A DNA stretch of 60,514 bases, taken from the NCBI GenBank assembly GCA_944376265.1, contig CALWCD010000006.1, forward strand, positions 1 through 60,514. The letters run 5' to 3'. The position numbers and the translations under genes were made by a program. Under the pieces are notes generated by a model. That model searched no databases. It had not been told where the DNA came from and saw only the letters and a list, made by a program, of their open reading frames with translations. This DNA comes from an uncultured Clostridia bacterium (GTDB lineage: Bacteria; Bacillota; Clostridia; Oscillospirales; Acutalibacteraceae). Shown one piece after another: positions 1 through 60,514 of this stretch; the stretch's first letter is position 1; each line of letters starts with the position of its first letter.

Positions 1-27
1 GGTTTTATTTGCCAAGGCTTTTTATTT

Positions 28-52
28 ACCCCTGGTAGAACCAGGGGTTTTG
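28..52 (+). terminator. rho-independent terminator of an upstream gene
   Basis: An 8-bp inverted repeat (ACCCCTGG / CCAGGGGT, loop TAGAA) is followed by TTTT on the plus strand. It would end a plus-strand gene lying to the left of the window. Confidence 0.75.
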
Positions 53-69
53 TTAAGCCTAAAGGCACT

Positions 70-102
70 AAAAAAAGAGGACCTCACGCCGGTGAGGTCC
101 TC
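70..102 (-). terminator. terminator of the GDSL/SLH gene
   Basis: Perfect 11-bp stem GAGGACCTCAC / GTGAGGTCCTC with a 4-nt loop. On the minus strand it is followed by a run of seven T. It lies 25 bases after the GDSL gene stop. Confidence 0.85.
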
Positions 103-126
103 CAGACAAACTCTAGGTACAGAAAC

Positions 127-1566
127 TTACTCCGCGGCCTGCGCAGCGACCACGTTCTCGCAGAACTTCATCAGAATGCTGGCAGCGTGAGCACGCTGAG
201 CGCCGGCGGTGGGAGTGATGGTGCCGTCGCCGTTGCCGTTGATCAGCTCGTTGGCGTTGGCCCAGGTGAGAGCGGTCTCGGCCCACTCGCTGACCTTGTC
301 GGCGTCGGTGAAGGAGCTCAGATCGCCCTCGTTCTCCACATTGTACTTCTTGTAGAGAGCGTAGTTGTACAGCATCTGGGCAAGACCCTCACGGCTGATA
401 GCGGTGTTAGGCCCGAAGGTTCCATCCCCGTTGCCGGCAACCACACCGTTTTCCACGGCCCAGGTAATGGCCTTGGCATACCACTGAGTGCCCACGTCGT
501 TGAACTTGTCAGTGAGCTCCTCCACTTCGGGCTGGCCCTCCAGGTTGTAGAGGATCTGCACCACAGTGGCCCGGTCCAGCACGGTGGTGGGCTGGAACTG
601 GTTGTTGCCGGTGCCGGTCATCAGGTCGTTGAAGTAGGCGTAACGCACAGCGTTGTAGTACCACTGATCCTTGTCCACGTCGGTGAAGGGCAGGGGATTG
701 ATGGTCTCATCCAGCACCTGAGCGTACAGGCTCTGGCCATAGGCATTGGGATGGAAATCCAGGGTGTAAGTAGTCTCAGAGGTGAACCCGGCATTGCAGG
801 GATTCTCCTCCGCAGCAGCGAACACGGAGTACACGTCAGCCACGGTGCAGGCCTGGGTGAGGGCAGGCAGGGTTCTGATCACCGTGTTCAAAGCGGTGAC
901 GCCAGCTTCAAAACCGGTGGCCAACAGAGTGGCATAGTCGGCGTAGAGAGGATTGTTCTCAAGGGCCTTCGCCAGATAGGTGTAGGGATTGTACTGGGTG
1001 GTCACCACAATGGCCACGTCAGCGTTCACAGCCTTGATCGCGGCAATGGCGCCGACCAGCTTGTTGGAGAAGTTTTCGATGACAGCCTTGACGTTCTCCG
1101 ACTTGGTGTAAGCGGCGAGATAAGGAAGGACCGCCATGAAAACGGTGCTGTCGCCCTCAGCCAGCTTCTGCTGGATTATTTCCTTGGTAAAGGGAACTTC
1201 AGGGGAATTGGCTGCATTGTAGGCATTGGCGACGTACTCGTACAGGTCGTCCATCAGGTCGTTGCCGCCCACAGTGATGGTGATAATGTCCGCGGAAGCG
1301 ATTGCGGTGAGATTCTCCTGAATGGTTTCCGTGAGATCCGCAGAAACAGCGCCGCTCTCGGAAAGGTTCTGCAGGGTGTAGCCGCAGGTTTCCGCCAGCA
1401 GCTCGGGGTAGGCTTTTCCCTCATCCACACCATATCCGGCGGGGATGCTGTCGCCCAGAGCCACATAGACCTTGGGAGCTTCCACCTCTTCTGCGCCCGC
1501 AGACAGAGGGATCATGCAAACTACCATGCACAGGCACAGCAGCATTGCCAGAATTTTCTTGCTCAT
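127..1566 (-). CDS. Secreted SGNH/GDSL-type esterase with three C-terminal SLH domains
   Basis: A 479-residue exported esterase or lipase-like hydrolase. The start at 1566 has a good AGGAGG site upstream and gives a clear signal peptide (MSKK, hydrophobic core, cleavage near SAGA-EE). The SGNH domain follows with block I ALGDS, block III GGND and a late DFHP motif supplying the Asp-His pair. The last ~170 residues form three SLH repeats (FTDVDKDQWYYNAV, FNDVGTQWYAKAI, FTDADKVSEWAET), which normally bind pyruvylated secondary wall polymer, so the enzyme should sit on the cell surface. It is monocistronic between its own promoter and a strong terminator. The substrate cannot be read from the sequence; deacetylation of wall or plant polysaccharide is possible. 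An in-frame upstream extension to 1710 is rejected because it bypasses the ribosome binding site and signal peptide. Confidence 0.9.
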   Translation of the reverse strand: MSKKILAMLLCLCMVVCMIPLSAGAEEVEAPKVYVALGDSIPAGYGVDEGKAYPELLAETCGYTLQNLSESGAVSADLTETIQENLTAIASADIITITVGGNDLMDDLYEYVANAYNAANSPEVPFTKEIIQQKLAEGDSTVFMAVLPYLAAYTKSENVKAVIENFSNKLVGAIAAIKAVNADVAIVVTTQYNPYTYLAKALENNPLYADYATLLATGFEAGVTALNTVIRTLPALTQACTVADVYSVFAAAEENPCNAGFTSETTYTLDFHPNAYGQSLYAQVLDETINPLPFTDVDKDQWYYNAVRYAYFNDLMTGTGNNQFQPTTVLDRATVVQILYNLEGQPEVEELTDKFNDVGTQWYAKAITWAVENGVVAGNGDGTFGPNTAISREGLAQMLYNYALYKKYNVENEGDLSSFTDADKVSEWAETALTWANANELINGNGDGTITPTAGAQRAHAASILMKFCENVVAAQAAE

Positions 1567-1708
1567 CTTGTTTGTGTTCCTCCTTTGTTTTTTAGATGAC
1601 ACGCGCCAGGAGCCTCTGGCGTCAAAACGCCCTGGGCCGGCCCAAGGCTGGTCTCTCAGGATTGCCACCAGAACCGCCGCATTCCACAGACCGCTGATGG
1701 TAGAACCC

Positions 1709-1736
1709 ATTATACCATATAAATTTCAATTTTCCA
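1709..1736 (-). promoter_or_regulatory. extended -10 promoter of the GDSL/SLH gene
   Basis: Minus strand shows TGG-TATAAT (an extended -10) with a weak TGGAAA at -35 and 16-bp spacing. It leaves a leader of about 135 nt containing a small GGCGT-TTTG-ACGCC hairpin that I cannot assign to a known riboswitch. Confidence 0.6.
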
Positions 1737-1837
1737 TCCCTATTTTTTGAATTAAAATGAATAAACTCCCCGGGAAACAGGTTTGTAAGGGATTTTCCCC
1801 CTTTCCGGCAATGGTTTTCCTTTTTTGGCAAAACCCA

Positions 1838-1866
1838 TTGTCAAAGGGCTGACGCCGGAGTATAAT
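1838..1866 (+). promoter_or_regulatory. sigma-A promoter of the antiporter transcript
   Basis: TTGTCA, 17-bp spacer, TATAAT. The predicted transcription start falls just before the first stem of the riboswitch at 1877. Confidence 0.85.
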
Positions 1867-1876
1867 CTCCTTGAAC

Positions 1877-1935
1877 AGGGAATGAAGTTCTCCCTTGGGA
1901 AACCTAAACCGCTTGTAAAAGCTGATGACTTCTGC
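1877..1935 (+). ncRNA. fluoride (crcB-type) riboswitch aptamer
   Basis: The leader carries the hallmark blocks of the fluoride aptamer in order: GGGAATGAAGTTCTCCC (first stem-loop), AAACCGC, a short GCTT-GTAA-AAGC hairpin, then GCTGATGACTTCTGC. The pseudoknot/stem pairing GAAGTT (1884-1889) with GACTTC (1927-1932) is complementary, as GAGGCC/GGCCUC is in the Thermotoga petrophila aptamer. There is a short inserted GAAA-capped stem around 1894-1905. The gene behind it is a cation/proton antiporter, a known class of fluoride-riboswitch target. The identification is by motif recall; a covariance search (Rfam crcB/RF01734) would settle it. Confidence 0.82.
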
Positions 1936-1978
1936 GAAAACTGTTGTGTTTTGTTCGCAGAAAGGCATTGGCTTTTTT
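1930..1978 (+). promoter_or_regulatory. riboswitch expression platform (alternative terminator-like stem)
   Basis: TTCTGCGAA (1930-1938) can pair perfectly with TTCGCAGAA (1954-1962), and a T6 run follows at 1973-1978. The 5' arm overlaps the 3' end of the aptamer, so ligand-bound folding would disrupt this stem. That fits an ON switch. The 10-nt gap before the T run is longer than ideal for an intrinsic terminator. Confidence 0.55.
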
Positions 1979-2007
1979 GCGTTTCAAGGCGAAGGAGGAA
2001 AAACACC

Positions 2008-3240
2008 ATGCTCACATCTCTCGCGTTAATCTTCTTGGTAGGGCTTGCCATGGCCGCCTTCTGCCAGCGGCTGAAGCTGCCCCGGATCATCGGCATGCTG
2101 GTGACAGGCATTGTTTTGGGGCCCTATGTGCTGAACCTGCTGGACCCCTCCATTCTGTCCATCTCCGCCGACCTGCGCCAGATGGCGCTGATTATCATCC
2201 TGCTGAAAGCGGGGCTTTCCCTGAACCTGGCCGACCTGAAAAAAGTGGGCCGTCCCGCCGTGCTTATGGCCTGCGTACCCGCCAGCTGCGAGATTCTGGG
2301 ATTTGTGCTGCTGGCCCCTCTGGTGCTGGGCATCACCCGGACAGAGGCTGCCGTGATGGGAGCCGTGCTGGCAGCCGTGTCCCCGGCGGTGGTGGTCCCC
2401 CGCATGGTCCAGCTGATGGAGGGCAGGTACGGCACGGACAAGAGCATCCCCCAGCTGATTATGGCAGGCGCCTCCTGCGACGGCATCTTTGTCATTGTGC
2501 TCTTTTCCACCTTTGCGGGCATGGCTCAGGGAGGCAGCGCCCATCTGCTGGACCTGGCCTCCATTCCCGTTTCCATGGTGCTGGGCATTCTTCTGGGCGC
2601 CGCCGCGGGCTTTGGCCTGAGCCTGTTTTTCGAGACCGCCTACGCCCACAAGCACTACGTGCGCAACAGCATGAAGGTAATTGTGGTGCTGGGCACCGCC
2701 TTCCTGCTGATGGCTGTCCAGACCTGGCTGGAGAACATAGTGTCCCTCTCCGGACTGCTGGCGGTGGTGAGCATGGCTTGCGTCCTTAAGTTGAAAAGCG
2801 CCCCTTCTGTGTCCTACCGGCTCTCGGAGAAGTTCGGGAAGCTGTGGCTGGCCGCGGAGGTGATCCTGTTTGTGCTGGTGGGGGCCGCGGTGGACATCCG
2901 CTACACTCTGGACGCGGGCATCGCCGCCGTGGGGATGATCTTCCTGGCCCTGGGATTCCGGTGCGTGGGCGTGTGCCTGTGCCTGGTGAAAACGCCCCTT
3001 ACAAAGAAGGAGCGGCTGTTCTGCGTGATCGCTTACCTGCCCAAGGCCACAGTCCAGGCGGCCATTGGGTCGGTGCCTTTGGCCATGGGCCTTCCCTGCG
3101 GCCAGATCGTCCTCTCCGTGGCAGTGCTGGCAATTCTCATCACAGCGCCCCTGGGAGCCATCGGCATGGACGCCACCTACAAACGGCTTCTTTCTCGGGA
3201 GGAGCCGCCTCTTCCCTCCTCCCAGAAAACCAGAACCTGA
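2008..3240 (+). CDS. Cation:proton antiporter (monovalent cation/H+ antiporter family), fluoride-responsive
   Basis: A 410-residue integral membrane protein with about 12 hydrophobic segments. It shows family patterns such as LPRIIGMLVTGIVLGP near the N-terminus, VSPAVVVP, and a putative ion-binding Asp in ASCDGIFVI. The start at 2008 follows GAAGGAGGAA; the longer open frame from 1825 would run through the riboswitch and is rejected. It lacks the TrkA-N regulatory domain of KefC-type proteins, so it is a bare exchanger. It is preceded by a consensus promoter and a fluoride riboswitch and followed by a terminator, so it is a single-gene unit. Likely role: cation or proton balance linked to fluoride/HF stress. 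The transported ion is unknown. Confidence 0.85.
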   Translation: MLTSLALIFLVGLAMAAFCQRLKLPRIIGMLVTGIVLGPYVLNLLDPSILSISADLRQMALIIILLKAGLSLNLADLKKVGRPAVLMACVPASCEILGFVLLAPLVLGITRTEAAVMGAVLAAVSPAVVVPRMVQLMEGRYGTDKSIPQLIMAGASCDGIFVIVLFSTFAGMAQGGSAHLLDLASIPVSMVLGILLGAAAGFGLSLFFETAYAHKHYVRNSMKVIVVLGTAFLLMAVQTWLENIVSLSGLLAVVSMACVLKLKSAPSVSYRLSEKFGKLWLAAEVILFVLVGAAVDIRYTLDAGIAAVGMIFLALGFRCVGVCLCLVKTPLTKKERLFCVIAYLPKATVQAAIGSVPLAMGLPCGQIVLSVAVLAILITAPLGAIGMDATYKRLLSREEPPLPSSQKTRT

Positions 3241-3273
3241 AAAACGCCCGTCCCTGATGAGGGGCGGGCGTTT
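3241..3273 (+). terminator. terminator of the antiporter gene
   Basis: AAACGCCCGTCCC and GGGGCGGGCGTTT form a 13-bp stem with a TGATGA loop directly after the stop codon. I see no gene or clear signal in the ~200 bases between this hairpin and 3476. Confidence 0.8.
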
Positions 3274-3475
3274 CGCTGAGAGATGTCAGAGAGCATTCAC
3301 CGTTTCCCAATAGGCGGCCACATCCACAGAAATTCTCCCCTTTCCCACTCAGCCTCGGCTTCAGGATATCAGCTTATCTGAAAAGTCTTATTGCTTTACA
3401 CAAGCTTTAGACTTCCCGGTTTTTCTGGAAATTTCTTCGTTTTTTCACACACAATCTGTAAAGGCGTTTTGCTTT

Positions 3476-5338
3476 TCATATGTGCTTCAGAGGGAAGTAC
3501 ACGGTGTAGTCCTCGTAACCCACCTGATACAGGGGAATGAACCGGATTCCCCGCTCCTGACCCACGGTTTTAAAGGTGTCACGCCAGGCGCCCCACTCCC
3601 GTTCTCCGTCGTGGGCGAGAAGCCGGGCAGCGCCGCCTTCCACAGTGAGCTGGCGCTCCTCCCCGCACAGGCCGGCCAGGGTCACCGGGCCGTACAGGAA
3701 CGCCACAGTGTCCGGGTCCTCCGGCAGGCTCCAGGTGGAGATGCGCATGGGCATTTCCATGCGGACCACGTCCCCGCTGCTCCACACCCGGTTCAGGGAC
3801 ACAAATCCGTTGCCGGCTTTGACCCGCACCTCTTCTCCTCCGTTGACAGTGACCACCGCCTCTCCCTGGATCCACCAGGGTGCCCGCAGGTGCAGGGCAA
3901 ACTCCACCGGAGCCTCCGTTTCCACGGTGAGCACTTCGGCCCGGCAGTCGGGGTGGCGGGGGTACTTGGCAGTGTTCTCGTGGATATTCTGCCGGGCACT
4001 GGAGGTGCTGGAGAGATGGAAGCTTCCCGTAAGGGTGTCCCTGGTCATGGAAAGGGTCACCGGCCGGTCCTCTACCTGCACCTGAGCGGTAAAGTCAAAA
4101 TACTGGGCCACATACAGCTGGCTCCCCTCCTGGTAGAGAATCCCCCGCTCCCAGGTGGAATTCCCCTGGACCAGGGTGCCGTGGCAGCAGAAAAAGTCGT
4201 TGGTCTCGCTGGCCCAGCCCTTGTGAGAGCCGGGAGCCAGGGGAAGGAAATAGGTGAGCAGCCCCTCGTCGGGGGTGTTGTAGTGCTGGCCGTTCGTCTT
4301 GAACCGCTGCCAGTAAGCCTGGGCCATCAAACCGTTGTAGATGCCCATCTCGATGTAGTCGGCGTAGCGGGCGTCCTTGGTCCAGCGGAACAGGTAGTCC
4401 GCCAGCCGGAGCATATTGTACACGGTGCAGTATTCCTGATTCTTGTCCCCCAGCCGGGCGCCCAAAAACCCCTTGGAGGACCAAACCTCCCCGCTTGTCT
4501 GGCCGCCGGTGGCGTACTGGCCCCGCTGGTCCACCGCCAGCTTCCAGTAGGCCTCCACAATGTCCCGCCAGCGCTGCTCCCCGGTGACCTCATAGGCTCT
4601 GGCGCAGCCCAGCACCTCCGGGATGGTGGTGTTGGCGTGCATGTTGGTGAGCACGTCTTTCCCCTCCAGCAGGGGATCGAACAGCCGGCGGCGGTAGTAG
4701 CGGTCCATCAGCTCCCGATACTTGTCCTTGCCGGTGTGGTCCAGCAGCTGGACCCAGATCTCCAGCATGCCCCCGGTCTCAAAGTCCAGGATATCGTCAA
4801 ACTGCTCCCGGGTGAAGGTGCCGGACCACTGGTAGAACCAGTCGGCGAAACGGTCGGCCACTTCCAGGGCTTCCCGGTTCCCCGCCAGCTCGTACATGTC
4901 CACCAGGCCCATAAAGGTCTTGTGAAGGTTGTACTGGGGCGCCCACACCTGTTTGCCCCGGGCGATCCAGTGCAGGTACTTCTCCGGGATGGAACCGGCC
5001 CACTGGCCGCCGTTGTCCTCCTGGCACAGGGCCAGCTCGTGGACAATGGCATCGGCCTTGGCCTTGATCTCCCCATCCCCTGTGGCGTGGTACCGCATGG
5101 CAGCCGCGGACAGCCAGTGTCCCAGGAAATGGCCCCGAAGCTGGCAGGCCTGTGCCTCCCAGCCCCCGTGGATTCCCTCCGGCAGGTAGGGCGTGGTGAA
5201 CCGGCCGGCTTCCAGCTGAAAATTCAGCACCAAATTTTCCGACTTCAGGTCCATCATATACTTGCGGTTCCGGCGTTCCCGGCGCAGAAGCTCCTCTTCC
5301 CGCAGGGTCATATCCGGCCCCCAAATTGTTTTCAGCAT
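3476..5338 (-). CDS. GH127 beta-L-arabinofuranosidase (DUF1680 family)
   Basis: A 620-residue cytoplasmic glycosidase without signal peptide. It matches the HypBA1-like GH127 family: N-terminal LVLNFQLEAGRF, an HGGWEAQ...GHFLGHWL segment, the Glu-x-Cys motif EYCTVYNMLRL, and the adjacent pair Cys384-Cys385 in FFCCHGT. In the family one Cys of the pair is the nucleophile and Cys/Glu residues bind zinc; all are present. The expected reaction is release of L-arabinofuranose from beta-linked (for example beta-1,2) arabinosides. The (alpha/alpha)6 barrel is followed by C-terminal beta domains. The start has AAAGGTGG upstream. It is divergent from the GH3 gene and shares a 13-bp promoter element with uidA. 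Confidence 0.88.
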   Translation of the reverse strand: MLKTIWGPDMTLREEELLRRERRNRKYMMDLKSENLVLNFQLEAGRFTTPYLPEGIHGGWEAQACQLRGHFLGHWLSAAAMRYHATGDGEIKAKADAIVHELALCQEDNGGQWAGSIPEKYLHWIARGKQVWAPQYNLHKTFMGLVDMYELAGNREALEVADRFADWFYQWSGTFTREQFDDILDFETGGMLEIWVQLLDHTGKDKYRELMDRYYRRRLFDPLLEGKDVLTNMHANTTIPEVLGCARAYEVTGEQRWRDIVEAYWKLAVDQRGQYATGGQTSGEVWSSKGFLGARLGDKNQEYCTVYNMLRLADYLFRWTKDARYADYIEMGIYNGLMAQAYWQRFKTNGQHYNTPDEGLLTYFLPLAPGSHKGWASETNDFFCCHGTLVQGNSTWERGILYQEGSQLYVAQYFDFTAQVQVEDRPVTLSMTRDTLTGSFHLSSTSSARQNIHENTAKYPRHPDCRAEVLTVETEAPVEFALHLRAPWWIQGEAVVTVNGGEEVRVKAGNGFVSLNRVWSSGDVVRMEMPMRISTWSLPEDPDTVAFLYGPVTLAGLCGEERQLTVEGGAARLLAHDGEREWGAWRDTFKTVGQERGIRFIPLYQVGYEDYTVYFPLKHI

Positions 5339-5375
5339 TTTTCAACTCCACCTTTCCAAAAGTCTCTCTGCTCCC

Positions 5376-5403
5376 ATTGTACATAAAAACGGCGGAAAGG
5401 CAA
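5376..5403 (-). promoter_or_regulatory. promoter of GH127
   Basis: Minus strand TTGCCT, 16-bp spacer, TACAAT, with an A-rich tract upstream. The -35 lies inside CGGTTGCCTTTCC (5394-5406), which recurs exactly at the uidA promoter. Confidence 0.7.
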
Positions 5404-5492
5404 CCGCTTTTTCCCGTTTCCGGGCATTCTGGGGGAAAATGGGGAAAAATCGTGCAAACACCCCAGTTTTTTTCCCGTTTTACCTTGGTATC

Positions 5493-5520
5493 TTGGAGGA
5501 TCTATGGTATGCTTTATCAT
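5493..5520 (+). promoter_or_regulatory. possible promoter of the GH3 gene
   Basis: TTGGAG, 16-bp spacer, TATCAT. This is the only reasonable pair seen upstream of the GH3 start, and it is modest. Confidence 0.4.
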
Positions 5521-5575
5521 AGTATTCGTTTGATTTTCCATTTCTTTTTCACATTTTCACCCAAGGAGGATCACC

Positions 5576-7801
5576 ATGTCTGAAATCAATTTTAAATTGT
5601 ATCAAAACCCCCATGGTCCCCAGATCGGCACGGCCTCGGCACCTGTCATCGAACAGGACGGGCTGTACTTCAAAGACCTGGCCGGCACCGGGGAACTGCT
5701 CCCCTACGAGGATTGGCGGCTGGACCCGGACACCCGGGCCAAAGACCTGGCTTCCCGGCTGAGCGTGGAGGAGATTGCCGGGCTGATGATGTACTCCCCT
5801 CACCAGATGGTGCCCGCCATGGCTGCCGGTCCCTTCCCCGCCACCTATGACGGCAAACCCTTCCCGGAAAGCGGCAAGGAACCCTGGGACCTGACTGACC
5901 AGCAGGTGCTGCTTCTGGAGCGGGACCACATCCGCCACGTGCTGGCCCTGAAACTGCAAAACGCGGAAGTGGCCGCCAAGTGGAGCAACAACCTCCAGCG
6001 GGCCGCAGAGGAGCTCCCCTGGGGCATTCCGGTGAACGTGTCCAGCGACCCCCGCCACGGAGCTTCCCAGGCGGGGGCGGAATTCAAAAGCGACGGCAGC
6101 GACGTCTCCAAGTGGCCCGAGGGCCTGGGCATTGCCGCCACCTTCTCCCCCCAGGTGTGCCGGGAACTGGGGGAGGCCATCTCCCAGGAATACCGGGCGC
6201 TGGGCATCACCACGGCATTGTCCCCCCAGGTGGACCTGGCCACGGAACCCCGGTGGATGCGTTTTGAGGACACCTTCGGCACCAACCCGGACCAGGTGAC
6301 GGAACTGGGGAAAATCTACTGCGACAGTTTGCAGACCACCCAGGGCAGCCCCGACGGCTGGGGCAAGGACAGCGTGTGCGCCATGGCCAAGCACTGGCCC
6401 GGCGGCGGCCCCTGCGAAGGGGGACGGGACGCTCACTACGCCTTCGGCAAGTACGCGGTGTATCCGGGGGACAACTTCCAGGACCACCTGCGGCCCTTCC
6501 TGGAGGGGGTGTTCCAGCTGGACGGCCCCACCCAGTCTGTTTCCGCCATTATGCCCTACTACACCATCTCCTGGAACCGGGACGTGAAAAACGGCAAAAA
6601 CGTGGGCAACTCCTACAGCGAGTACCTCATCAAGGACCTGCTGCGCCACACCTACCGCTATGAGGGGATCGTCTGCACCGACTGGGGCATTACCAAGGAC
6701 CCGGCGCCGGTGATAGACTCCTTTGGCAGCCGGTGCTTCGGGGTGGAGGACCTCACCGAGGCCCAGCGCCATCTGCTGGCCATAGAAAACGGAGTGGACC
6801 AGTTCGGCGGCAACAGCGACATTGTGCCCATTCTGGAGGCCTACCGGCTGGGCTGCGAAAAGTACGGGGAAGAGGCCATGCGGGCCCGGATGGAAGCTTC
6901 CGCCGCCCGGCTGCTGAAAAACATTTTCCGGTGCGGCCTGTTTGAAAACCCCTACCTGGACCCGGAGGAGAGCAAGTCGATTGTGGGCTGCGAGAAGCTG
7001 GCAAAAGCCGGATATCAGGCCCAGCTCCAGTCGGTGGTGATGGTGAAAAACCAGCAGGCCCTGCCCATTCCCGAGAGGAAAAAGGTGTACATTCCCTCCA
7101 GGAAGATCAAGGCCCGGAAAAACTTCTTCCGGGGCATGGACCCGGAGCGGGAGGTTGTGCCGGCAGAGAGAAGCCTGGTGGAGAAATACTACCAGTGGGC
7201 GGACACCCCTGAAGAAGCGGACTTCGCCCTGGTGTTTATTGAGAGCCCCCTGTCCGACGGGTACTCCCAGGAGGACGCGGACCAAGGCGGCAACGGCTAC
7301 GTGCCTGTGTCCCTTCAGTACCGGCCCTACGTGGCGGAACACGCCCGGGAGGTGAGTGTGGCCGGCGGAGATTTCCGGGAGAACTTCACCAACCGGAGCT
7401 ACCGGGGCAAGACCGGCACCGCCGCCAACGAGTCCGACCTGGACCTGGTGCTGGACACCAAAGCCGCCATGGGAGACAAGCCGGTGATTGTCTGCCTGCG
7501 GATGCACAACCCCACCGTGCTCTCCGAGCTGGAGCCCTCTGCCGACAGCATTCTCATCGACTTCGGCGTGCAGGCCCAGGCCGTGTTCGACCTGGTGTCC
7601 GGCAAGGCGGAACCCTCCGGTCTGCTGCCGGTGGAGCTGCCCGCCAGCATGGAGACGGTAGAGCGCCACTGCGAGGACCGTCCCTTCGACATGGAGGTGT
7701 ACACGGACCAGGCGGGCAACTCCTACGGCTATGCCTTTGGCCTGAACTGGAAGGGCGTCATCCAGGACCAGCGGGTCACCCGCTACCCCAAGGGGAAATA
7801 A
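5576..7801 (+). CDS. GH3 family beta-glycosidase (beta-glucosidase/beta-xylosidase type)
   Basis: A 741-residue cytoplasmic GH3 enzyme. The start follows AAGGAGGATCACC. The N-terminal TIM barrel contains LSPQVDLATEPRWMRFEDTFG, the KHWPGGG substrate-binding motif (KHFPG in most members) and the nucleophile Asp369 in VCTDWGI. The second alpha/beta sandwich domain supplies the remainder, ending in the usual FGLNW-type C-terminus. Exo-acting removal of a non-reducing beta-linked sugar is expected; glucose, xylose or alpha-arabinose specificity cannot be told from the sequence. It is divergent from GH127 and may continue into the damaged hydrolase gene downstream, where only a weak terminator (7834-7852) intervenes. 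Confidence 0.88.
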   Translation: MSEINFKLYQNPHGPQIGTASAPVIEQDGLYFKDLAGTGELLPYEDWRLDPDTRAKDLASRLSVEEIAGLMMYSPHQMVPAMAAGPFPATYDGKPFPESGKEPWDLTDQQVLLLERDHIRHVLALKLQNAEVAAKWSNNLQRAAEELPWGIPVNVSSDPRHGASQAGAEFKSDGSDVSKWPEGLGIAATFSPQVCRELGEAISQEYRALGITTALSPQVDLATEPRWMRFEDTFGTNPDQVTELGKIYCDSLQTTQGSPDGWGKDSVCAMAKHWPGGGPCEGGRDAHYAFGKYAVYPGDNFQDHLRPFLEGVFQLDGPTQSVSAIMPYYTISWNRDVKNGKNVGNSYSEYLIKDLLRHTYRYEGIVCTDWGITKDPAPVIDSFGSRCFGVEDLTEAQRHLLAIENGVDQFGGNSDIVPILEAYRLGCEKYGEEAMRARMEASAARLLKNIFRCGLFENPYLDPEESKSIVGCEKLAKAGYQAQLQSVVMVKNQQALPIPERKKVYIPSRKIKARKNFFRGMDPEREVVPAERSLVEKYYQWADTPEEADFALVFIESPLSDGYSQEDADQGGNGYVPVSLQYRPYVAEHAREVSVAGGDFRENFTNRSYRGKTGTAANESDLDLVLDTKAAMGDKPVIVCLRMHNPTVLSELEPSADSILIDFGVQAQAVFDLVSGKAEPSGLLPVELPASMETVERHCEDRPFDMEVYTDQAGNSYGYAFGLNWKGVIQDQRVTRYPKGK

Positions 7802-7870
7802 CCAGGCCATTCCTTCATGGGGAAGCGCCTCTTACGGGAGCCGTGTTTTTTTAGGGAGGACAGACCTCCC

Positions 7871-7900
7871 TTGACGCCGGACGCGGTCTCGTGCCACAAT
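7871..7900 (+). promoter_or_regulatory. possible promoter of the MGH1-like gene
   Basis: TTGACG, 18-bp spacer, CACAAT, placed just after an inverted repeat GGGAGG-ACAGA-CCTCCC (7854-7870). Plausible but with a poor -10. Confidence 0.4.
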
Positions 7901-7948
7901 GGACCTAGAAACAGCGCCGCTGCCGCGGCGGGAAAACGGAGGGACACC

Positions 7949-10723
7949 ATGATCTTTCAGCAAAATTCCCACGACCTCACCCTTCCCCTCTGGGGGCCCT
8001 ATTCCTAGAAATACGCCGGGATCTCCCATGTGGCGGACCCAAACCAGGGCGTCCGGTTCGACCTGAGCGTGTTCCCCGGCCTGTACCGCCGCAAGGTGGA
8101 AGTGCCCAACGTGATGGTGGAGGGCAACTACCACATCTGGGAGGCCAGCCCCCAGCTCACCTACTTCTCCACCCGCCACCAGATTGAGGCACAGGACCGG
8201 GTTTACTGCGACATCTCCTACGGAAAGCTGGAGGAGGACGCCTATCTCATCCGGACCCAGTGCGTCAACCACAGCGGCGACATTCAGAACCTGGTGCTCC
8301 ACTACATGGCGTCCCTCCAGTTCCCCGTGGTGAAAGACGGCTGGAGCTCCCGGGAGGCGCCTCCGGTGCGGTGGACCCTGCCGGAACACTGCCTGTACTG
8401 CCGGGCGGTGGACTACCGCCGGTTCACCCGGGACAACCCCCTGCCCACCGACTCCCTGGTCACCGACGGCAAACGCCCCAACGAGGTGCGGGGCAGCGGC
8501 TTCTCCGGCGGGTCCGCCGTGAAGCTTCAGAAGGGGGATAAGCTGGACTTTGTGCTGGACAATCCCCTCCCTGTTTCCCGCCCGGTTCTGGCGGTGCGGT
8601 ACCAGAGTGCCCAGTCCTGTGTGTTGACCGCTCAAGGGGAGCATTTCGCCGCGGAAGGCCCTCTCCCTCCCCGGGAGCAGCCGGGGTTTGCCCTTGTGCC
8701 GATCAGCCGGTGGGATCATGAGGGCGGAAGCCTTTCCTTTTCCCTGTGGGTGGAGGAGGGCTCCCTGGTGGTGGACAGCCTGATTCTCTGCCAGAAGGAG
8801 GAAGCCTCCCAGCTGGACTGCCGCCCCTCCCCAACCCCCCACGTGCCCCAGGTGTGGGAACTGGGCTCGGACACGCCCTTGGACCAGGGTGCCTCCCCCA
8901 TGCTGCCCCTGTTCCAGGATGCGGCGAAGGACCGGGACACCAGCCGGAATTTCCTCATTCTCAAATACCCCGACGCCCCGGGGTATTACGGGCTGTACTG
9001 GGATTTTCCCGACTACTGCCTGCGGTACTGGCTCACCGACGAGCTGGACTACTCTCTGCGGTACCTGGCCCACGACCACGTTCGGAAGGTGCTCACCGGC
9101 AACGGGCGGGGACATTTCTCCAACGTGTTCCTCCGGCCCATCCCCGTAAAGCCCCAGGAGAGCCTTTCGGTGTACGGGGTGGTGTGCCGGGGAGATTCCC
9201 GGGAACAGGTGGAGCAGAAGGTGGCGGAACTGGCCGCCCGGCGGGAGAGCTTTCCCCAGGCGTGGGAACGGCAGCATGCTTCCGCCCTGGAAGCCCAGGG
9301 GAATCCCCAGGGGGAGACCTACCGGTTCTCCCAGAACAGGATGATCGCCACCACCCTCACCAACGTGGTGTACCCCATTTACGTGAAGCGCAGCTACATC
9401 CGCCACAACACCCCGGGCAGATGATGGGACAGCCTGTACACCTGGGACTCGGGGTTTGTGGGGCTGGGGCTTGCCTCCTGCGACATCCAGCGGGCGGTGG
9501 ACTGCCTCAACGCCTACGTGACGGAGCCCGGCGACCAGGAGACCGCCTTCATCCACCACGGCTCCCCGGTGCCGGTGCAGTTCTACCTGTTCCAAGAGCT
9601 GTACAGCCGGACCCAGTCCCGGGAGCTGCTGGCCTACTTCTACCCCCGGCTGCTCCAATACTACCGGTTCATGGTGGGCCGGCTTGGCAGCTCCGCCACC
9701 GACCCCTGGCAGTCCGGCCTGCTGAACGTGTGGAACTACTTTTACAACTCCGGCGGCTGGGACGACTACCCGCCTCAGGTGGCGGTCCACGCTCAGAGGC
9801 TGGAGGGCACCACTGCCGGCACGGTGACCACCGCCCACATGATCCGCTGCGCCAAGATCCTTTGCTTTGCCGCCCAGGCCCTGGGCGGGCTGGAGAAGGA
9901 CATTCAGGAGCTGGAGGAGAACATGCAGCGGCTGACGGCAGCCATCCAGAACCACTGCTGGGACCAGGACTCCGGCTACTTCGGGTACCTCACCCACGAC
10001 TCTCAGGGCAGGCCCCGGGAGATCTTCCGCCACAAGAGCGGGGAGAACTTCAACAAGGGCCTGGACGGTGCCTCTCCCCTGCTGGCGGGAATCGTGACCC
10101 CGGAACAGCGCTCCAGGCTGCTGGAGCACCTGACCTCGGACAAGGAGCTGTGGACCCCCATCGGCCTGTCCACGGTGGACCAGTCCGCCGCCTACTACAA
10201 GAAGGACGGCTACTGGAACGGCGCCGTGTGGATGCCCCACCAGTGGTTCTTCTTCAAGGCCCTGCTGGACTGCGGCAGGGGAGACTTGGCCTTCCGCATT
10301 GCCAAAACCGCCTTGGACCTGTGGAAAAACGAGACGGACCAATCTTACAACTGCTTCGAGCACTTCATCATCCTGTCGGGACGGGGAGCGGGGTGGCACC
10401 ACTTCTCCGGGCTTTCCACCCCGGTGCTGCTGTGGTATCAGTCTTACTTCCAGCCGGGGACCATCACCACGGGATTCTCCGGGTGGGTCGTCTCCCAGAC
10501 CTGGACGGAGGACCGGCGAGGGTTGGAGTGCGACCTTCTCTTCACAGACGGAGAGGGTCCCAGGACCCTGGTCCTTGTCATGGCGGCAGGGAGTTCCTAC
10601 CAGGTGACCGCCAACGGCACGGCTGTGTCCCCTGTTGTGCGGGAAGGAGCCGCCCTGGAAGTGACCCTGGAAACGCTGCCGGCTTCGGGGAGCGTCCATC
10701 TCACCGTCACCCCGGAACCCTAA
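7949..10723 (+). pseudogene. MGH1/GH63-like (alpha/alpha)6 glycoside hydrolase interrupted by two in-frame stop codons
   Basis: One reading frame of 925 codons runs from ATG 7949 (ACGGAGGG upstream) to TAA 10723. It is interrupted only by TAG at 8006-8008 (codon 20) and TGA at 9422-9424 (codon 492). Coding character continues across both stops: LWGPYS*KYAGISHV and HNTPGR*WDSLYTWDSGF. The TGA sits where a Trp is likely (a single TGG to TGA change). The N-terminal half is a beta-rich domain; the C-terminal half is a six-hairpin barrel with WDSLYTWDSGF, NVWNYFYNSGGWDDYP and YWNGAVWMPHQW, as in GH63/MGH1-like enzymes. No frameshift is present in 2.8 kb. As read it yields a 19-residue peptide and at most two fragments, so it is a recent pseudogene unless the stops are sequencing errors or are read through. 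Substrate unknown. Confidence 0.8.
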
Positions 10724-10735
10724 CAGACCCCAAGC

Positions 10736-10768
10736 AAAAACAGCTTCCCAAAACGGGAAGCTGTTTTT
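10736..10768. terminator. bidirectional terminator between the MGH1-like gene and uidA
   Basis: AAAAACAGCTTCCC / GGGAAGCTGTTTTT, loop AAAAC, T-rich on both strands. It sits between two converging genes. Confidence 0.88.
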
Positions 10769-10787
10769 CTGTCAGCCAAAGGAGATG

Positions 10788-12590
10788 CTATTTCTTGTAG
10801 TCGAAATCGGGGATCTTCTGCCACCGGTCCCGGAAATAGTGGGCGGCCAGCTTGGGCTTGCGGTCCCGGGTAAACAGGCCTTTCTTGTTGCCCTGGATGC
10901 GAAACATGCTCTGGCTGGTGGCAAAATCGGCAAAGTTCCAGGCCTGCTCCCCAATGACAAACTCGTACTCGTCAAACACGGAGTTGTTCATCTTGTAGAA
11001 TTCCAGCTGGTACTCCTCGGTGTACATCACCGGGGTGGTGTCGTGGAAGCCCATCACAGTGTCGGCGCCGTACTCGGTGAAGATCACCGGCTTGCCGAAC
11101 TTGCGCCACTGGTCCAGCTCTTCCCGCAATGCCTGCTGAGAAACCTCCAGATCCGGGCCGCCAAAATACCAGCCGTAATACCGGTTCAGGCAGATCACGT
11201 CGCTGAGCTGGGAGGAGCAGTCCGTGTCCGGGGTGGTATTGATGGAGACGCTCACCAGGGTGCAGGGCCGCTTCTGGGGGTCCAGCTGACGGGCCAGCTC
11301 ATACAGGGGGGCGAAGTACTCGTAGGCCCCGGGGGCCGCGGAATCCGGCTCGTTGGCAATGCTCCACATCACCACGCAGGCGTGGTTTTTGTCCCGGGCA
11401 ATCAGGTCCCGGATCACCTGTTTGTGGTGCTCCTGGGTCTGAACGCCGTGTTCCTTATCGAAGGTCTCCACCTTTTGGCCGTTGAAATTGGCCCCGCCTC
11501 CAAACTGGAAGTTGAGCCCCACGGCGGTGGTCTCGTCGATGACCACAAACCCCTCCTGGTCGCACAGGCGCATCATTTCCTCGCTGTAAGGGTAGTGGCT
11601 GGTGCGGAAGCTGTTGGCCCCCTGCCACTTCATCAGGGACATGTCCTTGGTGTTCATGGGCAGGTTCATGCCCCGGCCGGCGGGGAAGGTGTCCTCGTGA
11701 CGGCCGTAGCCTTTAAAGTAAAAGGGCCTGCCGTTGATGAGGAACTTGGTCCCCTCCACCTTTACGGTGCGCACCCCGTAGGGCAGGGTGTACACGTCCT
11801 GGCCGAAGGTGACCCGGATATCGTACAAATAGGCGTTCAAGGGCTGCCACAGGCGGACGTTCTCAATCTCCAGGTCCCCTTGGGTTCCCTGGGACTGGGC
11901 CACTTGGTTCCCTTCCCGGTCCAGCACCTGCACCAGGCAGTCTCCCTCCCCCACCGTCTCCACGGTGTAGGCAAGCCTGGCCTTTTGACCCTGGACTTCC
12001 GGGGTCACCCAGATATCGGCAATGTAGTCCTTGGGAGTGGTGTACAGCGTTACCGGCCGGGTGATGCCGCAGTAGTTGAAAAAGTCGAAGTTGGGCCGGT
12101 TCTGGGGCTTTTTCGGGGCGGGACCTCTCCCGCCTCCCAGCATGTCCGACTGGCCGCCCACCGGCAGGGTGGTGTAGTCGATCACATTGTCCACGGCGAT
12201 GGTGAGCAGGTTGTCCTCTCCGTCCCGCAGCAGTTCCGTAAACTCCACCTCAAAGGGCAGGAACCCGCCCCGGTGTTCGCAGACCATTTCCCCGTTCAGG
12301 TAGATCTTGGCGTGGTGGGTCACCGCGGCGCACCGCAGCACCACCCGCTGGTCCCTCACAAAAGCAGGCACCGAGATCTTCCGCTGGTAAAACACCCAGC
12401 CGTAATGGTCCCGGAAATCCACGCCCTCCTTCAGGTCGTTGTAGGAGGCCGGCACCGGCATGGTCATGGGCTCTTTCAAGGGAGCGGCGTACCACTGTTC
12501 CTCAAAGCCCCGGCCATTGTCCAGCTGAAAGTCCCAAACGCCTCCCAGGTCGCTCAGCAGCCGGGAGGGGGTCAAAATAGGATATAACAT
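10788..12590 (-). CDS. uidA: GH2 beta-glucuronidase
   Basis: A 600-residue enzyme, matching the ~603 residues of Escherichia coli GUS, releasing D-glucuronate from beta-glucuronides. It has an N-terminal jelly-roll, an Ig-like domain and a TIM barrel. Acid/base Glu414 lies in WSIANEP and nucleophile Glu506 in FTEYGAD. The carboxylate-recognising N-x-K motif is intact in GNKKGLFTRDRKPK, which separates true glucuronidases from beta-galactosidases. The insertion before the QTQEHH segment is about the length of the E. coli loop, suggesting a loop-1-type gut GUS. No signal peptide. The start at 12590 is chosen because AGGAAGG lies just upstream and the protein begins MLYPILTP as in homologues. 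Its own promoter lies upstream. UxaC at 40.7 kb could use the product. Confidence 0.93.
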   Translation of the reverse strand: MLYPILTPSRLLSDLGGVWDFQLDNGRGFEEQWYAAPLKEPMTMPVPASYNDLKEGVDFRDHYGWVFYQRKISVPAFVRDQRVVLRCAAVTHHAKIYLNGEMVCEHRGGFLPFEVEFTELLRDGEDNLLTIAVDNVIDYTTLPVGGQSDMLGGGRGPAPKKPQNRPNFDFFNYCGITRPVTLYTTPKDYIADIWVTPEVQGQKARLAYTVETVGEGDCLVQVLDREGNQVAQSQGTQGDLEIENVRLWQPLNAYLYDIRVTFGQDVYTLPYGVRTVKVEGTKFLINGRPFYFKGYGRHEDTFPAGRGMNLPMNTKDMSLMKWQGANSFRTSHYPYSEEMMRLCDQEGFVVIDETTAVGLNFQFGGGANFNGQKVETFDKEHGVQTQEHHKQVIRDLIARDKNHACVVMWSIANEPDSAAPGAYEYFAPLYELARQLDPQKRPCTLVSVSINTTPDTDCSSQLSDVICLNRYYGWYFGGPDLEVSQQALREELDQWRKFGKPVIFTEYGADTVMGFHDTTPVMYTEEYQLEFYKMNNSVFDEYEFVIGEQAWNFADFATSQSMFRIQGNKKGLFTRDRKPKLAAHYFRDRWQKIPDFDYKK

Positions 12591-12674
12591 AGAGCTGCCT
12601 TCCTTTCCCATGGCGATTCCGCCAGCAGTATGGTGAGAGGAGCCGGAAGCGGACGCCTCTTCTCCCCTATCCAT

Positions 12675-12702
12675 ATTTTACATGATCTCTCAGGAAAGGC
12701 AA
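12675..12702 (-). promoter_or_regulatory. promoter of uidA
   Basis: Minus strand TTGCCT, 16-bp spacer, TAAAAT, preceded by an A/T tract. The -35 is embedded in CGGTTGCCTTTCC (12693-12705), identical to the element at the GH127 promoter. Confidence 0.75.
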
Positions 12703-12733
12703 CCGTTTTTTGTGAGGTACTTTCAGAACATTC

Positions 12734-13159
12734 TCACGCTTCCCCCAGGTTTCCGGTCACCCGCTCCAGCAGGGAAAGAAGCTGTTCCCGCTCTTCCCGG
12801 GAAAAGCCCCGGAAGCTTTCCTCCTCCAGGCGGTGGATGACCTCCATGGCCTGCTGCCCCGCTTCCCTGCCCCGCGGGGTCAGGTACACCTGAAAGGCAC
12901 GCTTGCCCCCCGGCAGCCGCACCTGCTCCTTGCGGATGAGCCTCCGCTCCCCCATGCGCCGCAGAAGGACCGTCATGGTGGCGGGTTCCACCCCGCACCG
13001 GCAGGCCAGCTCCTTTTGGGAAAGACCCTCCTCCCCCAGAAGGTGAGCCAGCACCTTTGGCTGGCCCTCAGTGAGGCCCAGCCGGGCAAACTCCCCAAAG
13101 CTCCGTTTCCGGTGAGCCGCGGAAGCGGCGATCAGCGCCACATGCAGCGGAATGTTCAC
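12734..13159 (-). CDS. MarR-family transcriptional regulator
   Basis: A 141-residue winged-helix regulator. The helix-turn-helix covers LSQKELACRCGVEPATMTVLLRRM, followed by a wing with a basic GGKRAF segment and a C-terminal dimerisation helix. The start is a GTG at 13159 preceded by AAAGGGGGGAGAG; no better ATG exists. It lies 37 bases downstream of the GH51 gene and is probably co-transcribed with it, and upstream of uidA. A TTAG-N4-CTAA inverted repeat in the GH51 leader (14846-14867) has the form of a MarR box and may be its operator. Ligand unknown. Confidence 0.88.
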   Translation of the reverse strand: MNIPLHVALIAASAAHRKRSFGEFARLGLTEGQPKVLAHLLGEEGLSQKELACRCGVEPATMTVLLRRMGERRLIRKEQVRLPGGKRAFQVYLTPRGREAGQQAMEVIHRLEEESFRGFSREEREQLLSLLERVTGNLGEA

Positions 13160-13196
13160 CGGCTCTCCCCCCTTTCGCAGGCCGTTTCCGAGAGGC

Positions 13197-14801
13197 TCAC
13201 TCCTTTACAAACCGGAACACGTTCCAGGAAAGGCGCTTCAAGGTGGCGGTGACCACCCCGTTTTCCTCCTTGGCGGCAGAGCTCACGGTGGGCCGGATGG
13301 CGTCTGGGTCCTCACAGGTATTCCGCGCCTCCATGTCGTCGCTGTACAGCTGGATCTGCTCCACAAACCGATAGCCTTCAAAGGCGGAGACGTCCAGTTC
13401 CACGTCCGTGTCCCCTTCCCAGTCCCGGTTGATGGCAAAGAAGTTCAGGGTGCCGTTTTTCTCGTCGTAGGCAGCGGCGGCGTCCACAAAGGGCAGGCCC
13501 TCCTTGGAGGGGTACTGGGACGTGTCGTTCACAGCATAGGCGGGCAGGTCGAAGGTTTCGCAGTCCAGGCCCACCTGGAGGGAAACGCCCCTGCCGTATT
13601 CCATCAGCTGGCGGAAGGGATAGTAGGCGGCGGTTTTCCACACGTGGTCACGGTCCGTAGCGCACAGAGTGGCAAGGCCGCCGGTCATGCAGCCGATTTT
13701 CACCCGGTCCGCATGGCGCAGGAATGCCAGCAGGGTGCTGGTGTTTCCCAGAGCCCCCACCATGTCCCCGCCGGGGAACCGGCGCTGCTCCATGTTGTCG
13801 GGGTCGTGGCGGACATAGGTGTCCTCCGGGCTGAACTTGTAGTGAGAGGCGTACAGGTTGTAGGGGCCCCAGCCCGGGTGGCGGATTCCCTCCAAAGGCC
13901 GGGACATGGCGCCGTACTCGTCGAAAGAGAGCATCATCTTCCGGGGGGAGCGCATTTTTGCCTGGACAAAGTCGCACAGGGCCGCCTCGGTCTCGATGTA
14001 GTCCTCAATGTAGGCGGAGCCTCCCAGCAGCTGGGCGTAGTTCCCCGGGGCGGCGGTGTGGTAGTGGTGCATGGACACATAGTCCACCGCGTTGTAGCAC
14101 TCCTGAAGCACCTCCAGGTCCCACTGGGGATAGTGGGCCAGGAAGGGAGAGGAGGAGGCGCACACCGCTGTCTCAATGGAGCCGTCCACCCACTTCATGG
14201 CCTTGGACACCTCGTTGGACAGCACGCCGTAGCCCTTGGGGTCCTTTTCCCAGGAGCCGATCTGCCAGGGGCCGTCCATCTCGTTGCCCAGGTACCAGGT
14301 CTTCACCCCGTAGGGTGTCTCATGGCCATACTGCTTCCGCAGGTCCGACCAGTAGGTGCCTCCCTCGTGGTTGGTGTACTCGGCAATGTGGATGGCATCC
14401 AGAATGGTGCCGGTGCCCAGGTTGATGGTGTACATGGGCTCCGTCCCCGCCAGTTCCGCCCACTGGAGGTACTCGTCGTGGCCCACGTCGTTGGGGATAT
14501 ACTGGTGCCAGGCCAGGTCCAGGTGGGCCTTTCGCTGGTCCATGGGGCCGATGGAGTCCTTCCACTCCCAGCCGGAGACAAAGTTGCCTCCCGGCAGCCG
14601 CAGGGCAGGCAGGCCGGACTCCTTCACGGCCTGCAGGAAGTCACGGCGGAACCCGTGCTCGTCGGCGGTGGGATGCTTGGGGTTGTACATGCTGCCGTTG
14701 ACAATGGTGCCGATGGGCTCCATAAAGGCGCCGTACAGCCGGGGAGAGATTTCCCCGATGGTGAACTTGGGGTGCAGGGTCACTTTTGCTTTCTTTGCCA
14801 T
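13197..14801 (-). CDS. abfA: GH51 alpha-L-arabinofuranosidase
   Basis: A 534-residue cytoplasmic exo-enzyme that removes alpha-L-arabinofuranosyl side chains from arabinoxylan or arabinan oligomers. The TIM barrel shows LRLPGGNFVSGWEWKD, the acid/base Glu174 in LGNEMDGPW and the nucleophile Glu295 in SFDEYGAM. A C-terminal beta-sandwich follows (NFFAINRDW region). The length is normal for intracellular GH51. The start has GGGAGGAAAGACCT upstream. It is the first gene of a GH51-marR unit, driven by a near-perfect promoter that faces the ABC transporter promoter across 236 bases. Confidence 0.93.
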   Translation of the reverse strand: MAKKAKVTLHPKFTIGEISPRLYGAFMEPIGTIVNGSMYNPKHPTADEHGFRRDFLQAVKESGLPALRLPGGNFVSGWEWKDSIGPMDQRKAHLDLAWHQYIPNDVGHDEYLQWAELAGTEPMYTINLGTGTILDAIHIAEYTNHEGGTYWSDLRKQYGHETPYGVKTWYLGNEMDGPWQIGSWEKDPKGYGVLSNEVSKAMKWVDGSIETAVCASSSPFLAHYPQWDLEVLQECYNAVDYVSMHHYHTAAPGNYAQLLGGSAYIEDYIETEAALCDFVQAKMRSPRKMMLSFDEYGAMSRPLEGIRHPGWGPYNLYASHYKFSPEDTYVRHDPDNMEQRRFPGGDMVGALGNTSTLLAFLRHADRVKIGCMTGGLATLCATDRDHVWKTAAYYPFRQLMEYGRGVSLQVGLDCETFDLPAYAVNDTSQYPSKEGLPFVDAAAAYDEKNGTLNFFAINRDWEGDTDVELDVSAFEGYRFVEQIQLYSDDMEARNTCEDPDAIRPTVSSAAKEENGVVTATLKRLSWNVFRFVKE

Positions 14802-14845
14802 AGGTCTTTCCTCCCAAAAGAATGGTGGTTCCTGTGTTTGCCACA

Positions 14846-14867
14846 GCAGATTAGCTTTCTAATCCGC
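14846..14867 (-). promoter_or_regulatory. MarR-type inverted repeat in the GH51 leader
   Basis: GCAGATTAG-CTTT-CTAATCCGC contains perfect 6-bp arms GATTAG/CTAATC around a 4-bp centre, about 14 bp downstream of the -10. It is a candidate operator for the MarR protein encoded in the same transcript. Confidence 0.5.
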
Positions 14868-14880
14868 TTTGTCCAACTCG

Positions 14881-14908
14881 ATTATAACTAAAAACGTTTC
14901 GTTGTCAA
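14881..14908 (-). promoter_or_regulatory. promoter of GH51-marR
   Basis: Minus strand TTGACA, 16-bp spacer, TATAAT. The spacer holds AAACGTTT (14892-14899), a CG-centred palindrome of the kind bound by LacI/CcpA-family repressors. Confidence 0.88.
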
Positions 14909-14969
14909 GGGATTTTCCGTAGAAAGAGCCGGGCCCCTTTCCTCTTCCCTGCCGGGGCCGGTGTTTCCC

Positions 14970-14998
14970 TTGAGATACGGAAAAAAATCTGCTATAAT
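14970..14998 (+). promoter_or_regulatory. promoter of the CUT1 ABC transporter operon
   Basis: TTGAGA, 17-bp spacer, TATAAT, 40 bases before the ATPase start. Confidence 0.88.
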
Positions 14999-15006
14999 CT
15001 TCAGGT

Positions 15007-15020
15007 AAAAACGCTTTCGC
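15007..15020 (+). promoter_or_regulatory. cre-like or LacI-type operator at the ABC operon start
   Basis: AAAAACGCTTTCGC reads on the other strand as GCGAAAGCGTTTTT, close to the CcpA cre consensus (TGNAANCGNWNNCA-like). It lies at about the transcription start, so binding would block transcription. A LacI-type sugar regulator could bind it equally well. Confidence 0.5.
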
Positions 15021-15037
15021 AGGGAGATGGAATTTCA

Positions 15038-16156
15038 ATGAATATCACGCTGGAAAATCTCACCAAGCGGTTTCCCGCCCGGGGCCGAAAAGCCCAGGGG
15101 GAAACCACCGCTGTGCGGGACCTGTCCTTCCAGGTGCCCGACGGCATGCTGGTGGGGCTGCTGGGGCCTTCCGGCTGCGGAAAGTCCACCACGCTGAACA
15201 TGATCTGCGGGCTGGAAACGCCCACCTCCGGAAAGATCTTTTTCGGGGAAGAGGACGTAACCAGCCTTGCTCCGGAGCTGCGGGGCGTGGGCATGGTGTT
15301 TCAAAACTACGCCCTCTACCCCCACTTGACGGTGATGCAGAACATTTTGTTCCCGCTGGAAAACCTGAAGGGGAAAGACCGGCCCACCCGTCAGGAGATG
15401 CGCCGCCGGGCATTGGAGACCGCACGGCTGGTGCAGATAGAGGAGCTGCTGGAGCGCAGGCCCCGGGAGCTTTCCGGCGGCCAGCAGCAGCGGGTGGCCA
15501 TTGCCCGGGCCCTGGTGAAGATGCCCCGTGTCCTGCTGCTGGACGAGCCTCTCTCCAACCTGGACGCCCGGCTGCGGCTCCAAACGAGAGAGGAGATCTG
15601 CAAGATTCAGAAAAAGACCGGCATCACCACCCTGTTTGTCACCCACGACCAGGAGGAGGCCATGAGCATCTCCGACTGGATTGTGGTGATGAAAGAAGGG
15701 GTGCTGATGCAGCAGGGCGCCCCCCAGCAGGTGTACGACGATCCCCAGAACCTGTTCGTCGCCAAGTTCCTGGGCACCCCTCCCATCAACGTGTTCGAGG
15801 GCCTTGTGAAAAACGGAAGGCTGCTTCTGGACGGACAGGAGGCGCTCTCTGTCCCCGGCGCTCCCGACGGCGACGTGTGGGTGGGCATTCGGCCCGAGGG
15901 CTTCCTGCCCCATCCCCAGGGGACTGTGTCCTGCGCCCTGGACCGGGTGGAGGTGCTGGGCCGGGACACCAGCATTGTGTGCGCCCATCCCGCCTGCCAG
16001 TCGGGAACGGTGCGGGCCATCATCCAGTCGGAAAACCAGGTGGACCCCGCCGGAAAGACGGTGCGGTTTGCCCTGCGCCCGGAAAAGGTGTTCCTGTTCC
16101 ACCGGGAAACCGAGGAACGCATCCGCTTTGACTGTACATCCCAGGCCGGTCTGTAA
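15038..16156 (+). CDS. CUT1-type ABC transporter ATP-binding protein (MalK/UgpC/MsmX-like)
   Basis: A 372-residue ATPase that energises sugar import. Walker [11 protein letters not shown]-loop [10 protein letters not shown], signature [15 protein letters not shown], Walker [13 protein letters not shown] and H-loop VTHDQEEAM are all present, followed by a C-terminal TOBE domain of ~130 residues as in MalK/UgpC. It is the first gene of an operon with two permeases and a binding protein. Many gut Firmicutes CUT1 loci lack their own ATPase and rely on a shared MsmX, so a dedicated one is notable. Substrate inferred from context only. Confidence 0.92.
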
Positions 16157-16195
16157 CAGGCTGGGGCCTTTCCATTTTGAAAAGAGGGAATCTCT

Positions 16196-17086
16196 ATGGA
16201 CCGCAATTCCAAAAAGGCCTGGCTGTACCTGCTGCCGTCGCTGGTGCTGCTGGGCGCGTTCTTGATCTATCCGCTCATCGACGTGCTGATCTACTCGGTG
16301 GAGGAGTGCTACAACTTCGCCTCCCAGACCTACCAAGGGGTGGGGCTGTACAACTACTCCTACGTGCTTCACGACCCCTACTTCCTGCAAGCGGTGGAAA
16401 ACACCTTCGTGCTGGTGGTCATCACTGTGCCCTGTTCCACTGTGCTGGCCCTGCTGATCTCCACGGCCCTCAGCTCCATCCGGCCTCTGCGGCAGCTGTT
16501 CCAGACCATCTACTTCCTGCCCTACGTCACCAACACCCTGGCGGTGGGCCTGGTGTTCATGGTGCTGTTCCAGCGCACCGAGTACACCGACGGCCTGGTG
16601 AACCTGATGCTGGGCTGGTTCGAGGCGGGCCCCATCGACTTTATCAACGGCCCCCACTGGGCCAAGATGTTTGTGCTGTGCTTTTACACCATCTGGGTGG
16701 TGCTGCCCTTTAAGATCCTGGTGCTCACCAGCGCCCTGGCCTCGGTGAGCGAGGAGTACTACAAGGCAGCCCGGGTGGACGGCACTTCCCGGACCCGCAT
16801 CTTCTTCCGCATCACCCTGCCCATGATCTCCCCCATGATCGTCTACCTGGTGATCACCGGCTTCATCGGGGCCTTCAAGGCATACAGCGACGCGGTGGCT
16901 CTGTTCGGCACGGACTTGAACGCCGCGGGGATGAACACCATTGTGGGGTATGTGTACGACATGCTCTACGGGGACAGCGGCGGCTATCCCTCCTACGCCT
17001 CGGCGGCGGCCATTATCCTGTTCGTTATCGTGCTGACCATCACCTGCGTGAACCTGCTTGTCACCCGCAAGCGGATCTCTGACTGA
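16196..17086 (+). CDS. CUT1 ABC transporter permease 1 (MalF/UgpA-like)
   Basis: A 296-residue inner membrane protein with six predicted helices and the EAA cytoplasmic loop EEYYKAARVDGTSRTRIFFRITLP that contacts the ATPase. A ribosome binding site (AAAGAGGGAAT) precedes the ATG at 16196, 39 bases after the ATPase stop. It pairs with the permease immediately downstream. Confidence 0.92.
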   Translation: MDRNSKKAWLYLLPSLVLLGAFLIYPLIDVLIYSVEECYNFASQTYQGVGLYNYSYVLHDPYFLQAVENTFVLVVITVPCSTVLALLISTALSSIRPLRQLFQTIYFLPYVTNTLAVGLVFMVLFQRTEYTDGLVNLMLGWFEAGPIDFINGPHWAKMFVLCFYTIWVVLPFKILVLTSALASVSEEYYKAARVDGTSRTRIFFRITLPMISPMIVYLVITGFIGAFKAYSDAVALFGTDLNAAGMNTIVGYVYDMLYGDSGGYPSYASAAAIILFVIVLTITCVNLLVTRKRISD

Positions 17087-17099
17087 GGAGGCGATTGTT

Positions 17100-17969
17100 A
17101 TGAACCAAACTTCTCCCCAGAAACAGAACGCACTTGCCCGGAAAGAGGGGCTGCGGTCGGCGCTGACCTACCTGTTCCTCAGCGTGTGGGCGGTGGTGGT
17201 GCTGTTCCCCTTCTACTGGATGGTGCTCACCTCCATAAAAAGCTACGGCGCCTACAACAGTGAGCACACCCCGGTGTTTGTCACCCTGTCCCCCACTTTG
17301 GAAAACTACCAGAACGCCTTTACCGCCGTGCCCTTGGGCGGCTACCTGCTGAACACCCTGATCTTTGCCGTGGCCACCACCGCCGCCATGGTGGTGGTGA
17401 GCACTTTGGCGGCCTACGCCTTTGCCCGGCTCCGGTTTCGGGGGAAAAATCTGGTGTTCGGCCTGTTCCTGTCCATGATGATGATCCCCACGGAGCTGGT
17501 GGTCATCACCAACTTTGTCACCATCACCAACCTGGACCTGCGCAACAGCTTTTTGGGGCTGATCCTCCCCTCCATCACCTCGGTGTTTTACATCTACCTG
17601 CTAAAGGAGAACTTTGAGCAGGTGCCCAACGAGCTGTACAAGGCCGCCAAGGTGGACGGCACCTCGGACCTGAAATACCTGTGGAAGGTGATGGTGCCCA
17701 TCTGCCGGCCCACCCTGGTGACCATCACCATTTTAAAGCTGATCGAGTGCTGGAACTCCTACGTGTGGCCCCGGCTCATCACCGACGACCCCGCCTATTT
17801 TCTGGTGTCCAACGGCATTCAGGAAATCCGGGAAAACGGCTTTGGCCGGGAAAACGTGCCCGCCATGATGGCCACTGTGGTGGTCATTTCCGTGCCCCTG
17901 ATCCTGCTGTTTTTGGGCTTCCGGAAAAAGATTATGGAGGGCGTCTCCAGAGGAGGGACCAAAGGATGA
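17100..17969 (+). CDS. CUT1 ABC transporter permease 2 (MalG/UgpE-like)
   Basis: A 289-residue permease with six predicted helices and the EAA loop NELYKAAKVDGTSDLKYLWKVMVP. The start at 17100 has GAGGAGG upstream; an upstream in-frame ATG at 17058 would overlap the preceding permease and is not used. Its stop overlaps the start of the solute-binding protein (ATGA), implying translational coupling. Confidence 0.92.
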   Translation: MNQTSPQKQNALARKEGLRSALTYLFLSVWAVVVLFPFYWMVLTSIKSYGAYNSEHTPVFVTLSPTLENYQNAFTAVPLGGYLLNTLIFAVATTAAMVVVSTLAAYAFARLRFRGKNLVFGLFLSMMMIPTELVVITNFVTITNLDLRNSFLGLILPSITSVFYIYLLKENFEQVPNELYKAAKVDGTSDLKYLWKVMVPICRPTLVTITILKLIECWNSYVWPRLITDDPAYFLVSNGIQEIRENGFGRENVPAMMATVVVISVPLILLFLGFRKKIMEGVSRGGTKG

Positions 17970-19585
17970 AACAGACTCGCTTCTGCCTGGTTCTGCTGCT
18001 CTCCCTCTGCCTGGTGTTCCTTTCCGGATGCCACGGCAGCCGGGACCAGGCCGCTTTTTCGGTGCCGGACCAGCTGGAGGAATCTCAACAGCAGGAGATC
18101 ACCTTCTGGGCCAAAAACGACACCAACATGCGCCAGACGGAAATTTACAAGCAGGCCATTGAGGAGTTTCAGGAGCTGTACCCCAGCATCACCGTCACCC
18201 TCCGGCTGTACACCGACTACGGCGACATCTACAACGATGTGATCACCAACATCGCCACCCAGACCACCCCCAACGTGTGCATCACCTACCCGGACCACAT
18301 CGCCACCTACCTGACCGGCGACAATGTGGTGGTGCCTTTGGACCAGCTGTTCGACGACCCCAAATACGGCCTGGGAGGCAGCGAAGTGAAGTTCGACTCC
18401 CCCACCAAGGAGGAGATTGTGCCCCAGTTTCTGGAGGAGTGCAAGCTGGGAGGCTCCTACTACGGAGTGCCCTACATGCGCTCCACCGAAGCGTGTTACA
18501 TCAACAAGGACTTTGTGGAGGCTTTGGGCTACACCCTGCCGGAGACACTCACCTGGGACTTTGTGTGGGAGGTCAGCGAGGCGGCAGCCGCCACCCTGGA
18601 AGAGGACGGCACCTACTCCCTCAACGGCCAGAAGGTGCTCATCCCCTTCCTCTACAAATCCACCGACAACATGATGATCCAGATGCTCCGCCAGCTGGAC
18701 GCGGGCTACTCCACCGAAACCGGAGACATCCAGCTGTTCAACGACACCACTGCCGGCCTGCTGCTGGGCATTGCGGACCACACCGCTTCCGGAGCCTTTT
18801 CCACCTTTAAAATCTCCGGCTACCCGGCAAACTTCCTGAACGCGGGCCAGTGCGTGTTCGCTGTAGACTCCACCGCCGGCGCCACCTGGATGGGCAGCGA
18901 CGCCCCCCTGGTGGACATCGCCGAAGAGGAGATCGTGGACTTTGAGACGGTGGTCATGGAGATTCCCCAGTTCGATCCGGAGAATCCCAAGATGATCTCC
19001 CAGGGGCCCTCCATCTGTATCTTCAACAAGGAGGACCCCCAGGAGGTGCTGGCTTCCTGGCTGTTCACCCAGTACCTGCTCACCGATTCGGTGCAGATGG
19101 CCTACTCCCAGACGGAAGGCTACGTGCCGGTGACCACCCGTGCCCAGGAAAACCCGGCCTACCAGGAGTATCTCTCCCTGGCCGGGGAGGACAACGACAC
19201 CCACTACCAGGTGAAGATCGACGCGGCCCAGCTGCTGTTGAACAACCTGGACAACACCTTCACCACCCCGGTGTTCAACGGTTCCACCTCCCTGCGGGAC
19301 GCGGCGGGACAGCTGATTGAGGACGTGACCAAGTCCGTGCGGCGGAAACAGACGGTGGACGAGTCCACCATCCGGCAGCTGTACGCCGACACCCAGGCCC
19401 TGTACCACCTGGACGCCTCCACCCCCTCCGGCGGGAAGGCGGATCTGGGGCCTCTGCCCGGCACGGCGGTGGCGCTGCTGGCTGCCCTTGCCGGTGTGTG
19501 GGTCTTGATTCTCGCCTATTTGGCAGCCAAGGTTCTGGGCCGAAAAAGCAGGGAAAAAGCCATTTCCAAGGGCCATCGCAGTTGA
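17966..19585 (+). CDS. ABC transporter solute-binding lipoprotein with an extra C-terminal membrane helix
   Basis: A 539-residue extracellular binding protein (family 1, UgpB/MalE-like). The start at 17966 overlaps the permease stop and is preceded by AGAGGAGGG. A lipoprotein signal peptide ends in the lipobox LSGC (Cys at about residue 22). Mature sequence begins with ITFWAKND and keeps a two-lobe binding-protein pattern to about residue 470. Unusually, the C-terminus adds a linker and a hydrophobic helix (LPGTAVALLAALAGVWVLILAYLA) followed by KVLGRKSREK, a positive stop-transfer tail. The protein would be anchored at both ends. The gene is last in the operon rather than first. Ligand unknown; xylo- or arabinoxylo-oligosaccharides are suggested by neighbours only. 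Confidence 0.87.
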   Translation: MKQTRFCLVLLLSLCLVFLSGCHGSRDQAAFSVPDQLEESQQQEITFWAKNDTNMRQTEIYKQAIEEFQELYPSITVTLRLYTDYGDIYNDVITNIATQTTPNVCITYPDHIATYLTGDNVVVPLDQLFDDPKYGLGGSEVKFDSPTKEEIVPQFLEECKLGGSYYGVPYMRSTEACYINKDFVEALGYTLPETLTWDFVWEVSEAAAATLEEDGTYSLNGQKVLIPFLYKSTDNMMIQMLRQLDAGYSTETGDIQLFNDTTAGLLLGIADHTASGAFSTFKISGYPANFLNAGQCVFAVDSTAGATWMGSDAPLVDIAEEEIVDFETVVMEIPQFDPENPKMISQGPSICIFNKEDPQEVLASWLFTQYLLTDSVQMAYSQTEGYVPVTTRAQENPAYQEYLSLAGEDNDTHYQVKIDAAQLLLNNLDNTFTTPVFNGSTSLRDAAGQLIEDVTKSVRRKQTVDESTIRQLYADTQALYHLDASTPSGGKADLGPLPGTAVALLAALAGVWVLILAYLAAKVLGRKSREKAISKGHRS

Positions 19586-19610
19586 CTTTTCCGCAAAATG
19601 GGACTATAAT
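19582..19610 (+). promoter_or_regulatory. promoter of the lipoprotein gene
   Basis: TTGACT, 17-bp spacer, TATAAT, overlapping the stop codon of the binding-protein gene. The 115-nt leader after it is able to fold: GTTTG-TTTC-CAAAC, GTATTTCCG-GCC-CGGAATAC, and a closing CGTAAGGGG/CCCCTACG pairing. Confidence 0.85.
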
Positions 19611-19727
19611 AAGGCCGTTTGTTTCCAAACAGGCGTAAGGGGGCCCCTGCCCGGCGGAATGTCTTGCCAAAGGGTATTTCCGGCCCGGAATACGCCCCTA
19701 CGTTATTTACAACAAAGGAGAATCACT

Positions 19728-20582
19728 ATGCGTAAGATCGTTTGTGCCGTGCTGGCTCTGTGCCTGGCCGCTTCCATGGCCGCCTGTGCCGGCAACACCA
19801 CCTCCGGAAGTTCCACTGCTTCCGATTCCAGCGTGACTTCCGAGACCTCTGTCTCCCAGGAAGAAACCAGCTCTGACGTGGCTTCCGAGGACACCGACTC
19901 CCAGTCCTCCGAAGAGGGCTCCGAGGCCTCCGGCGAGGTCCTGTCCTACGAGGAGTACATGGCTGCCGAGCTGGACAGCGAGGTGACCATTCAGGCCTAC
20001 GTGCAGGCCAAGCAGTCCTGGTGGGAAGACAAGGCCACTGTGTACCTGCAGGATCAGGACGGCGGCTACTTCGCCTATGGAATGGCCTGCAGCGAAGAGG
20101 ACTACGAGAAGCTCACCGAAGGCACCCTCATTCAGGTGACCGGCTTCAAGAGCGAGTGGTCCGGCGAGATTGAGATTATGGATGGCAGCTTCACTTTCGT
20201 GGAGGACGGCGACACCTTCGTGGCTGAGCCTCTGGACGTGACCGAAATGCTGGGCACCGACGAGCTGGAGTCCCATCAGAACGAGAAGGTCTCCTTCAAG
20301 GGCCTGACCGTGGAAGCCAGCACCGATGCCAACAACAACGAGGCCGCCTTCCTGTACAACGACAACGGCTCCGGCGCTGACGGCGACGACCTGTACTTCA
20401 ACGTTTCCTACAACGGCCAGACCTACACCTTCACCGTGGAGTCCTACCTGTGCGACAACACCACCGAGGTGTACAAGGCTGTCACCGCTCTGGAAGTGGG
20501 CCAGACCATCGACTGCGAGGGCTTCCTCTACTGGTACGAGGGCGTGAATCCCCACATCACTTCCGTGACTGTGGCGGAGTAA
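19728..20582 (+). CDS. Secreted lipoprotein of unknown function with two OB-fold-like domains
   Basis: A 284-residue protein. The signal peptide MRKIVCAVLALCLAASMAAC ends in a lipobox (Cys about residue 20). A Ser/Thr/Glu-rich linker of ~45 residues follows, as is common in lipoproteins crossing the wall. The rest reads as two similar beta-rich modules: one with VTIQAYVQAKQSWW...YLQDQDGGYFAYG...GTLIQVTGF, the second with VSFKGLTVE...YFNVSYNGQTYTFTVESYL...GQTIDCEGFLYWYEG. This pattern resembles OB-fold (tRNA_anti/YhcR-like) domains. Composition is strongly acidic. It has its own promoter after the ABC operon and a strong terminator. No function can be assigned. Confidence 0.8.
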   Translation: MRKIVCAVLALCLAASMAACAGNTTSGSSTASDSSVTSETSVSQEETSSDVASEDTDSQSSEEGSEASGEVLSYEEYMAAELDSEVTIQAYVQAKQSWWEDKATVYLQDQDGGYFAYGMACSEEDYEKLTEGTLIQVTGFKSEWSGEIEIMDGSFTFVEDGDTFVAEPLDVTEMLGTDELESHQNEKVSFKGLTVEASTDANNNEAAFLYNDNGSGADGDDLYFNVSYNGQTYTFTVESYLCDNTTEVYKAVTALEVGQTIDCEGFLYWYEGVNPHITSVTVAE

Positions 20583-20608
20583 CTTCCCCCATCGGAAAGA
20601 ATTTGGAA

Positions 20609-20661
20609 TAAAACACCCCCGGCAAGGGACGCTTCAAGCGCTCCCGCCGGGGGTGTTTTTT
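20609..20661 (+). terminator. terminator after the lipoprotein gene (partly bidirectional)
   Basis: AAACACCCCCGGC / GCCGGGGGTGTTT with an inner GGGA...CTCCC-type stem, followed by T6. The minus side has TTTT after the hairpin and may serve the converging GH39 gene. Confidence 0.88.
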
Positions 20662-20683
20662 GCTCTTTTTCCAAGGAAGGGGA

Positions 20684-22183
20684 TCAGCCCTTCACAGCCC
20701 GCTCATAGGAATAGCCGTAGTGGCTGCGGAGGGTCACAGGGATCAGCTCAAAGGACTGGAGGGAGTTTTCAGACAGGGTGAGGGTGAACTTCACCTCTCC
20801 GTTTTCCGCCTCCAGCAGCTGGGTCTCCAGGCCGGGAACGGCGCTCTCCTGAAGCAGCTGCTTCTGAGCCTGGGTGAGCTGGGCAGGTTCGCCCAAGTCG
20901 TGCCAGACCTTCAGGGGGTTGGCGTGGGTCTCGTCCACGGTGCGGGTGAGCAGGCACCACTGGCCCTCTCCAGGCAGAGTGAAGGTGAGGCTGGTGGCGT
21001 CCTGGGCCTCCTGGGCCACGTTCCAGGCCACGCCCGCCACGGTGCCGTCCTCACGGCGCACCGCCACGGACTCCTTATTCCGCAGCAGGCACTTGCCCTG
21101 AAGCTGCTTGAAAAAGGCAAAGGTCCAGAAGGTGGGCTTGGGAATGCAGCCGTTGGCCACCAGACCGAAACCGCCGTGGAAGGGGGTGAAGGGAACGCCC
21201 ATCTCCTCGAACACGTCGCCGAAGGTCCAGTAGGAGTAGGACTCGTTCACCTCTCCCAGGCTGGCCAGCAGCCGGGCAATGTAGGCGGCGTTCCGGGTGG
21301 TGTCGTGGACAGGGCTGTCAGGCCGGTAGGAGGTATTGAACTCGGTGATGTGCATGGGCATGCCCTTGTATTCCGGGAAGCTGTCGATGATCTCCCGGGA
21401 ACGGCGCAGCTCCTCGAAGCTCACCTCCGGGTCGCGGAGGCCGCCGTAGCTGTAATGGCCGTCCTCACTGGGGTCGTCGAAGGTGTAGAAATGGCGGGTG
21501 ACAAAGTCCAGAGGCAGCGCTTTGTTGTGGCAGAACTCCATAAAGTCCTGCATCCACTCCACGTCCCTCACGCCGCAGATGGCGGGGCCGCCCACCTGGA
21601 ACCGGCTGTCCACTTCCTTGATGGCAGCCAGGGTCTTTTCAAACAGGCGGAAGTACTCCTCCTTGTCAGCGCCCTTCCAGAAACCGGGCAGGTTGGGCTC
21701 GTTCCACACCTCGATGGGCCAGGTAAGGGCGTCCTCTCCGTACCGCTCCAGCAGGTGGCGCAGCAGAGCCTGGACCATGGCCTGCCAGGCCTCATAGGTC
21801 TTGGGAGGGGTCACGTTGCCCTTCCAGTAGAACACGGTCTGGTCCCCGGATGCCATCTTTTTGGGCATGAAGCCCAGCTCCAGGAAGGGCCGCAGGCCCA
21901 CTTCCCGGTAGCTGTCCATCACCCGGTCCAGGTAGGTGAAATTGTACTCGGGCACCATGTTCCCGTTTTCGTCCTTGCGCTCCTGGTAGATGGCCATGTC
22001 ATCGCAGAACAGGCCGTGACCCCGGATGTAGGAAAAGCCGATGTGCTCCTGCACCAGCTTCAGCTGCTCAAAATACTCCCGGTGGAGTGCCAGGCCCATG
22101 CGGCCGGTGCCCACGCAGTAGTCGGCATGGTTGTAAAAAGTCTCCCCGCAGGCGGGGTCCAGTTGGTACTGTCGTTCGATCAT
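20684..22183 (-). CDS. xynB: GH39 beta-xylosidase
   Basis: A 499-residue cytoplasmic exo-xylosidase (about 500 residues is normal for GH39). The TIM barrel carries the acid/base Glu162 in EVWNEPNLPGFW and the nucleophile Glu281 in HITEFNTSYRPDSP. A C-terminal beta-sandwich follows. It should hydrolyse xylobiose and short xylo-oligosaccharides from the non-reducing end. TTTAGGAGGATTT lies upstream of the start. It is the second gene after GH8, 24 bases apart, so the two xylo-oligosaccharide enzymes are co-expressed. Confidence 0.9.
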   Translation of the reverse strand: MIERQYQLDPACGETFYNHADYCVGTGRMGLALHREYFEQLKLVQEHIGFSYIRGHGLFCDDMAIYQERKDENGNMVPEYNFTYLDRVMDSYREVGLRPFLELGFMPKKMASGDQTVFYWKGNVTPPKTYEAWQAMVQALLRHLLERYGEDALTWPIEVWNEPNLPGFWKGADKEEYFRLFEKTLAAIKEVDSRFQVGGPAICGVRDVEWMQDFMEFCHNKALPLDFVTRHFYTFDDPSEDGHYSYGGLRDPEVSFEELRRSREIIDSFPEYKGMPMHITEFNTSYRPDSPVHDTTRNAAYIARLLASLGEVNESYSYWTFGDVFEEMGVPFTPFHGGFGLVANGCIPKPTFWTFAFFKQLQGKCLLRNKESVAVRREDGTVAGVAWNVAQEAQDATSLTFTLPGEGQWCLLTRTVDETHANPLKVWHDLGEPAQLTQAQKQLLQESAVPGLETQLLEAENGEVKFTLTLSENSLQSFELIPVTLRSHYGYSYERAVKG

Positions 22184-22207
22184 ATTTTAAAATCCTCCTA
22201 AATCAAT

Positions 22208-23356
22208 TTACCAGATGCGGTAGTTCCCGCTGAGGGCCAGCAGGGCGAAAAAGTACAGGCAGTTGTCGTAGTAGCGCCGGTCTCCCAGACGAAGGGGAGT
22301 CTCCCAGAACCGGCGGACCCACTCCTCTTTGTAAGCGCCGTCACTGGCCAGGGACGTTTCCGCCAAGGTGGCCAGCAGTCCCACCGGGTGGAGAGCCTTC
22401 ATGTCCGGCACGGGAGTGCCGTCGATGAGGAACACCCCTTGGGTGGAGCCGTTCTGCTGCTCGGTGAAAAACTTCTGGATGTTGGCCGCGATGGTCCGCT
22501 GCTGGGGGTCGGCGGCAAACCAGGAGTAATCCAAGCCGATGTTGGCGGCAGTGCGGTAGGCGTCGCTGTAAAACCAGTCGTGGCGGCCGCCGAACTCACC
22601 GGGCTTGGTCACCTGGGGAGTGCCGTCAAAGGCGGCGTACTCAGCGCTGAGGCCGGTCTCCGGGTGGCAGGCCTTGTGGAGATACTCCCGGCTGGCTCTG
22701 GCAGCCTTCTTCCAGAAGGGACGGTCCTCCTCATTGGCCCACAGGGAAAACAGGTCGTAGAAGTGGGGCAGGTGGTAGGAGGGGTCGGAGAAATCACGCT
22801 CGGCGATAAACCGGATCAGCTTGTTGTCCGGGTCCCACATGGCCCGGCCGGTGCCGGGCTCCTCCCCCTTGTGGAGGCAGTCGTGAAGCAGGTTCCGAGC
22901 CTCCTGGGAGTAGGCGAAAATGCCCTCCCCGTCGCCCCACCGGTGGGAGGCGAAAAACAGGGCCATGGCGAAATATTCCTCCCCGTCGGGAGCGGCGCCA
23001 AAGGCGTTCTTGGAGCCGTCCACCCCGCAGGACCAGGCAAAATACCCGGCGTTCTCCCCTTCGGTCAGGTACATGTGGGTCTTGGCCCACTTCCAGATCC
23101 GGTTAAACTCCTCCTGCTTGTCCATCTGCACGCACATCATCATGCCGTAGGACATGCCCTCGGTGCGGGCGTCGTGGTTGCCGGTGTCCTCCAGATAGCC
23201 CATATCCTCCCCGGCGGTGTGGTAAAACCGCTGGTCCTCCGGGCCGTAGAAAATGGTCTGGAAGGCATCTTCCACCTTCCGCTGGATCTCTTCCCTGGAA
23301 TAGCCGCACTCCTCAAAAAGGCTGCGGTAGGTTCCCGTGTAAAACGCTCCTTCCAT
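22208..23356 (-). CDS. GH8 reducing-end xylose-releasing exo-oligoxylanase
   Basis: A 382-residue cytoplasmic (alpha/alpha)6 enzyme closely resembling the Rex family (Bacillus halodurans Rex). It shows TIFYGPEDQRFYH, Glu66 in RTEGMSYGMMM (the acid/base, Glu70 in Rex), and the AWSCGVDGSKNAFGAAPDGEEYFAMAL motif. Such enzymes cut xylose from the reducing end of xylotriose and longer oligomers and complement GH39. AAAGGAGC precedes the start. It is first in the GH8-GH39 operon, controlled by a consensus promoter with a perfect palindrome just downstream of the -10. Confidence 0.9.
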   Translation of the reverse strand: MEGAFYTGTYRSLFEECGYSREEIQRKVEDAFQTIFYGPEDQRFYHTAGEDMGYLEDTGNHDARTEGMSYGMMMCVQMDKQEEFNRIWKWAKTHMYLTEGENAGYFAWSCGVDGSKNAFGAAPDGEEYFAMALFFASHRWGDGEGIFAYSQEARNLLHDCLHKGEEPGTGRAMWDPDNKLIRFIAERDFSDPSYHLPHFYDLFSLWANEEDRPFWKKAARASREYLHKACHPETGLSAEYAAFDGTPQVTKPGEFGGRHDWFYSDAYRTAANIGLDYSWFAADPQQRTIAANIQKFFTEQQNGSTQGVFLIDGTPVPDMKALHPVGLLATLAETSLASDGAYKEEWVRRFWETPLRLGDRRYYDNCLYFFALLALSGNYRIW

Positions 23357-23379
23357 TTTGAAAAAGCTCCTTTCCCCTT

Positions 23380-23397
23380 AAGTTGTAAGAACAACTT
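23380..23397 (-). promoter_or_regulatory. palindromic operator of the GH8-GH39 operon
   Basis: AAGTTGT-AAGA-ACAACTT, a perfect 7-bp inverted repeat with a 4-bp centre, starting about 15 bases past the -10. The position fits repressor control. It does not recur elsewhere in the window. Confidence 0.6.
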
Positions 23398-23411
23398 GTC
23401 CTTTCCGCGAA

Positions 23412-23440
23412 ATTATAGCACCCCGCTTGGAAAACTGCAA
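23412..23440 (-). promoter_or_regulatory. promoter of GH8-GH39
   Basis: Minus strand TTGCAG, 17-bp spacer, TATAAT. Confidence 0.85.
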
Positions 23441-23459
23441 GACATGGAACCAAGAAAAT

Positions 23460-23484
23460 GAAAAAGCCTCCCCTGAGGGAGACT
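23460..23484 (-). terminator. terminator of the SDR oxidoreductase gene
   Basis: Minus strand AGTCTCCC / GGGAGGCT (one G-T pair, TCAG loop) followed by TTTTT, 10 bases after the stop. Confidence 0.75.
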
Positions 23485-23494
23485 CTTTCCTGGT

Positions 23495-24526
23495 TTACGC
23501 CTGGGACGCCCCGCCGCCGGGGGCCAGTTTTCCCTCCTTGGCAAGCCACTCCACCGTGTCCTCCACGGTCTCCGCCAGGTCCCGGGGATGGTACCCCAGC
23601 TCCAGCTCCGCCTTGTGGTGGGAGAACTGGGAATTGGCCCGCAGGGTGTACAGAGAGTAGGCGGTGTACAGGGGCGGCTGACGCAGCAGGGCGTAGTAGG
23701 TCTCCGCCAAAGGCGCCGCCGCCCTGGCCAGCCACATGGGAAGCACCGTCCGAAGCCGCTTCCTTCCGGCAGCCCGGCTGATCTGGTCCAGCAGCTCCCG
23801 GATTTCCACCCGCCGGTTGGAGAGGATGTAACACTCTCCCCCTCTGCCCTGGCGGCAGGCGGCCAAAATGCCCTGGGCCACGTCCCGCACGTCCACAAAG
23901 TCGTAGCCCCCTTTGACGCACGCCCGCAGCCTTCCGCTGCACAGGTCCAGCACCATCTGGGTCAAATGGCTGCCTGTGTAGTCGTAGGGGCCGATCATCC
24001 CCGAGGGCTGGACAATGCAGCCGTTGAGCCCACGGTTCCACACGGCTTCCAGCACCAGCTGGGCCGCCTGGGCTTTTGTCTTGGCGTACTGGCCCTCCAC
24101 CAGATCCGGGTCAAACCGGCGCACCTCCCGGATGGTCTGGCCTTTGGGCTTTTCCGGAATAGCGTGGACGCTGTTTACATAAACCAGCTTCCCGCCCGCC
24201 TCCAGGGTTTTTCTCACCACATGCTCCGTGCCCTCCACGTTGACCTGGTACAGCCTGGGGTCCTTTTTCGATTTGATGGTGACCACCGCCGCGCAGTGAA
24301 TTACAAACACCCGGGCGTCCTCCGGGACGTGGAACAGCTCTTCCAAGGTCTCCTCCCGGGTCACGTCCCCCCGATAGATCCGGCAGGGGAGCCCTTCCAG
24401 GGCGGGGCTTGAGTCCTGGGGAAGTACAAGGGCACGCACTTGGCTGTCCGGCTCCTGGGTCAGCAGGCGCACCAGGTTGTTGCCCAAAAAACCGCTGGCC
24501 CCCGTGACGATATAGAGATCCTTCAC
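23495..24526 (-). CDS. NAD-dependent epimerase/dehydratase (extended SDR family)
   Basis: A 343-residue Rossmann-fold protein. It begins with the nucleotide-binding motif YIVTGASGFLGNNLV and has the catalytic YAKTK (YxxxK) in EGQYAKTKAQ. The overall pattern is like dihydroflavonol reductase/NAD-dependent epimerases (FVIHCAAVVTIKS, YVNSVHAIP, GLNGCIVQPSGMIGPYDY, CYILSNRRVEI). The start is the GTG at 24526 with AGGAGG eight bases upstream; the in-frame ATG at 24703 has no ribosome site and would run through the promoter. It is a single-gene unit. Substrate unknown; many relatives act on sugar nucleotides or small aldehydes/ketones. Confidence 0.85.
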   Translation of the reverse strand: MKDLYIVTGASGFLGNNLVRLLTQEPDSQVRALVLPQDSSPALEGLPCRIYRGDVTREETLEELFHVPEDARVFVIHCAAVVTIKSKKDPRLYQVNVEGTEHVVRKTLEAGGKLVYVNSVHAIPEKPKGQTIREVRRFDPDLVEGQYAKTKAQAAQLVLEAVWNRGLNGCIVQPSGMIGPYDYTGSHLTQMVLDLCSGRLRACVKGGYDFVDVRDVAQGILAACRQGRGGECYILSNRRVEIRELLDQISRAAGRKRLRTVLPMWLARAAAPLAETYYALLRQPPLYTAYSLYTLRANSQFSHHKAELELGYHPRDLAETVEDTVEWLAKEGKLAPGGGASQA

Positions 24527-24586
24527 ATCCGCCGCCTCCTTTTGCAGGTTCCGCTTCCTTGGGTTGCCGGCTTTTTTTACACTTTC

Positions 24587-24615
24587 ATGGTAACACGTTT
24601 TGTCCCCCGGGGCAA
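24587..24615 (-). promoter_or_regulatory. probable promoter of the SDR gene
   Basis: Minus strand TTGCCC, 17-bp spacer, TACCAT. Confidence 0.45.
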
Positions 24616-24645
24616 CCCCGCCCCGCCTTTTCCGTACCTGGGCAG

Positions 24646-24677
24646 CAAAAAAGAGGCTGCCGGAAAACCCGGCAGCC
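24646..24677 (-). terminator. terminator of the dehydratase-aldolase operon
   Basis: Minus strand GGCTGCCGG / CCGGCAGCC, loop GTTTT, followed by TCTTTTTT. Confidence 0.9.
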
Positions 24678-24728
24678 CCCTTGTTGCAGATTTGGATTCC
24701 CATGGCAAAACGGCTGAATGGCCGCGGC

Positions 24729-25628
24729 TTACTTTTCCAACAGCCCGTTGCGTGAGAGGATGTCCCGGATCTTCTCCGTCTCCTCCTGGGTGGCGGGCAG
24801 CATGGGAGCGGCGCAGCTGGGACCCATGGCCACGCCCCGGAGAGCCATGGCCTTCTTGATCACCGGCACAAACTGGGGCGCCACGTCGTAAATGGCCATG
24901 AGGCTGTCGATCTTCTGCTGGTATTCCGCCATGCCGGCAAGGTCGTCCTCCCGGGCACGCTGGGCGTAGCCGGAAGCCACCTCCGGGGCAAAGTTGGACA
25001 GCCCGGCAATGCAGCCGTCGCCGCCGCAGAGCAGGTTGTGGCCGAAGAATTCATCAAACCCGGAGAACACCAGGAACTGGGGAAATTCCTTCTTCACCCT
25101 CTGGATCAAACCGCGGGTGTGGCCCATGGCGCCCACGGTGTCCTTGATGCCCACAATGTTCTTGTTCTGGGACACCAGCTGGTACACCAGGTCGGGCCGC
25201 AGGTCGTAGCCGGTGCGGTCCGGGAAATTGTACAGCAGCACCGGCCCGTGGACCCGCTGGGCCAAGGTGTTGTAGAAGTTGAGAATGGCGCTGTCGGGCA
25301 GGTTGAAGTAGAAGGGAGAGATGACCATGGCACCGTCCGCACCCTGGTCCAGAGCGTAGTTGGACAGCTCTACGCACACGTCCAGGTTCAGGTCCGCGGT
25401 GCCCACGTACACGGTAACCCGGCCGTTGATATGGGCCAGAGCCTCCCGGATGAGCTGCTTCTTCTCCTCCACGGGAATGGCGAAGAACTCGCCGATGCTC
25501 CCCAGAAGCAGAATGCCGTCCATGCCCTTTTCAATGAGGAAATCGTAGATCTTCTTGTTGGCCTCCATATCGATGTGGCCCTGTTCGTTCATGGCCGTTA
25601 CGGCCGGGGTGATCCATTTGGCGTTCAT
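24729..25628 (-). CDS. DapA/NanA-family aldolase, probably 2-keto-3-deoxy sugar-acid aldolase
   Basis: A 299-residue class I aldolase-fold enzyme. The Schiff-base Lys is in IVGIKDTVG and the catalytic Tyr in LLYNFPDRTGYDL; the pyruvate-binding GSIGEFFAIP replaces the GTTGE of true DapA. Because it follows an IlvD/Edd-type sugar-acid dehydratase by 25 bases, the likely job is cleavage of a 2-keto-3-deoxy acid to pyruvate plus an aldehyde (glycolaldehyde from a pentonate, glyceraldehyde from KDG), comparable to the yagE/yagF pair in E. coli. The start at 25628 has AGGAAAGGAAG upstream. Dihydrodipicolinate synthase is less likely given this context. Confidence 0.82.
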   Translation of the reverse strand: MNAKWITPAVTAMNEQGHIDMEANKKIYDFLIEKGMDGILLLGSIGEFFAIPVEEKKQLIREALAHINGRVTVYVGTADLNLDVCVELSNYALDQGADGAMVISPFYFNLPDSAILNFYNTLAQRVHGPVLLYNFPDRTGYDLRPDLVYQLVSQNKNIVGIKDTVGAMGHTRGLIQRVKKEFPQFLVFSGFDEFFGHNLLCGGDGCIAGLSNFAPEVASGYAQRAREDDLAGMAEYQQKIDSLMAIYDVAPQFVPVIKKAMALRGVAMGPSCAAPMLPATQEETEKIRDILSRNGLLEK

Positions 25629-25653
25629 GCTGCGCTTCCTTTCCTGTGAGATG

Positions 25654-27375
25654 TCAGTCGTCGTAGCCCGCGCCCTGCATGGCGGAGAGGGCATGGCTGG
25701 TGTACCGCTTGTAAAGTCCCTTTCGGGCGGGGCGGGGGATTACGCCCTGCTTGGCCCGCTCCTCCAGCACCTGGGCAATCTCCTCCGGGGGAAGCTTTTT
25801 CCCCTGAATGCCCACCACGTCCAGGGTGCGGCGCTCCACGCTGTAAGCGATGATGTCCCCGGTCTCGATGAAGGCCAAAGGCCCGCCGCTGGCGGCTTCC
25901 GGGGACACATGGCCGATGGCGGCTCCCCGGGTGGCCCCGGAGAACCGGCCGTCGGTCACCAGGGAAACGGTGCCGTTGAGCTTCTCGTCACAGACGATGG
26001 CCTCGGTGGTCATAAGCATTTCCGGCATGCCGGAGCCCCTGGGGCCCTCGTAACGGATCACCAGAATGTCTCCCGGCTCCACTTTGCCGTCCACCACCGC
26101 CTGGTAGGCGTCCTCTTCGCAGTTGTACACACGGGCAGGACCTTCCCGCTCCCGCATCTCCTGGCTGCAGGCGGAGTATTTGATCACCGACCCCTCCGGC
26201 GCCAGGTTGCCCCGGAGAATGGCCACAGAGCCCTTTTCCTCCGCCTTGTCCACGGGGAAGATCACCTGGTCCCGCTCCAGGCCGTAATTGTGCAGGTAGC
26301 CCAGGTTCCGCTGGAAGAAGTTGTCCCGCTGCAGGTCCTCCAGGTTCTCGCCCAAAGTCTTTCCGGTGACGGTCATCACGTCCAGATGGAGCATGTCCTT
26401 CAGGTACAGCTCCACCATGGGGATGCCGCCGGCGAACCAGAAGGACTCGGTCAGGTGCTGGCCGCTGGGGTTGATGTTCCCCAGGTGGGGCACCTTGTGG
26501 TTGATCTCGTCGAACAGCTCCGGCTCCAGGGTGATGCCCAGCTCCCGGGCGATGGAGGGCAGGTGGATGGTGGCGTTGGTGGAGCCGCCGATGGCGCTGT
26601 GAACAATGATGGCGTTTTCAAAGGCCTCCCGGGTCATGATGTCGCTGACCCGGATGTCCTTCTCCACCAGGGGCAGGATCATCCGGCCGGCTCTCCGGGC
26701 GGCGGCGAAAATGTCCCGCATGGTGGCGGGCATCAGGGCGGCGCCGGGCAGGGTCATGCCCAGGGCTTCCGCCATGCACTGCATGGTGCTGGCAGTCCCC
26801 AGAAAGGTGCAGGCTCCCACAGAGGGACAGCCGGTGCGCTTGTAGTCCCAGATCTCCTGGTCGGTGATGGCGTCCTTCCGCTTTTGCCGCAGGGAGATGT
26901 CCCCCGCCACCAGGGAGGTGGTCATGTTGGGGCCGGGGCGCATGCTGCCGCCGGGAATGAAAATGGTGGGCAGGTTGAGCCTTGCCGCCGCTTTCAGCTG
27001 GGCGGGAATGGACTTGTCACAGGACGCGGACAGGATCATGCCGTCCCAGGGATACACGGACCCGTGGACCTCGATCATGTCGCAGATGGCTTCCCGGGAG
27101 GCCAGAATGTAGTTCATGCCGTCGTGGCCCTGGGCGCAGCCGTCGCAGATATCGGTGGTGTGGTACTGGGCGGGGTAGCCCCCCTTCTCAAACACCCCGT
27201 ACTTGGCCTGTTCCATAATCCCGGCTAGATGGGTGCTGCCGGGGTGGCTGTCGCCAAACACGTCCTCCAGCAGGATCTGGGGCTTTTGCACGTCCTCCAT
27301 GTCCCAGCCGGAACCCATTTGCAGCGCGTCAAATTGTGCCCACAGCAGCCGCTGGGGGGCGCTTCTCTGCTTCAT
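25654..27375 (-). CDS. IlvD/Edd-family sugar-acid dehydratase (xylonate/arabinonate/gluconate type)
   Basis: A 573-residue Fe-S dehydratase. Cluster cysteines are visible in TTDICDGCAQGHDGM, SASCDKS and GCPSVGACTFLGTASTM, with later motifs VHSAIGGSTNATIHL and LVTDGRFSGATRGAAIGHV. These place it in the IlvD/Edd superfamily. Members of this size next to a DapA-family aldolase usually dehydrate aldonic acids to 2-keto-3-deoxy acids; dihydroxyacid dehydratase for branched amino acids is less likely because no other ilv genes are nearby. The start has GGGAGGAGAGCG upstream. Transcription is from a consensus promoter whose spacer is a perfect palindrome. Confidence 0.85.
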   Translation of the reverse strand: MKQRSAPQRLLWAQFDALQMGSGWDMEDVQKPQILLEDVFGDSHPGSTHLAGIMEQAKYGVFEKGGYPAQYHTTDICDGCAQGHDGMNYILASREAICDMIEVHGSVYPWDGMILSASCDKSIPAQLKAAARLNLPTIFIPGGSMRPGPNMTTSLVAGDISLRQKRKDAITDQEIWDYKRTGCPSVGACTFLGTASTMQCMAEALGMTLPGAALMPATMRDIFAAARRAGRMILPLVEKDIRVSDIMTREAFENAIIVHSAIGGSTNATIHLPSIARELGITLEPELFDEINHKVPHLGNINPSGQHLTESFWFAGGIPMVELYLKDMLHLDVMTVTGKTLGENLEDLQRDNFFQRNLGYLHNYGLERDQVIFPVDKAEEKGSVAILRGNLAPEGSVIKYSACSQEMREREGPARVYNCEEDAYQAVVDGKVEPGDILVIRYEGPRGSGMPEMLMTTEAIVCDEKLNGTVSLVTDGRFSGATRGAAIGHVSPEAASGGPLAFIETGDIIAYSVERRTLDVVGIQGKKLPPEEIAQVLEERAKQGVIPRPARKGLYKRYTSHALSAMQGAGYDD

Positions 27376-27400
27376 ATGTATCGCTCTCCTCCCTCTGTCT

Positions 27401-27421
27401 CCGGCGGACCAAGACCGCCGG
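27401..27421 (-). promoter_or_regulatory. 5'-leader hairpin of the dehydratase transcript
   Basis: CCGGCGG-ACCAAGA-CCGCCGG, a perfect 7-bp stem just upstream of the ribosome binding site. There is no T run after it on the minus strand, so it is not a terminator. It may stabilise the mRNA. Confidence 0.4.
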
Positions 27422-27437
27422 GTGGTTTCTCAAGGCC

Positions 27438-27466
27438 ATTCTACCACACATTCCCCGGAATGTTAA
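27438..27466 (-). promoter_or_regulatory. promoter of the dehydratase-aldolase operon
   Basis: Minus strand TTAACA, 17-bp spacer, TAGAAT. Confidence 0.8.
27448..27463 (-). promoter_or_regulatory. palindromic operator inside the dehydratase promoter
   Basis: ACATTCC-CC-GGAATGT: 7-bp perfect arms with a 2-bp centre occupying most of the -35/-10 spacer, an ideal repressor position. The regulator is not obvious in the window. The ~190 bases from here to the terminator at 27652 contain no gene I can support. Confidence 0.65.
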
Positions 27467-27651
27467 GGGATGGGTCCAATCTCTCCCGTTTTTTATCGCA
27501 GTTCCCCACAAGACGCCTGCTCTCCATAGAGCGAAGATGCCTTTCCTGAAATCCCCGCACATCTCCCTTTCTGCGGGGCACTGTGAGGGAACCCCGCCGG
27601 GGAAACGGCTTTTTCGGGCCTCCCTACCGCTGCGCCCTTTGAAGCATAACA

Positions 27652-27684
27652 ACAAAAGCCCGCCGCGAAGCTTCGCAGCGGACT
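27652..27684 (-). terminator. terminator of the GAF-ABC/FecR/cyclase operon
   Basis: Minus strand 14-bp-arm hairpin AGTCCGCTGCGAAG/CTTCGCGGCGGGCT (with G-T pairs) followed by TTTTG, 12 bases after the TIM-barrel gene stop. Confidence 0.8.
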
Positions 27685-27695
27685 CTGAAACTAAT

Positions 27696-28460
27696 TCAGG
27701 ATTCCAGCGGGACGGTCTTTGGGACTTTTTCCAGAAAGGCCACGCTCTTCCGATACTTCTCCAGGGACCCCACCTCGATGAGCACGGACACGTCCCGGTT
27801 CATCCGGGGGAGGATTTCCCCCCAGGGAGCGGTGCCGTCCCCCAACGCCAGGTGCTCATCCAGCTTGCCGTGGTTGTCGTTGATGTGGTAATGGGCCACA
27901 TAGGGACCGCAGGCCTCCTGCCAAGCGGCCACCGGGGTTTTGGACAGGTAGGCGTGGGCCAGGTCCAGGCACACCGCAAACCGCTCCCCCTGCATCCGTT
28001 TGGCCAGCTCCACCAGGCAGTCCGGCTCCTCGTCGAACATGTTCTCCATGTAGAACCACAGCCCCGGCTCCTCCTCCAACAGCCGGCGGAAGAACTCCTC
28101 GTTCCGGTCCACCCAGCCCTGGCGGTATGAGGGCACATAAAAGTTGGGGATAAAGTTGGTGTGAAGGACGATCCCTTTCACCTGAAGCTGCCGGGCAATG
28201 TCACAGGCCTGGCGGATACGGTACTCGCTGGCCTCCCGGATAAGCCGGTCGCTGGAGTGGACGGTGATGTCCAGGAAGGGACCGTGGAGGGTGTCCTGGC
28301 TCCGGTCCCGCTTGGGCTCTGAATAGGCCCGAATCAGCTCCCGGACTTTGGCCGGGTCCTCCAGCACATGGGGTAGCATGAAGTCGTCGTACTCAAAGGG
28401 CACGTCCAAGGCCAGCCATTCCTCCAGGTGTTCCAGGTCCGGTATTCCGTGATAGATCAT
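27696..28460 (-). CDS. Sugar phosphate isomerase/epimerase-like TIM-barrel protein
   Basis: A 254-residue protein of the xylose isomerase-like/AP endonuclease-2-like TIM barrel family. Metal-site motifs are visible: LHGPF, GIVLHTNFIP, WFYMENMFDEEP (metal-binding Glu), CLDLAHAY (Asp-x-x-His) and HYHINDNHGKLDEH. GAGGAGAATACT precedes the ATG. It lies 24 bases after the adenylate cyclase gene and ends at a terminator, so it is the last gene of the five-gene operon. Its substrate, and its link to cAMP signalling or the ABC transporter, are unknown. Confidence 0.82.
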   Translation of the reverse strand: MIYHGIPDLEHLEEWLALDVPFEYDDFMLPHVLEDPAKVRELIRAYSEPKRDRSQDTLHGPFLDITVHSSDRLIREASEYRIRQACDIARQLQVKGIVLHTNFIPNFYVPSYRQGWVDRNEEFFRRLLEEEPGLWFYMENMFDEEPDCLVELAKRMQGERFAVCLDLAHAYLSKTPVAAWQEACGPYVAHYHINDNHGKLDEHLALGDGTAPWGEILPRMNRDVSVLIEVGSLEKYRKSVAFLEKVPKTVPLES

Positions 28461-28484
28461 AGTATTCTCCTCGCGGGCCTGCCC

Positions 28485-30299
28485 TTATCCCAGGGCGGGC
28501 TCCTCTTTCTTTTGGGCGGGCTCCTCCCCGGGGGCCAGAACACGGTCCAGGGCGTAAACCATCACACCCTTGGACTTGCCCTTCAGGGGGATCTCCCCGA
28601 TTTCGGTCACGTCGATCCTGTTTTGGAGCCGTTCGTAGACGAACTGGCTGATGAGGATCTGCCCGGCTTTGGCGTTGGCCTCCAGCCGGGCGGCGGTGTT
28701 TACCGTGTCGCCGATGGCGGTGTAGTCCATGCGGAACTGGGAGCCGATGTTCCCCACCACCGCGTCGCCGCAGTTGACGCCGATGCCGTAGCTCACCTTT
28801 TTCCCGAAACGCTCCATAAAGGTGGCGCCGATCCTCTCGCTGCCCGCGGCAATGTCCCGGGCGGCGCACACGGCTTTGTACACGTAGTCGTCGCTGTCAA
28901 AGGGGGCGTTGAACACCGCCATGGCGGCGTCCCCGATAAACTTGTCCAAGGTTCCCCCGTTCTGGAAGATGGCCTGGGTCACCAGGCTCAGGTACTCGTT
29001 GAGGATCTCCACCACCTGCTCCGGCTGGAGAGCCTCGCTCAGGGGGGTAAATCCCCGGATGTCCACAAACAGCACCGCAATGTGACGCTTTTCCCCTCCC
29101 AGCTTCAACTGGTAATCGTGGTTTTTGGAGATCTCCTCCACCACCTGGGGCGCCACGTATTTTCGGAAGGCCCGGACGATCTTCCGTTTCTGCAGGGCTT
29201 CCGCGGCGTATTTCACCGCCACGCCCCACACAAAGGCGGCGACCATGGCCAGGGGCAGAGCGATCACGTTCACCACCAGCCCCTGGCCGTCCAGCCAGAA
29301 GCACACTCCCACCTGCCCGGCGATGACAGCCGCTGCCGCCACGCCGCCCAGCCACAGCCGCAGCCGGGAGATCAGCAGGGTGAGAAGAAAGGCCAGCACC
29401 CCGCACACCAGACCGTTGTACAGCCGGCTGGCCTGGGTGAGGCAGCGCCCCTCCAACAGGCCTTGGACCACATTGGCGTGGATCTCCACCCCGTACATCT
29501 GGCCCCCGTGGCCGGTGGGCACCGGGTAGGAGTCCCCCATGCCGGCGGCGCAGGCGCCCACCAGCACAATGCTGTCCCGGAAGGCCTGGGCAGGGATGTT
29601 CCCCTCCAGCACGTCAATGAGGGACAAGGTCTCGTAGGCGCCGGGAGTGCCGGTGTAGTCAATCAGAATGCCGCCGTTGGCGTCCACGGACAGGCCCTCC
29701 AGGGAAAGCTCCCCTTGGGCCTTCTCCACCACCGCTGCCGCGAAGGAAAGGTACCCCTCCCGTTCCAGCAGAGCGTACCGCACCGAGTTGTCCCGGCTGT
29801 CCTGAACCGTATTGGCGAAGCCGGTGGCCACCAGGTCCTCCAGCTCCCCAAAGGGCTTCTCCACCATATCGATGTGAAGGGCGTTGGCCCAGGCGGTGCT
29901 GCCGTCCCGCTCCAGCTGGGTGGAGAACACCAGGTTGCTGGCCAGCACCACATTGGAAGCGTTCCGGCAGGCGTCCACCAGAAGCTGGTCCTCTTCCCCC
30001 TTCTCCCCGGTGAGCAGCACGTCCAAGGCGATGACCTTGGGAGCGTTGTCCCCTTGGTTCAGGGTCTGGATCAGCTGGGCATAGGGCTCTCGGGTCCAGG
30101 TCTCGAAGGGGCCTAAGGCCTCCAAGGTCTTTTCGTCGATGGCCACCACCTTGATGTTCCCGTCCACCGTGCCGGGACGCTGGTAGATCCCGTCCTGCAA
30201 AAGCAGGTCCAGGCTGGAAAACCACTGAAAGAACACCGCCAGGAAGGTGAGCACCCCCAAGGCTGCGGCCACCGCCAGGCTTTTCAGCTTCCCGCTCAT
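28485..30299 (-). CDS. CHASE2-domain class III adenylate cyclase
   Basis: A 604-residue membrane receptor cyclase. One N-terminal helix leads to an extracellular CHASE2 domain (about 30-320, including [17 protein letters not shown] and VVLASN), then a cluster of three helices (about 320-395), then a class III catalytic domain. Both metal Asp are present ([10 protein letters not shown] and [13 protein letters not shown]), as are the purine-selecting Lys in LDKFIGD with Thr in DYTAIGD (the K/T pair of CyaB1-type adenylate cyclases) and the transition-state NTAAR. The product should therefore be cAMP. The ATG overlaps the FecR-protein stop (ATGA). cAMP cyclases of this kind are uncommon in Clostridia, and no CRP-type receptor is in the window. 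Confidence 0.9.
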
Positions 30300-31762
30300 G
30301 GCTTTTTCCTCTTTTTATAGATCATTCCCAGCAGCCCCGAGAAGGAGACAGGGGCCACGATCAGCGCTACCATGGGCGCAGCCATCCGGCTGTCGTCCTC
30401 CGAAGTGGCGGAAAAGCTCTGTCCGCCGGCGTTGGAAGAATTCCCATTCTCAGAGCCCCCATTGGCCCCGCTGTTGGTGCTGGCATCACTTTGCCATTCC
30501 TCTGAGGTCTGCCCCTCCGCGCCTCCGCCTTCTTGGTTGCTGCCCTCTTCACTGCCGGCGGTTTCGCTCCCGGTGGGTTCGCCGCCGACGGTTTCGCTGC
30601 TGGCAGGTTCGCTGCTGGCGGGTTCGCTGCTGGCAGGTTCGCTGCTGGCAGGTTCGCTGCTGGCAGGTTCGCTGCTGGCGGGTTCACTGCTGGCAGGTTC
30701 GCTGGAACTAGTCCCGCCGCCGGAGGGCCAGGAAGGAATCACCGGCCTGGGGGTAGGCGACGGAGTGGGCTCCGGCGTGGGAGAGGGCGTAGGCTCCGGT
30801 GTGGGTGTGGGTGTGGGCGTAGGTGTAGGCGTAGGTGTGGGAGTGGCCGTGGGTTTTGGCGTGGGCGTAGGCGTAGCCGTGGACGAAGGAGCTGCCGGCC
30901 GCACCGGAACAGCGGCAGGCTTGTCATTGACCACGGGAGCCGGAGTAGCCGTAGGCACAGGAGTAGCCGTAGGGGCGGGGGTAGCCGTAGGAGCGGGAGT
31001 TGCCGTGGCAGCTGGGCTGGGGGTGGGAGTCTCCTGAGGCTCCTCCTGTCCCAGCACCTCTTCTGCCTGCTCCTTCAGATAGTCGGGCAGGGAGTCTACG
31101 TCAATGGGCTCTCCCGCGGAGCGGAACCGGCAGGCGGTGTCCTGCTCCTCCCCTGTCTGGCTGTCCAGGTCCTGCTCGATGATGGCCTCCTGGCCGGCGG
31201 TCAGGGTGGCCTCGTCCTGGTTCTCGTTGTCCAGCTTTACGTACACCGTGCCGTCCAGCACGGAGACACGGGTCTCACGGAGGGAACCGTCCTCCGAGTC
31301 GCCCACCTCCACCCGGAACTGGGTGCCCCGCACGGCCATAACGCCGTCGGGGGTGACAATCTCGTAGGAGTCGCCTTCCGCCAGGGGGTTCTCAATGGAA
31401 TTAAACACGGCGCCTGCCTGGAGCTCAATGCGGATGGCTCCCTGCTCCGTGTTGCCCTCCAGCTGGAAGGCAACCTGGGAGGAGGACTCCACCACCAGGT
31501 ATTTGTCCTGGTCCAGGCGCAGGTCCACTTCGCCATCGGCGCCGGTGGTCAGGCTGTCGCCGCCCTGTACTACCAGGTCGTCGTACACGGCGAATTCCTC
31601 ACCATCCCGGGTGACGGTGGCCTCTCCCTGGTATTCCAGCACGCAGACGCTCCGGTAGGTCTCTTCCCCGCCGAAAAGCACCACGCACACCACCACGATC
31701 ACCGCGGCGGCCAGGACCACACCGCCCCCCAGAAGGGCCAAAGCTTTCTTTGAGAGTTTCAA
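30296..31762 (-). CDS. FecR-domain surface protein with Thr-Pro and SSEPA repeats
   Basis: A 488-residue protein. An N-terminal membrane helix (residues 7-32) is followed by a FecR-like beta domain (about 35-210; [47 protein letters not shown]). A long disordered region then holds PAPTATP and TPxPTP repeats, seven SSEPA repeats and a Ser/Gly/Asn-rich stretch. The C-terminus ([19 protein letters not shown] then KKRKKP) looks like a wall-sorting signal, but the expected LPxTG position reads FSATS. The start is TTG at 31762, eight bases after GGAGG; no in-frame ATG fits. FecR-domain proteins often accompany CHASE2 cyclases, here with a 4-base overlap. The role is probably extracellular sensing or ligand presentation; not proven. 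Confidence 0.85.
30602..30706 (-). repeat. seven tandem 15-bp repeats encoding SSEPA
   Basis: Seven copies of GGCAGGTTCGCTGCT (plus-strand form; two carry G for A, one has an ACTGCT variant) with a period of 15 bases. Near-identical DNA copies, not just protein repeats, suggest expansion and contraction by slippage without frameshift. Confidence 0.92.
30746..31019 (-). repeat. Thr-Pro-rich low-complexity coding repeats
   Basis: Two blocks of short repeats encode TPxPTP-type units (about 30746-30880) and PAPTATP-type units (about 30940-31019). They make a rigid extended wall-spanning stalk. Confidence 0.8.
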
Positions 31763-31775
31763 AAACCCATCCTCC

Positions 31776-34580
31776 TTAGTTGCTGCTGACGTTGGTCAGG
31801 TTCAAGTGCTTGATCTTCCGCAGGGCGATCAGGTTCACGATGACCGCCATTACCCCCACGATAACCGTGGCGAGCAGGCAGGCCGTCAGATCCGGCAGGC
31901 GGATATAGCGGCTGGCGCCTGTCTCGGTGATCCACACCACCAGGTATCCCAGGCCCAGGCCCACGGCCCAGCCCAGCAGAATTCCCAGGATGGTGAGCAC
32001 AATATTGTCCTTATAAATGTACGCCCTGGTCTGCTGCATGGTGTAGCCGTTGACACGCATGACGGCCAGCTCCCGGGACTTCCGGTTGATGTACATGGTG
32101 ATCTGGTTGAGCAGCACCAGCAGCACCATCACCATGGACAGTGCCACGCACACCGCGATCACGCCGTTGAGGGAGGAGGCGTCGGAGGCGTAGACCTCGC
32201 TGCTGTCCTGGAGGAACAGGAAGCCGGGCAGGTCCTTCACCTGGTCCAGCAGACCCGTCACGTCCCCCTTCAGCAGGAACACGGAGAAATCGGCATCCCC
32301 CACCGCGGACTCCCAGTAGGACCGGGTGGTGATGAACAGGTGGTATCTCAGGTAGTGCTCGAACACGCCGCTGACGTGGCATTCCAGCCCGCTGCCGGAA
32401 TCGTCCATCAGCTCCACGGAGGAACCGTCCTCCAGGTCCATGGACTCGGCGCACTTGCGGGAGACCAGCATGCCGTCCTCCGGCACTTCCAGCGTCTCGC
32501 CGGTGAAGGCGTCGTCCAGGCGGACAAAGCCCTCCAGCTGCTGGGGATCGTCCACCACCAGTACGTGGCAGGTCTCCCAATCGCCGCCGTCCACCCGGAA
32601 GCGCTCCAGCTGCTCCTGCACCAGCAGGTACTCCACGCCGTTGTCCTCCAGCACCTGGGCAAAGTCCTGGGCGGACCCTTCGGAGCTGTCGAACACCAGC
32701 TGGTCGTTGTAGAAGAAATACTTGTCAAACTGCAGCTCCGAGGAATTCTCGTTGCCGAACTTCATGGCAAAGCTGATGATCAGCAGGGCCACGCAGCCCA
32801 TCAGTCCGGAGATGGTGGTGAGCATGCGGCCCTTGTCGCTGAGCACGTTCTTGATCATGGTGCGGGAGTAGAGGCTCAGCCTCTTATACACGCCCCAGTT
32901 GGCAAAGAAGAAGTTCTTCTCCTTCTCGGGAACCTCTCCCTTCAGCAGCAAGGTGGCGGGCACCTTCACCAGCTTGGAGCAGGCAAAGTAGGTGGCCCCC
33001 AGGAAGATGACCATGCACAGCCCCGCCGCCAGCAGCGCCGGGCCCCAGGCGAAGTCCCAGGACGCGGAGCCGATGAGCAGCATGGACTGGTACACATCGA
33101 TCACCACCACTTCCACAATGACCACACTGGCCACCCAGCCGATCAGGATGCCCAGCAGGGCGCACATGAAGTTGTACAGCATGTAGTGGCGCAGGATCTC
33201 CTTGGCAGTGAAGCCCACCGCCTTCTGGGTGCCGATGATCACCCGCTGCTCGTCGATCATCCGGGTGATAGCCGCGTAGCACACCAGGGCCGCCACCACC
33301 AGGAAGATCAGGGACAAGGACACGCTCAACGCGTAGATGGAGCTGACGGTGATCTCCACGCCCCGCACGTCGCCGATCCCGCTGCGGCTGGAGACCACCC
33401 AGTCCTCCAGGGTGACGTCCGCCAGTTCCTCTTCCGCGTCCGCCAGTTCTGCCCTGGCGTCCTCCAGTTCCGCCTGGCCGTCCGCCACTTCCTCACGGGC
33501 GTCGTCCAGCTGGGCCTTAGCCTCTTCCAGCTGGTCGTTCCCCTCTCTCCAGGCATCGATCCCCGCCTGGAGGGGAGCACCCGCAGCCCCCAGGGCGCCC
33601 AGCTGGTCCTCGGCCTCCTCCAGGTCGGTGGAGAGCCCCAGGGCGGCAAGCTGGGCCTGGAGCTGGGACAGGGAATCGTCCAGCTGGGCCTGGTTGTCGG
33701 CAATTTCCGCTTCCCCGTCGTCGATCTTGGCCTGGGCCTCATCAATCTCCGCCTGGGCATCGTCGATCTCGGTCTGAGCGTCGCCAATCTGGCTCTGGCC
33801 GTCCTCCATCAGGGTGTCGTACCGCAGCTGGGCACGCTCTTCCCCCTTGGCCTCCAGCTGTTCCCGCAGCTGGGACTCGATCTCATCGTAGGAATCGGAG
33901 TAATAGGAGACACCCTCCAACGCGGCGGTGTCCACAAAGACGGTGGTGTAGCAGCCGCTGTAATAATCCCCGTCGAACGCCTCCGGGTCCACCATCACAT
34001 AGTACTCGTTGGAACCCAGGCCCCCTTCCGCTGTGCCCCGGGCATCCAGAGTGCCGGAGGTGGAGTAGGCGGGCTGGTTGATAATGGCGGTCACCTGGAA
34101 GGTCTCCCCCTTCAGGAAGCCGTCCTGCTCCAGGGTGATGGTGTCTCCCACAGCCAGGCCCTTTTCCTGAGCCATCAGCTGTTCCACGGCCACCTCCCCG
34201 GTGCCCTGGGGCAGTTCTCCCTCCAGAACCAGGGGCTGGTTCAGCTCCTCGCCCAGGGACACCACAGCCACAGAGGTCTTTTCTCCCTCCACCACGTAGC
34301 GGGCCGTGTCGGAATAGCCGCCCTCCGCCACGGAGACATCCTCCCAGCCGGCAATGGCGTCCACGTCCTCCTGGGTGATGCCGTTGGCGCAGGAGATCTG
34401 CCAAGCGGCCAGATGGTTCTCCTGGAAGTACCGGTCCGCCCGGGCCAGCAGCGCCTTGCCCGAGGAGAGCATTCCCAAGAAAATGGCGATGCTGGTGGCG
34501 GCAATAAAGGCCACCGCGAAGAAAGACACTCCCGATTTGCGGATTGTCCGCAGAAGATGCTTATACTTAGTTGTTTTCAT
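31776..34580 (-). CDS. FtsX/MacB-type ABC transporter permease with an extracellular coiled coil
   Basis: A 934-residue permease with two FtsX-like halves. The first helix follows KSGVSFF. The large extracellular region (about 45-400) contains a MacB-like periplasmic-core pattern ([19 protein letters not shown]) and then a long coiled coil rich in [11 protein letters not shown]-type heptads (about 250-390). Further helix clusters lie at about 410-560 and 800-920 ([27 protein letters not shown]). Such permeases perform mechanotransmission or export of lipids/peptides rather than import. The ATG at 34580 overlaps the ATPase stop as TGATG. The stop lies inside the ribosome site of the FecR gene, so coupling is tight. 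Substrate unknown. Confidence 0.87.
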
Positions 34581-35803
34581 CACCACACCAACTCCTTTGC
34601 GCTGGCCGGATGGCTGTTCACGGTGATCTCAGACACCACGCCGCCCTTCATGCGGATGACCCGGTTGGCCATTTTCGCAATCTCCTCATTGTGGGTCACC
34701 ATCAGAATGGTGGTGCCGGCCTTGATCACCTCTTCCAGCACGGTGAGCACCTCGATGCTGGTCTCGTAGTCCAGGGCGGCGGTGGGCTCGTCGGCCAGGA
34801 TCACCCGGGGCTTCTTGATGAGGGCCCGGGCAATGGACACCCGCTGCTGCTGGCCGCCGGACATCTGGGCGGGATAGTTGTCCTTGCGCTTCGCCAGGCC
34901 CACCTTTTCCAGGGCCTCCCCGGAATCCATGGGGTCATCGCAAAGGTCGCCGATGAATTCCAGGTTCTCCTGGGCGGTGAGGGTGGGCATCAGGTTGTAG
35001 GCCTGGAAGATAAAGCCCACGGAGTGGCGGCGGTACATGGTAAGAGTTTTTTCGTCGGCCTTGGAGTAGTCCTTGCCGTCAAAGGTGAAGGTGCCGGTGG
35101 TCAGCTGGTCCATGCCGCCGATGATGTTCAGCATGGTGGACTTGCCGCAGCCGGACTCGCCCAGGATCACCAGGAATTCCCCTTCCCGCACGTCCAGGTT
35201 CACGCCCTTGAGGATCTGGATCTTGTTCTCCCCTTCCCCGAAGGTCTTGGTCACATTCCGCAGGGAAATAATGGCGGGCTTCTCCTGGGTCATGCCCAGG
35301 TTCAGGCCCCTGCCGTCGATGGCGATGGCCGCCAGCATGGCCAGGTTCTCGCACAGGCTCACGTCCTCGTCGTTGTAGAGGGTGCCGTCCTTCTTGTTGA
35401 TGATCTGGATGCAGCCAATGACCTCGTACTTGTTCACCAGAGGCACGCAGATCATGCTCCGGGTGACAAAGCCGGTGGTCTCGTCAAAGCGACCGGCCCA
35501 GCGGGGATCGCTCTGGCAGTCCTTCACCACGGTGGTCTTGCCTTCCTTCACAACGGTGCCGGCAATGCCTTCCCCTTCGGCCAGGCTCAGGCCGGTCAGG
35601 TCTGCGCCGCCGATCCAGAAGGAGGGATAAATCCGCTTATCCCCTGAGATGTTGTAGGCCCACACGGTGCCGGCTTCCGCGCCCACCGCCTTGACCACTT
35701 CGTTAAGGCTTTCCCGCAAAGCGTCCTCTAACGATTCCGCTTCCTGGAGCAGCCTGGTAATTTCCCAAACTACCTGGGTATAGCCAATCCTCTTTTTTTC
35801 CAT
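34580..35803 (-). CDS. GAF-domain/ABC ATPase fusion (LolD/MacB-type ATPase)
   Basis: A 407-residue protein with two parts. Residues ~1-165 form a GAF sensor domain ([72 protein letters not shown]). Residues ~175-400 form a MacB/LolD-type ATPase with Walker [12 protein letters not shown]-loop [10 protein letters not shown], signature [15 protein letters not shown], Walker [13 protein letters not shown] and the H-loop VTHNEE. The start at 35803 follows AAGGGGGACG; the longer open frame to 36079 has no ribosome site. A GAF domain on this ATPase class is unusual and suggests the transporter is gated by a small cytoplasmic ligand, perhaps cyclic nucleotide or redox. It is first in the operon. Confidence 0.9.
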
Positions 35804-35960
35804 GATTTCGTCCCCCTTGACGGATTTGGATTTGTGACAGAATAACGGCGGCTTCCGCCGCCCTGTTCCTTGCATGAAGCCTACGGTGCCCCCGGCCCGG
35901 GAGCCGAACCCGATTTTTTTCCCACCAGACACAAAAAGACCGCCCACCAAGCCGAATTTG

Positions 35961-35969
35961 TGGTACAAT
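35961..35969 (+). promoter_or_regulatory. possible extended -10 promoter of the LytTR regulator
   Basis: TGG-TACAAT with no good -35. It would give a ~230-nt leader before 36208. Between 35804 and 36207 I otherwise see a GGCGGC-TTCC-GCCGCC-type hairpin (about 35848-35863), the minus-strand promoter and the LytTR repeats, but no gene. Confidence 0.4.
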
Positions 35970-36089
35970 AAGGCTCGGAAGGCATCTGGACGGCATTTCC
36001 ACGGCGGCACAGTCCTCAGGGAAACCGGCGCCGGCCAGGGGCAGTTCTCCCCCTTCTTCAGGGAAGGGGCGCAAAACATTAAGAATTAT

Positions 36090-36117
36090 ATTATCAAATT
36101 CTTTTCCCCCATTGCAA
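36090..36117 (-). promoter_or_regulatory. promoter of the GAF-ABC/FtsX/FecR/cyclase operon
   Basis: Minus strand TTGCAA, 16-bp spacer, GATAAT. It gives an untranslated leader of about 280 nt. It lies directly downstream of the LytTR-type repeats. Confidence 0.65.
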
Positions 36118-36123
36118 TACCTG

Positions 36124-36156
36124 TGGCGCAAGCGGTTGTTTTCTGGCGCAAACGGT
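36124..36156 (-). promoter_or_regulatory. LytTR-type direct-repeat binding site
   Basis: TGGCGCAAGCGGT (36124-36136) and TGGCGCAAACGGT (36144-36156) repeat with a 20-bp period. Read on the minus strand they are ACCGTTTGCGCCA and ACCGCTTGCGCCA, close to the LytTR half-site pattern. They end six bases before the -35 of the minus-strand operon promoter, the usual activator position. Confidence 0.65.
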
Positions 36157-36207
36157 CATCACTTCGCTGCTTTCAGGCTGTGGGAAGGGGGTTCCGAGGT
36201 GAGTTGT

Positions 36208-36939
36208 ATGCTCCACGCGGCCATTGTAGACGATCTTCCCGGCGACCGGGAACAGCTTGCTCAGTTTCTCTCCGACTACGGAGAGGAGCGTTCCCTCTCC
36301 TTCCAAGTGGAATGCTTCTCCAGCGGGGAGGCATTCCTGCAGGCTGCCCATCCCGGAAATTTTTCCCTTGTCTTTCTGGACATCCTCATGGGGGGCATTA
36401 ACGGCGTAGAAACCGCCAAAAGGTTCCGCGCCGCAGACCCCCAGGCGCTGCTGGTCTTTGTGACCACAGAGGCGAGCTACGCCCTGGAGGGCTACAATGT
36501 GGAGGCCTCCGGCTTTCTGGTAAAGTCCGCCCCGCCCAGCAGGGAACCCTTTTTCCGGCTGATGGACCGCCTGCAGCCCAAACTCCGTCCCACCTCCCTG
36601 ATCGAGCTGGAGGATGGGGCCTCACGGGTGAAGCTGCCCACAGACTCCCTGCTGTACGCAGACGTGAAAAACCACGACATTACCCTTCACACCATGGACT
36701 CCGCTTTTTCCCTGCGGGGAACCCTGGAACGGCTGAACTCCCAGCTGCCCCAGAACGGCCAGTTTTTCCAGTGCCACCGGGGGGTTATTGTGAACCTGGA
36801 CTGGGTGGACTCGGTGGGAAAACAGGTGATCTCCATGAAAAACGGGGACGTGCTCCCGGTGAGCCGCCGCAGCTACAAGGCCCTGACGGAAGCTCTCACC
36901 GCCCGGAACTTCCAGAGGCTCCGGGAAAAAATGGGGTAA
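36208..36939 (+). CDS. LytTR-family response regulator
   Basis: A 243-residue two-domain regulator. The receiver domain (1-~120) has the acidic pair in AIVDD, the phospho-acceptor Asp in LVFLDILMGGINGVE, the switch Thr in FVTTEASYALEGY and the Lys in FLVKSAP. The C-terminal LytTR DNA-binding domain (~135-240) shows LLYADVKNHDITLHT and FFQCHRGVIVNLDWVDSV. The start at 36208 has GAGG eight bases upstream; the open frame to 36112 is an extension without a ribosome site. No histidine kinase is adjacent. It is divergent from the GAF-ABC operon, and a LytTR-like repeat lies between them, so it probably activates that operon. Confidence 0.9.
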   Translation: MLHAAIVDDLPGDREQLAQFLSDYGEERSLSFQVECFSSGEAFLQAAHPGNFSLVFLDILMGGINGVETAKRFRAADPQALLVFVTTEASYALEGYNVEASGFLVKSAPPSREPFFRLMDRLQPKLRPTSLIELEDGASRVKLPTDSLLYADVKNHDITLHTMDSAFSLRGTLERLNSQLPQNGQFFQCHRGVIVNLDWVDSVGKQVISMKNGDVLPVSRRSYKALTEALTARNFQRLREKMG

Positions 36940-36956
36940 ACCGCCTGGCAGAAACA

Positions 36957-36999
36957 GAAAATCCGGACCGCCGTCCCTGGACAGCAGCCCGGATTTTTT
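36957..36999 (+). terminator. terminator of the LytTR regulator gene
   Basis: AAAATCCGG / CCGGATTTT around a partly paired interior, followed by T. It overlaps the stop of the converging AraC gene. Confidence 0.8.
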
Positions 37000-37789
37000 A
37001 AGTTTTTCCCCGCTGGTATTTCCGGTAGTTCCCCGGGGAAAGCTGTTCCTTCCGTTTGAAGATGAGGCTGAAATAGTTGGCAGACCCGAACCCGCACTCC
37101 TCGGCGATCTGGCAGATGCTTTTGTCCGTGCGCAAAAGCTCTTCCTTGGCTTTGGTCAGCCGCAGGTTCAGCAGGAAGTCCATGGGGGAGCAGTGAAGGT
37201 ACCGGTTGAAATTGTAGATGATGGTGGCCTTGGACACGAAAAAACGGTCTGCCAGGCCGTCCAATGTGAGCCGCTCCTGGTAGTGGGCGTACAGGTGGTC
37301 GATGACCTTCAGCACCAGGGGCGGCACCCGGTGGTCCACTGCCAGGCTGGGCTGGGAGGCCAGATCCACCCGGCTGAGGGCCACCAGGAAATAGGCGAAC
37401 AGCCCTTCCAAAATGTACCGGCCGTACTTGGCGCTGCTGTGGGCTTCCGCCATGTCCCGGAGCAGCTCCAGAAAGACCTGGTTCTGCTGGGGGGACAGTT
37501 TCATCACCCGTAGGGCCCGCTCGTTGAGAACATGAAGCTGGAAGGGGTTGAGGTATTCCGGGCTCACGTCCACGTTATACCGTTGGAAGGGGCCGCCCTC
37601 TGTCTTGTGCATCACGTTGGGCGGGATGACCAGCACGCTGGGGGCCTGGATGTGGTGAAGGGCGTTGGCCAGCAGCAGCTGGCGGCTGCCCTCGTAGATG
37701 TAATAGATCTCGTAATGGGGATGGGAGTGAAGGTCCTGCATGGTCCAGCTGTCGCTGCGCGCCGAGCGTTCCACTTCGATAAAGCTCAT
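36998..37789 (-). CDS. AraC-family transcriptional regulator of the uronate genes
   Basis: A 263-residue regulator. The N-terminal cupin-like sensing domain has HSHPHYEIYYIYEGS; the C-terminal double helix-turn-helix runs from about residue 160 (LTLDGLADRFFVSKATIIYNFNRY and ICQIAEECGFGSANYFSLIFKRKE). It is divergent from uxaB, and the two promoters overlap at their -35 regions, the classic layout of an AraC regulator controlling its neighbour. The inducer is presumably a uronate or a pathway intermediate (inference). Confidence 0.9.
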   Translation of the reverse strand: MSFIEVERSARSDSWTMQDLHSHPHYEIYYIYEGSRQLLLANALHHIQAPSVLVIPPNVMHKTEGGPFQRYNVDVSPEYLNPFQLHVLNERALRVMKLSPQQNQVFLELLRDMAEAHSSAKYGRYILEGLFAYFLVALSRVDLASQPSLAVDHRVPPLVLKVIDHLYAHYQERLTLDGLADRFFVSKATIIYNFNRYLHCSPMDFLLNLRLTKAKEELLRTDKSICQIAEECGFGSANYFSLIFKRKEQLSPGNYRKYQRGKT

Positions 37790-37829
37790 TTCCCCTTGCC
37801 CCTTTCAAATAAATATGTAATTTAGGGGG

Positions 37830-37858
37830 ATTTTAACATATATCGCATTGAAAATCAA
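37830..37858 (-). promoter_or_regulatory. promoter of the AraC regulator gene
   Basis: Minus strand TTGATT, 17-bp spacer, TAAAAT. The -35 overlaps the -35 of the uxaBAC promoter. Confidence 0.78.
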
Positions 37859-37877
37859 CAAGGTTCGCCGCTATAAT
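37848..37877 (+). promoter_or_regulatory. promoter of uxaBAC
   Basis: TTGAAA, 18-bp spacer, TATAAT, 59 bases before the uxaB start. Confidence 0.75.
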
Positions 37878-37935
37878 GAAGGGGAAATCACAAGGCGGGC
37901 GCCGGGCTCCGGTCCCAGATTCAGGAGGTTCCCTC

Positions 37936-39309
37936 ATGGTAAAAGTTTTGCAGTACGGACAAGGCAATTTTCTCCGCACCTTCGTGGACGCTTATTTCCA
38001 CACCCTGAAAGCCGAGGGCATGGAGGTGGAGGTCACCGCTGTGACCGCCATCCCCGGGGAAAACCTGGAGGCGTTCCGCCGCCAGGACAACCGGTATCAC
38101 ATTGTGCTCCGTGGCGCCCAGAACGGCCTGCCGGTGGAGGACGTGTATGAGATTGGCTCTCTCAGCCAGGTGATCGACCCCTTCCTGGACCCGGAAAGCT
38201 ACTACGCTCTGGCCGCAGACCCCGACCTGAAACTGGTTGTCTCCAACACCACGGAGGCGGGCATCTGCTTCCACGACACCGACACCCAGCAGGGGTTTGA
38301 GACCGTCACCTTCCCGGCCAAAGTCACCCAGTTCCTCTACCGCCGGTTCCAGGCGGGGCTTCCCGGGGTGTACTTCCTGCCGGTGGAGTTGATCGACAAC
38401 AACGCTGACGAATTGAAGCGCTGCGTGGACCAGTACATCTCCCTGTGGGGTCTGCCGGAGGAGTTCCGGGCCTGGAACGACAGCCAGAACTTCTACTGCA
38501 ACACCCTGGTGGACCGGATTGTATCCGGGTACCCCCGGGACGAGGCGACAAAGGTCCATCTCACCCAGCTCATCGGGGAGGAGGACGCCCTCATGGCGGT
38601 GGGCGAGCCCTTCGGCCTGTGGGTGGTCCAGCAGAAGGGGGACATCGCCCAGTACATTCCCCAGGGGCATCACCACATCGACGTGATCCTTTCGGAGGAT
38701 ATCGGCTACTACAAGAAGCGGAAGGTGCGGGTGCTCAACGGCAGCCACACCAACCTGGTGCCCGCCGGCCTGTGGGAGGGCCAGACCACAGTGTACGACT
38801 GCATGAAACACCCGAAGCTCCGGGCCTTTCTGCTGGAGACCCTGGACCAGGAGATTGTCCCCTTTGTGTCCGACGACCTTGCCGCCACCAAGGAATTCTC
38901 CGACAGCGTGCTGGACCGGTTTGAGAACCCCTACCTGAACCACCAGCTCACCTCCATTTTGCTCAACAGCGTGTCCAAGTGGCGTGCCAGGGACCTGCCT
39001 TCTTTCCAGGACTACTACCGGAAAAACGGCTGCATCCCGCCCCACCTGACCAAGGGTTTTGCCTATCTGGTGAAGCTGTATCAGGGGGCCCGCAAAGGGG
39101 AGAACGGGTATGTCACCTCCCTGCCCGGACGGGAGATTCCCCTGGCGGACGACCTGTGCTATCTGACCTACTTTGAAAACGGCGGCACTGTGGCCTCCTT
39201 TATGGCGGACGAGACCGCCTGGGGCGAGGACCTGACCCGCTACGAAGGGTTCCTGCCCCAAGTGGAAGCCTGCTTGGAGATCCTGGAAGGAGGCGGCAGC
39301 CTGTTATGA
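37936..39309 (+). CDS. uxaB: Tagaturonate reductase (altronate oxidoreductase)
   Basis: A 457-residue NAD-dependent enzyme of the long-chain mannitol dehydrogenase family that reduces tagaturonate to altronate. It begins VKVLQYGQGNFLRTFVDAYF (the nucleotide-binding G-x-G-N-F-x-R motif), continues with VVSNTTEAGI and the catalytic-region motif KVRVLNGSHTNLVPAG. The start at 37936 follows TCAGGAGGTT; an earlier in-frame ATG (37876) lies on the -10 and is rejected. First gene of uxaB-uxaA-uxaC, with an ATGA overlap to uxaA. A fructuronate reductase (UxuB) is the alternative, but pairing with UxaA favours UxaB. Confidence 0.9.
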   Translation: MVKVLQYGQGNFLRTFVDAYFHTLKAEGMEVEVTAVTAIPGENLEAFRRQDNRYHIVLRGAQNGLPVEDVYEIGSLSQVIDPFLDPESYYALAADPDLKLVVSNTTEAGICFHDTDTQQGFETVTFPAKVTQFLYRRFQAGLPGVYFLPVELIDNNADELKRCVDQYISLWGLPEEFRAWNDSQNFYCNTLVDRIVSGYPRDEATKVHLTQLIGEEDALMAVGEPFGLWVVQQKGDIAQYIPQGHHHIDVILSEDIGYYKKRKVRVLNGSHTNLVPAGLWEGQTTVYDCMKHPKLRAFLLETLDQEIVPFVSDDLAATKEFSDSVLDRFENPYLNHQLTSILLNSVSKWRARDLPSFQDYYRKNGCIPPHLTKGFAYLVKLYQGARKGENGYVTSLPGREIPLADDLCYLTYFENGGTVASFMADETAWGEDLTRYEGFLPQVEACLEILEGGGSLL

Positions 39310-40706
39310 GTCCGCTTAAAATCCACGAAAAGGACAATGTGGCCGTTCAGCTGGAACAGACAGAGACCATCCCCGCCGGGCACAAGGCGGCCCTAGAGCC
39401 CATCAAGCAGGGGGAATTTGTGATCAAATACGGGGAGATTATCGGCCGGGCCACCCGGGACATCCAGCCGGGGGAGTGGGTCCACACCCACAACCTGCGG
39501 TCCCATCTGGACGAAAACGCCGAGTACCATTACCACTACCAGGACTGCTCCCTGCCCCCGGAAGAGGGCTGGTTTCTAGGGTATCCCCGGTCCTGGGGCC
39601 GGGCAGGCATCCGCAATGAGATTTACATCCTGCCCACTGTGGGGTGCGTCAACTCCGTATGCAAACAGCTGGAACGCCAGGCCCAGGAGCTGGTCACCGG
39701 CTCGATTGACGGCATTTTCACCCTGCCCCACCAGTTCGGCTGCTCCCAGCTGGGGTCCGACGGGGAGAACATTAAAAAGCTGCTGTGCGGCGCCGCCTGC
39801 AACCCCAACGCCACCTTTGTGCTGTTTGTGGGGCTGGGGTGCGAAAACAACTCCCTGGGCGGGGTAAAGGCGGCCATGGAACCCCTTCGCCAGGAGGGCG
39901 TGGCCTACTTCAACTGCCAGGACGTGGAGGACGAGCTTGCCTACGGCATGGAGATCCTCCGGGACTTCGCCCGGCAGGCCAAGGACCTGCAGCGGGAACG
40001 GGTGCCCCTTTCCCAGCTGTGCATCGGCTTGAAGTGCGGCGGCTCCGACGGCTACTCCGGGCTGACCGCCAACCCTCTGGTGGGGAAAATCACCGACCGG
40101 GTGGTGGCGGCTGGAGGCAGCGCGGTGCTCACCGAGGTGCCGGAGATGTTCGGCGCGGAACAGCTGCTCATGGACCGGTGCGCGAGCCAGGATGTGTTTG
40201 AAGCCTACCGGGATATGATTCTCCGGTTCAAGCAGTATTACCTGGACAACGGCTTCCCGGTGTACGAGAACCCCAGCCCCGGCAACAAGGCGGGAGGCAT
40301 CACCACCCTGGAGGAGAAATCCCTGGGGTGCGTGAAAAAGGGAGGCAGCTCCCCCATTGTGGACGTGATCCGCTACGGGGAGCAGGTGAAGCGCCAGGGG
40401 CTCACCGCTTTGGAAGGCCCGGGCAACGACCTGATCTCCGCTTCTGCTCTGGCGGCCGCCGGATGTCAGATGGTGCTGTTCACCACCGGCCGGGGCACGC
40501 CGTTCTCCACCTTTGTACCCACCATGAAGATCGCCACCAACACCCCCCTTGCGGAGCGGAAGGACCGGTGGATCGACTTCAACGCCTACACTGCCGACGC
40601 CGACGGCCTGTACCAGCGGGTGCTGGACGCCGCCAGCGGGGAATACCGCTGCAAAAGCGAAGGCATGCGGGAGATCGCCTTTCACAAAACAGGGGTCACC
40701 CTGTAA
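39306..40706 (+). CDS. uxaA: Altronate dehydratase
   Basis: A 466-residue dehydratase converting D-altronate to 2-keto-3-deoxygluconate. The N-terminal SAF domain (IHEKDNVAVQLEQTETIPAGHKAAL) is joined to the C-terminal UxaA domain with GYPRSWGRAGIRNEIYILPTVGCVN, GLKCGGSDGYSGLTANPLVG and LFTTGRGTPFSTFVPTMKIATNT. Its length is close to the E. coli enzyme (495). The start overlaps the uxaB stop and has GGAAGGAGG upstream. Confidence 0.93.
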   Translation: MSPLKIHEKDNVAVQLEQTETIPAGHKAALEPIKQGEFVIKYGEIIGRATRDIQPGEWVHTHNLRSHLDENAEYHYHYQDCSLPPEEGWFLGYPRSWGRAGIRNEIYILPTVGCVNSVCKQLERQAQELVTGSIDGIFTLPHQFGCSQLGSDGENIKKLLCGAACNPNATFVLFVGLGCENNSLGGVKAAMEPLRQEGVAYFNCQDVEDELAYGMEILRDFARQAKDLQRERVPLSQLCIGLKCGGSDGYSGLTANPLVGKITDRVVAAGGSAVLTEVPEMFGAEQLLMDRCASQDVFEAYRDMILRFKQYYLDNGFPVYENPSPGNKAGGITTLEEKSLGCVKKGGSSPIVDVIRYGEQVKRQGLTALEGPGNDLISASALAAAGCQMVLFTTGRGTPFSTFVPTMKIATNTPLAERKDRWIDFNAYTADADGLYQRVLDAASGEYRCKSEGMREIAFHKTGVTL

Positions 40707-40735
40707 CATAGATTTCAGAAACGGAGGAGCTACCT

Positions 40736-42112
40736 ATGAGCTACATTCAAGACAACTTCCTGCTGACCACCAAGACCGCGGAGCGGCTGTACAACCACTA
40801 CGCCAAGGACATGCCTATTTTCGACTACCACTGCCACCTGCCCGAGAGCATGATTCTGGAGAACCGGCCCTTTGAGGACCTGTGGGAGCTGTGGCTCTCC
40901 GGAGACCACTACAAGTGGCGCCTGCTGCGCAACTACGGGGTGAAAGAGGAGCTGATCACCGGGAACGCCTCCCACAAAGAGAAGCTGCTGACCTACTGCA
41001 AGGTGCTGGGCACCGCCTTCGGCAACCCCCTGTACCACTGGTCCCAGCTGGAGCTGAAGGCCTTCTTCGACTGCGACCTGGAGATCAACGAGCAGAACGC
41101 CGAGGAGATCTGGGAGAACTGCAACCGGTACATCAAAGAGCATGAGCTCACCCCCCAGAAGGTGATCGAGAGTTCCAACGTGGCCCATGTGTTCACCACC
41201 AACGAGGCTTTCGACGACCTGGAGGTCTTTGAGAAGATTGCCCAGAAGGGGTACAAGTTCCAGGTGACTCCCGCGTTCCGGGCGGACAAGATTATGAACA
41301 TCGAGGACGAGAACTACCTGACCTTCGTGGGCAAGCTGGGAGACGTTCCCACCCTGGACGTGCTGGAGGAGAAGATCCGGGAGCGCCTGGCCGCGTTTAT
41401 CGCCCACGGCACCAAGGCCTGCGACATTGCCGTGCAGCGGGTGTGCCCTGTGGCCAGCCGCGAGGAAGCTCAGGCCGTTTACGCCAAGCGGATGAACGGC
41501 GAAACTCTCACCCAGGAGGAGCAGGACGCGTTCAAGGGATACCTCACCTATTTCCTGTTCAAGCTCTACGCCCAAAACTCCCTGGTGACCGAGCTGCACA
41601 TGGGAGCCATGCGGAACAACAACACGGTGATGCGTCAGGCCATCGGCCTGGACACCGGCTACGACAGCATTGGCCAGGACGACAGCATCCAGAACCTGTC
41701 CCGGCTGTTTGACCGGCTCCACACCGAGGGCACCCTGCCCAAGACCATTGTGTTCAACCTCCATCCCAAGATGAACATGGAGCTGATGACCCTCATCGGC
41801 TGCTTCCAGAGCGAAGAGGCCCGGGGCAAGATGCAGTGGGGCGCCGCCTGGTGGTTCCTGGACAACCAGGAGGGCATGGAACAGCACCTGAAGGACCTGA
41901 CCGCCACCGGTCACCTGGGCGCCTTCCTGGGCATGCTCACCGACAGCCGTTCCTTCATCTCCTACCCCCGGCACCACTACTTCCGCCGCATTCTCTGCTC
42001 CTTCCTGGGGGCAAAGATGGAGCGGGGCGAGATGACCGCCGACGAGGCCTTTGTAGGCAAGGTGGTCCAGGACGTGTGCTACAACAACGCCGCCGCTTAT
42101 TTCGGTGTCTAA
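40736..42112 (+). CDS. uxaC: Uronate (glucuronate/galacturonate) isomerase
   Basis: A 458-residue isomerase that interconverts D-glucuronate/D-fructuronate and D-galacturonate/D-tagaturonate. The amidohydrolase-like barrel shows FDYHCHLPES (metal His-x-His), VTPAFRADK, TELHMGAMRNNNT, and the C-terminal LTDSRSFISYPRHHYFRRILC. CGGAGGAGCTACCT precedes the ATG. It is last in the operon before a strong terminator. It could receive glucuronate from UidA. Confidence 0.95.
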   Translation: MSYIQDNFLLTTKTAERLYNHYAKDMPIFDYHCHLPESMILENRPFEDLWELWLSGDHYKWRLLRNYGVKEELITGNASHKEKLLTYCKVLGTAFGNPLYHWSQLELKAFFDCDLEINEQNAEEIWENCNRYIKEHELTPQKVIESSNVAHVFTTNEAFDDLEVFEKIAQKGYKFQVTPAFRADKIMNIEDENYLTFVGKLGDVPTLDVLEEKIRERLAAFIAHGTKACDIAVQRVCPVASREEAQAVYAKRMNGETLTQEEQDAFKGYLTYFLFKLYAQNSLVTELHMGAMRNNNTVMRQAIGLDTGYDSIGQDDSIQNLSRLFDRLHTEGTLPKTIVFNLHPKMNMELMTLIGCFQSEEARGKMQWGAAWWFLDNQEGMEQHLKDLTATGHLGAFLGMLTDSRSFISYPRHHYFRRILCSFLGAKMERGEMTADEAFVGKVVQDVCYNNAAAYFGV

Positions 42113-42125
42113 CTTATTGCAAAAC

Positions 42126-42161
42126 AAAGAGAGAGCCGGGCAGCCAGCTCTCTCTTTTTTT
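42126..42161. terminator. bidirectional terminator after uxaC
   Basis: AAAGAGAGAGC / GCTCTCTCTTT with T7 on the plus side and TTTGTTTTG on the minus side. It separates uxaC from the converging GH31 remnant. Confidence 0.9.
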
Positions 42162-42178
42162 GTGGGGAAACCTTGTTG

Positions 42179-43846
42179 TTAGAAGGAAAGCGCAGCCGTG
42201 TCCTCCCCTTCCAGGGTGACGGTCTGCTCTCTGCCCCCCAGCACCACGTGGTAGGTCTGTGTCTGGGGCATGCCCTGATAGGAACCCTTCCGGGGCCCGA
42301 TGGTCAAGGTGCGGGAGGCCTCTTCCCACCGGAGAGGTGTCTCCGTGAAGGCGCCCTGCTCGTAGCGGTAAGAGTCCCCTTCGTCGTCGTAGAGGACAAA
42401 GCTGCCGTCCCCTCCGGGATAGACCCTCAGAGTCAGCTCTGGGTGAAGGTCCTGGGCGGGGTATTCCACCGCCGGACCCAGGGGCAGAATGGAGCCCGCC
42501 TTCACGTACAGGGGGATCTTCTCCAGAGGGGCATCCGCTTTCAGCGTGCGCCCACCCTGATAGAAGGCGCCGGTCCAGAAATCGTACCAGCCGCAGCCGG
42601 CGGGCAGGTAGACGGTCCTGGTCTTTTCCACCCCTTCCAGAGGCTTGGAGCCTGCCCCATAGTACATGGGTTCCGTCACCGGGCACACCAGCAAAGAGGG
42701 CCCCAGCAGGAACTGGTCCCCTGCGTCCAGACAGGCAGGGTCGTGAGGGAAGGCCAGGCCCAGGGGCTTTAGGAAGGTGTCGTTTCGCCGGGTGACCGCG
42801 GCGGCCTGGGAGTAGAGATAGGGCAGCAGCTCCATGCGCAGCCGGATAAACTTGGCAATCACGTCGTAGAAGGGGGTGCCCTCCTCTCCGAAGTTCCAGA
42901 TCTCCCGGTTGGTGTCCGCCCCGTGGGAGCGCATCATGGGCAGGAAGGTGCCCAGCTGGAGCCACCGGGTGTAAAGCTCCCGATAGCCCAGGTCCTGACT
43001 GCCCTGAAGGTATTCCCCGGTGCGGAACCAGTCCTCCCCGGGAGCGGCAAAGAAGCCTCCGATATCCAGGCTCCAGTAGGGTTCCCCGGCAGCGGAGAAG
43101 TTCTGCCCCTCGGGGACCTGGCGCTTCAGCGTCTCCCAGTTGGAACCGATATCCCCGGACCAGGTGACGGTGGCGTACCGGTGCTGGCCCGCGAAAGAGG
43201 AACGGGTCAGGTTTACCACCCGCTTTTCCTCCGTCTCCCCACGCTGGCCTTCGTAGATGCCCCGGGAATGGCACAGGGAGTAGGCCATCCACTCCCCGCC
43301 GTCCAGATAGGTCTTGGCGGCGTTTGTGGCGATTTCCGCCCGCCGGTGGGGCACCGGCCGCTGGGTAAAGCCGATCCAGTCCGCCTCGAAGGGCTCGGTG
43401 CAGTCACACCACCAGGCGTCCACCCCGTGGCGGAAGATTCCCTCCTTGGCCTGGTTCCAGTACATGTCCCGGGCCGCTTTGCTGAAAGCGTTGTAGGTGG
43501 AGCGGTTTCCCAGCAGGTGGCCGGCTTCCAGAAGCTCCTTCTGGTTCTCCCCCATGCCGTTCAGGTTGGGCCAGATGGACACCATCAGCGGGGCATAGAG
43601 CTGGTGGAGCCGGGCCATCATGGCGTCGGGGTCGGGATAGCGGGCCGGGTCGAAGGACTTCTGCCCCCACAAGCCGGGTTCCCAAGACTGCCAGTCCTGG
43701 ATGATGAAGCTGAGAGGCACCTTCCGCCGGCGGTATTCCTCCACGGTGGCGATCAGCTCCTGGGCGGACTGGTAGTGCTCCCGGGACTGGCCGTAGCCGT
43801 AGGCCCACTTGGGCAGCAGGGGCGCGCTGCCTGTAAGCTTCCGGTA
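42179..43846 (-). pseudogene. 5'-truncated GH31 alpha-glycosidase (alpha-xylosidase-like)
   Basis: About 556 codons of a GH31 enzyme remain. Family homology runs from YRKLTGSAPLLPKWAYGYGQSREHYQ to the C-terminus and includes the catalytic Asp in AWWCDCTEPFEADW and the acid/base region TWSGDIGSNWETL. Immediately upstream of YRKLTG the frame hits TGA (43847-43849), and the N-terminal ~200 residues expected for GH31 (N-terminal beta-sandwich) are absent. The first in-frame GTG is at 43744. The lost 5' end meets a truncated AraC gene on the other strand. The WxDxTEP form of the nucleophile motif suggests an alpha-xylosidase-type subfamily, but this is a guess. Probably not functional. Confidence 0.82.
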
Positions 43847-44342
43847 TCAGGAACTGGTGGAAGCGTTCCAGAAATGCGTAGAACTTATCCGCAAAAAGGA
43901 GCCTGGCTGGGAATTCCCTCTGGAACGGGAGCTGCTGTCCATGCTGGAGGCCTACCGGAAACACGGCCACCTTTTGGAGACCAAAGCCTTTCCCCGCAGC
44001 CCCCAGTCTCAGGCGGTAAAAGAGAGCATAGCCTTTATGGGGCGCGCGCTGGGGCAGGACCTGACCCTGCGCCAGCTGGCGGAACAGGCGGCTCTTTCTC
44101 CCTCTCACTATATTCGGGTATTCCGCCGCTACACCGGGCAGACGCCCTTTGCCTTCTTAACGGACCTGCGCATGGATGAGGCAGCCCGCTGTCTGCGCCA
44201 GGCCATGACGGTGAGCGAAACGGCGCAGCAGGTGGGTGTGCCCAACTTGAGCTATTTCATCCGGCTGTTCCGGGAGAAATACGGAAAGACACCGAAGCAG
44301 TTTCAGATGGAACAGGCCGGGGAAAAGACCCGGAACATGTAA
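43841..44342 (+). pseudogene. 5'-truncated AraC-family regulator
   Basis: About 167 codons of an AraC/XylS regulator: a linker region (RYQELVEAFQKCVELIRKKE) and the full double helix-turn-helix (LTLRQLAEQAALSPSHYIRVFRRYTGQTPF and VSETAQQVGVPNLSYFIRLFREKYGKTPKQF). The N-terminal sensing domain is missing. The open frame can be read back to an ATG at 43809, but those residues are antisense to GH31 and have no family likeness. The head-to-head truncation with GH31 implies one deletion took both 5' ends and the shared promoter region. Confidence 0.8.
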
Positions 44343-44377
44343 CAGGGATGCCGCGCTTTCACGGCATCCCTGTTTTG
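44341..44377 (+). terminator. terminator after the AraC remnant
   Basis: AACAGGGATGCCG / CGGCATCCCTGTT, a perfect 13-bp stem followed by TTTG. Confidence 0.8.
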
Positions 44378-44395
44378 CTGGGAGCACTGTCACAT

Positions 44396-47293
44396 TCACA
44401 CCCTGGCCGCCAGAAACTCCACCACGGCGTTTTTCACTTCCGGGTCCTCCCCGAACAGGCCGTTGTTGTTGCACAGCAGCAGAGATTTGACTCCCTTCTG
44501 GCTGTACGCCTGGAACATGCGCACGCTCTGCCCCATGGGCACCTGGATGCCGCAGTCGAAAATGCCGTGGACCAGGCACAGGGGCGCGCTGTGCTCCGTC
44601 ACGTGGGAAATGGGGCTGGCCTCCCAGGCGGCGCGGATCAGCTCTTGATAAGAGGGGTCCTGGTCCCACAAGTGGGCTTTGATGTCCGCCATGCCCTTTC
44701 CCTCCCCCAAATGGCCCAGCAGGCTGGCCAAGGGAGCAAAGGGGCCGTCCGACTGGTTCACTTTGTTGGGCTGGGCCGGCCAAATCTGGGCGGAATCCTC
44801 TCCGAAATGGAAGAAATCGGTAAAGGCGTAATAGGCGGTCGCCGCTTTCACGGAGCAGTCCTGATCCAGGCACCCGCCGATGGCTCCCTCCTGGGCGGGG
44901 TCACCGTTGCAGGCCGCCAGCATGGCGGTAAGGTGTCCCCCCATGGAGCCGCCCACCAGGCCAAAGCGGCCGGGGTCCAGCCCCAGCTCCCGGCTGTGGG
45001 CCTTCAGGTACCGGATGCAGGCCCGCACGTCCTCCCCATAGGTGGGCCAGCGGCTGGGCGGGCACAAGCGGTAATCCACAGAGGCCACCGCGTACCCCCG
45101 CTCTAAAAGCAGCTCCGTGTTGGTTTCGAACTGGTGATGGTTTCCCCCGAACCCGTGGATGTTCACCACGCAGGGAAGGTTTTTCCGCTCCCCCTGAGGA
45201 TAGATCAGGTCCACAAACAGGTCGAAGGTGCTGCGCATCTGCAGATTGGGCTCCCCCCGAACGCCTTTTCCCACAGGCACCGTGGCCACATACAGGTTTC
45301 TCACATCCGCCTGGGGACAGTGGGCCCAGGGCGTTTCCGGCAGGGGGATCTCCCCGCTCTGGTCCCCGAAGGCGTACCGGTCCGGCAGCTGAGCGGTCCC
45401 CTCAAAGGAAAAGTTCTCCCCGTGGGCGGAGGCTCTGACCTCCAGGCCCCTGGTCTCCACCTGGAGGGTGAATGCCGCCGTCTGGTAGACCATCACCCCC
45501 TCTTCCAGGGGATAGGCCTGGAGGCAGGGGTATTCCGTGAACCTTCCCTCTTTCTCAAAGTACACCGCCCGGCGGAACACGTGGAGCCTGGCTCCCTCCC
45601 CTTGGAACACGGTGGCGGTGGGCTTGACCACCGGAAGGGTCAGCCCGGAGGGGCAGCCTTCGCCGGTGTACACCCGAATGGTGGGCATCTCCTCCGGGAA
45701 GCCCTCGGGCTGCTGGAATCCGGAACCGCCGCAGGAAAGGCTCAGCCGCAGCCGACAGCCGGCGGGAATCACCCAGGAGGTGGCCTCCAGGTGGAAGGAA
45801 AGCTTCCGGGGCGTTTCCGGGGAAAGCTCCACCTTGTCCTCCCGGTAGCCCCTATGGTAGGGCAGGCCCAGGGAGGCGTACACGGCATTGGGATGGACCT
45901 TGGCGTGGGAGGCGCGGATCATGCCCTCGGTGATGAAACGGCTGGTGCCATCGGGCCTGACCAGTTCCAGACAGGCGATGAAATTCCCGTCGGTATGGGT
46001 GGAGGTCACCCACAGATCCAGCACCGGCACGCCGGTGATCTCCAGATCCTTGGGCAGGACCTGGGAGGTGAAGGTGAGGGATTTCTCGTCCTGGGGGGTC
46101 ATGTCCCCGGTGATATTCCGGTCCATGCGGCCCATTTTCCCGTAGATGTCCACATCCTCCCGAACGGTGTAAGAAAGGCTTCCCGCCGGGACAGGGGATT
46201 CCTCCAGGGTGTTCTCGGGGCTCAGGTACAGCTTGGGGAAGGTGGTGCCTTCCACAGGGAAATCCGCGGCGTAATGCCACTCCCTGCCGGGAGCCTCCCC
46301 CATGGTGTAATAGTACACGGGAGGCTGGGACAGGCTGCCGGTATCCTTCCCTTTGAGAAGGGCGTCAAAGTAGCGGAGGTGCTCCCCGGCCCAGTCGTAG
46401 GCGGCATTGGGAAACTGGGAGTTCCCGGAGTAGATGCCGCAGTGGGGCCAGGGACCCAACAGCAGCTTGCCGCCCCAGTGCTTCCAGGTGAGGATCTTGT
46501 TGGTGCAGCCGGGATCGAACCAAGCACCCACACTCCACACAGGGATGCGCCCGAAGCGCACGTCGTCCATCCGCTCCCAGGCGGGGACGTCCAGGTTGGG
46601 CCGGTAACCCAGGTAGGGGTGGACGTCGTCCCGGTACATGTTGGGGAGATGCTGCCCCAGGAAGGGCAGGTTCCTCCGGTGGCATTCCCGTGCTTCTTGG
46701 GCCATGGGATAGTAGGGCGCGGGGTCCTCATCCACCGGGTCCCCCAGAGGGAGCTCCAGCTGGGCGGAAGCATCCTCCATGGGGTGATTGCTGTCCTCAG
46801 GGGGAGCCTGGCGTTGCCCGGGCAGGAAGGGCAGGGCACTGACGCCGTTGGGGAAGTCCTGGTCGTAGAAGTCCATGCTGCAGTCACAGGGTATGGAGGC
46901 GAACAGGTGCTTCGGCTGTTCCAGAAGGGTGATTTCCTGGATCATGCCGTGGTTGGAACCGCCGTAGGTTCCCACTTTGCCGGTGCACCAGGGCTCCTGA
47001 GCCAGCGCGTTGATAATGCACTTCATATCCCGGCCGCACCGAGGGCTGAAGAAACCGTCGTACACCCCATAGGAGGCGCCGATCCCCCGAACCTCCACAA
47101 AGGCCACCGCGTACCCCGCCTCCAGAAACCGCAGCACCGCTTCCCGATCCGATTCAAACATTCTGCGGCGGGGAGAGTTTCCCGCCTTCACCAGGAGAGG
47201 AACTTGCTCCTCTGTCTGGGGCCGGTAGAGATCTACGGCCAGCTTGGTGCCGTCGCACCCCGGCAGGTACCGGGATGTCCGCTGATACTCCAT
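44396..47293 (-). CDS. Two-domain esterase: CocE/NonD (S15-type) hydrolase fused to a second alpha/beta-hydrolase
   Basis: A 965-residue protein. Residues ~1-560 match CocE/NonD hydrolases: VEVRGIGAS, nucleophile Ser113 in TYGGSNHG, VGAWFDPG (Asp), GPWPHCG (His), then the C-terminal jelly-roll (LWVTSTHTDGNFIACL). After a linker of ~120 residues a second alpha/beta-hydrolase begins (about 690-965): oxyanion NIHGFGGNHHQFE and nucleophile Ser783 in GLVGGSMGGH, resembling BD-FAE/acetylxylan-esterase-like enzymes. Where the catalytic His is usual (GxxHG) this copy reads NNNG (Asn944), so the second active site may be dead. No signal peptide. AAAGGAGCAATC precedes the ATG. It follows the permease remnant by 34 bases. 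A role in removing acyl groups from xylan oligomers is inferred from context. Confidence 0.78.
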   Translation of the reverse strand: MEYQRTSRYLPGCDGTKLAVDLYRPQTEEQVPLLVKAGNSPRRRMFESDREAVLRFLEAGYAVAFVEVRGIGASYGVYDGFFSPRCGRDMKCIINALAQEPWCTGKVGTYGGSNHGMIQEITLLEQPKHLFASIPCDCSMDFYDQDFPNGVSALPFLPGQRQAPPEDSNHPMEDASAQLELPLGDPVDEDPAPYYPMAQEARECHRRNLPFLGQHLPNMYRDDVHPYLGYRPNLDVPAWERMDDVRFGRIPVWSVGAWFDPGCTNKILTWKHWGGKLLLGPWPHCGIYSGNSQFPNAAYDWAGEHLRYFDALLKGKDTGSLSQPPVYYYTMGEAPGREWHYAADFPVEGTTFPKLYLSPENTLEESPVPAGSLSYTVREDVDIYGKMGRMDRNITGDMTPQDEKSLTFTSQVLPKDLEITGVPVLDLWVTSTHTDGNFIACLELVRPDGTSRFITEGMIRASHAKVHPNAVYASLGLPYHRGYREDKVELSPETPRKLSFHLEATSWVIPAGCRLRLSLSCGGSGFQQPEGFPEEMPTIRVYTGEGCPSGLTLPVVKPTATVFQGEGARLHVFRRAVYFEKEGRFTEYPCLQAYPLEEGVMVYQTAAFTLQVETRGLEVRASAHGENFSFEGTAQLPDRYAFGDQSGEIPLPETPWAHCPQADVRNLYVATVPVGKGVRGEPNLQMRSTFDLFVDLIYPQGERKNLPCVVNIHGFGGNHHQFETNTELLLERGYAVASVDYRLCPPSRWPTYGEDVRACIRYLKAHSRELGLDPGRFGLVGGSMGGHLTAMLAACNGDPAQEGAIGGCLDQDCSVKAATAYYAFTDFFHFGEDSAQIWPAQPNKVNQSDGPFAPLASLLGHLGEGKGMADIKAHLWDQDPSYQELIRAAWEASPISHVTEHSAPLCLVHGIFDCGIQVPMGQSVRMFQAYSQKGVKSLLLCNNNGLFGEDPEVKNAVVEFLAARV

Positions 47294-47327
47294 GGATGAT
47301 TGCTCCTTTCGCTGTTTTCTAAAACTT

Positions 47328-48489
47328 TTATCCCTTTACGCCGCCTACCACAATGCCTTTCACAAAGAACTTCTGGAAGAAGGGATAGACCGCCAGCACC
47401 GGCACCACGGCAATCACCGCGATGGCCATGCGCACACCGGAAGTGGGCACGCTGAGATTGGCGTTCTGCAGGGACGATACATTGGAGTTGTTGGCCAGAA
47501 ATTCCGCGTTGGACATCATGGTGTTCAGCACGTTCTGGATGGTGTAAAGATCCGTGCGGCGCACCAGGTAATACAGGCCGTTGATCCAGTCGTTCCAATA
47601 GGCCAGGCCGGAAAACAGGGCCACCGTGGCCAGCATGGGTTTGGAAAGGGGAACGGCCCACATCGTTGTCCTGCATGAGCGCCCGGTAGACAAAGGTGTC
47701 GATGGTGGTAGTGGTCTCGTAGAGCATGCCGCTGCCCTGGGGCACCTGATAGAACAGGCCGAAGTCGGAGGCGAACATGCGTCCCAGAGACATGATCACC
47801 AGGATGATCACCGTGGGCCGCAGCAGGGGAAGGGTGATGTTTCGAATCTGCTGCCAGGTGGTGGCACCGTCCACCACCGCCGCTTCATAGTACGAACGGT
47901 CAAAGCCCACCAAAGTGGCAAAGTATACAATGCTCTGGAACCCGAAGCTCTTCCACAGGTAGACGATGGTCAGGATCACCGGCCAGCAGCCTTTTTCCGT
48001 GTACCAGTTGACTCCCTCCAGTCCCAAAGGCTCCAAGATGCTCTTGTTGATAAAGCCATTGGTTCCGCTGAGAAATGCGAAAACAAGATAGCCGATGATC
48101 ACCATGGACATCAGGTGGGGAATGAGAATGACCGTTTGATAGACCTGCTTTGCCTTTTTGCTGACCACTTCGTTGAGCAGAATGGCCACCAGAATGGCAA
48201 ACACATTTCCCAGCACCAAAAAGGCCACATTGTAGAGGATGGTATTGCGAAACATGATGACCGCCCACTTGGACCCAAACAGATAGGAAAAGTTCTCAAG
48301 CCCATTCCAGGGGCTTTCCCACATCCCCTTGGCGAAGCTGAAATCCTTAAAGGCCAGGATCAAGCCGGACATGGGCATGTAGTTGTTGATGATGAGATAG
48401 GCGATGCTGGGCAGGGCCAGCAGGTACAGAGGCAGGTATTTCATCAGCCGCTTCTTCAGCGGCGCCCCGGTTTTTATATTTTTATCCAT
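47328..48489 (-). pseudogene. lplB-lplC sugar ABC permease pair fused by an internal deletion
   Basis: The 5' part (48489 to about 47660) encodes ~275 residues of an LplB-type CUT1 permease with five helices and the EAA loop YYEAAVVDGATTWQQIRNITLPLL, ending at YRALMQDNDVG just before the last helix. The 3' part (about 47662 to 47328), in another frame, encodes the last ~110 residues of an LplC/YtcP-type permease (AVPLSKPMLATVALFSGLAYWNDW...YPFFQKFFVKGIVVGGVKG). The end of lplB and roughly the first 180 codons of lplC are missing, and the join is out of frame (+1). The first gene keeps its ribosome site (GGGGGAT). No binding-protein gene is present on either side. Read as is, a 418-residue nonsense-tailed product would be made; it is not functional. 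Confidence 0.85.
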
Positions 48490-48509
48490 ATCGAAATCCC
48501 CCGATAGAA

Positions 48510-48539
48510 GCAATGCCGCGGGTCTCCCTGCGGCATTGC
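48510..48539 (-). promoter_or_regulatory. strong hairpin before lplB
   Basis: GCAATGCCGC / GCGGCATTGC, a perfect 10-bp stem with a 10-nt loop, 21 bases upstream of the lplB start. No T run follows. Such hairpins often sit between a binding-protein gene and its permeases and reduce read-through. Confidence 0.5.
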
Positions 48540-48607
48540 GGTTATTTTCACTGAAAAACTAAGTCCAGCGTCACTGAGCCAGGAACTCCAGTGATTATTC
48601 TTGCATC

Positions 48608-48636
48608 TTGTAGAAAAAGAGCGGCAGTGATATAAT
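48608..48636 (+). promoter_or_regulatory. promoter of the OYE-type reductase
   Basis: TTGTAG, 17-bp spacer, TATAAT. Confidence 0.82.
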
Positions 48637-48687
48637 GAATTTTATAGAAACTGACTACTGCCAAACACACAGAAAGGAGCAATGCTG

Positions 48688-50679
48688 ATGCTTTCACAAC
48701 ACAAGATTCTCTTTGACAAGACATGCGTGGGGAACACGGAGCTGAAAAACCGCTTCGCCATGGCACCCATGGGCCCCCTGGGCCTGGGCGACTCCCACGG
48801 CGGCTTCAACCAGCGGGGCATCGACTACTACACCGAGCGGGCCAAGGGCGGCACCGGCCTGATCATCACCGGCGTCACCTTTGCCGACAACGAGGTGGAG
48901 GAGCACGGCATGCCCAACTGTCCCTGCGCCACCTATGACCCCATCCAGTTTGTCCGCACCGCCCGGGAAATGACCGAGCGCATCCACGCTTACGGCTCGA
49001 AAATTTGGCTGCAGATGTCCGGCGGCTTCGGCCGGGTGACCATCCCCACCAACCTGGGCGAGTATCCCCCGGTGGCCCCTTCCCCCATCATGCACCGGTG
49101 GCTGGACAAGGTGTGCCGGGAGCTGACCGTGGAGGAGATCCGCCACATTGTCAAGCAGTTCGGCAAGGGCGCCTTCAACGCCAAGCGGGCCGGCTTTGAC
49201 GGAGTGGAGATCCACGCCGTCCACGAGGGCTACCTCATCGACCAGTTCGCCATCTCCTTCTTCAACCACCGCACCGATGAGTACGGCGGCTCTCTGGAGA
49301 ACCGGCTGCGCTTTGCCAGGGAGATCGTGGAGGAGATCAAGGCCCGCTGCGGCAAGGACTTTGTGGTGGCCCTGCGGTACAGCCCCAAGAGCTTCATCAA
49401 GGACTGGCGGGTAGGCGCCCTGCCGGGAGAGGAGTTTGAGGAAAAGGGCCGGGATCTGCCCGAAGGCGTGGAGGCCGCCAAGCTGCTGGTGAAGTACGGC
49501 TACGACTGCCTGGATGTGGACGTGGGCAGCTACGACGCCTGGTGGTGGAGCCATCCCCCCATGTACCAGAAGAAGGGCCTGTACATTGAGTACGCCAAAC
49601 TGGTGAAGGACGCGGTGGACGTACCCGTCATCTGCGCCGGCCGCATGGACGATCCGGACATGGCTGCCAAGGCTGTGGAAGAGGGCGCCTGTGACATCGT
49701 CTCCCTGGGCCGTCCTCTGCTGGCGGACCCGGATTATGTGAACAAGCTCAAGGCGGGCAAGGTGGAGTCCATCCGTCCCTGCCTGTCCTGCCAGGAGGGC
49801 TGCATGGGCCGCATCCAGGAATACTCCGCCCTCAACTGCGCTGTGAACCCCGCCTGCTGCCGGGAGCGGATTGCTCAGCTGCTGCCCACCACCTCTCCCA
49901 AGAAGGTGCTCATCATCGGCGGGGGCCCTGCCGGCTGCGAGGCTGCCCGAGTGCTGGCCATTCGGGGCCACAAGCCGGTGTTGTGCGAGGCGAGAGCCTC
50001 CCTGGGCGGCAACCTGATCCCCGGCGGCGTGCCGGACTTTAAAGAGGACGACCGGGCTCTGTACCGCTGGTACGCTCACGAGCTCCAGGAGCTGGGCGTG
50101 GAAGTGCGGCTGAACGCCAAAATGACCGCCCAGGACATTCAGAAGGAGAACTTCGACGTGCTGATCCTGGCCACCGGGTCCACCCCCAAGCGGATTCCCC
50201 TCACGGGCAACGTGCTCACCGCGGAGGACGTGCTCCTGGGCAAGGCGGACCCCGGGAAGTCCACCGTGGTGGTGGGCGGCGGCCTGGTGGGCTGCGAGAC
50301 CGCTCTGTGGCTGCGGGAGCAGGGCAAGGACGTAACCCTGGTGGAGGCTTTGGACAAGCTGCTGGCGGTAAACGGGCCTCTGTGCCACGCCAACTCCGAG
50401 ATGCTGGAGGCTTTGGTGCCCTTCAAGGGGGTGCAGGTGAAGTGCGGCTGCACCGTGAAGAGCGCTCAGCCCGGCAGCGTGGTCGTAGCCGGCAAGGAAG
50501 GGGAGGAGACCATCCCCGCCGACTCGGTGATCCTCTGCGTGGGGTACAAGTCGGAAAACAGCCTGTATGACCAGCTGAAGGACACTGTGGACGACCTGTA
50601 TCAGATCGGCGACGCCAACAAGGTGTCCAACATCATGTACGCTATTTGGGATGCCTACGAGGTGGCAAGCACCCTGTAA
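48688..50679 (+). CDS. NADH:flavin oxidoreductase / enoate reductase family (OYE plus Fe-S plus FAD)
   Basis: A 663-residue three-part flavoenzyme. The N-terminal TIM barrel binds FMN (FAMAPMGPLG, GFDGVEIHAVHEGYLIDQF, HRTDEYGGSLENR, VSLGRPLLADPDY). A 4Fe-4S site follows in SCQEGCMGRIQ...LNCAVNP. The C-terminal part is a FAD/NAD(P)H disulfide-reductase-like fold (VLIIGGGPAGCEAARVLA, VVVGGGLVGCETALWL). Relatives include 2,4-dienoyl-CoA reductase, 2-enoate reductase and the bile-acid BaiCD/BaiH enzymes. The ATG at 48688 is preferred over 48682 because it sits eight bases after AAAGGAG. It has its own promoter and terminator. The electron acceptor cannot be decided; plant phenolic acids, flavonoids or steroids are possible. 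Confidence 0.88.
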   Translation: MLSQHKILFDKTCVGNTELKNRFAMAPMGPLGLGDSHGGFNQRGIDYYTERAKGGTGLIITGVTFADNEVEEHGMPNCPCATYDPIQFVRTAREMTERIHAYGSKIWLQMSGGFGRVTIPTNLGEYPPVAPSPIMHRWLDKVCRELTVEEIRHIVKQFGKGAFNAKRAGFDGVEIHAVHEGYLIDQFAISFFNHRTDEYGGSLENRLRFAREIVEEIKARCGKDFVVALRYSPKSFIKDWRVGALPGEEFEEKGRDLPEGVEAAKLLVKYGYDCLDVDVGSYDAWWWSHPPMYQKKGLYIEYAKLVKDAVDVPVICAGRMDDPDMAAKAVEEGACDIVSLGRPLLADPDYVNKLKAGKVESIRPCLSCQEGCMGRIQEYSALNCAVNPACCRERIAQLLPTTSPKKVLIIGGGPAGCEAARVLAIRGHKPVLCEARASLGGNLIPGGVPDFKEDDRALYRWYAHELQELGVEVRLNAKMTAQDIQKENFDVLILATGSTPKRIPLTGNVLTAEDVLLGKADPGKSTVVVGGGLVGCETALWLREQGKDVTLVEALDKLLAVNGPLCHANSEMLEALVPFKGVQVKCGCTVKSAQPGSVVVAGKEGEETIPADSVILCVGYKSENSLYDQLKDTVDDLYQIGDANKVSNIMYAIWDAYEVASTL

Positions 50680-50690
50680 GCTGCCCATGG

Positions 50691-50730
50691 AAAAAGACCG
50701 GAGAGGTTCGCCCCTCTCCAGTCTTTTTTT
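50691..50730 (+). terminator. terminator after the OYE-type reductase
   Basis: AAAAAGACCGGAGAGG / CCTCTCCAGTCTTTTTTT (one C-A mismatch), T7 on the plus side and A5 on the other, so it probably serves the converging EamA gene too. Confidence 0.85.
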
Positions 50731-51568
50731 ACAAATTCAGCAGCACCAGCGCCGCCAGGATCATTCCCACGGCCCCCAGCTGCCGGCGGTTCAGCCGTTC
50801 CCGGAACAGGAAAAAGCTGGCCGCGGAGATCACCAAAATGGCTCCCACGCTGTAACTGGGATACACCAAAAAGGCGGGGAGTTCCGTCAGGGCCGCCAGC
50901 AGCAGCCGGGAGGAGAAGAAGTTCGGCACCCCCACCAAAATTCCCAGGAGCACGTCCCGGCGGGCCAAACGCTGTCTTTCCCGAATCAGCAGCGCCAGGG
51001 TAAACAACGCGGCGAACAGGAAGATGTAGAACACAAACAGACCGTCATCCCGGCGGGAGCCCAGCTGGGTGAAGATCTTGGACATGCTGTCGCTGGCCCC
51101 GTTGAGCAGCAGTGCCAAAAGCAGCGGCACCAGGGCCAGGCCCGGGGACATCCCCTGGGGCTGGCCCTTTTTCGGCAGACCGTTCATCACCACGGCGGCC
51201 AACACCGCCACCAGGATCCCCGCTCCCTGGAGCAGGGAAGGCCGCTCCCCAAACAGGACCACCGACACCAGAATAGGCACCAGCACCCCCAGCCTGGTAA
51301 ACACTGAGGAGAGCACCGCTCCGTTTTTCCGGATGCTGTAGGCGTAGACGATCAGAGCAGCCAGGTAGAGGAAGCCGCTCACCGCCCCCAGCCACAGGGG
51401 CAGGGGGTCACCGTTCCAGAGGGATTTCCCCTCCATGGTCAAAAAGGCCAGCAGGGCGCAGGTGACATAATTGAAGAAGTACACCCCATAGCCGTAGCCG
51501 GAATCCAGATATTTCAGCACAATGGCCAGCACAGAGCTGGAAAGCACTGCCAACAGTAAAAAAACCAT
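50729..51568 (-). CDS. EamA/DMT-family membrane transporter
   Basis: A 279-residue integral membrane protein with about ten hydrophobic helices in two repeated EamA halves (first half ending VLFGERPSLLQGAGILVAVLAAVVM; second ending FFLFRERLNRRQLGAVGMILAALVLLNL). Such proteins usually export small metabolites or amino acids. The ATG at 51568 is chosen because AAAGGGTGG lies at good spacing; a GTG at 51577 overlaps that site. It has its own promoter, divergent from the Fic gene. Substrate unknown. Confidence 0.87.
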   Translation of the reverse strand: MVFLLLAVLSSSVLAIVLKYLDSGYGYGVYFFNYVTCALLAFLTMEGKSLWNGDPLPLWLGAVSGFLYLAALIVYAYSIRKNGAVLSSVFTRLGVLVPILVSVVLFGERPSLLQGAGILVAVLAAVVMNGLPKKGQPQGMSPGLALVPLLLALLLNGASDSMSKIFTQLGSRRDDGLFVFYIFLFAALFTLALLIRERQRLARRDVLLGILVGVPNFFSSRLLLAALTELPAFLVYPSYSVGAILVISAASFFLFRERLNRRQLGAVGMILAALVLLNL

Positions 51569-51598
51569 CCGTTCCACCCTTTCTCTTTCCTCTGTAAC

Positions 51599-51627
51599 AC
51601 TATACTCCTATTTGTTAAATTTTGCAA
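51599..51627 (-). promoter_or_regulatory. promoter of the EamA transporter gene
   Basis: Minus strand TTGCAA, 17-bp spacer, TATAGT. Confidence 0.75.
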
Positions 51628-51644
51628 AACAATCCCCGGAACAG

Positions 51645-51673
51645 TTGCGCATCCCCGGAAAGAACGGTATAAT
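51645..51673 (+). promoter_or_regulatory. promoter of the fic-arsC-thpR unit
   Basis: TTGCGC, 17-bp spacer, TATAAT. Confidence 0.8.
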
Positions 51674-51710
51674 AGTTTCCATAATTTTCTTTTTGGGAAG
51701 GAGGGTGCCT

Positions 51711-52442
51711 ATGAGCGCCTACTCGGCGGCAGTTGCCAAATGGCAGTCTCACCAACTGCGCAGCCCGGCAGATCTGGACCGCCTGCTTTTCGACTTTACC
51801 CCTCGTTTCACCTATCACTCCGCCCTGCTGGAAGGGCGAGAGATCGCATACAGCACCGTGGAAGAGTTTTTCCACACAGGGGCCGTTTCCCATTTTTCCG
51901 GAGACCCCAAAGAACTGGTGCAGCTGTACAGTCACAAACGCTGTTACGATTATCTGCGGGAACACGTGATGGCTCGGGACGACCTGGACACCCTTCTGGT
52001 GCTGGAGATCCACCGGCTGCTCACCAGCGGCACGTACAGCGAACCCTTTTTCCTGGCCAACGGGGAACGCCCCGGCGAGCTGAAAAAGCAAAACTTTGTC
52101 ACCGCTGTCAACGCGGTGGGCGCTTCCGCCCGGGATGTGGGCGCGGAACTGGACCGGCTGATGGAGGAGATCAGCGGGTACTGCGGCGCAGAGCTTCTGG
52201 AGGCCGCCGCCTACTTTCACAGCCGCTTTGAGAACATCCACCCCTTTGCCGCCGGCAACGGAACGGTGGGCCGGGTGCTGGTCAACTATTTCCTGCTGAT
52301 CCGGGACCATCCGCCCCTGATCTTCTTCTCTGAGGACAAGGAACGGTACCTCCAGTGCCTGAGCGCCTACGACCACCAGCGGAACCCAGGCCCCCTGGCG
52401 GATTTTCTGGAGGAAGAACTGGCCAAGACCTGGGCAGAATAA
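51711..52442 (+). CDS. Fic-domain protein with an atypical active-site motif
   Basis: A 243-residue Fic protein; Fic domains usually transfer AMP to a target hydroxyl. The active-site loop reads HPFAAGNGTVGR instead of the canonical HPFx(D/E)GNGRxxR: the metal-ligand Asp/Glu is Ala and the first Arg is Thr, while the His and second Arg remain. Near the N-terminus SALLEG (in FTYHSALLEGRE) fits the inhibitory (S/T)xxxE(G/N) helix of autoinhibited class II Fic proteins. The start follows AAGGAGGGTGCCT; the open frame to 51522 crosses the promoter and is rejected. It is followed by the arsC-like gene after 39 bases. No antitoxin-like neighbour. AMPylation may be weak or replaced by another reaction. 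Confidence 0.87.
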   Translation: MSAYSAAVAKWQSHQLRSPADLDRLLFDFTPRFTYHSALLEGREIAYSTVEEFFHTGAVSHFSGDPKELVQLYSHKRCYDYLREHVMARDDLDTLLVLEIHRLLTSGTYSEPFFLANGERPGELKKQNFVTAVNAVGASARDVGAELDRLMEEISGYCGAELLEAAAYFHSRFENIHPFAAGNGTVGRVLVNYFLLIRDHPPLIFFSEDKERYLQCLSAYDHQRNPGPLADFLEEELAKTWAE

Positions 52443-52481
52443 AGTTGTCATTCCCATCACTTTGGAAAGGAAGTCATTCCC

Positions 52482-52832
52482 ATGCTGTTTGTCTGCTACC
52501 CCAAATGCTCCACCTGCAAAAAAGCCCAGGCCTGGCTGGACACCCACGGCCTCTCCTACCAGGTGCGGGACATCAAGACCCAAAACCCTTCCCAGGAGGA
52601 ACTGCGCCGGTGGCACAGTGAAAGCGGCCTGCCTTTGAAGCGCTTTTTCAACACCAGCGGCCAGCAGTACCGGGGGCTGGAACTGAAGGACAAGCTCCCC
52701 CAGATGACGGAGGACCAGCAGCTGGCGCTGCTTGCCACCGACGGCATGCTGGTGAAACGGCCTATCCTGCTCACCGGCAGCAAGGTGCTGGTGGGATTTA
52801 AAGAGGCGGAATGGGAGGCCACCCTGCTGTGA
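52482..52832 (+). CDS. ArsC/Spx-family thioredoxin-fold protein
   Basis: A 116-residue ArsC-family protein with the redox motif CSTC (Cys9, Cys12) in YPKCSTCKKAQAWL, then KTQNPSQEELRRW and a conserved late segment MLVKRPILLTGSKVLVGFKEAEW. It resembles the YffB/Spx-like branch, in which members act as glutathione- or thiol-dependent reductases or transcription-associated redox sensors, rather than arsenate reductase of an ars operon. GGAAAGGAAGTC lies upstream. It overlaps thpR by 4 bases. Confidence 0.88.
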   Translation: MLFVCYPKCSTCKKAQAWLDTHGLSYQVRDIKTQNPSQEELRRWHSESGLPLKRFFNTSGQQYRGLELKDKLPQMTEDQQLALLATDGMLVKRPILLTGSKVLVGFKEAEWEATLL

Positions 52833-53362
52833 GGCTGTTCTTTTCCCTGAATTTTTCCCCGGAGACGGTCCGGGCCATGGAGGACGTTCAGCGGCGGCTG
52901 AAGGCCTTCGCCCCTTCCGGGGTGTATCCCCCGCCTCAGAACCTCCACCTGACCCTCGCCTTTCTGGGAGAAGTCCCTGACCACCAGGAGGGGGAAGTCC
53001 GGAACATTTTGGAGAGCCTTTCCCCCGTTCCCATGGTCTTGGAATTTTCCCGGGTGGGGAAATTCACCCAGGGGGACAAAGAACTGTGGTGGCTGGGCGC
53101 CCAGCCATGCCCGGAGCTGGAAACGCTGCGGGCCCACCTGATTTCCCGGCTGGAGCTTTGCCGCTTCTCCCCGGACAGAAAGCCCTTCCGGCCTCACGTC
53201 ACTCTGGCCAGGAAGGTGATGTTTCCCGGCCGGGTCCCCTGTTGGGAGGAACTGCGCCCCCCAGAGATTCAGGCGCCCTGCGGCAGGGGGACTCTGATGC
53301 GTTCCCGGCTGACCCCCGCCGGCCCGGTGTACTGGGAACTGGCTGGAAAAGCCCCTCTCTGA
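52829..53362 (+). CDS. thpR: RNA 2',3'-cyclic phosphodiesterase (2'-5' RNA ligase family)
   Basis: A 177-residue 2H phosphoesterase. Both HxT motifs are present: LHLTLAFLG and RPHVTLAR. The family hydrolyses 2',3'-cyclic phosphates on RNA and can join tRNA halves in vitro. The GTG at 52829 overlaps the stop of the ArsC-like gene (GTGA) and yields MRLFFSLNF as in homologues; an ATG at 52811 in the same frame adds six residues and is less likely. GGGAGG sits ten bases upstream. Confidence 0.88.
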   Translation: MRLFFSLNFSPETVRAMEDVQRRLKAFAPSGVYPPPQNLHLTLAFLGEVPDHQEGEVRNILESLSPVPMVLEFSRVGKFTQGDKELWWLGAQPCPELETLRAHLISRLELCRFSPDRKPFRPHVTLARKVMFPGRVPCWEELRPPEIQAPCGRGTLMRSRLTPAGPVYWELAGKAPL

Positions 53363-53425
53363 GAGGCCTGGCAAAAAAGGCCGCTGTTGTGGGACTTTTT
53401 TGGCCAAAGGTCACCAAATTTACAA

Positions 53426-53445
53426 ATTGTTCATATATGAACAAT
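53426..53445 (+). promoter_or_regulatory. 20-bp perfect palindrome before the HEAT-repeat gene
   Basis: ATTGTTCATATATGAACAAT is its own reverse complement. It overlaps the candidate -35, so it is a probable repressor operator. Confidence 0.7.
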
Positions 53446-53458
53446 ACTTCTGTAAAAT
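53430..53458 (+). promoter_or_regulatory. possible promoter of the HEAT-repeat gene
   Basis: TTCATA, 17-bp spacer, TAAAAT. The -35 half lies inside the palindrome. Confidence 0.45.
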
Positions 53459-53474
53459 GGATTGGCTATTCTAA

Positions 53475-53492
53475 TTGTTAGCAAGCTAACAA
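53475..53492 (+). promoter_or_regulatory. MarR-type operator before the HEAT-repeat gene
   Basis: TTGTTAGC-AA-GCTAACAA, a perfect 18-bp palindrome. It shares TGTTAG-N4-CTAACA with the operator at the marR promoter 930 bases away. Confidence 0.68.
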
Positions 53493-53542
53493 AAAGGGAA
53501 CGCCCTTGGTTTGCTTCCACATTACAGGAGGTCTTACATACC

Positions 53543-53872
53543 ATGAGCAAGCTGGAAAAAGTTGAAAAAGCCATTGAAAAGGGAAAGGAGAAAGCGCTGA
53601 TCAAACTGGCCCAGGACAAGGACGAAGAGATCAAACTGGCCGCCATTGCCGGCATGGGCAAAATTGGCAAGGACGATTCCTTCAACGCCATGGTGCCTGA
53701 CATGCTTACCGACGGCGATCCCAAGGTGCGGGCCGCTGCCGCCCTGGCTTTGGGGGAAATGAAGAACGAGCACGCCAGCGCCCACCTGCGCTACTATCTG
53801 GAGCGGGAAAAGGACCCCTCTGTGATCAATGCGCTGAAAAAAGCCATCTCCAACCTGAACGGGACCGAGTGA
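53543..53872 (+). CDS. Small HEAT-repeat protein
   Basis: A 109-residue helical protein. Three HEAT-like repeats are visible: IKLAAIAGMGKIGKDDSFNAMVPDM, VRAAAALALGEMKNEHASAHLRYYL and PSVINALKKAISNL, preceded by a charged Lys/Glu helix (KLEKVEKAIEKGKEKALIKLAQ). HEAT arrays mediate protein binding; in bacteria some are phycobilin-lyase-like or scaffolds. The start at 53543 has AGGAGG eleven bases upstream; the open frame back to 53462 would begin inside the operator region. It carries two palindromic operators upstream and shares one motif with the neighbouring marR. Function unknown. Confidence 0.83.
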   Translation: MSKLEKVEKAIEKGKEKALIKLAQDKDEEIKLAAIAGMGKIGKDDSFNAMVPDMLTDGDPKVRAAAALALGEMKNEHASAHLRYYLEREKDPSVINALKKAISNLNGTE

Positions 53873-53883
53873 GCTTCCAGCAG

Positions 53884-53925
53884 AAAAAATGTCCGACGCA
53901 GACCTGCTGCGCCGGACTTTTTTTT
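53884..53925. terminator. bidirectional terminator between the HEAT-repeat gene and marR
   Basis: GTCCGACGCAG / CTGCGCCGGAC (one mismatch) flanked by A6 and T8. Confidence 0.85.
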
Positions 53926-53955
53926 GCCTGAATTCCCTTGTGGAGAAAAACCGGA

Positions 53956-54387
53956 TTACTGAAGATTTTCCCGGATCTTCTCGCACAGGCGGATAAACTC
54001 GCTTTTCTCTTCCGGAGTGAGGCAGTGGGAAAGGTGCTCCTCCACCTGGCGGATGCTCCGCTCCACCCGCTGGTGAAGCTCCACGGCCTTGGGGGTCAAT
54101 TCCAGCTTTTTCAGCCGGGCATCCCGCTCCACGGAGGTCCGGGTGATCAGCCCGTTTTTCTCCATCAGCTGGAGAATTCCGGTCACCGTGGACCGGCGGA
54201 TGGAAAACTGCTGCTGGATATCCCGCTGGAACACCTCCCGGTCCCGGTTATCGTACAGGTAGCCGATAATCCACCCCTGAACTCCCGTTGGGTGATCCTC
54301 CCCCGAAAACGCAGTCTGATCCACCACCCGCTTCACCAGGTGGGACAAGGTGCGGATTTGAAATCCCAGGCCATCCCGATATTCCAC
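53956..54387 (-). CDS. MarR-family transcriptional regulator
   Basis: A 143-residue MarR protein. Helix-turn-helix VFQRDIQQQFSIRRSTVTGILQLMEKNGLI is followed by the wing TRTSVERDARLKKLELT (a conserved D-x-R) and long dimerisation helices. The start is GTG 54387 with GGGGGAGGGA upstream. Its own promoter has an 8-bp-arm inverted repeat overlapping the -10, consistent with autorepression. The same half-sites occur before the converging HEAT-repeat gene. Confidence 0.9.
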   Translation of the reverse strand: MEYRDGLGFQIRTLSHLVKRVVDQTAFSGEDHPTGVQGWIIGYLYDNRDREVFQRDIQQQFSIRRSTVTGILQLMEKNGLITRTSVERDARLKKLELTPKAVELHQRVERSIRQVEEHLSHCLTPEEKSEFIRLCEKIRENLQ

Positions 54388-54405
54388 GATAGTTCCCTCC
54401 CCCGA

Positions 54406-54425
54406 ACTGTTAGGATGCTAACAGT
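54406..54425 (-). promoter_or_regulatory. MarR autoregulatory operator
   Basis: ACTGTTAG-GATG-CTAACAGT, perfect 8-bp arms, overlapping the last bases of the -10. It shares the TGTTAG-N4-CTAACA core with the site at 53475-53492. Confidence 0.75.
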
Positions 54426-54451
54426 ATACAGGATTCCCCTGGATTTGTCAA
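54423..54451 (-). promoter_or_regulatory. promoter of marR
   Basis: Minus strand TTGACA, 17-bp spacer, TATACT. Confidence 0.88.
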
Positions 54452-54456
54452 TGGGC

Positions 54457-54492
54457 AAAAGGGAAGGCCCCCGCCGAATGACGGAGGCCTTT
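54457..54492 (-). terminator. terminator of the Cys-rich protein gene
   Basis: Minus strand AAGGCC...GGCCTT outer stem with an inner CCG-TCATT-CGG, then CCCTTTTG. Confidence 0.65.
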
Positions 54493-54505
54493 TCTGGGAA
54501 TGTGG

Positions 54506-55300
54506 TTACTTGCAGCAGCCGCCCGGGTCGGTGGCCTTGGGCGGGAAGAACTCGCTGGTGGGGAACTCGATGCTCCGAAACAGCTCGCAGGGGTTGTCGC
54601 TGGAAGCCACGCACTCCTTCTCCGGGATGCAGAAGTCGTAGGCGGGAATCAGCATTTGGACGTTGCGGACGATCTGCACAATGATGAACAGGCCAATGGT
54701 GACGTACACCGCGTTCTTCTGGCCGCAGGCGTCGAAGTCGCCGCCGTAGCGCTGGCAGATGCTCTCCGGAATGCGGCAGTAGGACTCGCAGCCACAGGCG
54801 GGATAGTCGCACAGGCGGGCGGAAAGGGCCACAGGCTGGGCCACCTGGACCGTGGCCTTGGGCATGACCCGGGTGTCCTCCACCTGAAGCTCCTCCATGG
54901 AACAGCCGGAAGAGAACAGCTTCACGTTGCCCTCGCTGCCATAGAGGACCACCTTCTTGTTAAAGATAGCCACCCCGTTGATGGGCACGGGACAGGAAGC
55001 CGTCCCCCCAAACAGGTCCAGGGACACGTCGAAGAAAAAGGTCATATCCACCGAGTAGAAGCCCTTGTTAAAGGGAATGGGCTGCAGATCGATGTAGACG
55101 GTGATGACGCTTACGTCCCGCACCCGCACGTTTGTGGCGCTGTCCACCAGGGGCTGCCGAGCAGCTGGAAACAACACCCGTATGTCCTCCAGGCAGTCTT
55201 TATCGCTGCAGGAATCGTACACGCGCTGCGCATCGATGCAGACAGCCTCTTTGAAATAGTCCCGGCAGTCGTAGTCGGGCACACATTCCTTTTCGGCCAT
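54506..55300 (-). CDS. Conserved Cys-rich protein of unknown function
   Basis: A 264-residue protein with about 20 cysteines and no signal peptide. It opens with MAEKECVPDYDCRDYFKEAVCIDAQRVYDSCSDKDCLEDIRVLF and continues as a beta-rich domain (VRDVSVITVYIDLQPIPFNKGFYSVDMTFFFDVSLDLF), a Cys cluster (CDYPACGCESYCRIPESIC), a hydrophobic segment (VYVTIGLFIIVQIV) and a Cys-containing tail ending GGCCK. The pattern is familiar from hypothetical proteins widespread in Clostridia. A spore-coat or other disulfide-rich structural role is a guess from composition. CAAAAGGAGGAGATCAC precedes the start. It may be read together with the zinc-ribbon gene 64 bases upstream. Confidence 0.78.
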   Translation of the reverse strand: MAEKECVPDYDCRDYFKEAVCIDAQRVYDSCSDKDCLEDIRVLFPAARQPLVDSATNVRVRDVSVITVYIDLQPIPFNKGFYSVDMTFFFDVSLDLFGGTASCPVPINGVAIFNKKVVLYGSEGNVKLFSSGCSMEELQVEDTRVMPKATVQVAQPVALSARLCDYPACGCESYCRIPESICQRYGGDFDACGQKNAVYVTIGLFIIVQIVRNVQMLIPAYDFCIPEKECVASSDNPCELFRSIEFPTSEFFPPKATDPGGCCK

Positions 55301-55364
55301 GTGATCTCCTCCTTTTGGGGTTTCTCCTTCCCATTGTATGAACCCAAAAGGATTTGGTGCCTTT

Positions 55365-55790
55365 TTACCACACGCCGCTGGTAAACCACCAGGGGAGGAA
55401 TTCCGCAAGCTCCAGAATAGTCATCAGCTTCAGCAGCAGGCCCAGGGTGGCGATGACGATCCCCGCCACAGCCAGCCCCTTGGCCCGCTCCCCCTTGAAG
55501 CCCAGCACCGAGGCCACGATCCCCAGAGGGAAAAACAGCAGGCTGGCGCCGAAATACCCCACAATGGAGGCGCAGAAGCCCAAAAAGGTGCTCACGTCCG
55601 CCCAGGTGAAGGGCCGGCGCACCGGGGGCTGGGGCGGCACAAAGGTGGGCACCTGAGGGGCCAAAGGCGCAGGATTCTGGGGCATTGCCTGGGGCGGAAT
55701 GGGGGGCACATGGGTCATATCCACGCCGCAGCGGGGGCAGAAGGCGGCCTGGTCCTGAAGGTATACCCCGCAAGTGGGACATTGTTTCAT
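55365..55790 (-). CDS. Zinc-ribbon membrane protein (DUF4190-like)
   Basis: A 141-residue protein. An N-terminal zinc ribbon (CPTCGVYLQDQAAFCPRCG) is followed by a Pro-rich linker and two or three hydrophobic segments (STFLGFCASIVGYFGASLLFFPLGIVASVLGF, GLAVAGIVIATLGLLLKLMTIL). GGAAAGGAGCG precedes the ATG. It lies 27 bases after pcrA and is probably co-transcribed. Function unknown. Confidence 0.82.
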   Translation of the reverse strand: MKQCPTCGVYLQDQAAFCPRCGVDMTHVPPIPPQAMPQNPAPLAPQVPTFVPPQPPVRRPFTWADVSTFLGFCASIVGYFGASLLFFPLGIVASVLGFKGERAKGLAVAGIVIATLGLLLKLMTILELAEFLPWWFTSGVW

Positions 55791-55817
55791 AGCGGCACGC
55801 TCCTTTCCGGGAAAGAC

Positions 55818-58226
55818 TCACAGCTTTTGCAGCCGGGCAAAATTGGCAAAGAGTTTTTTCGTTCCCACCTTTTCAAAGGCGATCTCCAGCAGGGTGTCGT
55901 TGGCCATGGGGGTGGCGGAGAGAATCATCCCCTGGCCGAAGGTCTTGTGAGAGACCGTATCCCCCGCCCGGTAGGTCCCTGCCGGGGCAGGCTTGACGGG
56001 GTGGGGGGTAAACAGGGGCTTGACCGTTCCCGGCTTGGCGCCGGCCCCGGGCTGAGAAACACCGGGCCGCTGGCCGGGGCGGTTTCCGAAGGAGGGCATG
56101 GTCCCCTGAGAGGGACGGCTCCAGTCGTGGGAACGGGTGTGCTCCAGCAGCTCCTCCGGGATCTCCCCGGCAAACCGGGACAGCCGGTTGCGGCTGGTGG
56201 TGCCGAAGATCATCCGGCTTTCCGCATGGTACAGGTACAGCTCTTCCCGGGCCCGGGTGATGGCCACGTAGGCCAGGCGCCGTTCCTCCTCCACCTGCTC
56301 CGGGTCGTACAGCACCGCCATGCCGGGGAACACTCCCTCTTCCCAGCCGGGCAGGAACACCACGGGGAACTCCAGACCCTTGGCGGAGTGAACCGTCATC
56401 AGCACCACGGAGTCGGCGTTCTCATCGTAGTTGTCAATATCGGTAAACAGGGACACTTCCTCCAGGAACCCGGACAGGGAGGCCTCTTCCCCTGCCTCCT
56501 CCTCGTACCGGCGGAGCATGGAGGAAAGTTCCTGAACGTTCTCAATGCGCTCCTCGGCCTTTTCCGGCTCGTCCTGGCGGAGGAATTCCTCGTACTGGAG
56601 CCGGTCCACCAGCTCTCCGTACAGCTCGCTGGGAAGCAGCTCTCCCTCCTGGTTCTTCTGGATAAACTCCTCCATCAGCTCCACAAAGGGTGCCAGCTTT
56701 CCAGCCGCCCGGGAGATGGCCGGGTAATCCTTGGGATGGGAGAACACCTGGAACAGCGTCTCCCCCACCTGCTGGCCGATCTGGGCGGAAAGGTCCACGG
56801 TCCGCTCTCCGATGCCCCGCCGGGGCACGTTGACAATGCGGCGCAGGCGCATTTCGTCGGAGGGGTTGTTGATGACGCTCAGGTAGGCGATCATGTCCCG
56901 GACCTCTTTCCGGTCGAAGAACCGGGTGCCGCCGATAATCCTGTGGGGGATGCCCTGCTTGGCGAACATTCTTTCCAGCGCCTGGGACTGGGAGTTCATC
57001 CGGTACAGCACCGCGTGGTCGGAGAACTTCCGCCCCTGGGCCACCCCCTCTAAAATGGTGCGGGCAATGCGGTCGGCCTCGTCCTGCTCGTTGTCTGCCA
57101 GGTGCAGGCCGATCTTCTTTCCCGGCCCGGCGGCGGTCCACAGGGTTTTGCCCTTGCGCTCGGTGTTGTTGGCGATCACCGCGTTGGCGGCGTCCAGAAT
57201 ATTCTGGGTGGAGCGGTAGTTCTGCTCCAGACGCACCACCTTCGCCCCGGGGAAATCCTCCTCGAAGTGGAGGATGTTCTCAATGGTGGCTCCCCGGAAT
57301 TTGTAGATGCTCTGGTCATCGTCGCCCACCACGCACAGGTTGCCGCTTTTCTGGGCCAGCAGGCTGACAAACTCATACTGGGCGTGGTTGGTGTCCTGGT
57401 ACTCGTCCACCATCAGGTAGCGGAACCGGTTCTGGTAATACTCCAGCACGTCGGGGCAGTTTTTAAACAGTTTCACCGTGTTCACCAGCAGGTCGTCAAA
57501 GTCCATGGCGTCGGCGTCCGCCAGGCGGCGCTGGTAGGACAGGTAAGCCCTGGCCACCTGCTTCAAGCGGAAGTCGTCCCCTGCGGCGGAGGCAAATTCC
57601 TCCGGGGTTGTGAGCTGGTCCTTGGCACGGGAAATCTCCGCCAGAGCCCCCTTGGGGGACAGCGCCCGTTCGGAGATCTCCAGGTCTTTCAGCACCTCTT
57701 TCATCAGCCGACGGCTGTCGTCGGTATCGTAAATGGTGAAGTGGGAGGTAAAGCCCAGCCGGTCCCCGTCACGGCGGAGGATCCGGGCGCAGCTGGAGTG
57801 GAAGGTGGAGGCCCACACCTCCTGGCCGCCCTCTCCCAGCATTTGGCAGAGCCGGTCCTTCAGCTCCCCTGCCGCCTTGTTTGTAAAGGTAATTGCCATT
57901 ACACGCCATGGCGGGCAGGAAGACACTGCAAGCCTGGATCTCACCAGGTCCGGAAGCTCTCCGTCAAGGAGATAGCCTTTACAAGCTTCAATATCTTCCT
58001 CCGTCAGGGCGTCGCTGATAAAGGGGCTGTTGTAGGCCTGGCCGTAGCGAATGATATTGGCCACCCGGTTGACCAGCACCGTGGTTTTCCCGCTGCCGGC
58101 TCCCGCCAGCACCAGCAGAGGGCCTTCCGTGGAAAACACCGCCTGGCGCTGCCGGTCGTTCATGCGGGAAAAGTCCCGCTCTATCACCTGTTGTCTCAGT
58201 TTTAAAAGCTCTTGTTTGGAAATCAT
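55818..58226 (-). CDS. pcrA: ATP-dependent DNA helicase PcrA/UvrD
   Basis: An 802-residue superfamily 1A helicase for repair and replication-conflict resolution. Walker A LAGAGSGKTT, motif Ia ITFTNKAAGEL, motif II VDEYQDTN, motif III VVGDDDQSIYKFRGA, motif IV LEQNYRST, motif V TVHSAKGLEFPVVF and motif VI VAITRAREELYLY are present. About 40 residues (YGQAYNSPFISDALTEEDIE...) are inserted between motifs I and Ia, which I associate with this clostridial lineage. A C-terminal Tudor-like domain (DTVSHKTFGQGMI) ends the protein. The start at 58226 follows AAAGG at ten bases. The promoter is at 58395-58423. Confidence 0.94.
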   Translation of the reverse strand: MISKQELLKLRQQVIERDFSRMNDRQRQAVFSTEGPLLVLAGAGSGKTTVLVNRVANIIRYGQAYNSPFISDALTEEDIEACKGYLLDGELPDLVRSRLAVSSCPPWRVMAITFTNKAAGELKDRLCQMLGEGGQEVWASTFHSSCARILRRDGDRLGFTSHFTIYDTDDSRRLMKEVLKDLEISERALSPKGALAEISRAKDQLTTPEEFASAAGDDFRLKQVARAYLSYQRRLADADAMDFDDLLVNTVKLFKNCPDVLEYYQNRFRYLMVDEYQDTNHAQYEFVSLLAQKSGNLCVVGDDDQSIYKFRGATIENILHFEEDFPGAKVVRLEQNYRSTQNILDAANAVIANNTERKGKTLWTAAGPGKKIGLHLADNEQDEADRIARTILEGVAQGRKFSDHAVLYRMNSQSQALERMFAKQGIPHRIIGGTRFFDRKEVRDMIAYLSVINNPSDEMRLRRIVNVPRRGIGERTVDLSAQIGQQVGETLFQVFSHPKDYPAISRAAGKLAPFVELMEEFIQKNQEGELLPSELYGELVDRLQYEEFLRQDEPEKAEERIENVQELSSMLRRYEEEAGEEASLSGFLEEVSLFTDIDNYDENADSVVLMTVHSAKGLEFPVVFLPGWEEGVFPGMAVLYDPEQVEEERRLAYVAITRAREELYLYHAESRMIFGTTSRNRLSRFAGEIPEELLEHTRSHDWSRPSQGTMPSFGNRPGQRPGVSQPGAGAKPGTVKPLFTPHPVKPAPAGTYRAGDTVSHKTFGQGMILSATPMANDTLLEIAFEKVGTKKLFANFARLQKL

Positions 58227-58394
58227 CTGATCTGTGCCTTTCTCTCTGTGCGTCCCCACGTTTTCGGGGCGCTCCTGCTCTCATGTGTAACAGCCGCCGC
58301 TGTGATGCCGCGCCTGCGGTGGGCATGGACGGCTCTGCGGCCGCCAAACTGGTTCGGATTTTTCCCTCATCACCCGCGTACGTATCTAGCGGTC

Positions 58395-58423
58395 ATTATA
58401 CCGTATCTTTAGAAGGAAAGCAA
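58395..58423 (-). promoter_or_regulatory. promoter of pcrA
   Basis: Minus strand TTGCTT, 17-bp spacer, TATAAT. It leaves a leader of about 160 nt. Confidence 0.82.
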
Positions 58424-58433
58424 TGGGCGGGAT

Positions 58434-58462
58434 TTGACAACTGGGGAAAATCCGGGTACACT
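58434..58462 (+). promoter_or_regulatory. promoter of the DUF1836 gene
   Basis: TTGACA, 17-bp spacer, TACACT. Confidence 0.82.
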
Positions 58463-58505
58463 GAAAGGAAAGAACTGGGCTTCTTCGCAGAAAGGAAGAT
58501 GACAT

Positions 58506-59066
58506 ATGGAACTGGATCGGGCGGCGCGAGCCATTGAACGCTGGGCGGAAGAAGGGGAACGGTCCTCCCCTCCCCTGTGGGAAGACCTGCCCTCTATCCC
58601 CCTGTACATGGACCAGGTGATCCTCTATCTGGGGGAGAGCTTGAAACTCTTTGAGCGGGAGGAAGAGCTGAGCCTGCTTACAAGCTCCATGATCAACAAC
58701 TACGTGAAGAACGGGCTGATCCCCCACCCGGAGAAAAAAAAGTACACCAAGGAGCACCTGGCTGGGCTGATGGCCGTGTGCATGCTGAAACAGGTGCTGT
58801 CCATCCAGGACATCAAGACGCTGTTCTCCGGCACGGAGATGACCGGGGAGACCTACGAGCTGTTCCGGGAGGCCCACACCGCCGCGGTGCGGGAGACCTG
58901 CCAGGCTCTTCAGGAGACCTGCCGCACTGGGGCGGACCTGAAGAAGGCCGCCCTGCTGCTGGCCGCCCAGGCCAACGCCAAACGGGCCGCCGCCGAGCGG
59001 ATCCTGTGCGAGCTGGGGCGGGAAGAGCCGAAAAATCCCAAGGAGGGAAAGGGCTCCAAGGGGTAA
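58506..59066 (+). CDS. DUF1836 family protein (MerR-like helix-turn-helix)
   Basis: A 186-residue protein of a family common in Clostridia. The MerR-like DNA-binding segment is SLLTSSMINNYVKNGLIPHPEKKKYTKEHLAGLMAVCMLKQVLSIQDIKTLF. A C-terminal helical region rich in Ala/Lys follows. GAAAGGAAG precedes the ATG. A TIM-barrel gene follows after 32 bases in the same direction. The regulatory target is unknown. Confidence 0.85.
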   Translation: MELDRAARAIERWAEEGERSSPPLWEDLPSIPLYMDQVILYLGESLKLFEREEELSLLTSSMINNYVKNGLIPHPEKKKYTKEHLAGLMAVCMLKQVLSIQDIKTLFSGTEMTGETYELFREAHTAAVRETCQALQETCRTGADLKKAALLLAAQANAKRAAAERILCELGREEPKNPKEGKGSKG

Positions 59067-59098
59067 GATCCCCATTTTATCGAAGGAAGGGTTGTTTT

Positions 59099-59893
59099 TT
59101 GAAAACAGGTGTCAGCACGGCTTGTCTCTACCCCTTGGAAACGGAGCGGTCCCTGGAGCTGCTGCTGAAGCTGGGGTTCCGCCGGTTCGAGGTGTTTTTC
59201 AACTGCATGGAAGAGCTGGAGCCCGCCTTTCTCCGGGAGTTGAAGCGCCAGGCGGACGCCTGGGGAGCCTCTTTCGTGTCGGTGCATCCTTTCACTTCCG
59301 CGGTGGAGTCCTCCCTGCTGTTTGGGGATTATCCCCGCCGCACCCGGGAAGCCTTTGACTTTTACCGCCGCTACATGGCCGCGGCAGCCTATCTGGGAGG
59401 CCGGTTTGTGGTGATTCACGGCCAGCCCCAAGGCCACGGCAAGCTTTCGGACCAGGGGTACTGGGAGCGTTTTGGAGAGCTGTACCGTCTGGGAGACCAG
59501 GAGGGCGCCCATCCCGCCCAGGAAAACGTGCGGCAGCACCGGGGAGCCGATCCGGCGTTTATTCGGGGGATGGGGGACTATCTGGGGGAGGACTGCGCCT
59601 TTGTTTTGGATGTGAAGCAGTGCCGTCTCTCCGGGGCGGACGTAGCTGACATGGCCGCCGCCATGGGAAACAGGCTGCTCCACGTGCACCTGAGCGACTG
59701 GGACCAGGACCGGCCCTGCCTGCTCCCCGGCGCCGGGCAAGAGGATTTCTCCGCTTTCCGGGCCAGGCTGGAAAGCCTTGGTTTTTCCGGCACAGTGGTG
59801 ACAGAGGTCTACCGGCACAACTTTTCCCAGCCGGAAGAGCTGAAAGAATCTCTGAACTTCACAAAAAAAGTCTTTGAAACCACGTTTTCCTGA
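59099..59893 (+). CDS. Sugar phosphate isomerase/epimerase-like TIM-barrel protein
   Basis: A 264-residue xylose isomerase-like TIM barrel. It begins KTGVSTACLYPLETERSLELLLKLGFRRFEVF and shows FVVIHGQPQGH, a QENV segment (metal-site Glu), FVLDVKQCRLSG and LLHVHLSDWD. The start is TTG at 59099, eight bases after AAGGAAGG; the first in-frame ATG would cut off the first strand. An unrelated ATG at 59092 is in another frame. It is co-oriented with DUF1836. Substrate unknown. Confidence 0.82.
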   Translation: MKTGVSTACLYPLETERSLELLLKLGFRRFEVFFNCMEELEPAFLRELKRQADAWGASFVSVHPFTSAVESSLLFGDYPRRTREAFDFYRRYMAAAAYLGGRFVVIHGQPQGHGKLSDQGYWERFGELYRLGDQEGAHPAQENVRQHRGADPAFIRGMGDYLGEDCAFVLDVKQCRLSGADVADMAAAMGNRLLHVHLSDWDQDRPCLLPGAGQEDFSAFRARLESLGFSGTVVTEVYRHNFSQPEELKESLNFTKKVFETTFS

Positions 59894-59901
59894 CAAATTT
59901 C

Positions 59902-59931
59902 TTGATTTTTCGCGGGTTTTTGCGCTATAAT
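59902..59931 (+). promoter_or_regulatory. promoter of nrdR
   Basis: TTGATT, 18-bp spacer, TATAAT, 66 bases before the start. Confidence 0.8.
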
Positions 59932-59997
59932 AGGGGTGTATCGAACCTCCCGGGGACCGCGGGGACCTGGGGGTAAGCCATCAGGAGGTGCTTTGCT

Positions 59998-60459
59998 TTG
60001 AAATGCCCGTATTGCGGTTACAGCGAAAGCCGCGTGATCGATTCCCGCCCCACCGACGAGGGGGAGCGCATCCGCCGCCGCCGGGAATGCTTGAAATGCG
60101 CCAAGAGGTTCACCACCTACGAGGTGATTGAAAACGTGCCCATTGTGGTGATTAAGAAGGACAAGTCTCGGGAGACTTTCGACCGGAACAAGCTGCTCAC
60201 CGGCCTGCTGCGTGCCTGTGAAAAGCGTCCCGTCTCCATGGACACCCTGGAACGCATTGTGGACGAGATCGAAAACCTGCTGCAAAACTCTCTGGACCGA
60301 GAGGTTTCCTCCCAGCGGATTGGCACCTATGCCATGGAAAAGCTGAAGACGGTGGACGAAGTGGCCTACGTGCGCTTTGCTTCGGTGTACCGCCAGTTTA
60401 AGGACATTAACAGCTTTATGGAAGAGCTGTCCAAAATCATCAACAGCAAGAAAGACTGA
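59998..60459 (+). CDS. nrdR: Transcriptional repressor NrdR
   Basis: A 153-residue regulator of ribonucleotide reductase genes. The N-terminal zinc ribbon ([40 protein letters not shown]) is followed by an ATP-cone ([30 protein letters not shown]), both full length. The start is a TTG at 59998 with TCAGGAGGTGC upstream. It is a single-gene unit with its own promoter and terminator. Confidence 0.97.
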
Positions 60460-60475
60460 CCCCTCTCCGGGCCTG

Positions 60476-60508
60476 AACGCTTCCCTCCACCGGTGGGAAG
60501 CGTTTTTT
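60476..60508 (+). terminator. terminator of nrdR
   Basis: AACGCTTCCC / GGGAAGCGTT followed by TTTT, 17 bases past the stop. Confidence 0.9.
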
Positions 60509-60514
60509 GCGCTT

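What the first reader, a model, noticed from the sequence alone, without database searches (positions are those of the whole stretch)
27652..36156. Five-gene operon joining a GAF-gated ABC exporter, FecR surface protein and CHASE2 adenylate cyclase
Seen: five minus-strand genes with overlaps of TGATG and ATGA and gaps of 13 and 24 bases, one promoter (36090-36117) and one terminator (27652-27684). Known: FecR-domain proteins and CHASE2 cyclases often co-occur; MacB/FtsX systems export or transmit force. Inference: the surface FecR/coiled-coil proteins sense or bind something outside, the CHASE2 cyclase makes cAMP, and the GAF domain on the ATPase could read cAMP or another small ligand, closing a loop. 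The final TIM-barrel enzyme hints at a metabolic output. I do not know this combination as a described system.
Basis: partly seen in the sequence, partly recalled or inferred. Interest (0 to 1): 0.85.

Follow-up and report, generated by a model that had tools for sequence, protein, structure and literature searches.

The report
Putative cAMP-gated ABC transporter operon
Five genes in a gut-type bacterium look like one signalling unit in which a membrane sensor makes the messenger cyclic AMP and a cyclic-AMP-type receptor domain fused to an ABC motor reads it; related bacteria use the same unit with other outputs, which makes the idea directly testable.

Summary
The five-gene operon is real, open and laid out as described. 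It is not a one-off. A scan of 84,980 species with the GAF domain alone found 43 relatives in Clostridia and other Bacillota: FtsX lies within 10 kb in 37 of 43; of 21 with at least 8 kb downstream, 14 have a CHASE2-cyclase and 14 a FecR gene within 10 kb. A class III cyclase is encoded in 38 of the 43 genomes, against 31 of 390 sampled class genomes. CHASE2-cyclases elsewhere in the class often sit with FecR, one metallo-hydrolase (Nfo-like TIM barrel or class-II-type MBL) and one GAF protein whose output is GGDEF, HD-GYP or, as here, an ABC ATPase. The window GAF is closest, in single-sequence search and predicted fold, to the cAMP-bound GAF of Lcd1, a cAMP-activated GAF-GGDEF enzyme. Best explanation: a modular cAMP cassette whose output here is a cAMP-gated ABC-FtsX machine. 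The TIM barrel is more likely a phosphodiesterase than a metabolic output (weaker). cAMP binding, gating and substrate are untested. The block with its LytTR regulator is missing at the same site in one congener, and the cyclase was not found in 28 other genomes of the genus.

The parts
34580..35803 (-). GAF-ABC ATPase, 407 aa: N-terminal GAF (about 35300-35791) and DevA/MacB/LolD-type ABC ATPase (about 34619-35272)
   Evidence: Pfam GAF_2 and ABC_tran; GAF best PDB relatives Lcd1 (5W10), CyaB2, PDE GAFs; predicted fold nearest 5W10
31776..34586 (-). FtsX-type permease, 936 aa, two FtsX stretches, coiled coil (residues about 238-400, 33387-33875)
   Evidence: Pfam FtsX, two stretches; SMC-like coiled-coil matches
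30296..31762 (-). FecR-domain protein: N-terminal hydrophobic segment, FecR domain (residues 71-174 of the translation used), Pro/Thr-rich and SSEPA repeats, C-terminal hydrophobic segment with basic tail
   Evidence: Pfam FecR, tandem repeats, sequence read by eye
28485..30299 (-). CHASE2-class III adenylate cyclase, 604 aa (CHASE2 about 29403-30251; catalytic domain 28548-29087)
   Evidence: Pfam; catalytic domain aligns with cyclase 1WC1; only Guanylate_cyc match in the genome
27696..28460 (-). AP_endonuc_2 TIM barrel, 254 aa, endonuclease IV-like metal-ligand pattern; candidate phosphodiesterase
   Evidence: Pfam; profile relatives MJ1311, TTHB071, endonuclease IV; model pLDDT 92.8, Foldseek
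27655..27686 (-). intrinsic-terminator-like hairpin
   Evidence: type not enriched over shuffles
36090..36117 (-). promoter-like site TTGCAA-16-GATAAT
   Evidence: 9 of 12; weak
36124..36156 (.). direct repeat, two 13-nt copies 20 bp apart, next to the -35; candidate LytTR operator
36208..36939 (+). divergent LytTR response regulator
   Evidence: Response_reg + LytTR; same family divergent from GAF-ABC in several related loci
27394..37008 (.). block (operon + LytTR regulator) missing at the same site in congener G012
   Evidence: in G012 the homologues of the two flanks (window up to 27393 and from 37009) lie about 290 bp apart

Best explanation
A self-contained cAMP signalling cassette. An extracytoplasmic signal acts on the CHASE2 domain, perhaps with the FecR protein (inferred); the class III cyclase makes cAMP (its catalytic domain aligns with known cyclases; activity inferred). 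cAMP binds the GAF domain on the ABC ATPase (inferred from family membership and from the cassette's other outputs) and switches ATP hydrolysis, driving the FtsX permease with its coiled coil to export something or to pass force to the cell surface (undetermined). The TIM barrel, like the MBL protein of sister operons, removes cAMP and resets the switch (inferred, weaker). In relatives the same cyclase-FecR-hydrolase set is wired to a GAF-GGDEF or GAF-HD-GYP protein instead, so the ABC-FtsX pair is one of three interchangeable outputs. A divergent LytTR regulator probably controls transcription (inferred). Shown: gene content, conserved linkage, GAF-ABC beside at least two separate cyclase lineages, GAF class by sequence, empty site in one congener. 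Not shown: ligand, enzyme activities, transport, transcription.
For: (1) Linkage: GAF-only scan, 43 loci; FtsX within 10 kb in 37 of 43; cyclase in 14 and FecR in 14 of the 21 loci with at least 8 kb downstream (one of the 14, L110, has the GAF alone, and in L101 the cyclase belongs to a second, divergent set). (2) Co-occurrence: class III cyclase in 38 of 43 genomes with the GAF, own excluded (27 of 29; 11 of 14), against 31 of 390 class genomes, own excluded. (3) Gene order changes but membership stays: L107/L108 have GAFABC-CYC-FtsX-TIM-FecR. (4) One GAF output kind per cassette: of 51 distinct CHASE2-cyclase loci, 15 GAF-ABC, 14 GAF-HD-GYP, 10 GAF-GGDEF, 12 none, 0 with two kinds; FecR in 42 of 51. 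In the class sample of 18, within five genes: GAF protein 12, FecR 15, TIM/MBL 12. (5) GAF class: window GAF alone, best PDB hits Lcd1 5W10 (5e-17), CyaB2 (1e-14), PDE2/5/6/10 GAFs; predicted fold nearest 5W10, 'in complex with cAMP'. (6) Precedent: Lcd1 (GAF-GGDEF) and Tlr0485 (GAF-HD-GYP) are listed as cAMP-activated (PMC8846402, passages). (7) GAF-ABC sits with at least two cyclase lineages: the AU test rejects one clade of GAF-ABC-linked cyclases, p 5.8e-7.
Against: No binding, activity or expression data. In the class sample 0 of 18 CHASE2-cyclase loci has FtsX within five genes, so this output is a minority one; 7 of 21 assessable loci have no linked cyclase, and the genomes of two divergent ones (L113, L115) gave no class III cyclase, nor did those of L073, L080 and L104. 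The host genome has 5 cNMP_binding-domain proteins, so cAMP may act elsewhere. The NKFDE motif (recalled) is incomplete in the window GAF and lacking in most HD-GYP-type rows. Foldseek also returns GAFs of other proteins not far behind. Many loci are related, so counts are not independent; most are MAG contigs.
Confidence: 0.6

Rival explanations
1. The GAF gates the ABC ATPase but binds another ligand (redox cofactor, another nucleotide, a metabolite); the cyclase shares the operon because both answer to the same surface signal, and cAMP acts through CRP-type regulators.
For: Host genome has 5 cNMP_binding-domain proteins; GAF folds bind many ligands (recalled); incomplete NKFDE-type motif.
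Against: The 18 best sequence hits of the window GAF (E below 1e-9) are PDE, CyaB2 or Lcd1 GAFs and one HD-GYP protein GAF; the cassette's alternative outputs have architectures with cAMP-activated precedents; no cNMP_binding protein was found in 2 of 10 genomes searched, G700 and G704, which have GAF-ABC and a cyclase (their completeness is not given).
Confidence: 0.22
2. Two modules merely co-transcribed: a GAF-ABC/FtsX exporter and a FecR-CHASE2-cyclase-TIM signalling module, with no molecular link.
For: Each occurs without the other: no linked cyclase in 7 of 21 assessable GAF loci; no FtsX within five genes in 18 of 18 class-sample CHASE2-cyclase loci.
Against: Genome-level co-occurrence 38 of 43 against 31 of 390; GAF-ABC beside at least two cyclase lineages; cyclase gene between GAF-ABC and FtsX in L107/L108; of the 36 CHASE2-cyclase loci without GAF-ABC, 24 have another GAF output nearby.
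Confidence: 0.13
3. The TIM barrel is a sugar isomerase/epimerase or cobamide-type enzyme giving a metabolic output, unrelated to cAMP turnover.
For: Foldseek also returns tagatose/psicose 3-epimerases; NCBIfam best is CbiR (54.3 bits, cut-off 105). That TIM and MBL never meet is one split on the cyclase tree, so it is weak evidence for a shared role.
Against: His, Glu and Asp columns matching the endonuclease IV ligands are invariant in 19 sequences; seven of the nine can be seen aligned with an endonuclease IV; TIM and MBL never share a locus (19 TIM, 19 MBL, 0 both, 13 neither of 51).
Confidence: 0.4
4. Anti-phage (Pycsar-like) function: cyclase signal plus membrane effector.
For: Class III-type cyclase next to a membrane machine; the MBL part of L135 matches Pfam Anti-Pycsar_Apyc1 weakly, below its cut-off.
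Against: Adenylate-type cyclase (residue roles recalled) with a CHASE2 sensor; c-di-GMP-type outputs in sister cassettes; LytTR gene alongside. PADLOC was not searched.
Confidence: 0.04

Closest known systems
Lcd1, cAMP-activated GAF-GGDEF diguanylate cyclase of Leptospira (PDB 5W10)
   Same: Same GAF class: best single-sequence PDB hit and best fold hit. GAF-GGDEF proteins sit near 10 of 51 CHASE2-cyclases, where the window has GAF-ABC.
   Different: Output is GGDEF; here an ABC ATPase with an FtsX permease. Literature seen as passages in PMC8846402 and PMC11800159, not the original paper.
Tlr0485, cAMP-activated GAF-HD-GYP phosphodiesterase of Thermosynechococcus
   Same: GAF-HD-GYP architecture, found near 14 of 51 CHASE2-cyclases.
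   Different: Different output; from a cyanobacterium (passage in PMC8846402).
DevA / MacB / LolD / BceAB-type ABC systems
   Same: ATPase scores best with DevA and MacB models and MacB structures; FtsX-type permease.
   Different: GAF fused to the ATPase; permease with two FtsX stretches and a coiled coil; none of the 25 models shown reaches its cut-off. Of eight loci of near FtsX relatives read, five have a GAF-less ATPase of 233-234 aa.
CBS-domain, c-di-AMP-gated ABC importers such as OpuA/OpuC (recalled, no call)
   Same: A second messenger acts directly on an ABC ATPase subunit.
   Different: Other messenger, other receptor domain, importer rather than FtsX-type machine.
Class II (MBL-fold) cyclic-nucleotide phosphodiesterases: YhfI, Apyc1
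   Same: The MBL protein of sister operons has HxHxDH and matches RNase Z, 6KNS (recalled to be YhfI) and weakly Apyc1; YhfI prefers cAMP/cGMP (passage in PMC9117128).
   Different: The window has the TIM barrel instead.
CbiR and endonuclease IV (AP_endonuc_2 superfamily)
   Same: Fold and metal-ligand pattern of the TIM barrel; both act on phosphodiester bonds (passages in PMC7733943).
   Different: About half of CbiR's cut-off score; no cobamide gene among the five.

Membership tests
cAMP-sensing GAF effectors (Lcd1/Tlr0485 kind) | GAF of the cyclic-nucleotide-binding class | tested here: met
   CyaB2, Lcd1 and PDE GAFs are the best sequence relatives; Lcd1 is the best fold match
cAMP-sensing GAF effectors (Lcd1/Tlr0485 kind) | GAF fused to an output enzyme domain | tested here: met
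   GAF + full-length ABC_tran
cAMP-sensing GAF effectors (Lcd1/Tlr0485 kind) | cAMP binding and cAMP-dependent activity | not testable with these tools
   Needs protein
cAMP-sensing GAF effectors (Lcd1/Tlr0485 kind) | NKFDE-type motif (recalled) | tested here: inconclusive
   NK, an aromatic and one acidic position kept, last Glu not; the Lcd1 GAF stretch shown (NR in place of NK) is also non-canonical
CHASE2 class III adenylate cyclases | CHASE2 domain plus class III catalytic domain with metal Asp, adenine-type Lys/Thr and Asn/Arg (residue roles recalled) | tested here: met
   alignment with 1WC1
MacB macrolide exporters | reaches the MacB equivalog cut-off; ATPase and permease in one chain (recalled) | tested here: not met
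   204 bits against cut-off 966; two separate genes
FtsX-type ABC permease superfamily | FtsX domains with a LolD/MacB-type ATPase partner | tested here: met
   FtsX within 10 kb of the GAF in 37 of 43 loci
FecR anti-sigma regulators | partner ECF sigma factor in the operon (recalled) | tested here: not met
   None of the five proteins matches a sigma-factor Pfam; genes beyond the operon were not all scanned
CbiR cobamide remodelling enzymes | CbiR equivalog cut-off | tested here: not met
   54.3 bits against 105
Endonuclease IV-type metal phosphodiesterases | full set of metal-binding His/Asp/Glu (ligand list recalled) | tested here: met
   Invariant H59, H100, E139, D166, H169, H190 and H192, D201, H203, E229 in 19 sequences; seven of nine visible against an endonuclease IV (H59 and E229 lie outside the stretch shown)
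Endonuclease IV-type metal phosphodiesterases | phosphodiester hydrolysis | not testable with these tools
   Needs protein

The most novel reading that the evidence does not exclude
cAMP directly gates an ABC ATPase through a fused GAF domain, making this a cyclic-mononucleotide-gated ABC-FtsX machine, and the Nfo-fold TIM barrel is a new kind of cAMP phosphodiesterase; together with GAF-GGDEF and GAF-HD-GYP versions it forms a swap-in, swap-out cAMP cassette that moves between gut Clostridia.
Probability: 0.4. Interest if true: 0.9.

Novelty: new variant of a known kind. Interest (0 to 1): 0.78.

Why it matters
To my knowledge (recalled) cAMP signalling in gut Clostridia is little studied. 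The bacterial cAMP-GAF outputs in the review passages I saw are c-di-GMP enzymes; others are cyclases and phosphodiesterases themselves. If this holds, a cyclic mononucleotide acts directly on a membrane ABC machine, and a group of large FtsX permeases with coiled coils gets a control input. The swap of outputs behind one sensor set lets the receptor, the messenger and the hydrolase be tested one by one, and it predicts a new cAMP phosphodiesterase fold.

Tried and rejected
LytTR consensus scoring of upstream regions did not separate sites from background and was dropped. Repeat finding without a consensus (five regions) gave repeats 20 bp apart in the window, L076 and L090, another spacing (26) in L082 and none in L073.

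Riboswitch in the 5' region: no Rfam match up to E 1 in 35700-36300.

Mis-binned contig: thought unlikely on one gene. The helicase-like protein at 55821-58226 (named by eye) is 71-89% identical in congeners and at most 55% in other families (no match in 2 of 24 congeners).

TIM/MBL exclusion as strong statistics: one search gave p 7e-6, but the cyclase tree shows one change only, so it counts as one event. Window GAF-ABC belonging with the MBL-type lineage while its cyclase belongs with the TIM type: the cyclase side is clear (p 9e-9 against grouping with MBL-type), the FtsX side has SH-aLRT 98, the GAF-ABC side is not significant (support 85; p 0.4 for the alternative), so reassortment in the window is suggested, not shown. 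Three separate GAF-ABC associations: not shown; the TIM-type ones can form one clade (p 0.505).

Dropped rows: L079 was left out of the TIM set as another family at 20% identity, and L088 and L109 as truncated (22 rows, 19). The GAF-ABC tree leaves out L078, L100, L110-L115 and the divergent L101 copy. L056 (short) was left out of the tree, L132 as a near-copy of L131. The TIM count includes the L079 outlier; no cyclase is in view there.
Full report
WHAT IS THERE. The ATPase has a GAF domain ahead of a full-length DevA/MacB/LolD-type ATPase domain; the permease has two FtsX stretches and a coiled coil; the FecR protein has hydrophobic segments at both ends, Pro/Thr-rich and SSEPA repeats; the cyclase has a CHASE2 domain and a class III catalytic domain that aligns with 1WC1, with the metal, adenine-type and transition-state residues (roles recalled) in place; the TIM barrel is of the AP_endonuc_2 family. 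Promoter and terminator matches are weak. A divergent LytTR regulator and a direct repeat 20 bp apart lie directly upstream.

IS IT CONSERVED? I scanned 84,980 species with the GAF domain alone (plus a short linker), so that the cyclase played no part in the choice: 181 stretches matched, 43 were confirmed, in records titled Oscillospiraceae, Lachnospiraceae, Christensenellaceae, Erysipelotrichaceae, Anaeromassilibacillus, Flavonifractor and others. Neighbourhoods within 10 kb: FtsX in 37 of 43, FecR in 23, CHASE2-cyclase in 17. Many contigs are short; of the 21 with at least 8 kb downstream, 14 have the cyclase and 14 FecR (L110, one of the 14, has the GAF as a separate gene, and in L101 the cyclase belongs to a second, divergent set). 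In the other seven the genome still has a cyclase for L091, L099, L102, L103 and L112, and none was found for L113 and L115. Over all 43 genomes a class III cyclase is found in 38 (27 of 29 without the own genome, 11 of 14, one of them a partial match at a contig end); in an even sample of the class it is found in 31 of 390 without the own genome (that sample includes two of the 43 genomes). Gene order varies: L107 and L108 have GAFABC-CYC-FtsX-TIM-FecR; L101 has the second set head to head with GAF-ABC/FtsX; L110 and L111 have a stand-alone GAF gene and a GAF-HD-GYP gene. The search of GAF-ABC in 391 class genomes gave 3, own included, a lower bound because only four candidates per genome were scored. 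Large FtsX relatives are common (150 of 391); of eight such loci read, five have a GAF-less ATPase of 233-234 aa, so the GAF looks like an addition to a common pair.

THE WIDER CASSETTE. I then started from the cyclase. In the class sample, chosen by the cyclase family only, every match place outside the window was read and 18 CHASE2-cyclase loci were found: within five genes FecR in 15, a GAF protein in 12, a TIM or MBL protein in 12, an ABC ATPase in 2, FtsX in 0 (L165 has a weak match); beyond five genes there were none of these among 75 genes. Over 51 distinct CHASE2-cyclase loci gathered by either route, the window not counted (within 8.5 kb): FecR 42; TIM 19, MBL 19, both 0, neither 13; GAF-ABC 15, GAF-HD-GYP 14, GAF-GGDEF 10, none 12, never two kinds. 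The GAF-ABC figure is selected by the first scan, the exclusivity is not. In L135, L158, L162, L164 and L165 an MBL domain is fused to GAF-GGDEF. A family whose example has NHL and choline-binding repeats is near 16 of 51.

TREES. On the cyclase tree (51 rows with the window) the TIM and MBL types part once, while outputs change at least five times; all three outputs occur on both sides. GAF-ABC-linked cyclases are not one clade (AU p 5.8e-7), so GAF-ABC sits with at least two cyclase lineages; the count cannot tell gain from loss. The window cyclase belongs to the TIM side (p 9e-9 against grouping with the MBL-type GAF-ABC loci), though its GAF-ABC is nearest by path to L076, an MBL-type locus (not significant). 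GAF and ABC domains are more conserved (mostly 75-90% identical to the window) than FtsX (28-55%) or CHASE2 (30-59%).

THE GAF. As a single query the window GAF finds Lcd1 (5W10), CyaB2 and PDE2/5/6/10 GAFs first, with one HD-GYP protein (4MCW) among the first 18; other GAFs follow from 1.5e-6. A profile of 37 GAFs from ABC, GGDEF and HD-GYP partners finds CyaB2 at 1e-57. The predicted fold (pLDDT 90.9) is nearest to 5W10, 'Lcd1 GAF domain in complex with cAMP ligand'; GAFs of other proteins come close behind, as expected for the fold. A Gln is kept in 90% or more of the rows in the INK strand and is also Gln in the CyaB2 GAF shown; its role in adenine binding is recalled. The review PMC8846402 (passages) lists Lcd1 (GAF-GGDEF) and Tlr0485 (GAF-HD-GYP) as cAMP-activated: the same two architectures that take the GAF-ABC place in sister cassettes. 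That is the strongest argument that the ABC version reads cAMP too; it is not a binding test.

THE TIM BARREL. Best profile relatives are MJ1311, TTHB071 and endonuclease IV; the fold search gives TTHB071, MJ1311, AP endonucleases and sugar epimerases. Nineteen family members keep invariant His, Glu and Asp columns matching the endonuclease IV ligands (ligand list recalled). CbiR, which acts on a phosphodiester and is of this superfamily (PMC7733943, passages), is the best NCBIfam match but at half its cut-off. The MBL protein on the other side of the tree is of the RNase Z/class II type, a kind that includes the cAMP/cGMP-preferring YhfI (PMC9117128, passages). I therefore think a phosphodiesterase role more likely than a metabolic output, about 0.5 to 0.6, with the exclusion resting on one evolutionary split.

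MOBILITY. The cyclase was not found in 28 of 28 other genomes of the genus at E 1e-20. One gene at the far end of the contig groups with the genus. In congener G012 the homologues of the two flanks lie about 290 bp apart, so the operon with its LytTR gene came or went as one piece; no shared repeat of 10 or more bases was found at the two ends.

NOVELTY. Paper searches for the combination gave two papers each and none in the others; by title and start of abstract none describes this arrangement, and I did not read those four. Only open-licence papers are held. I rate it a new variant of a known kind: cAMP-GAF effectors are known, an ABC-FtsX machine as their output and the swap-in cassette are, as far as searched, not.

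Noticed in passing
L149, L150, L151, L152, L155 (around the cyclase): Another cyclase family (about 1140-1185 aa, no CHASE2 match) has a GAF gene of about 570-610 aa next to it in five of six class-sample loci, not in L148; perhaps a further cAMP-GAF pair.
   Followed up: no
L135:6168-7889, also L158, L162, L164, L165: MBL domain fused to GAF-GGDEF in one protein beside a CHASE2-cyclase; the L135 MBL part matches Pfam Anti-Pycsar_Apyc1 weakly.
   Followed up: partly
L101:1107-13698: Two GAF-ABC/FtsX pairs head to head, one with its own cyclase, TIM and FecR genes; the second GAF-ABC is very divergent.
   Followed up: partly
L110:9983-10489, L111:9983-10489: Stand-alone 168-aa GAF gene close to the GAF of GAF-ABC (58% identical) without an ATPase, near a GAF-HD-GYP cassette.
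   Followed up: no
G000 contig C61, 8466-10538: A second large FtsX permease with an open frame of 1176 aa in the host genome, 26% identical to the window's.
   Followed up: no
window 30548-30704: 15-nt tandem repeats coding for SSEPA repeats in the FecR protein; their number may vary between strains (not checked).
   Followed up: no
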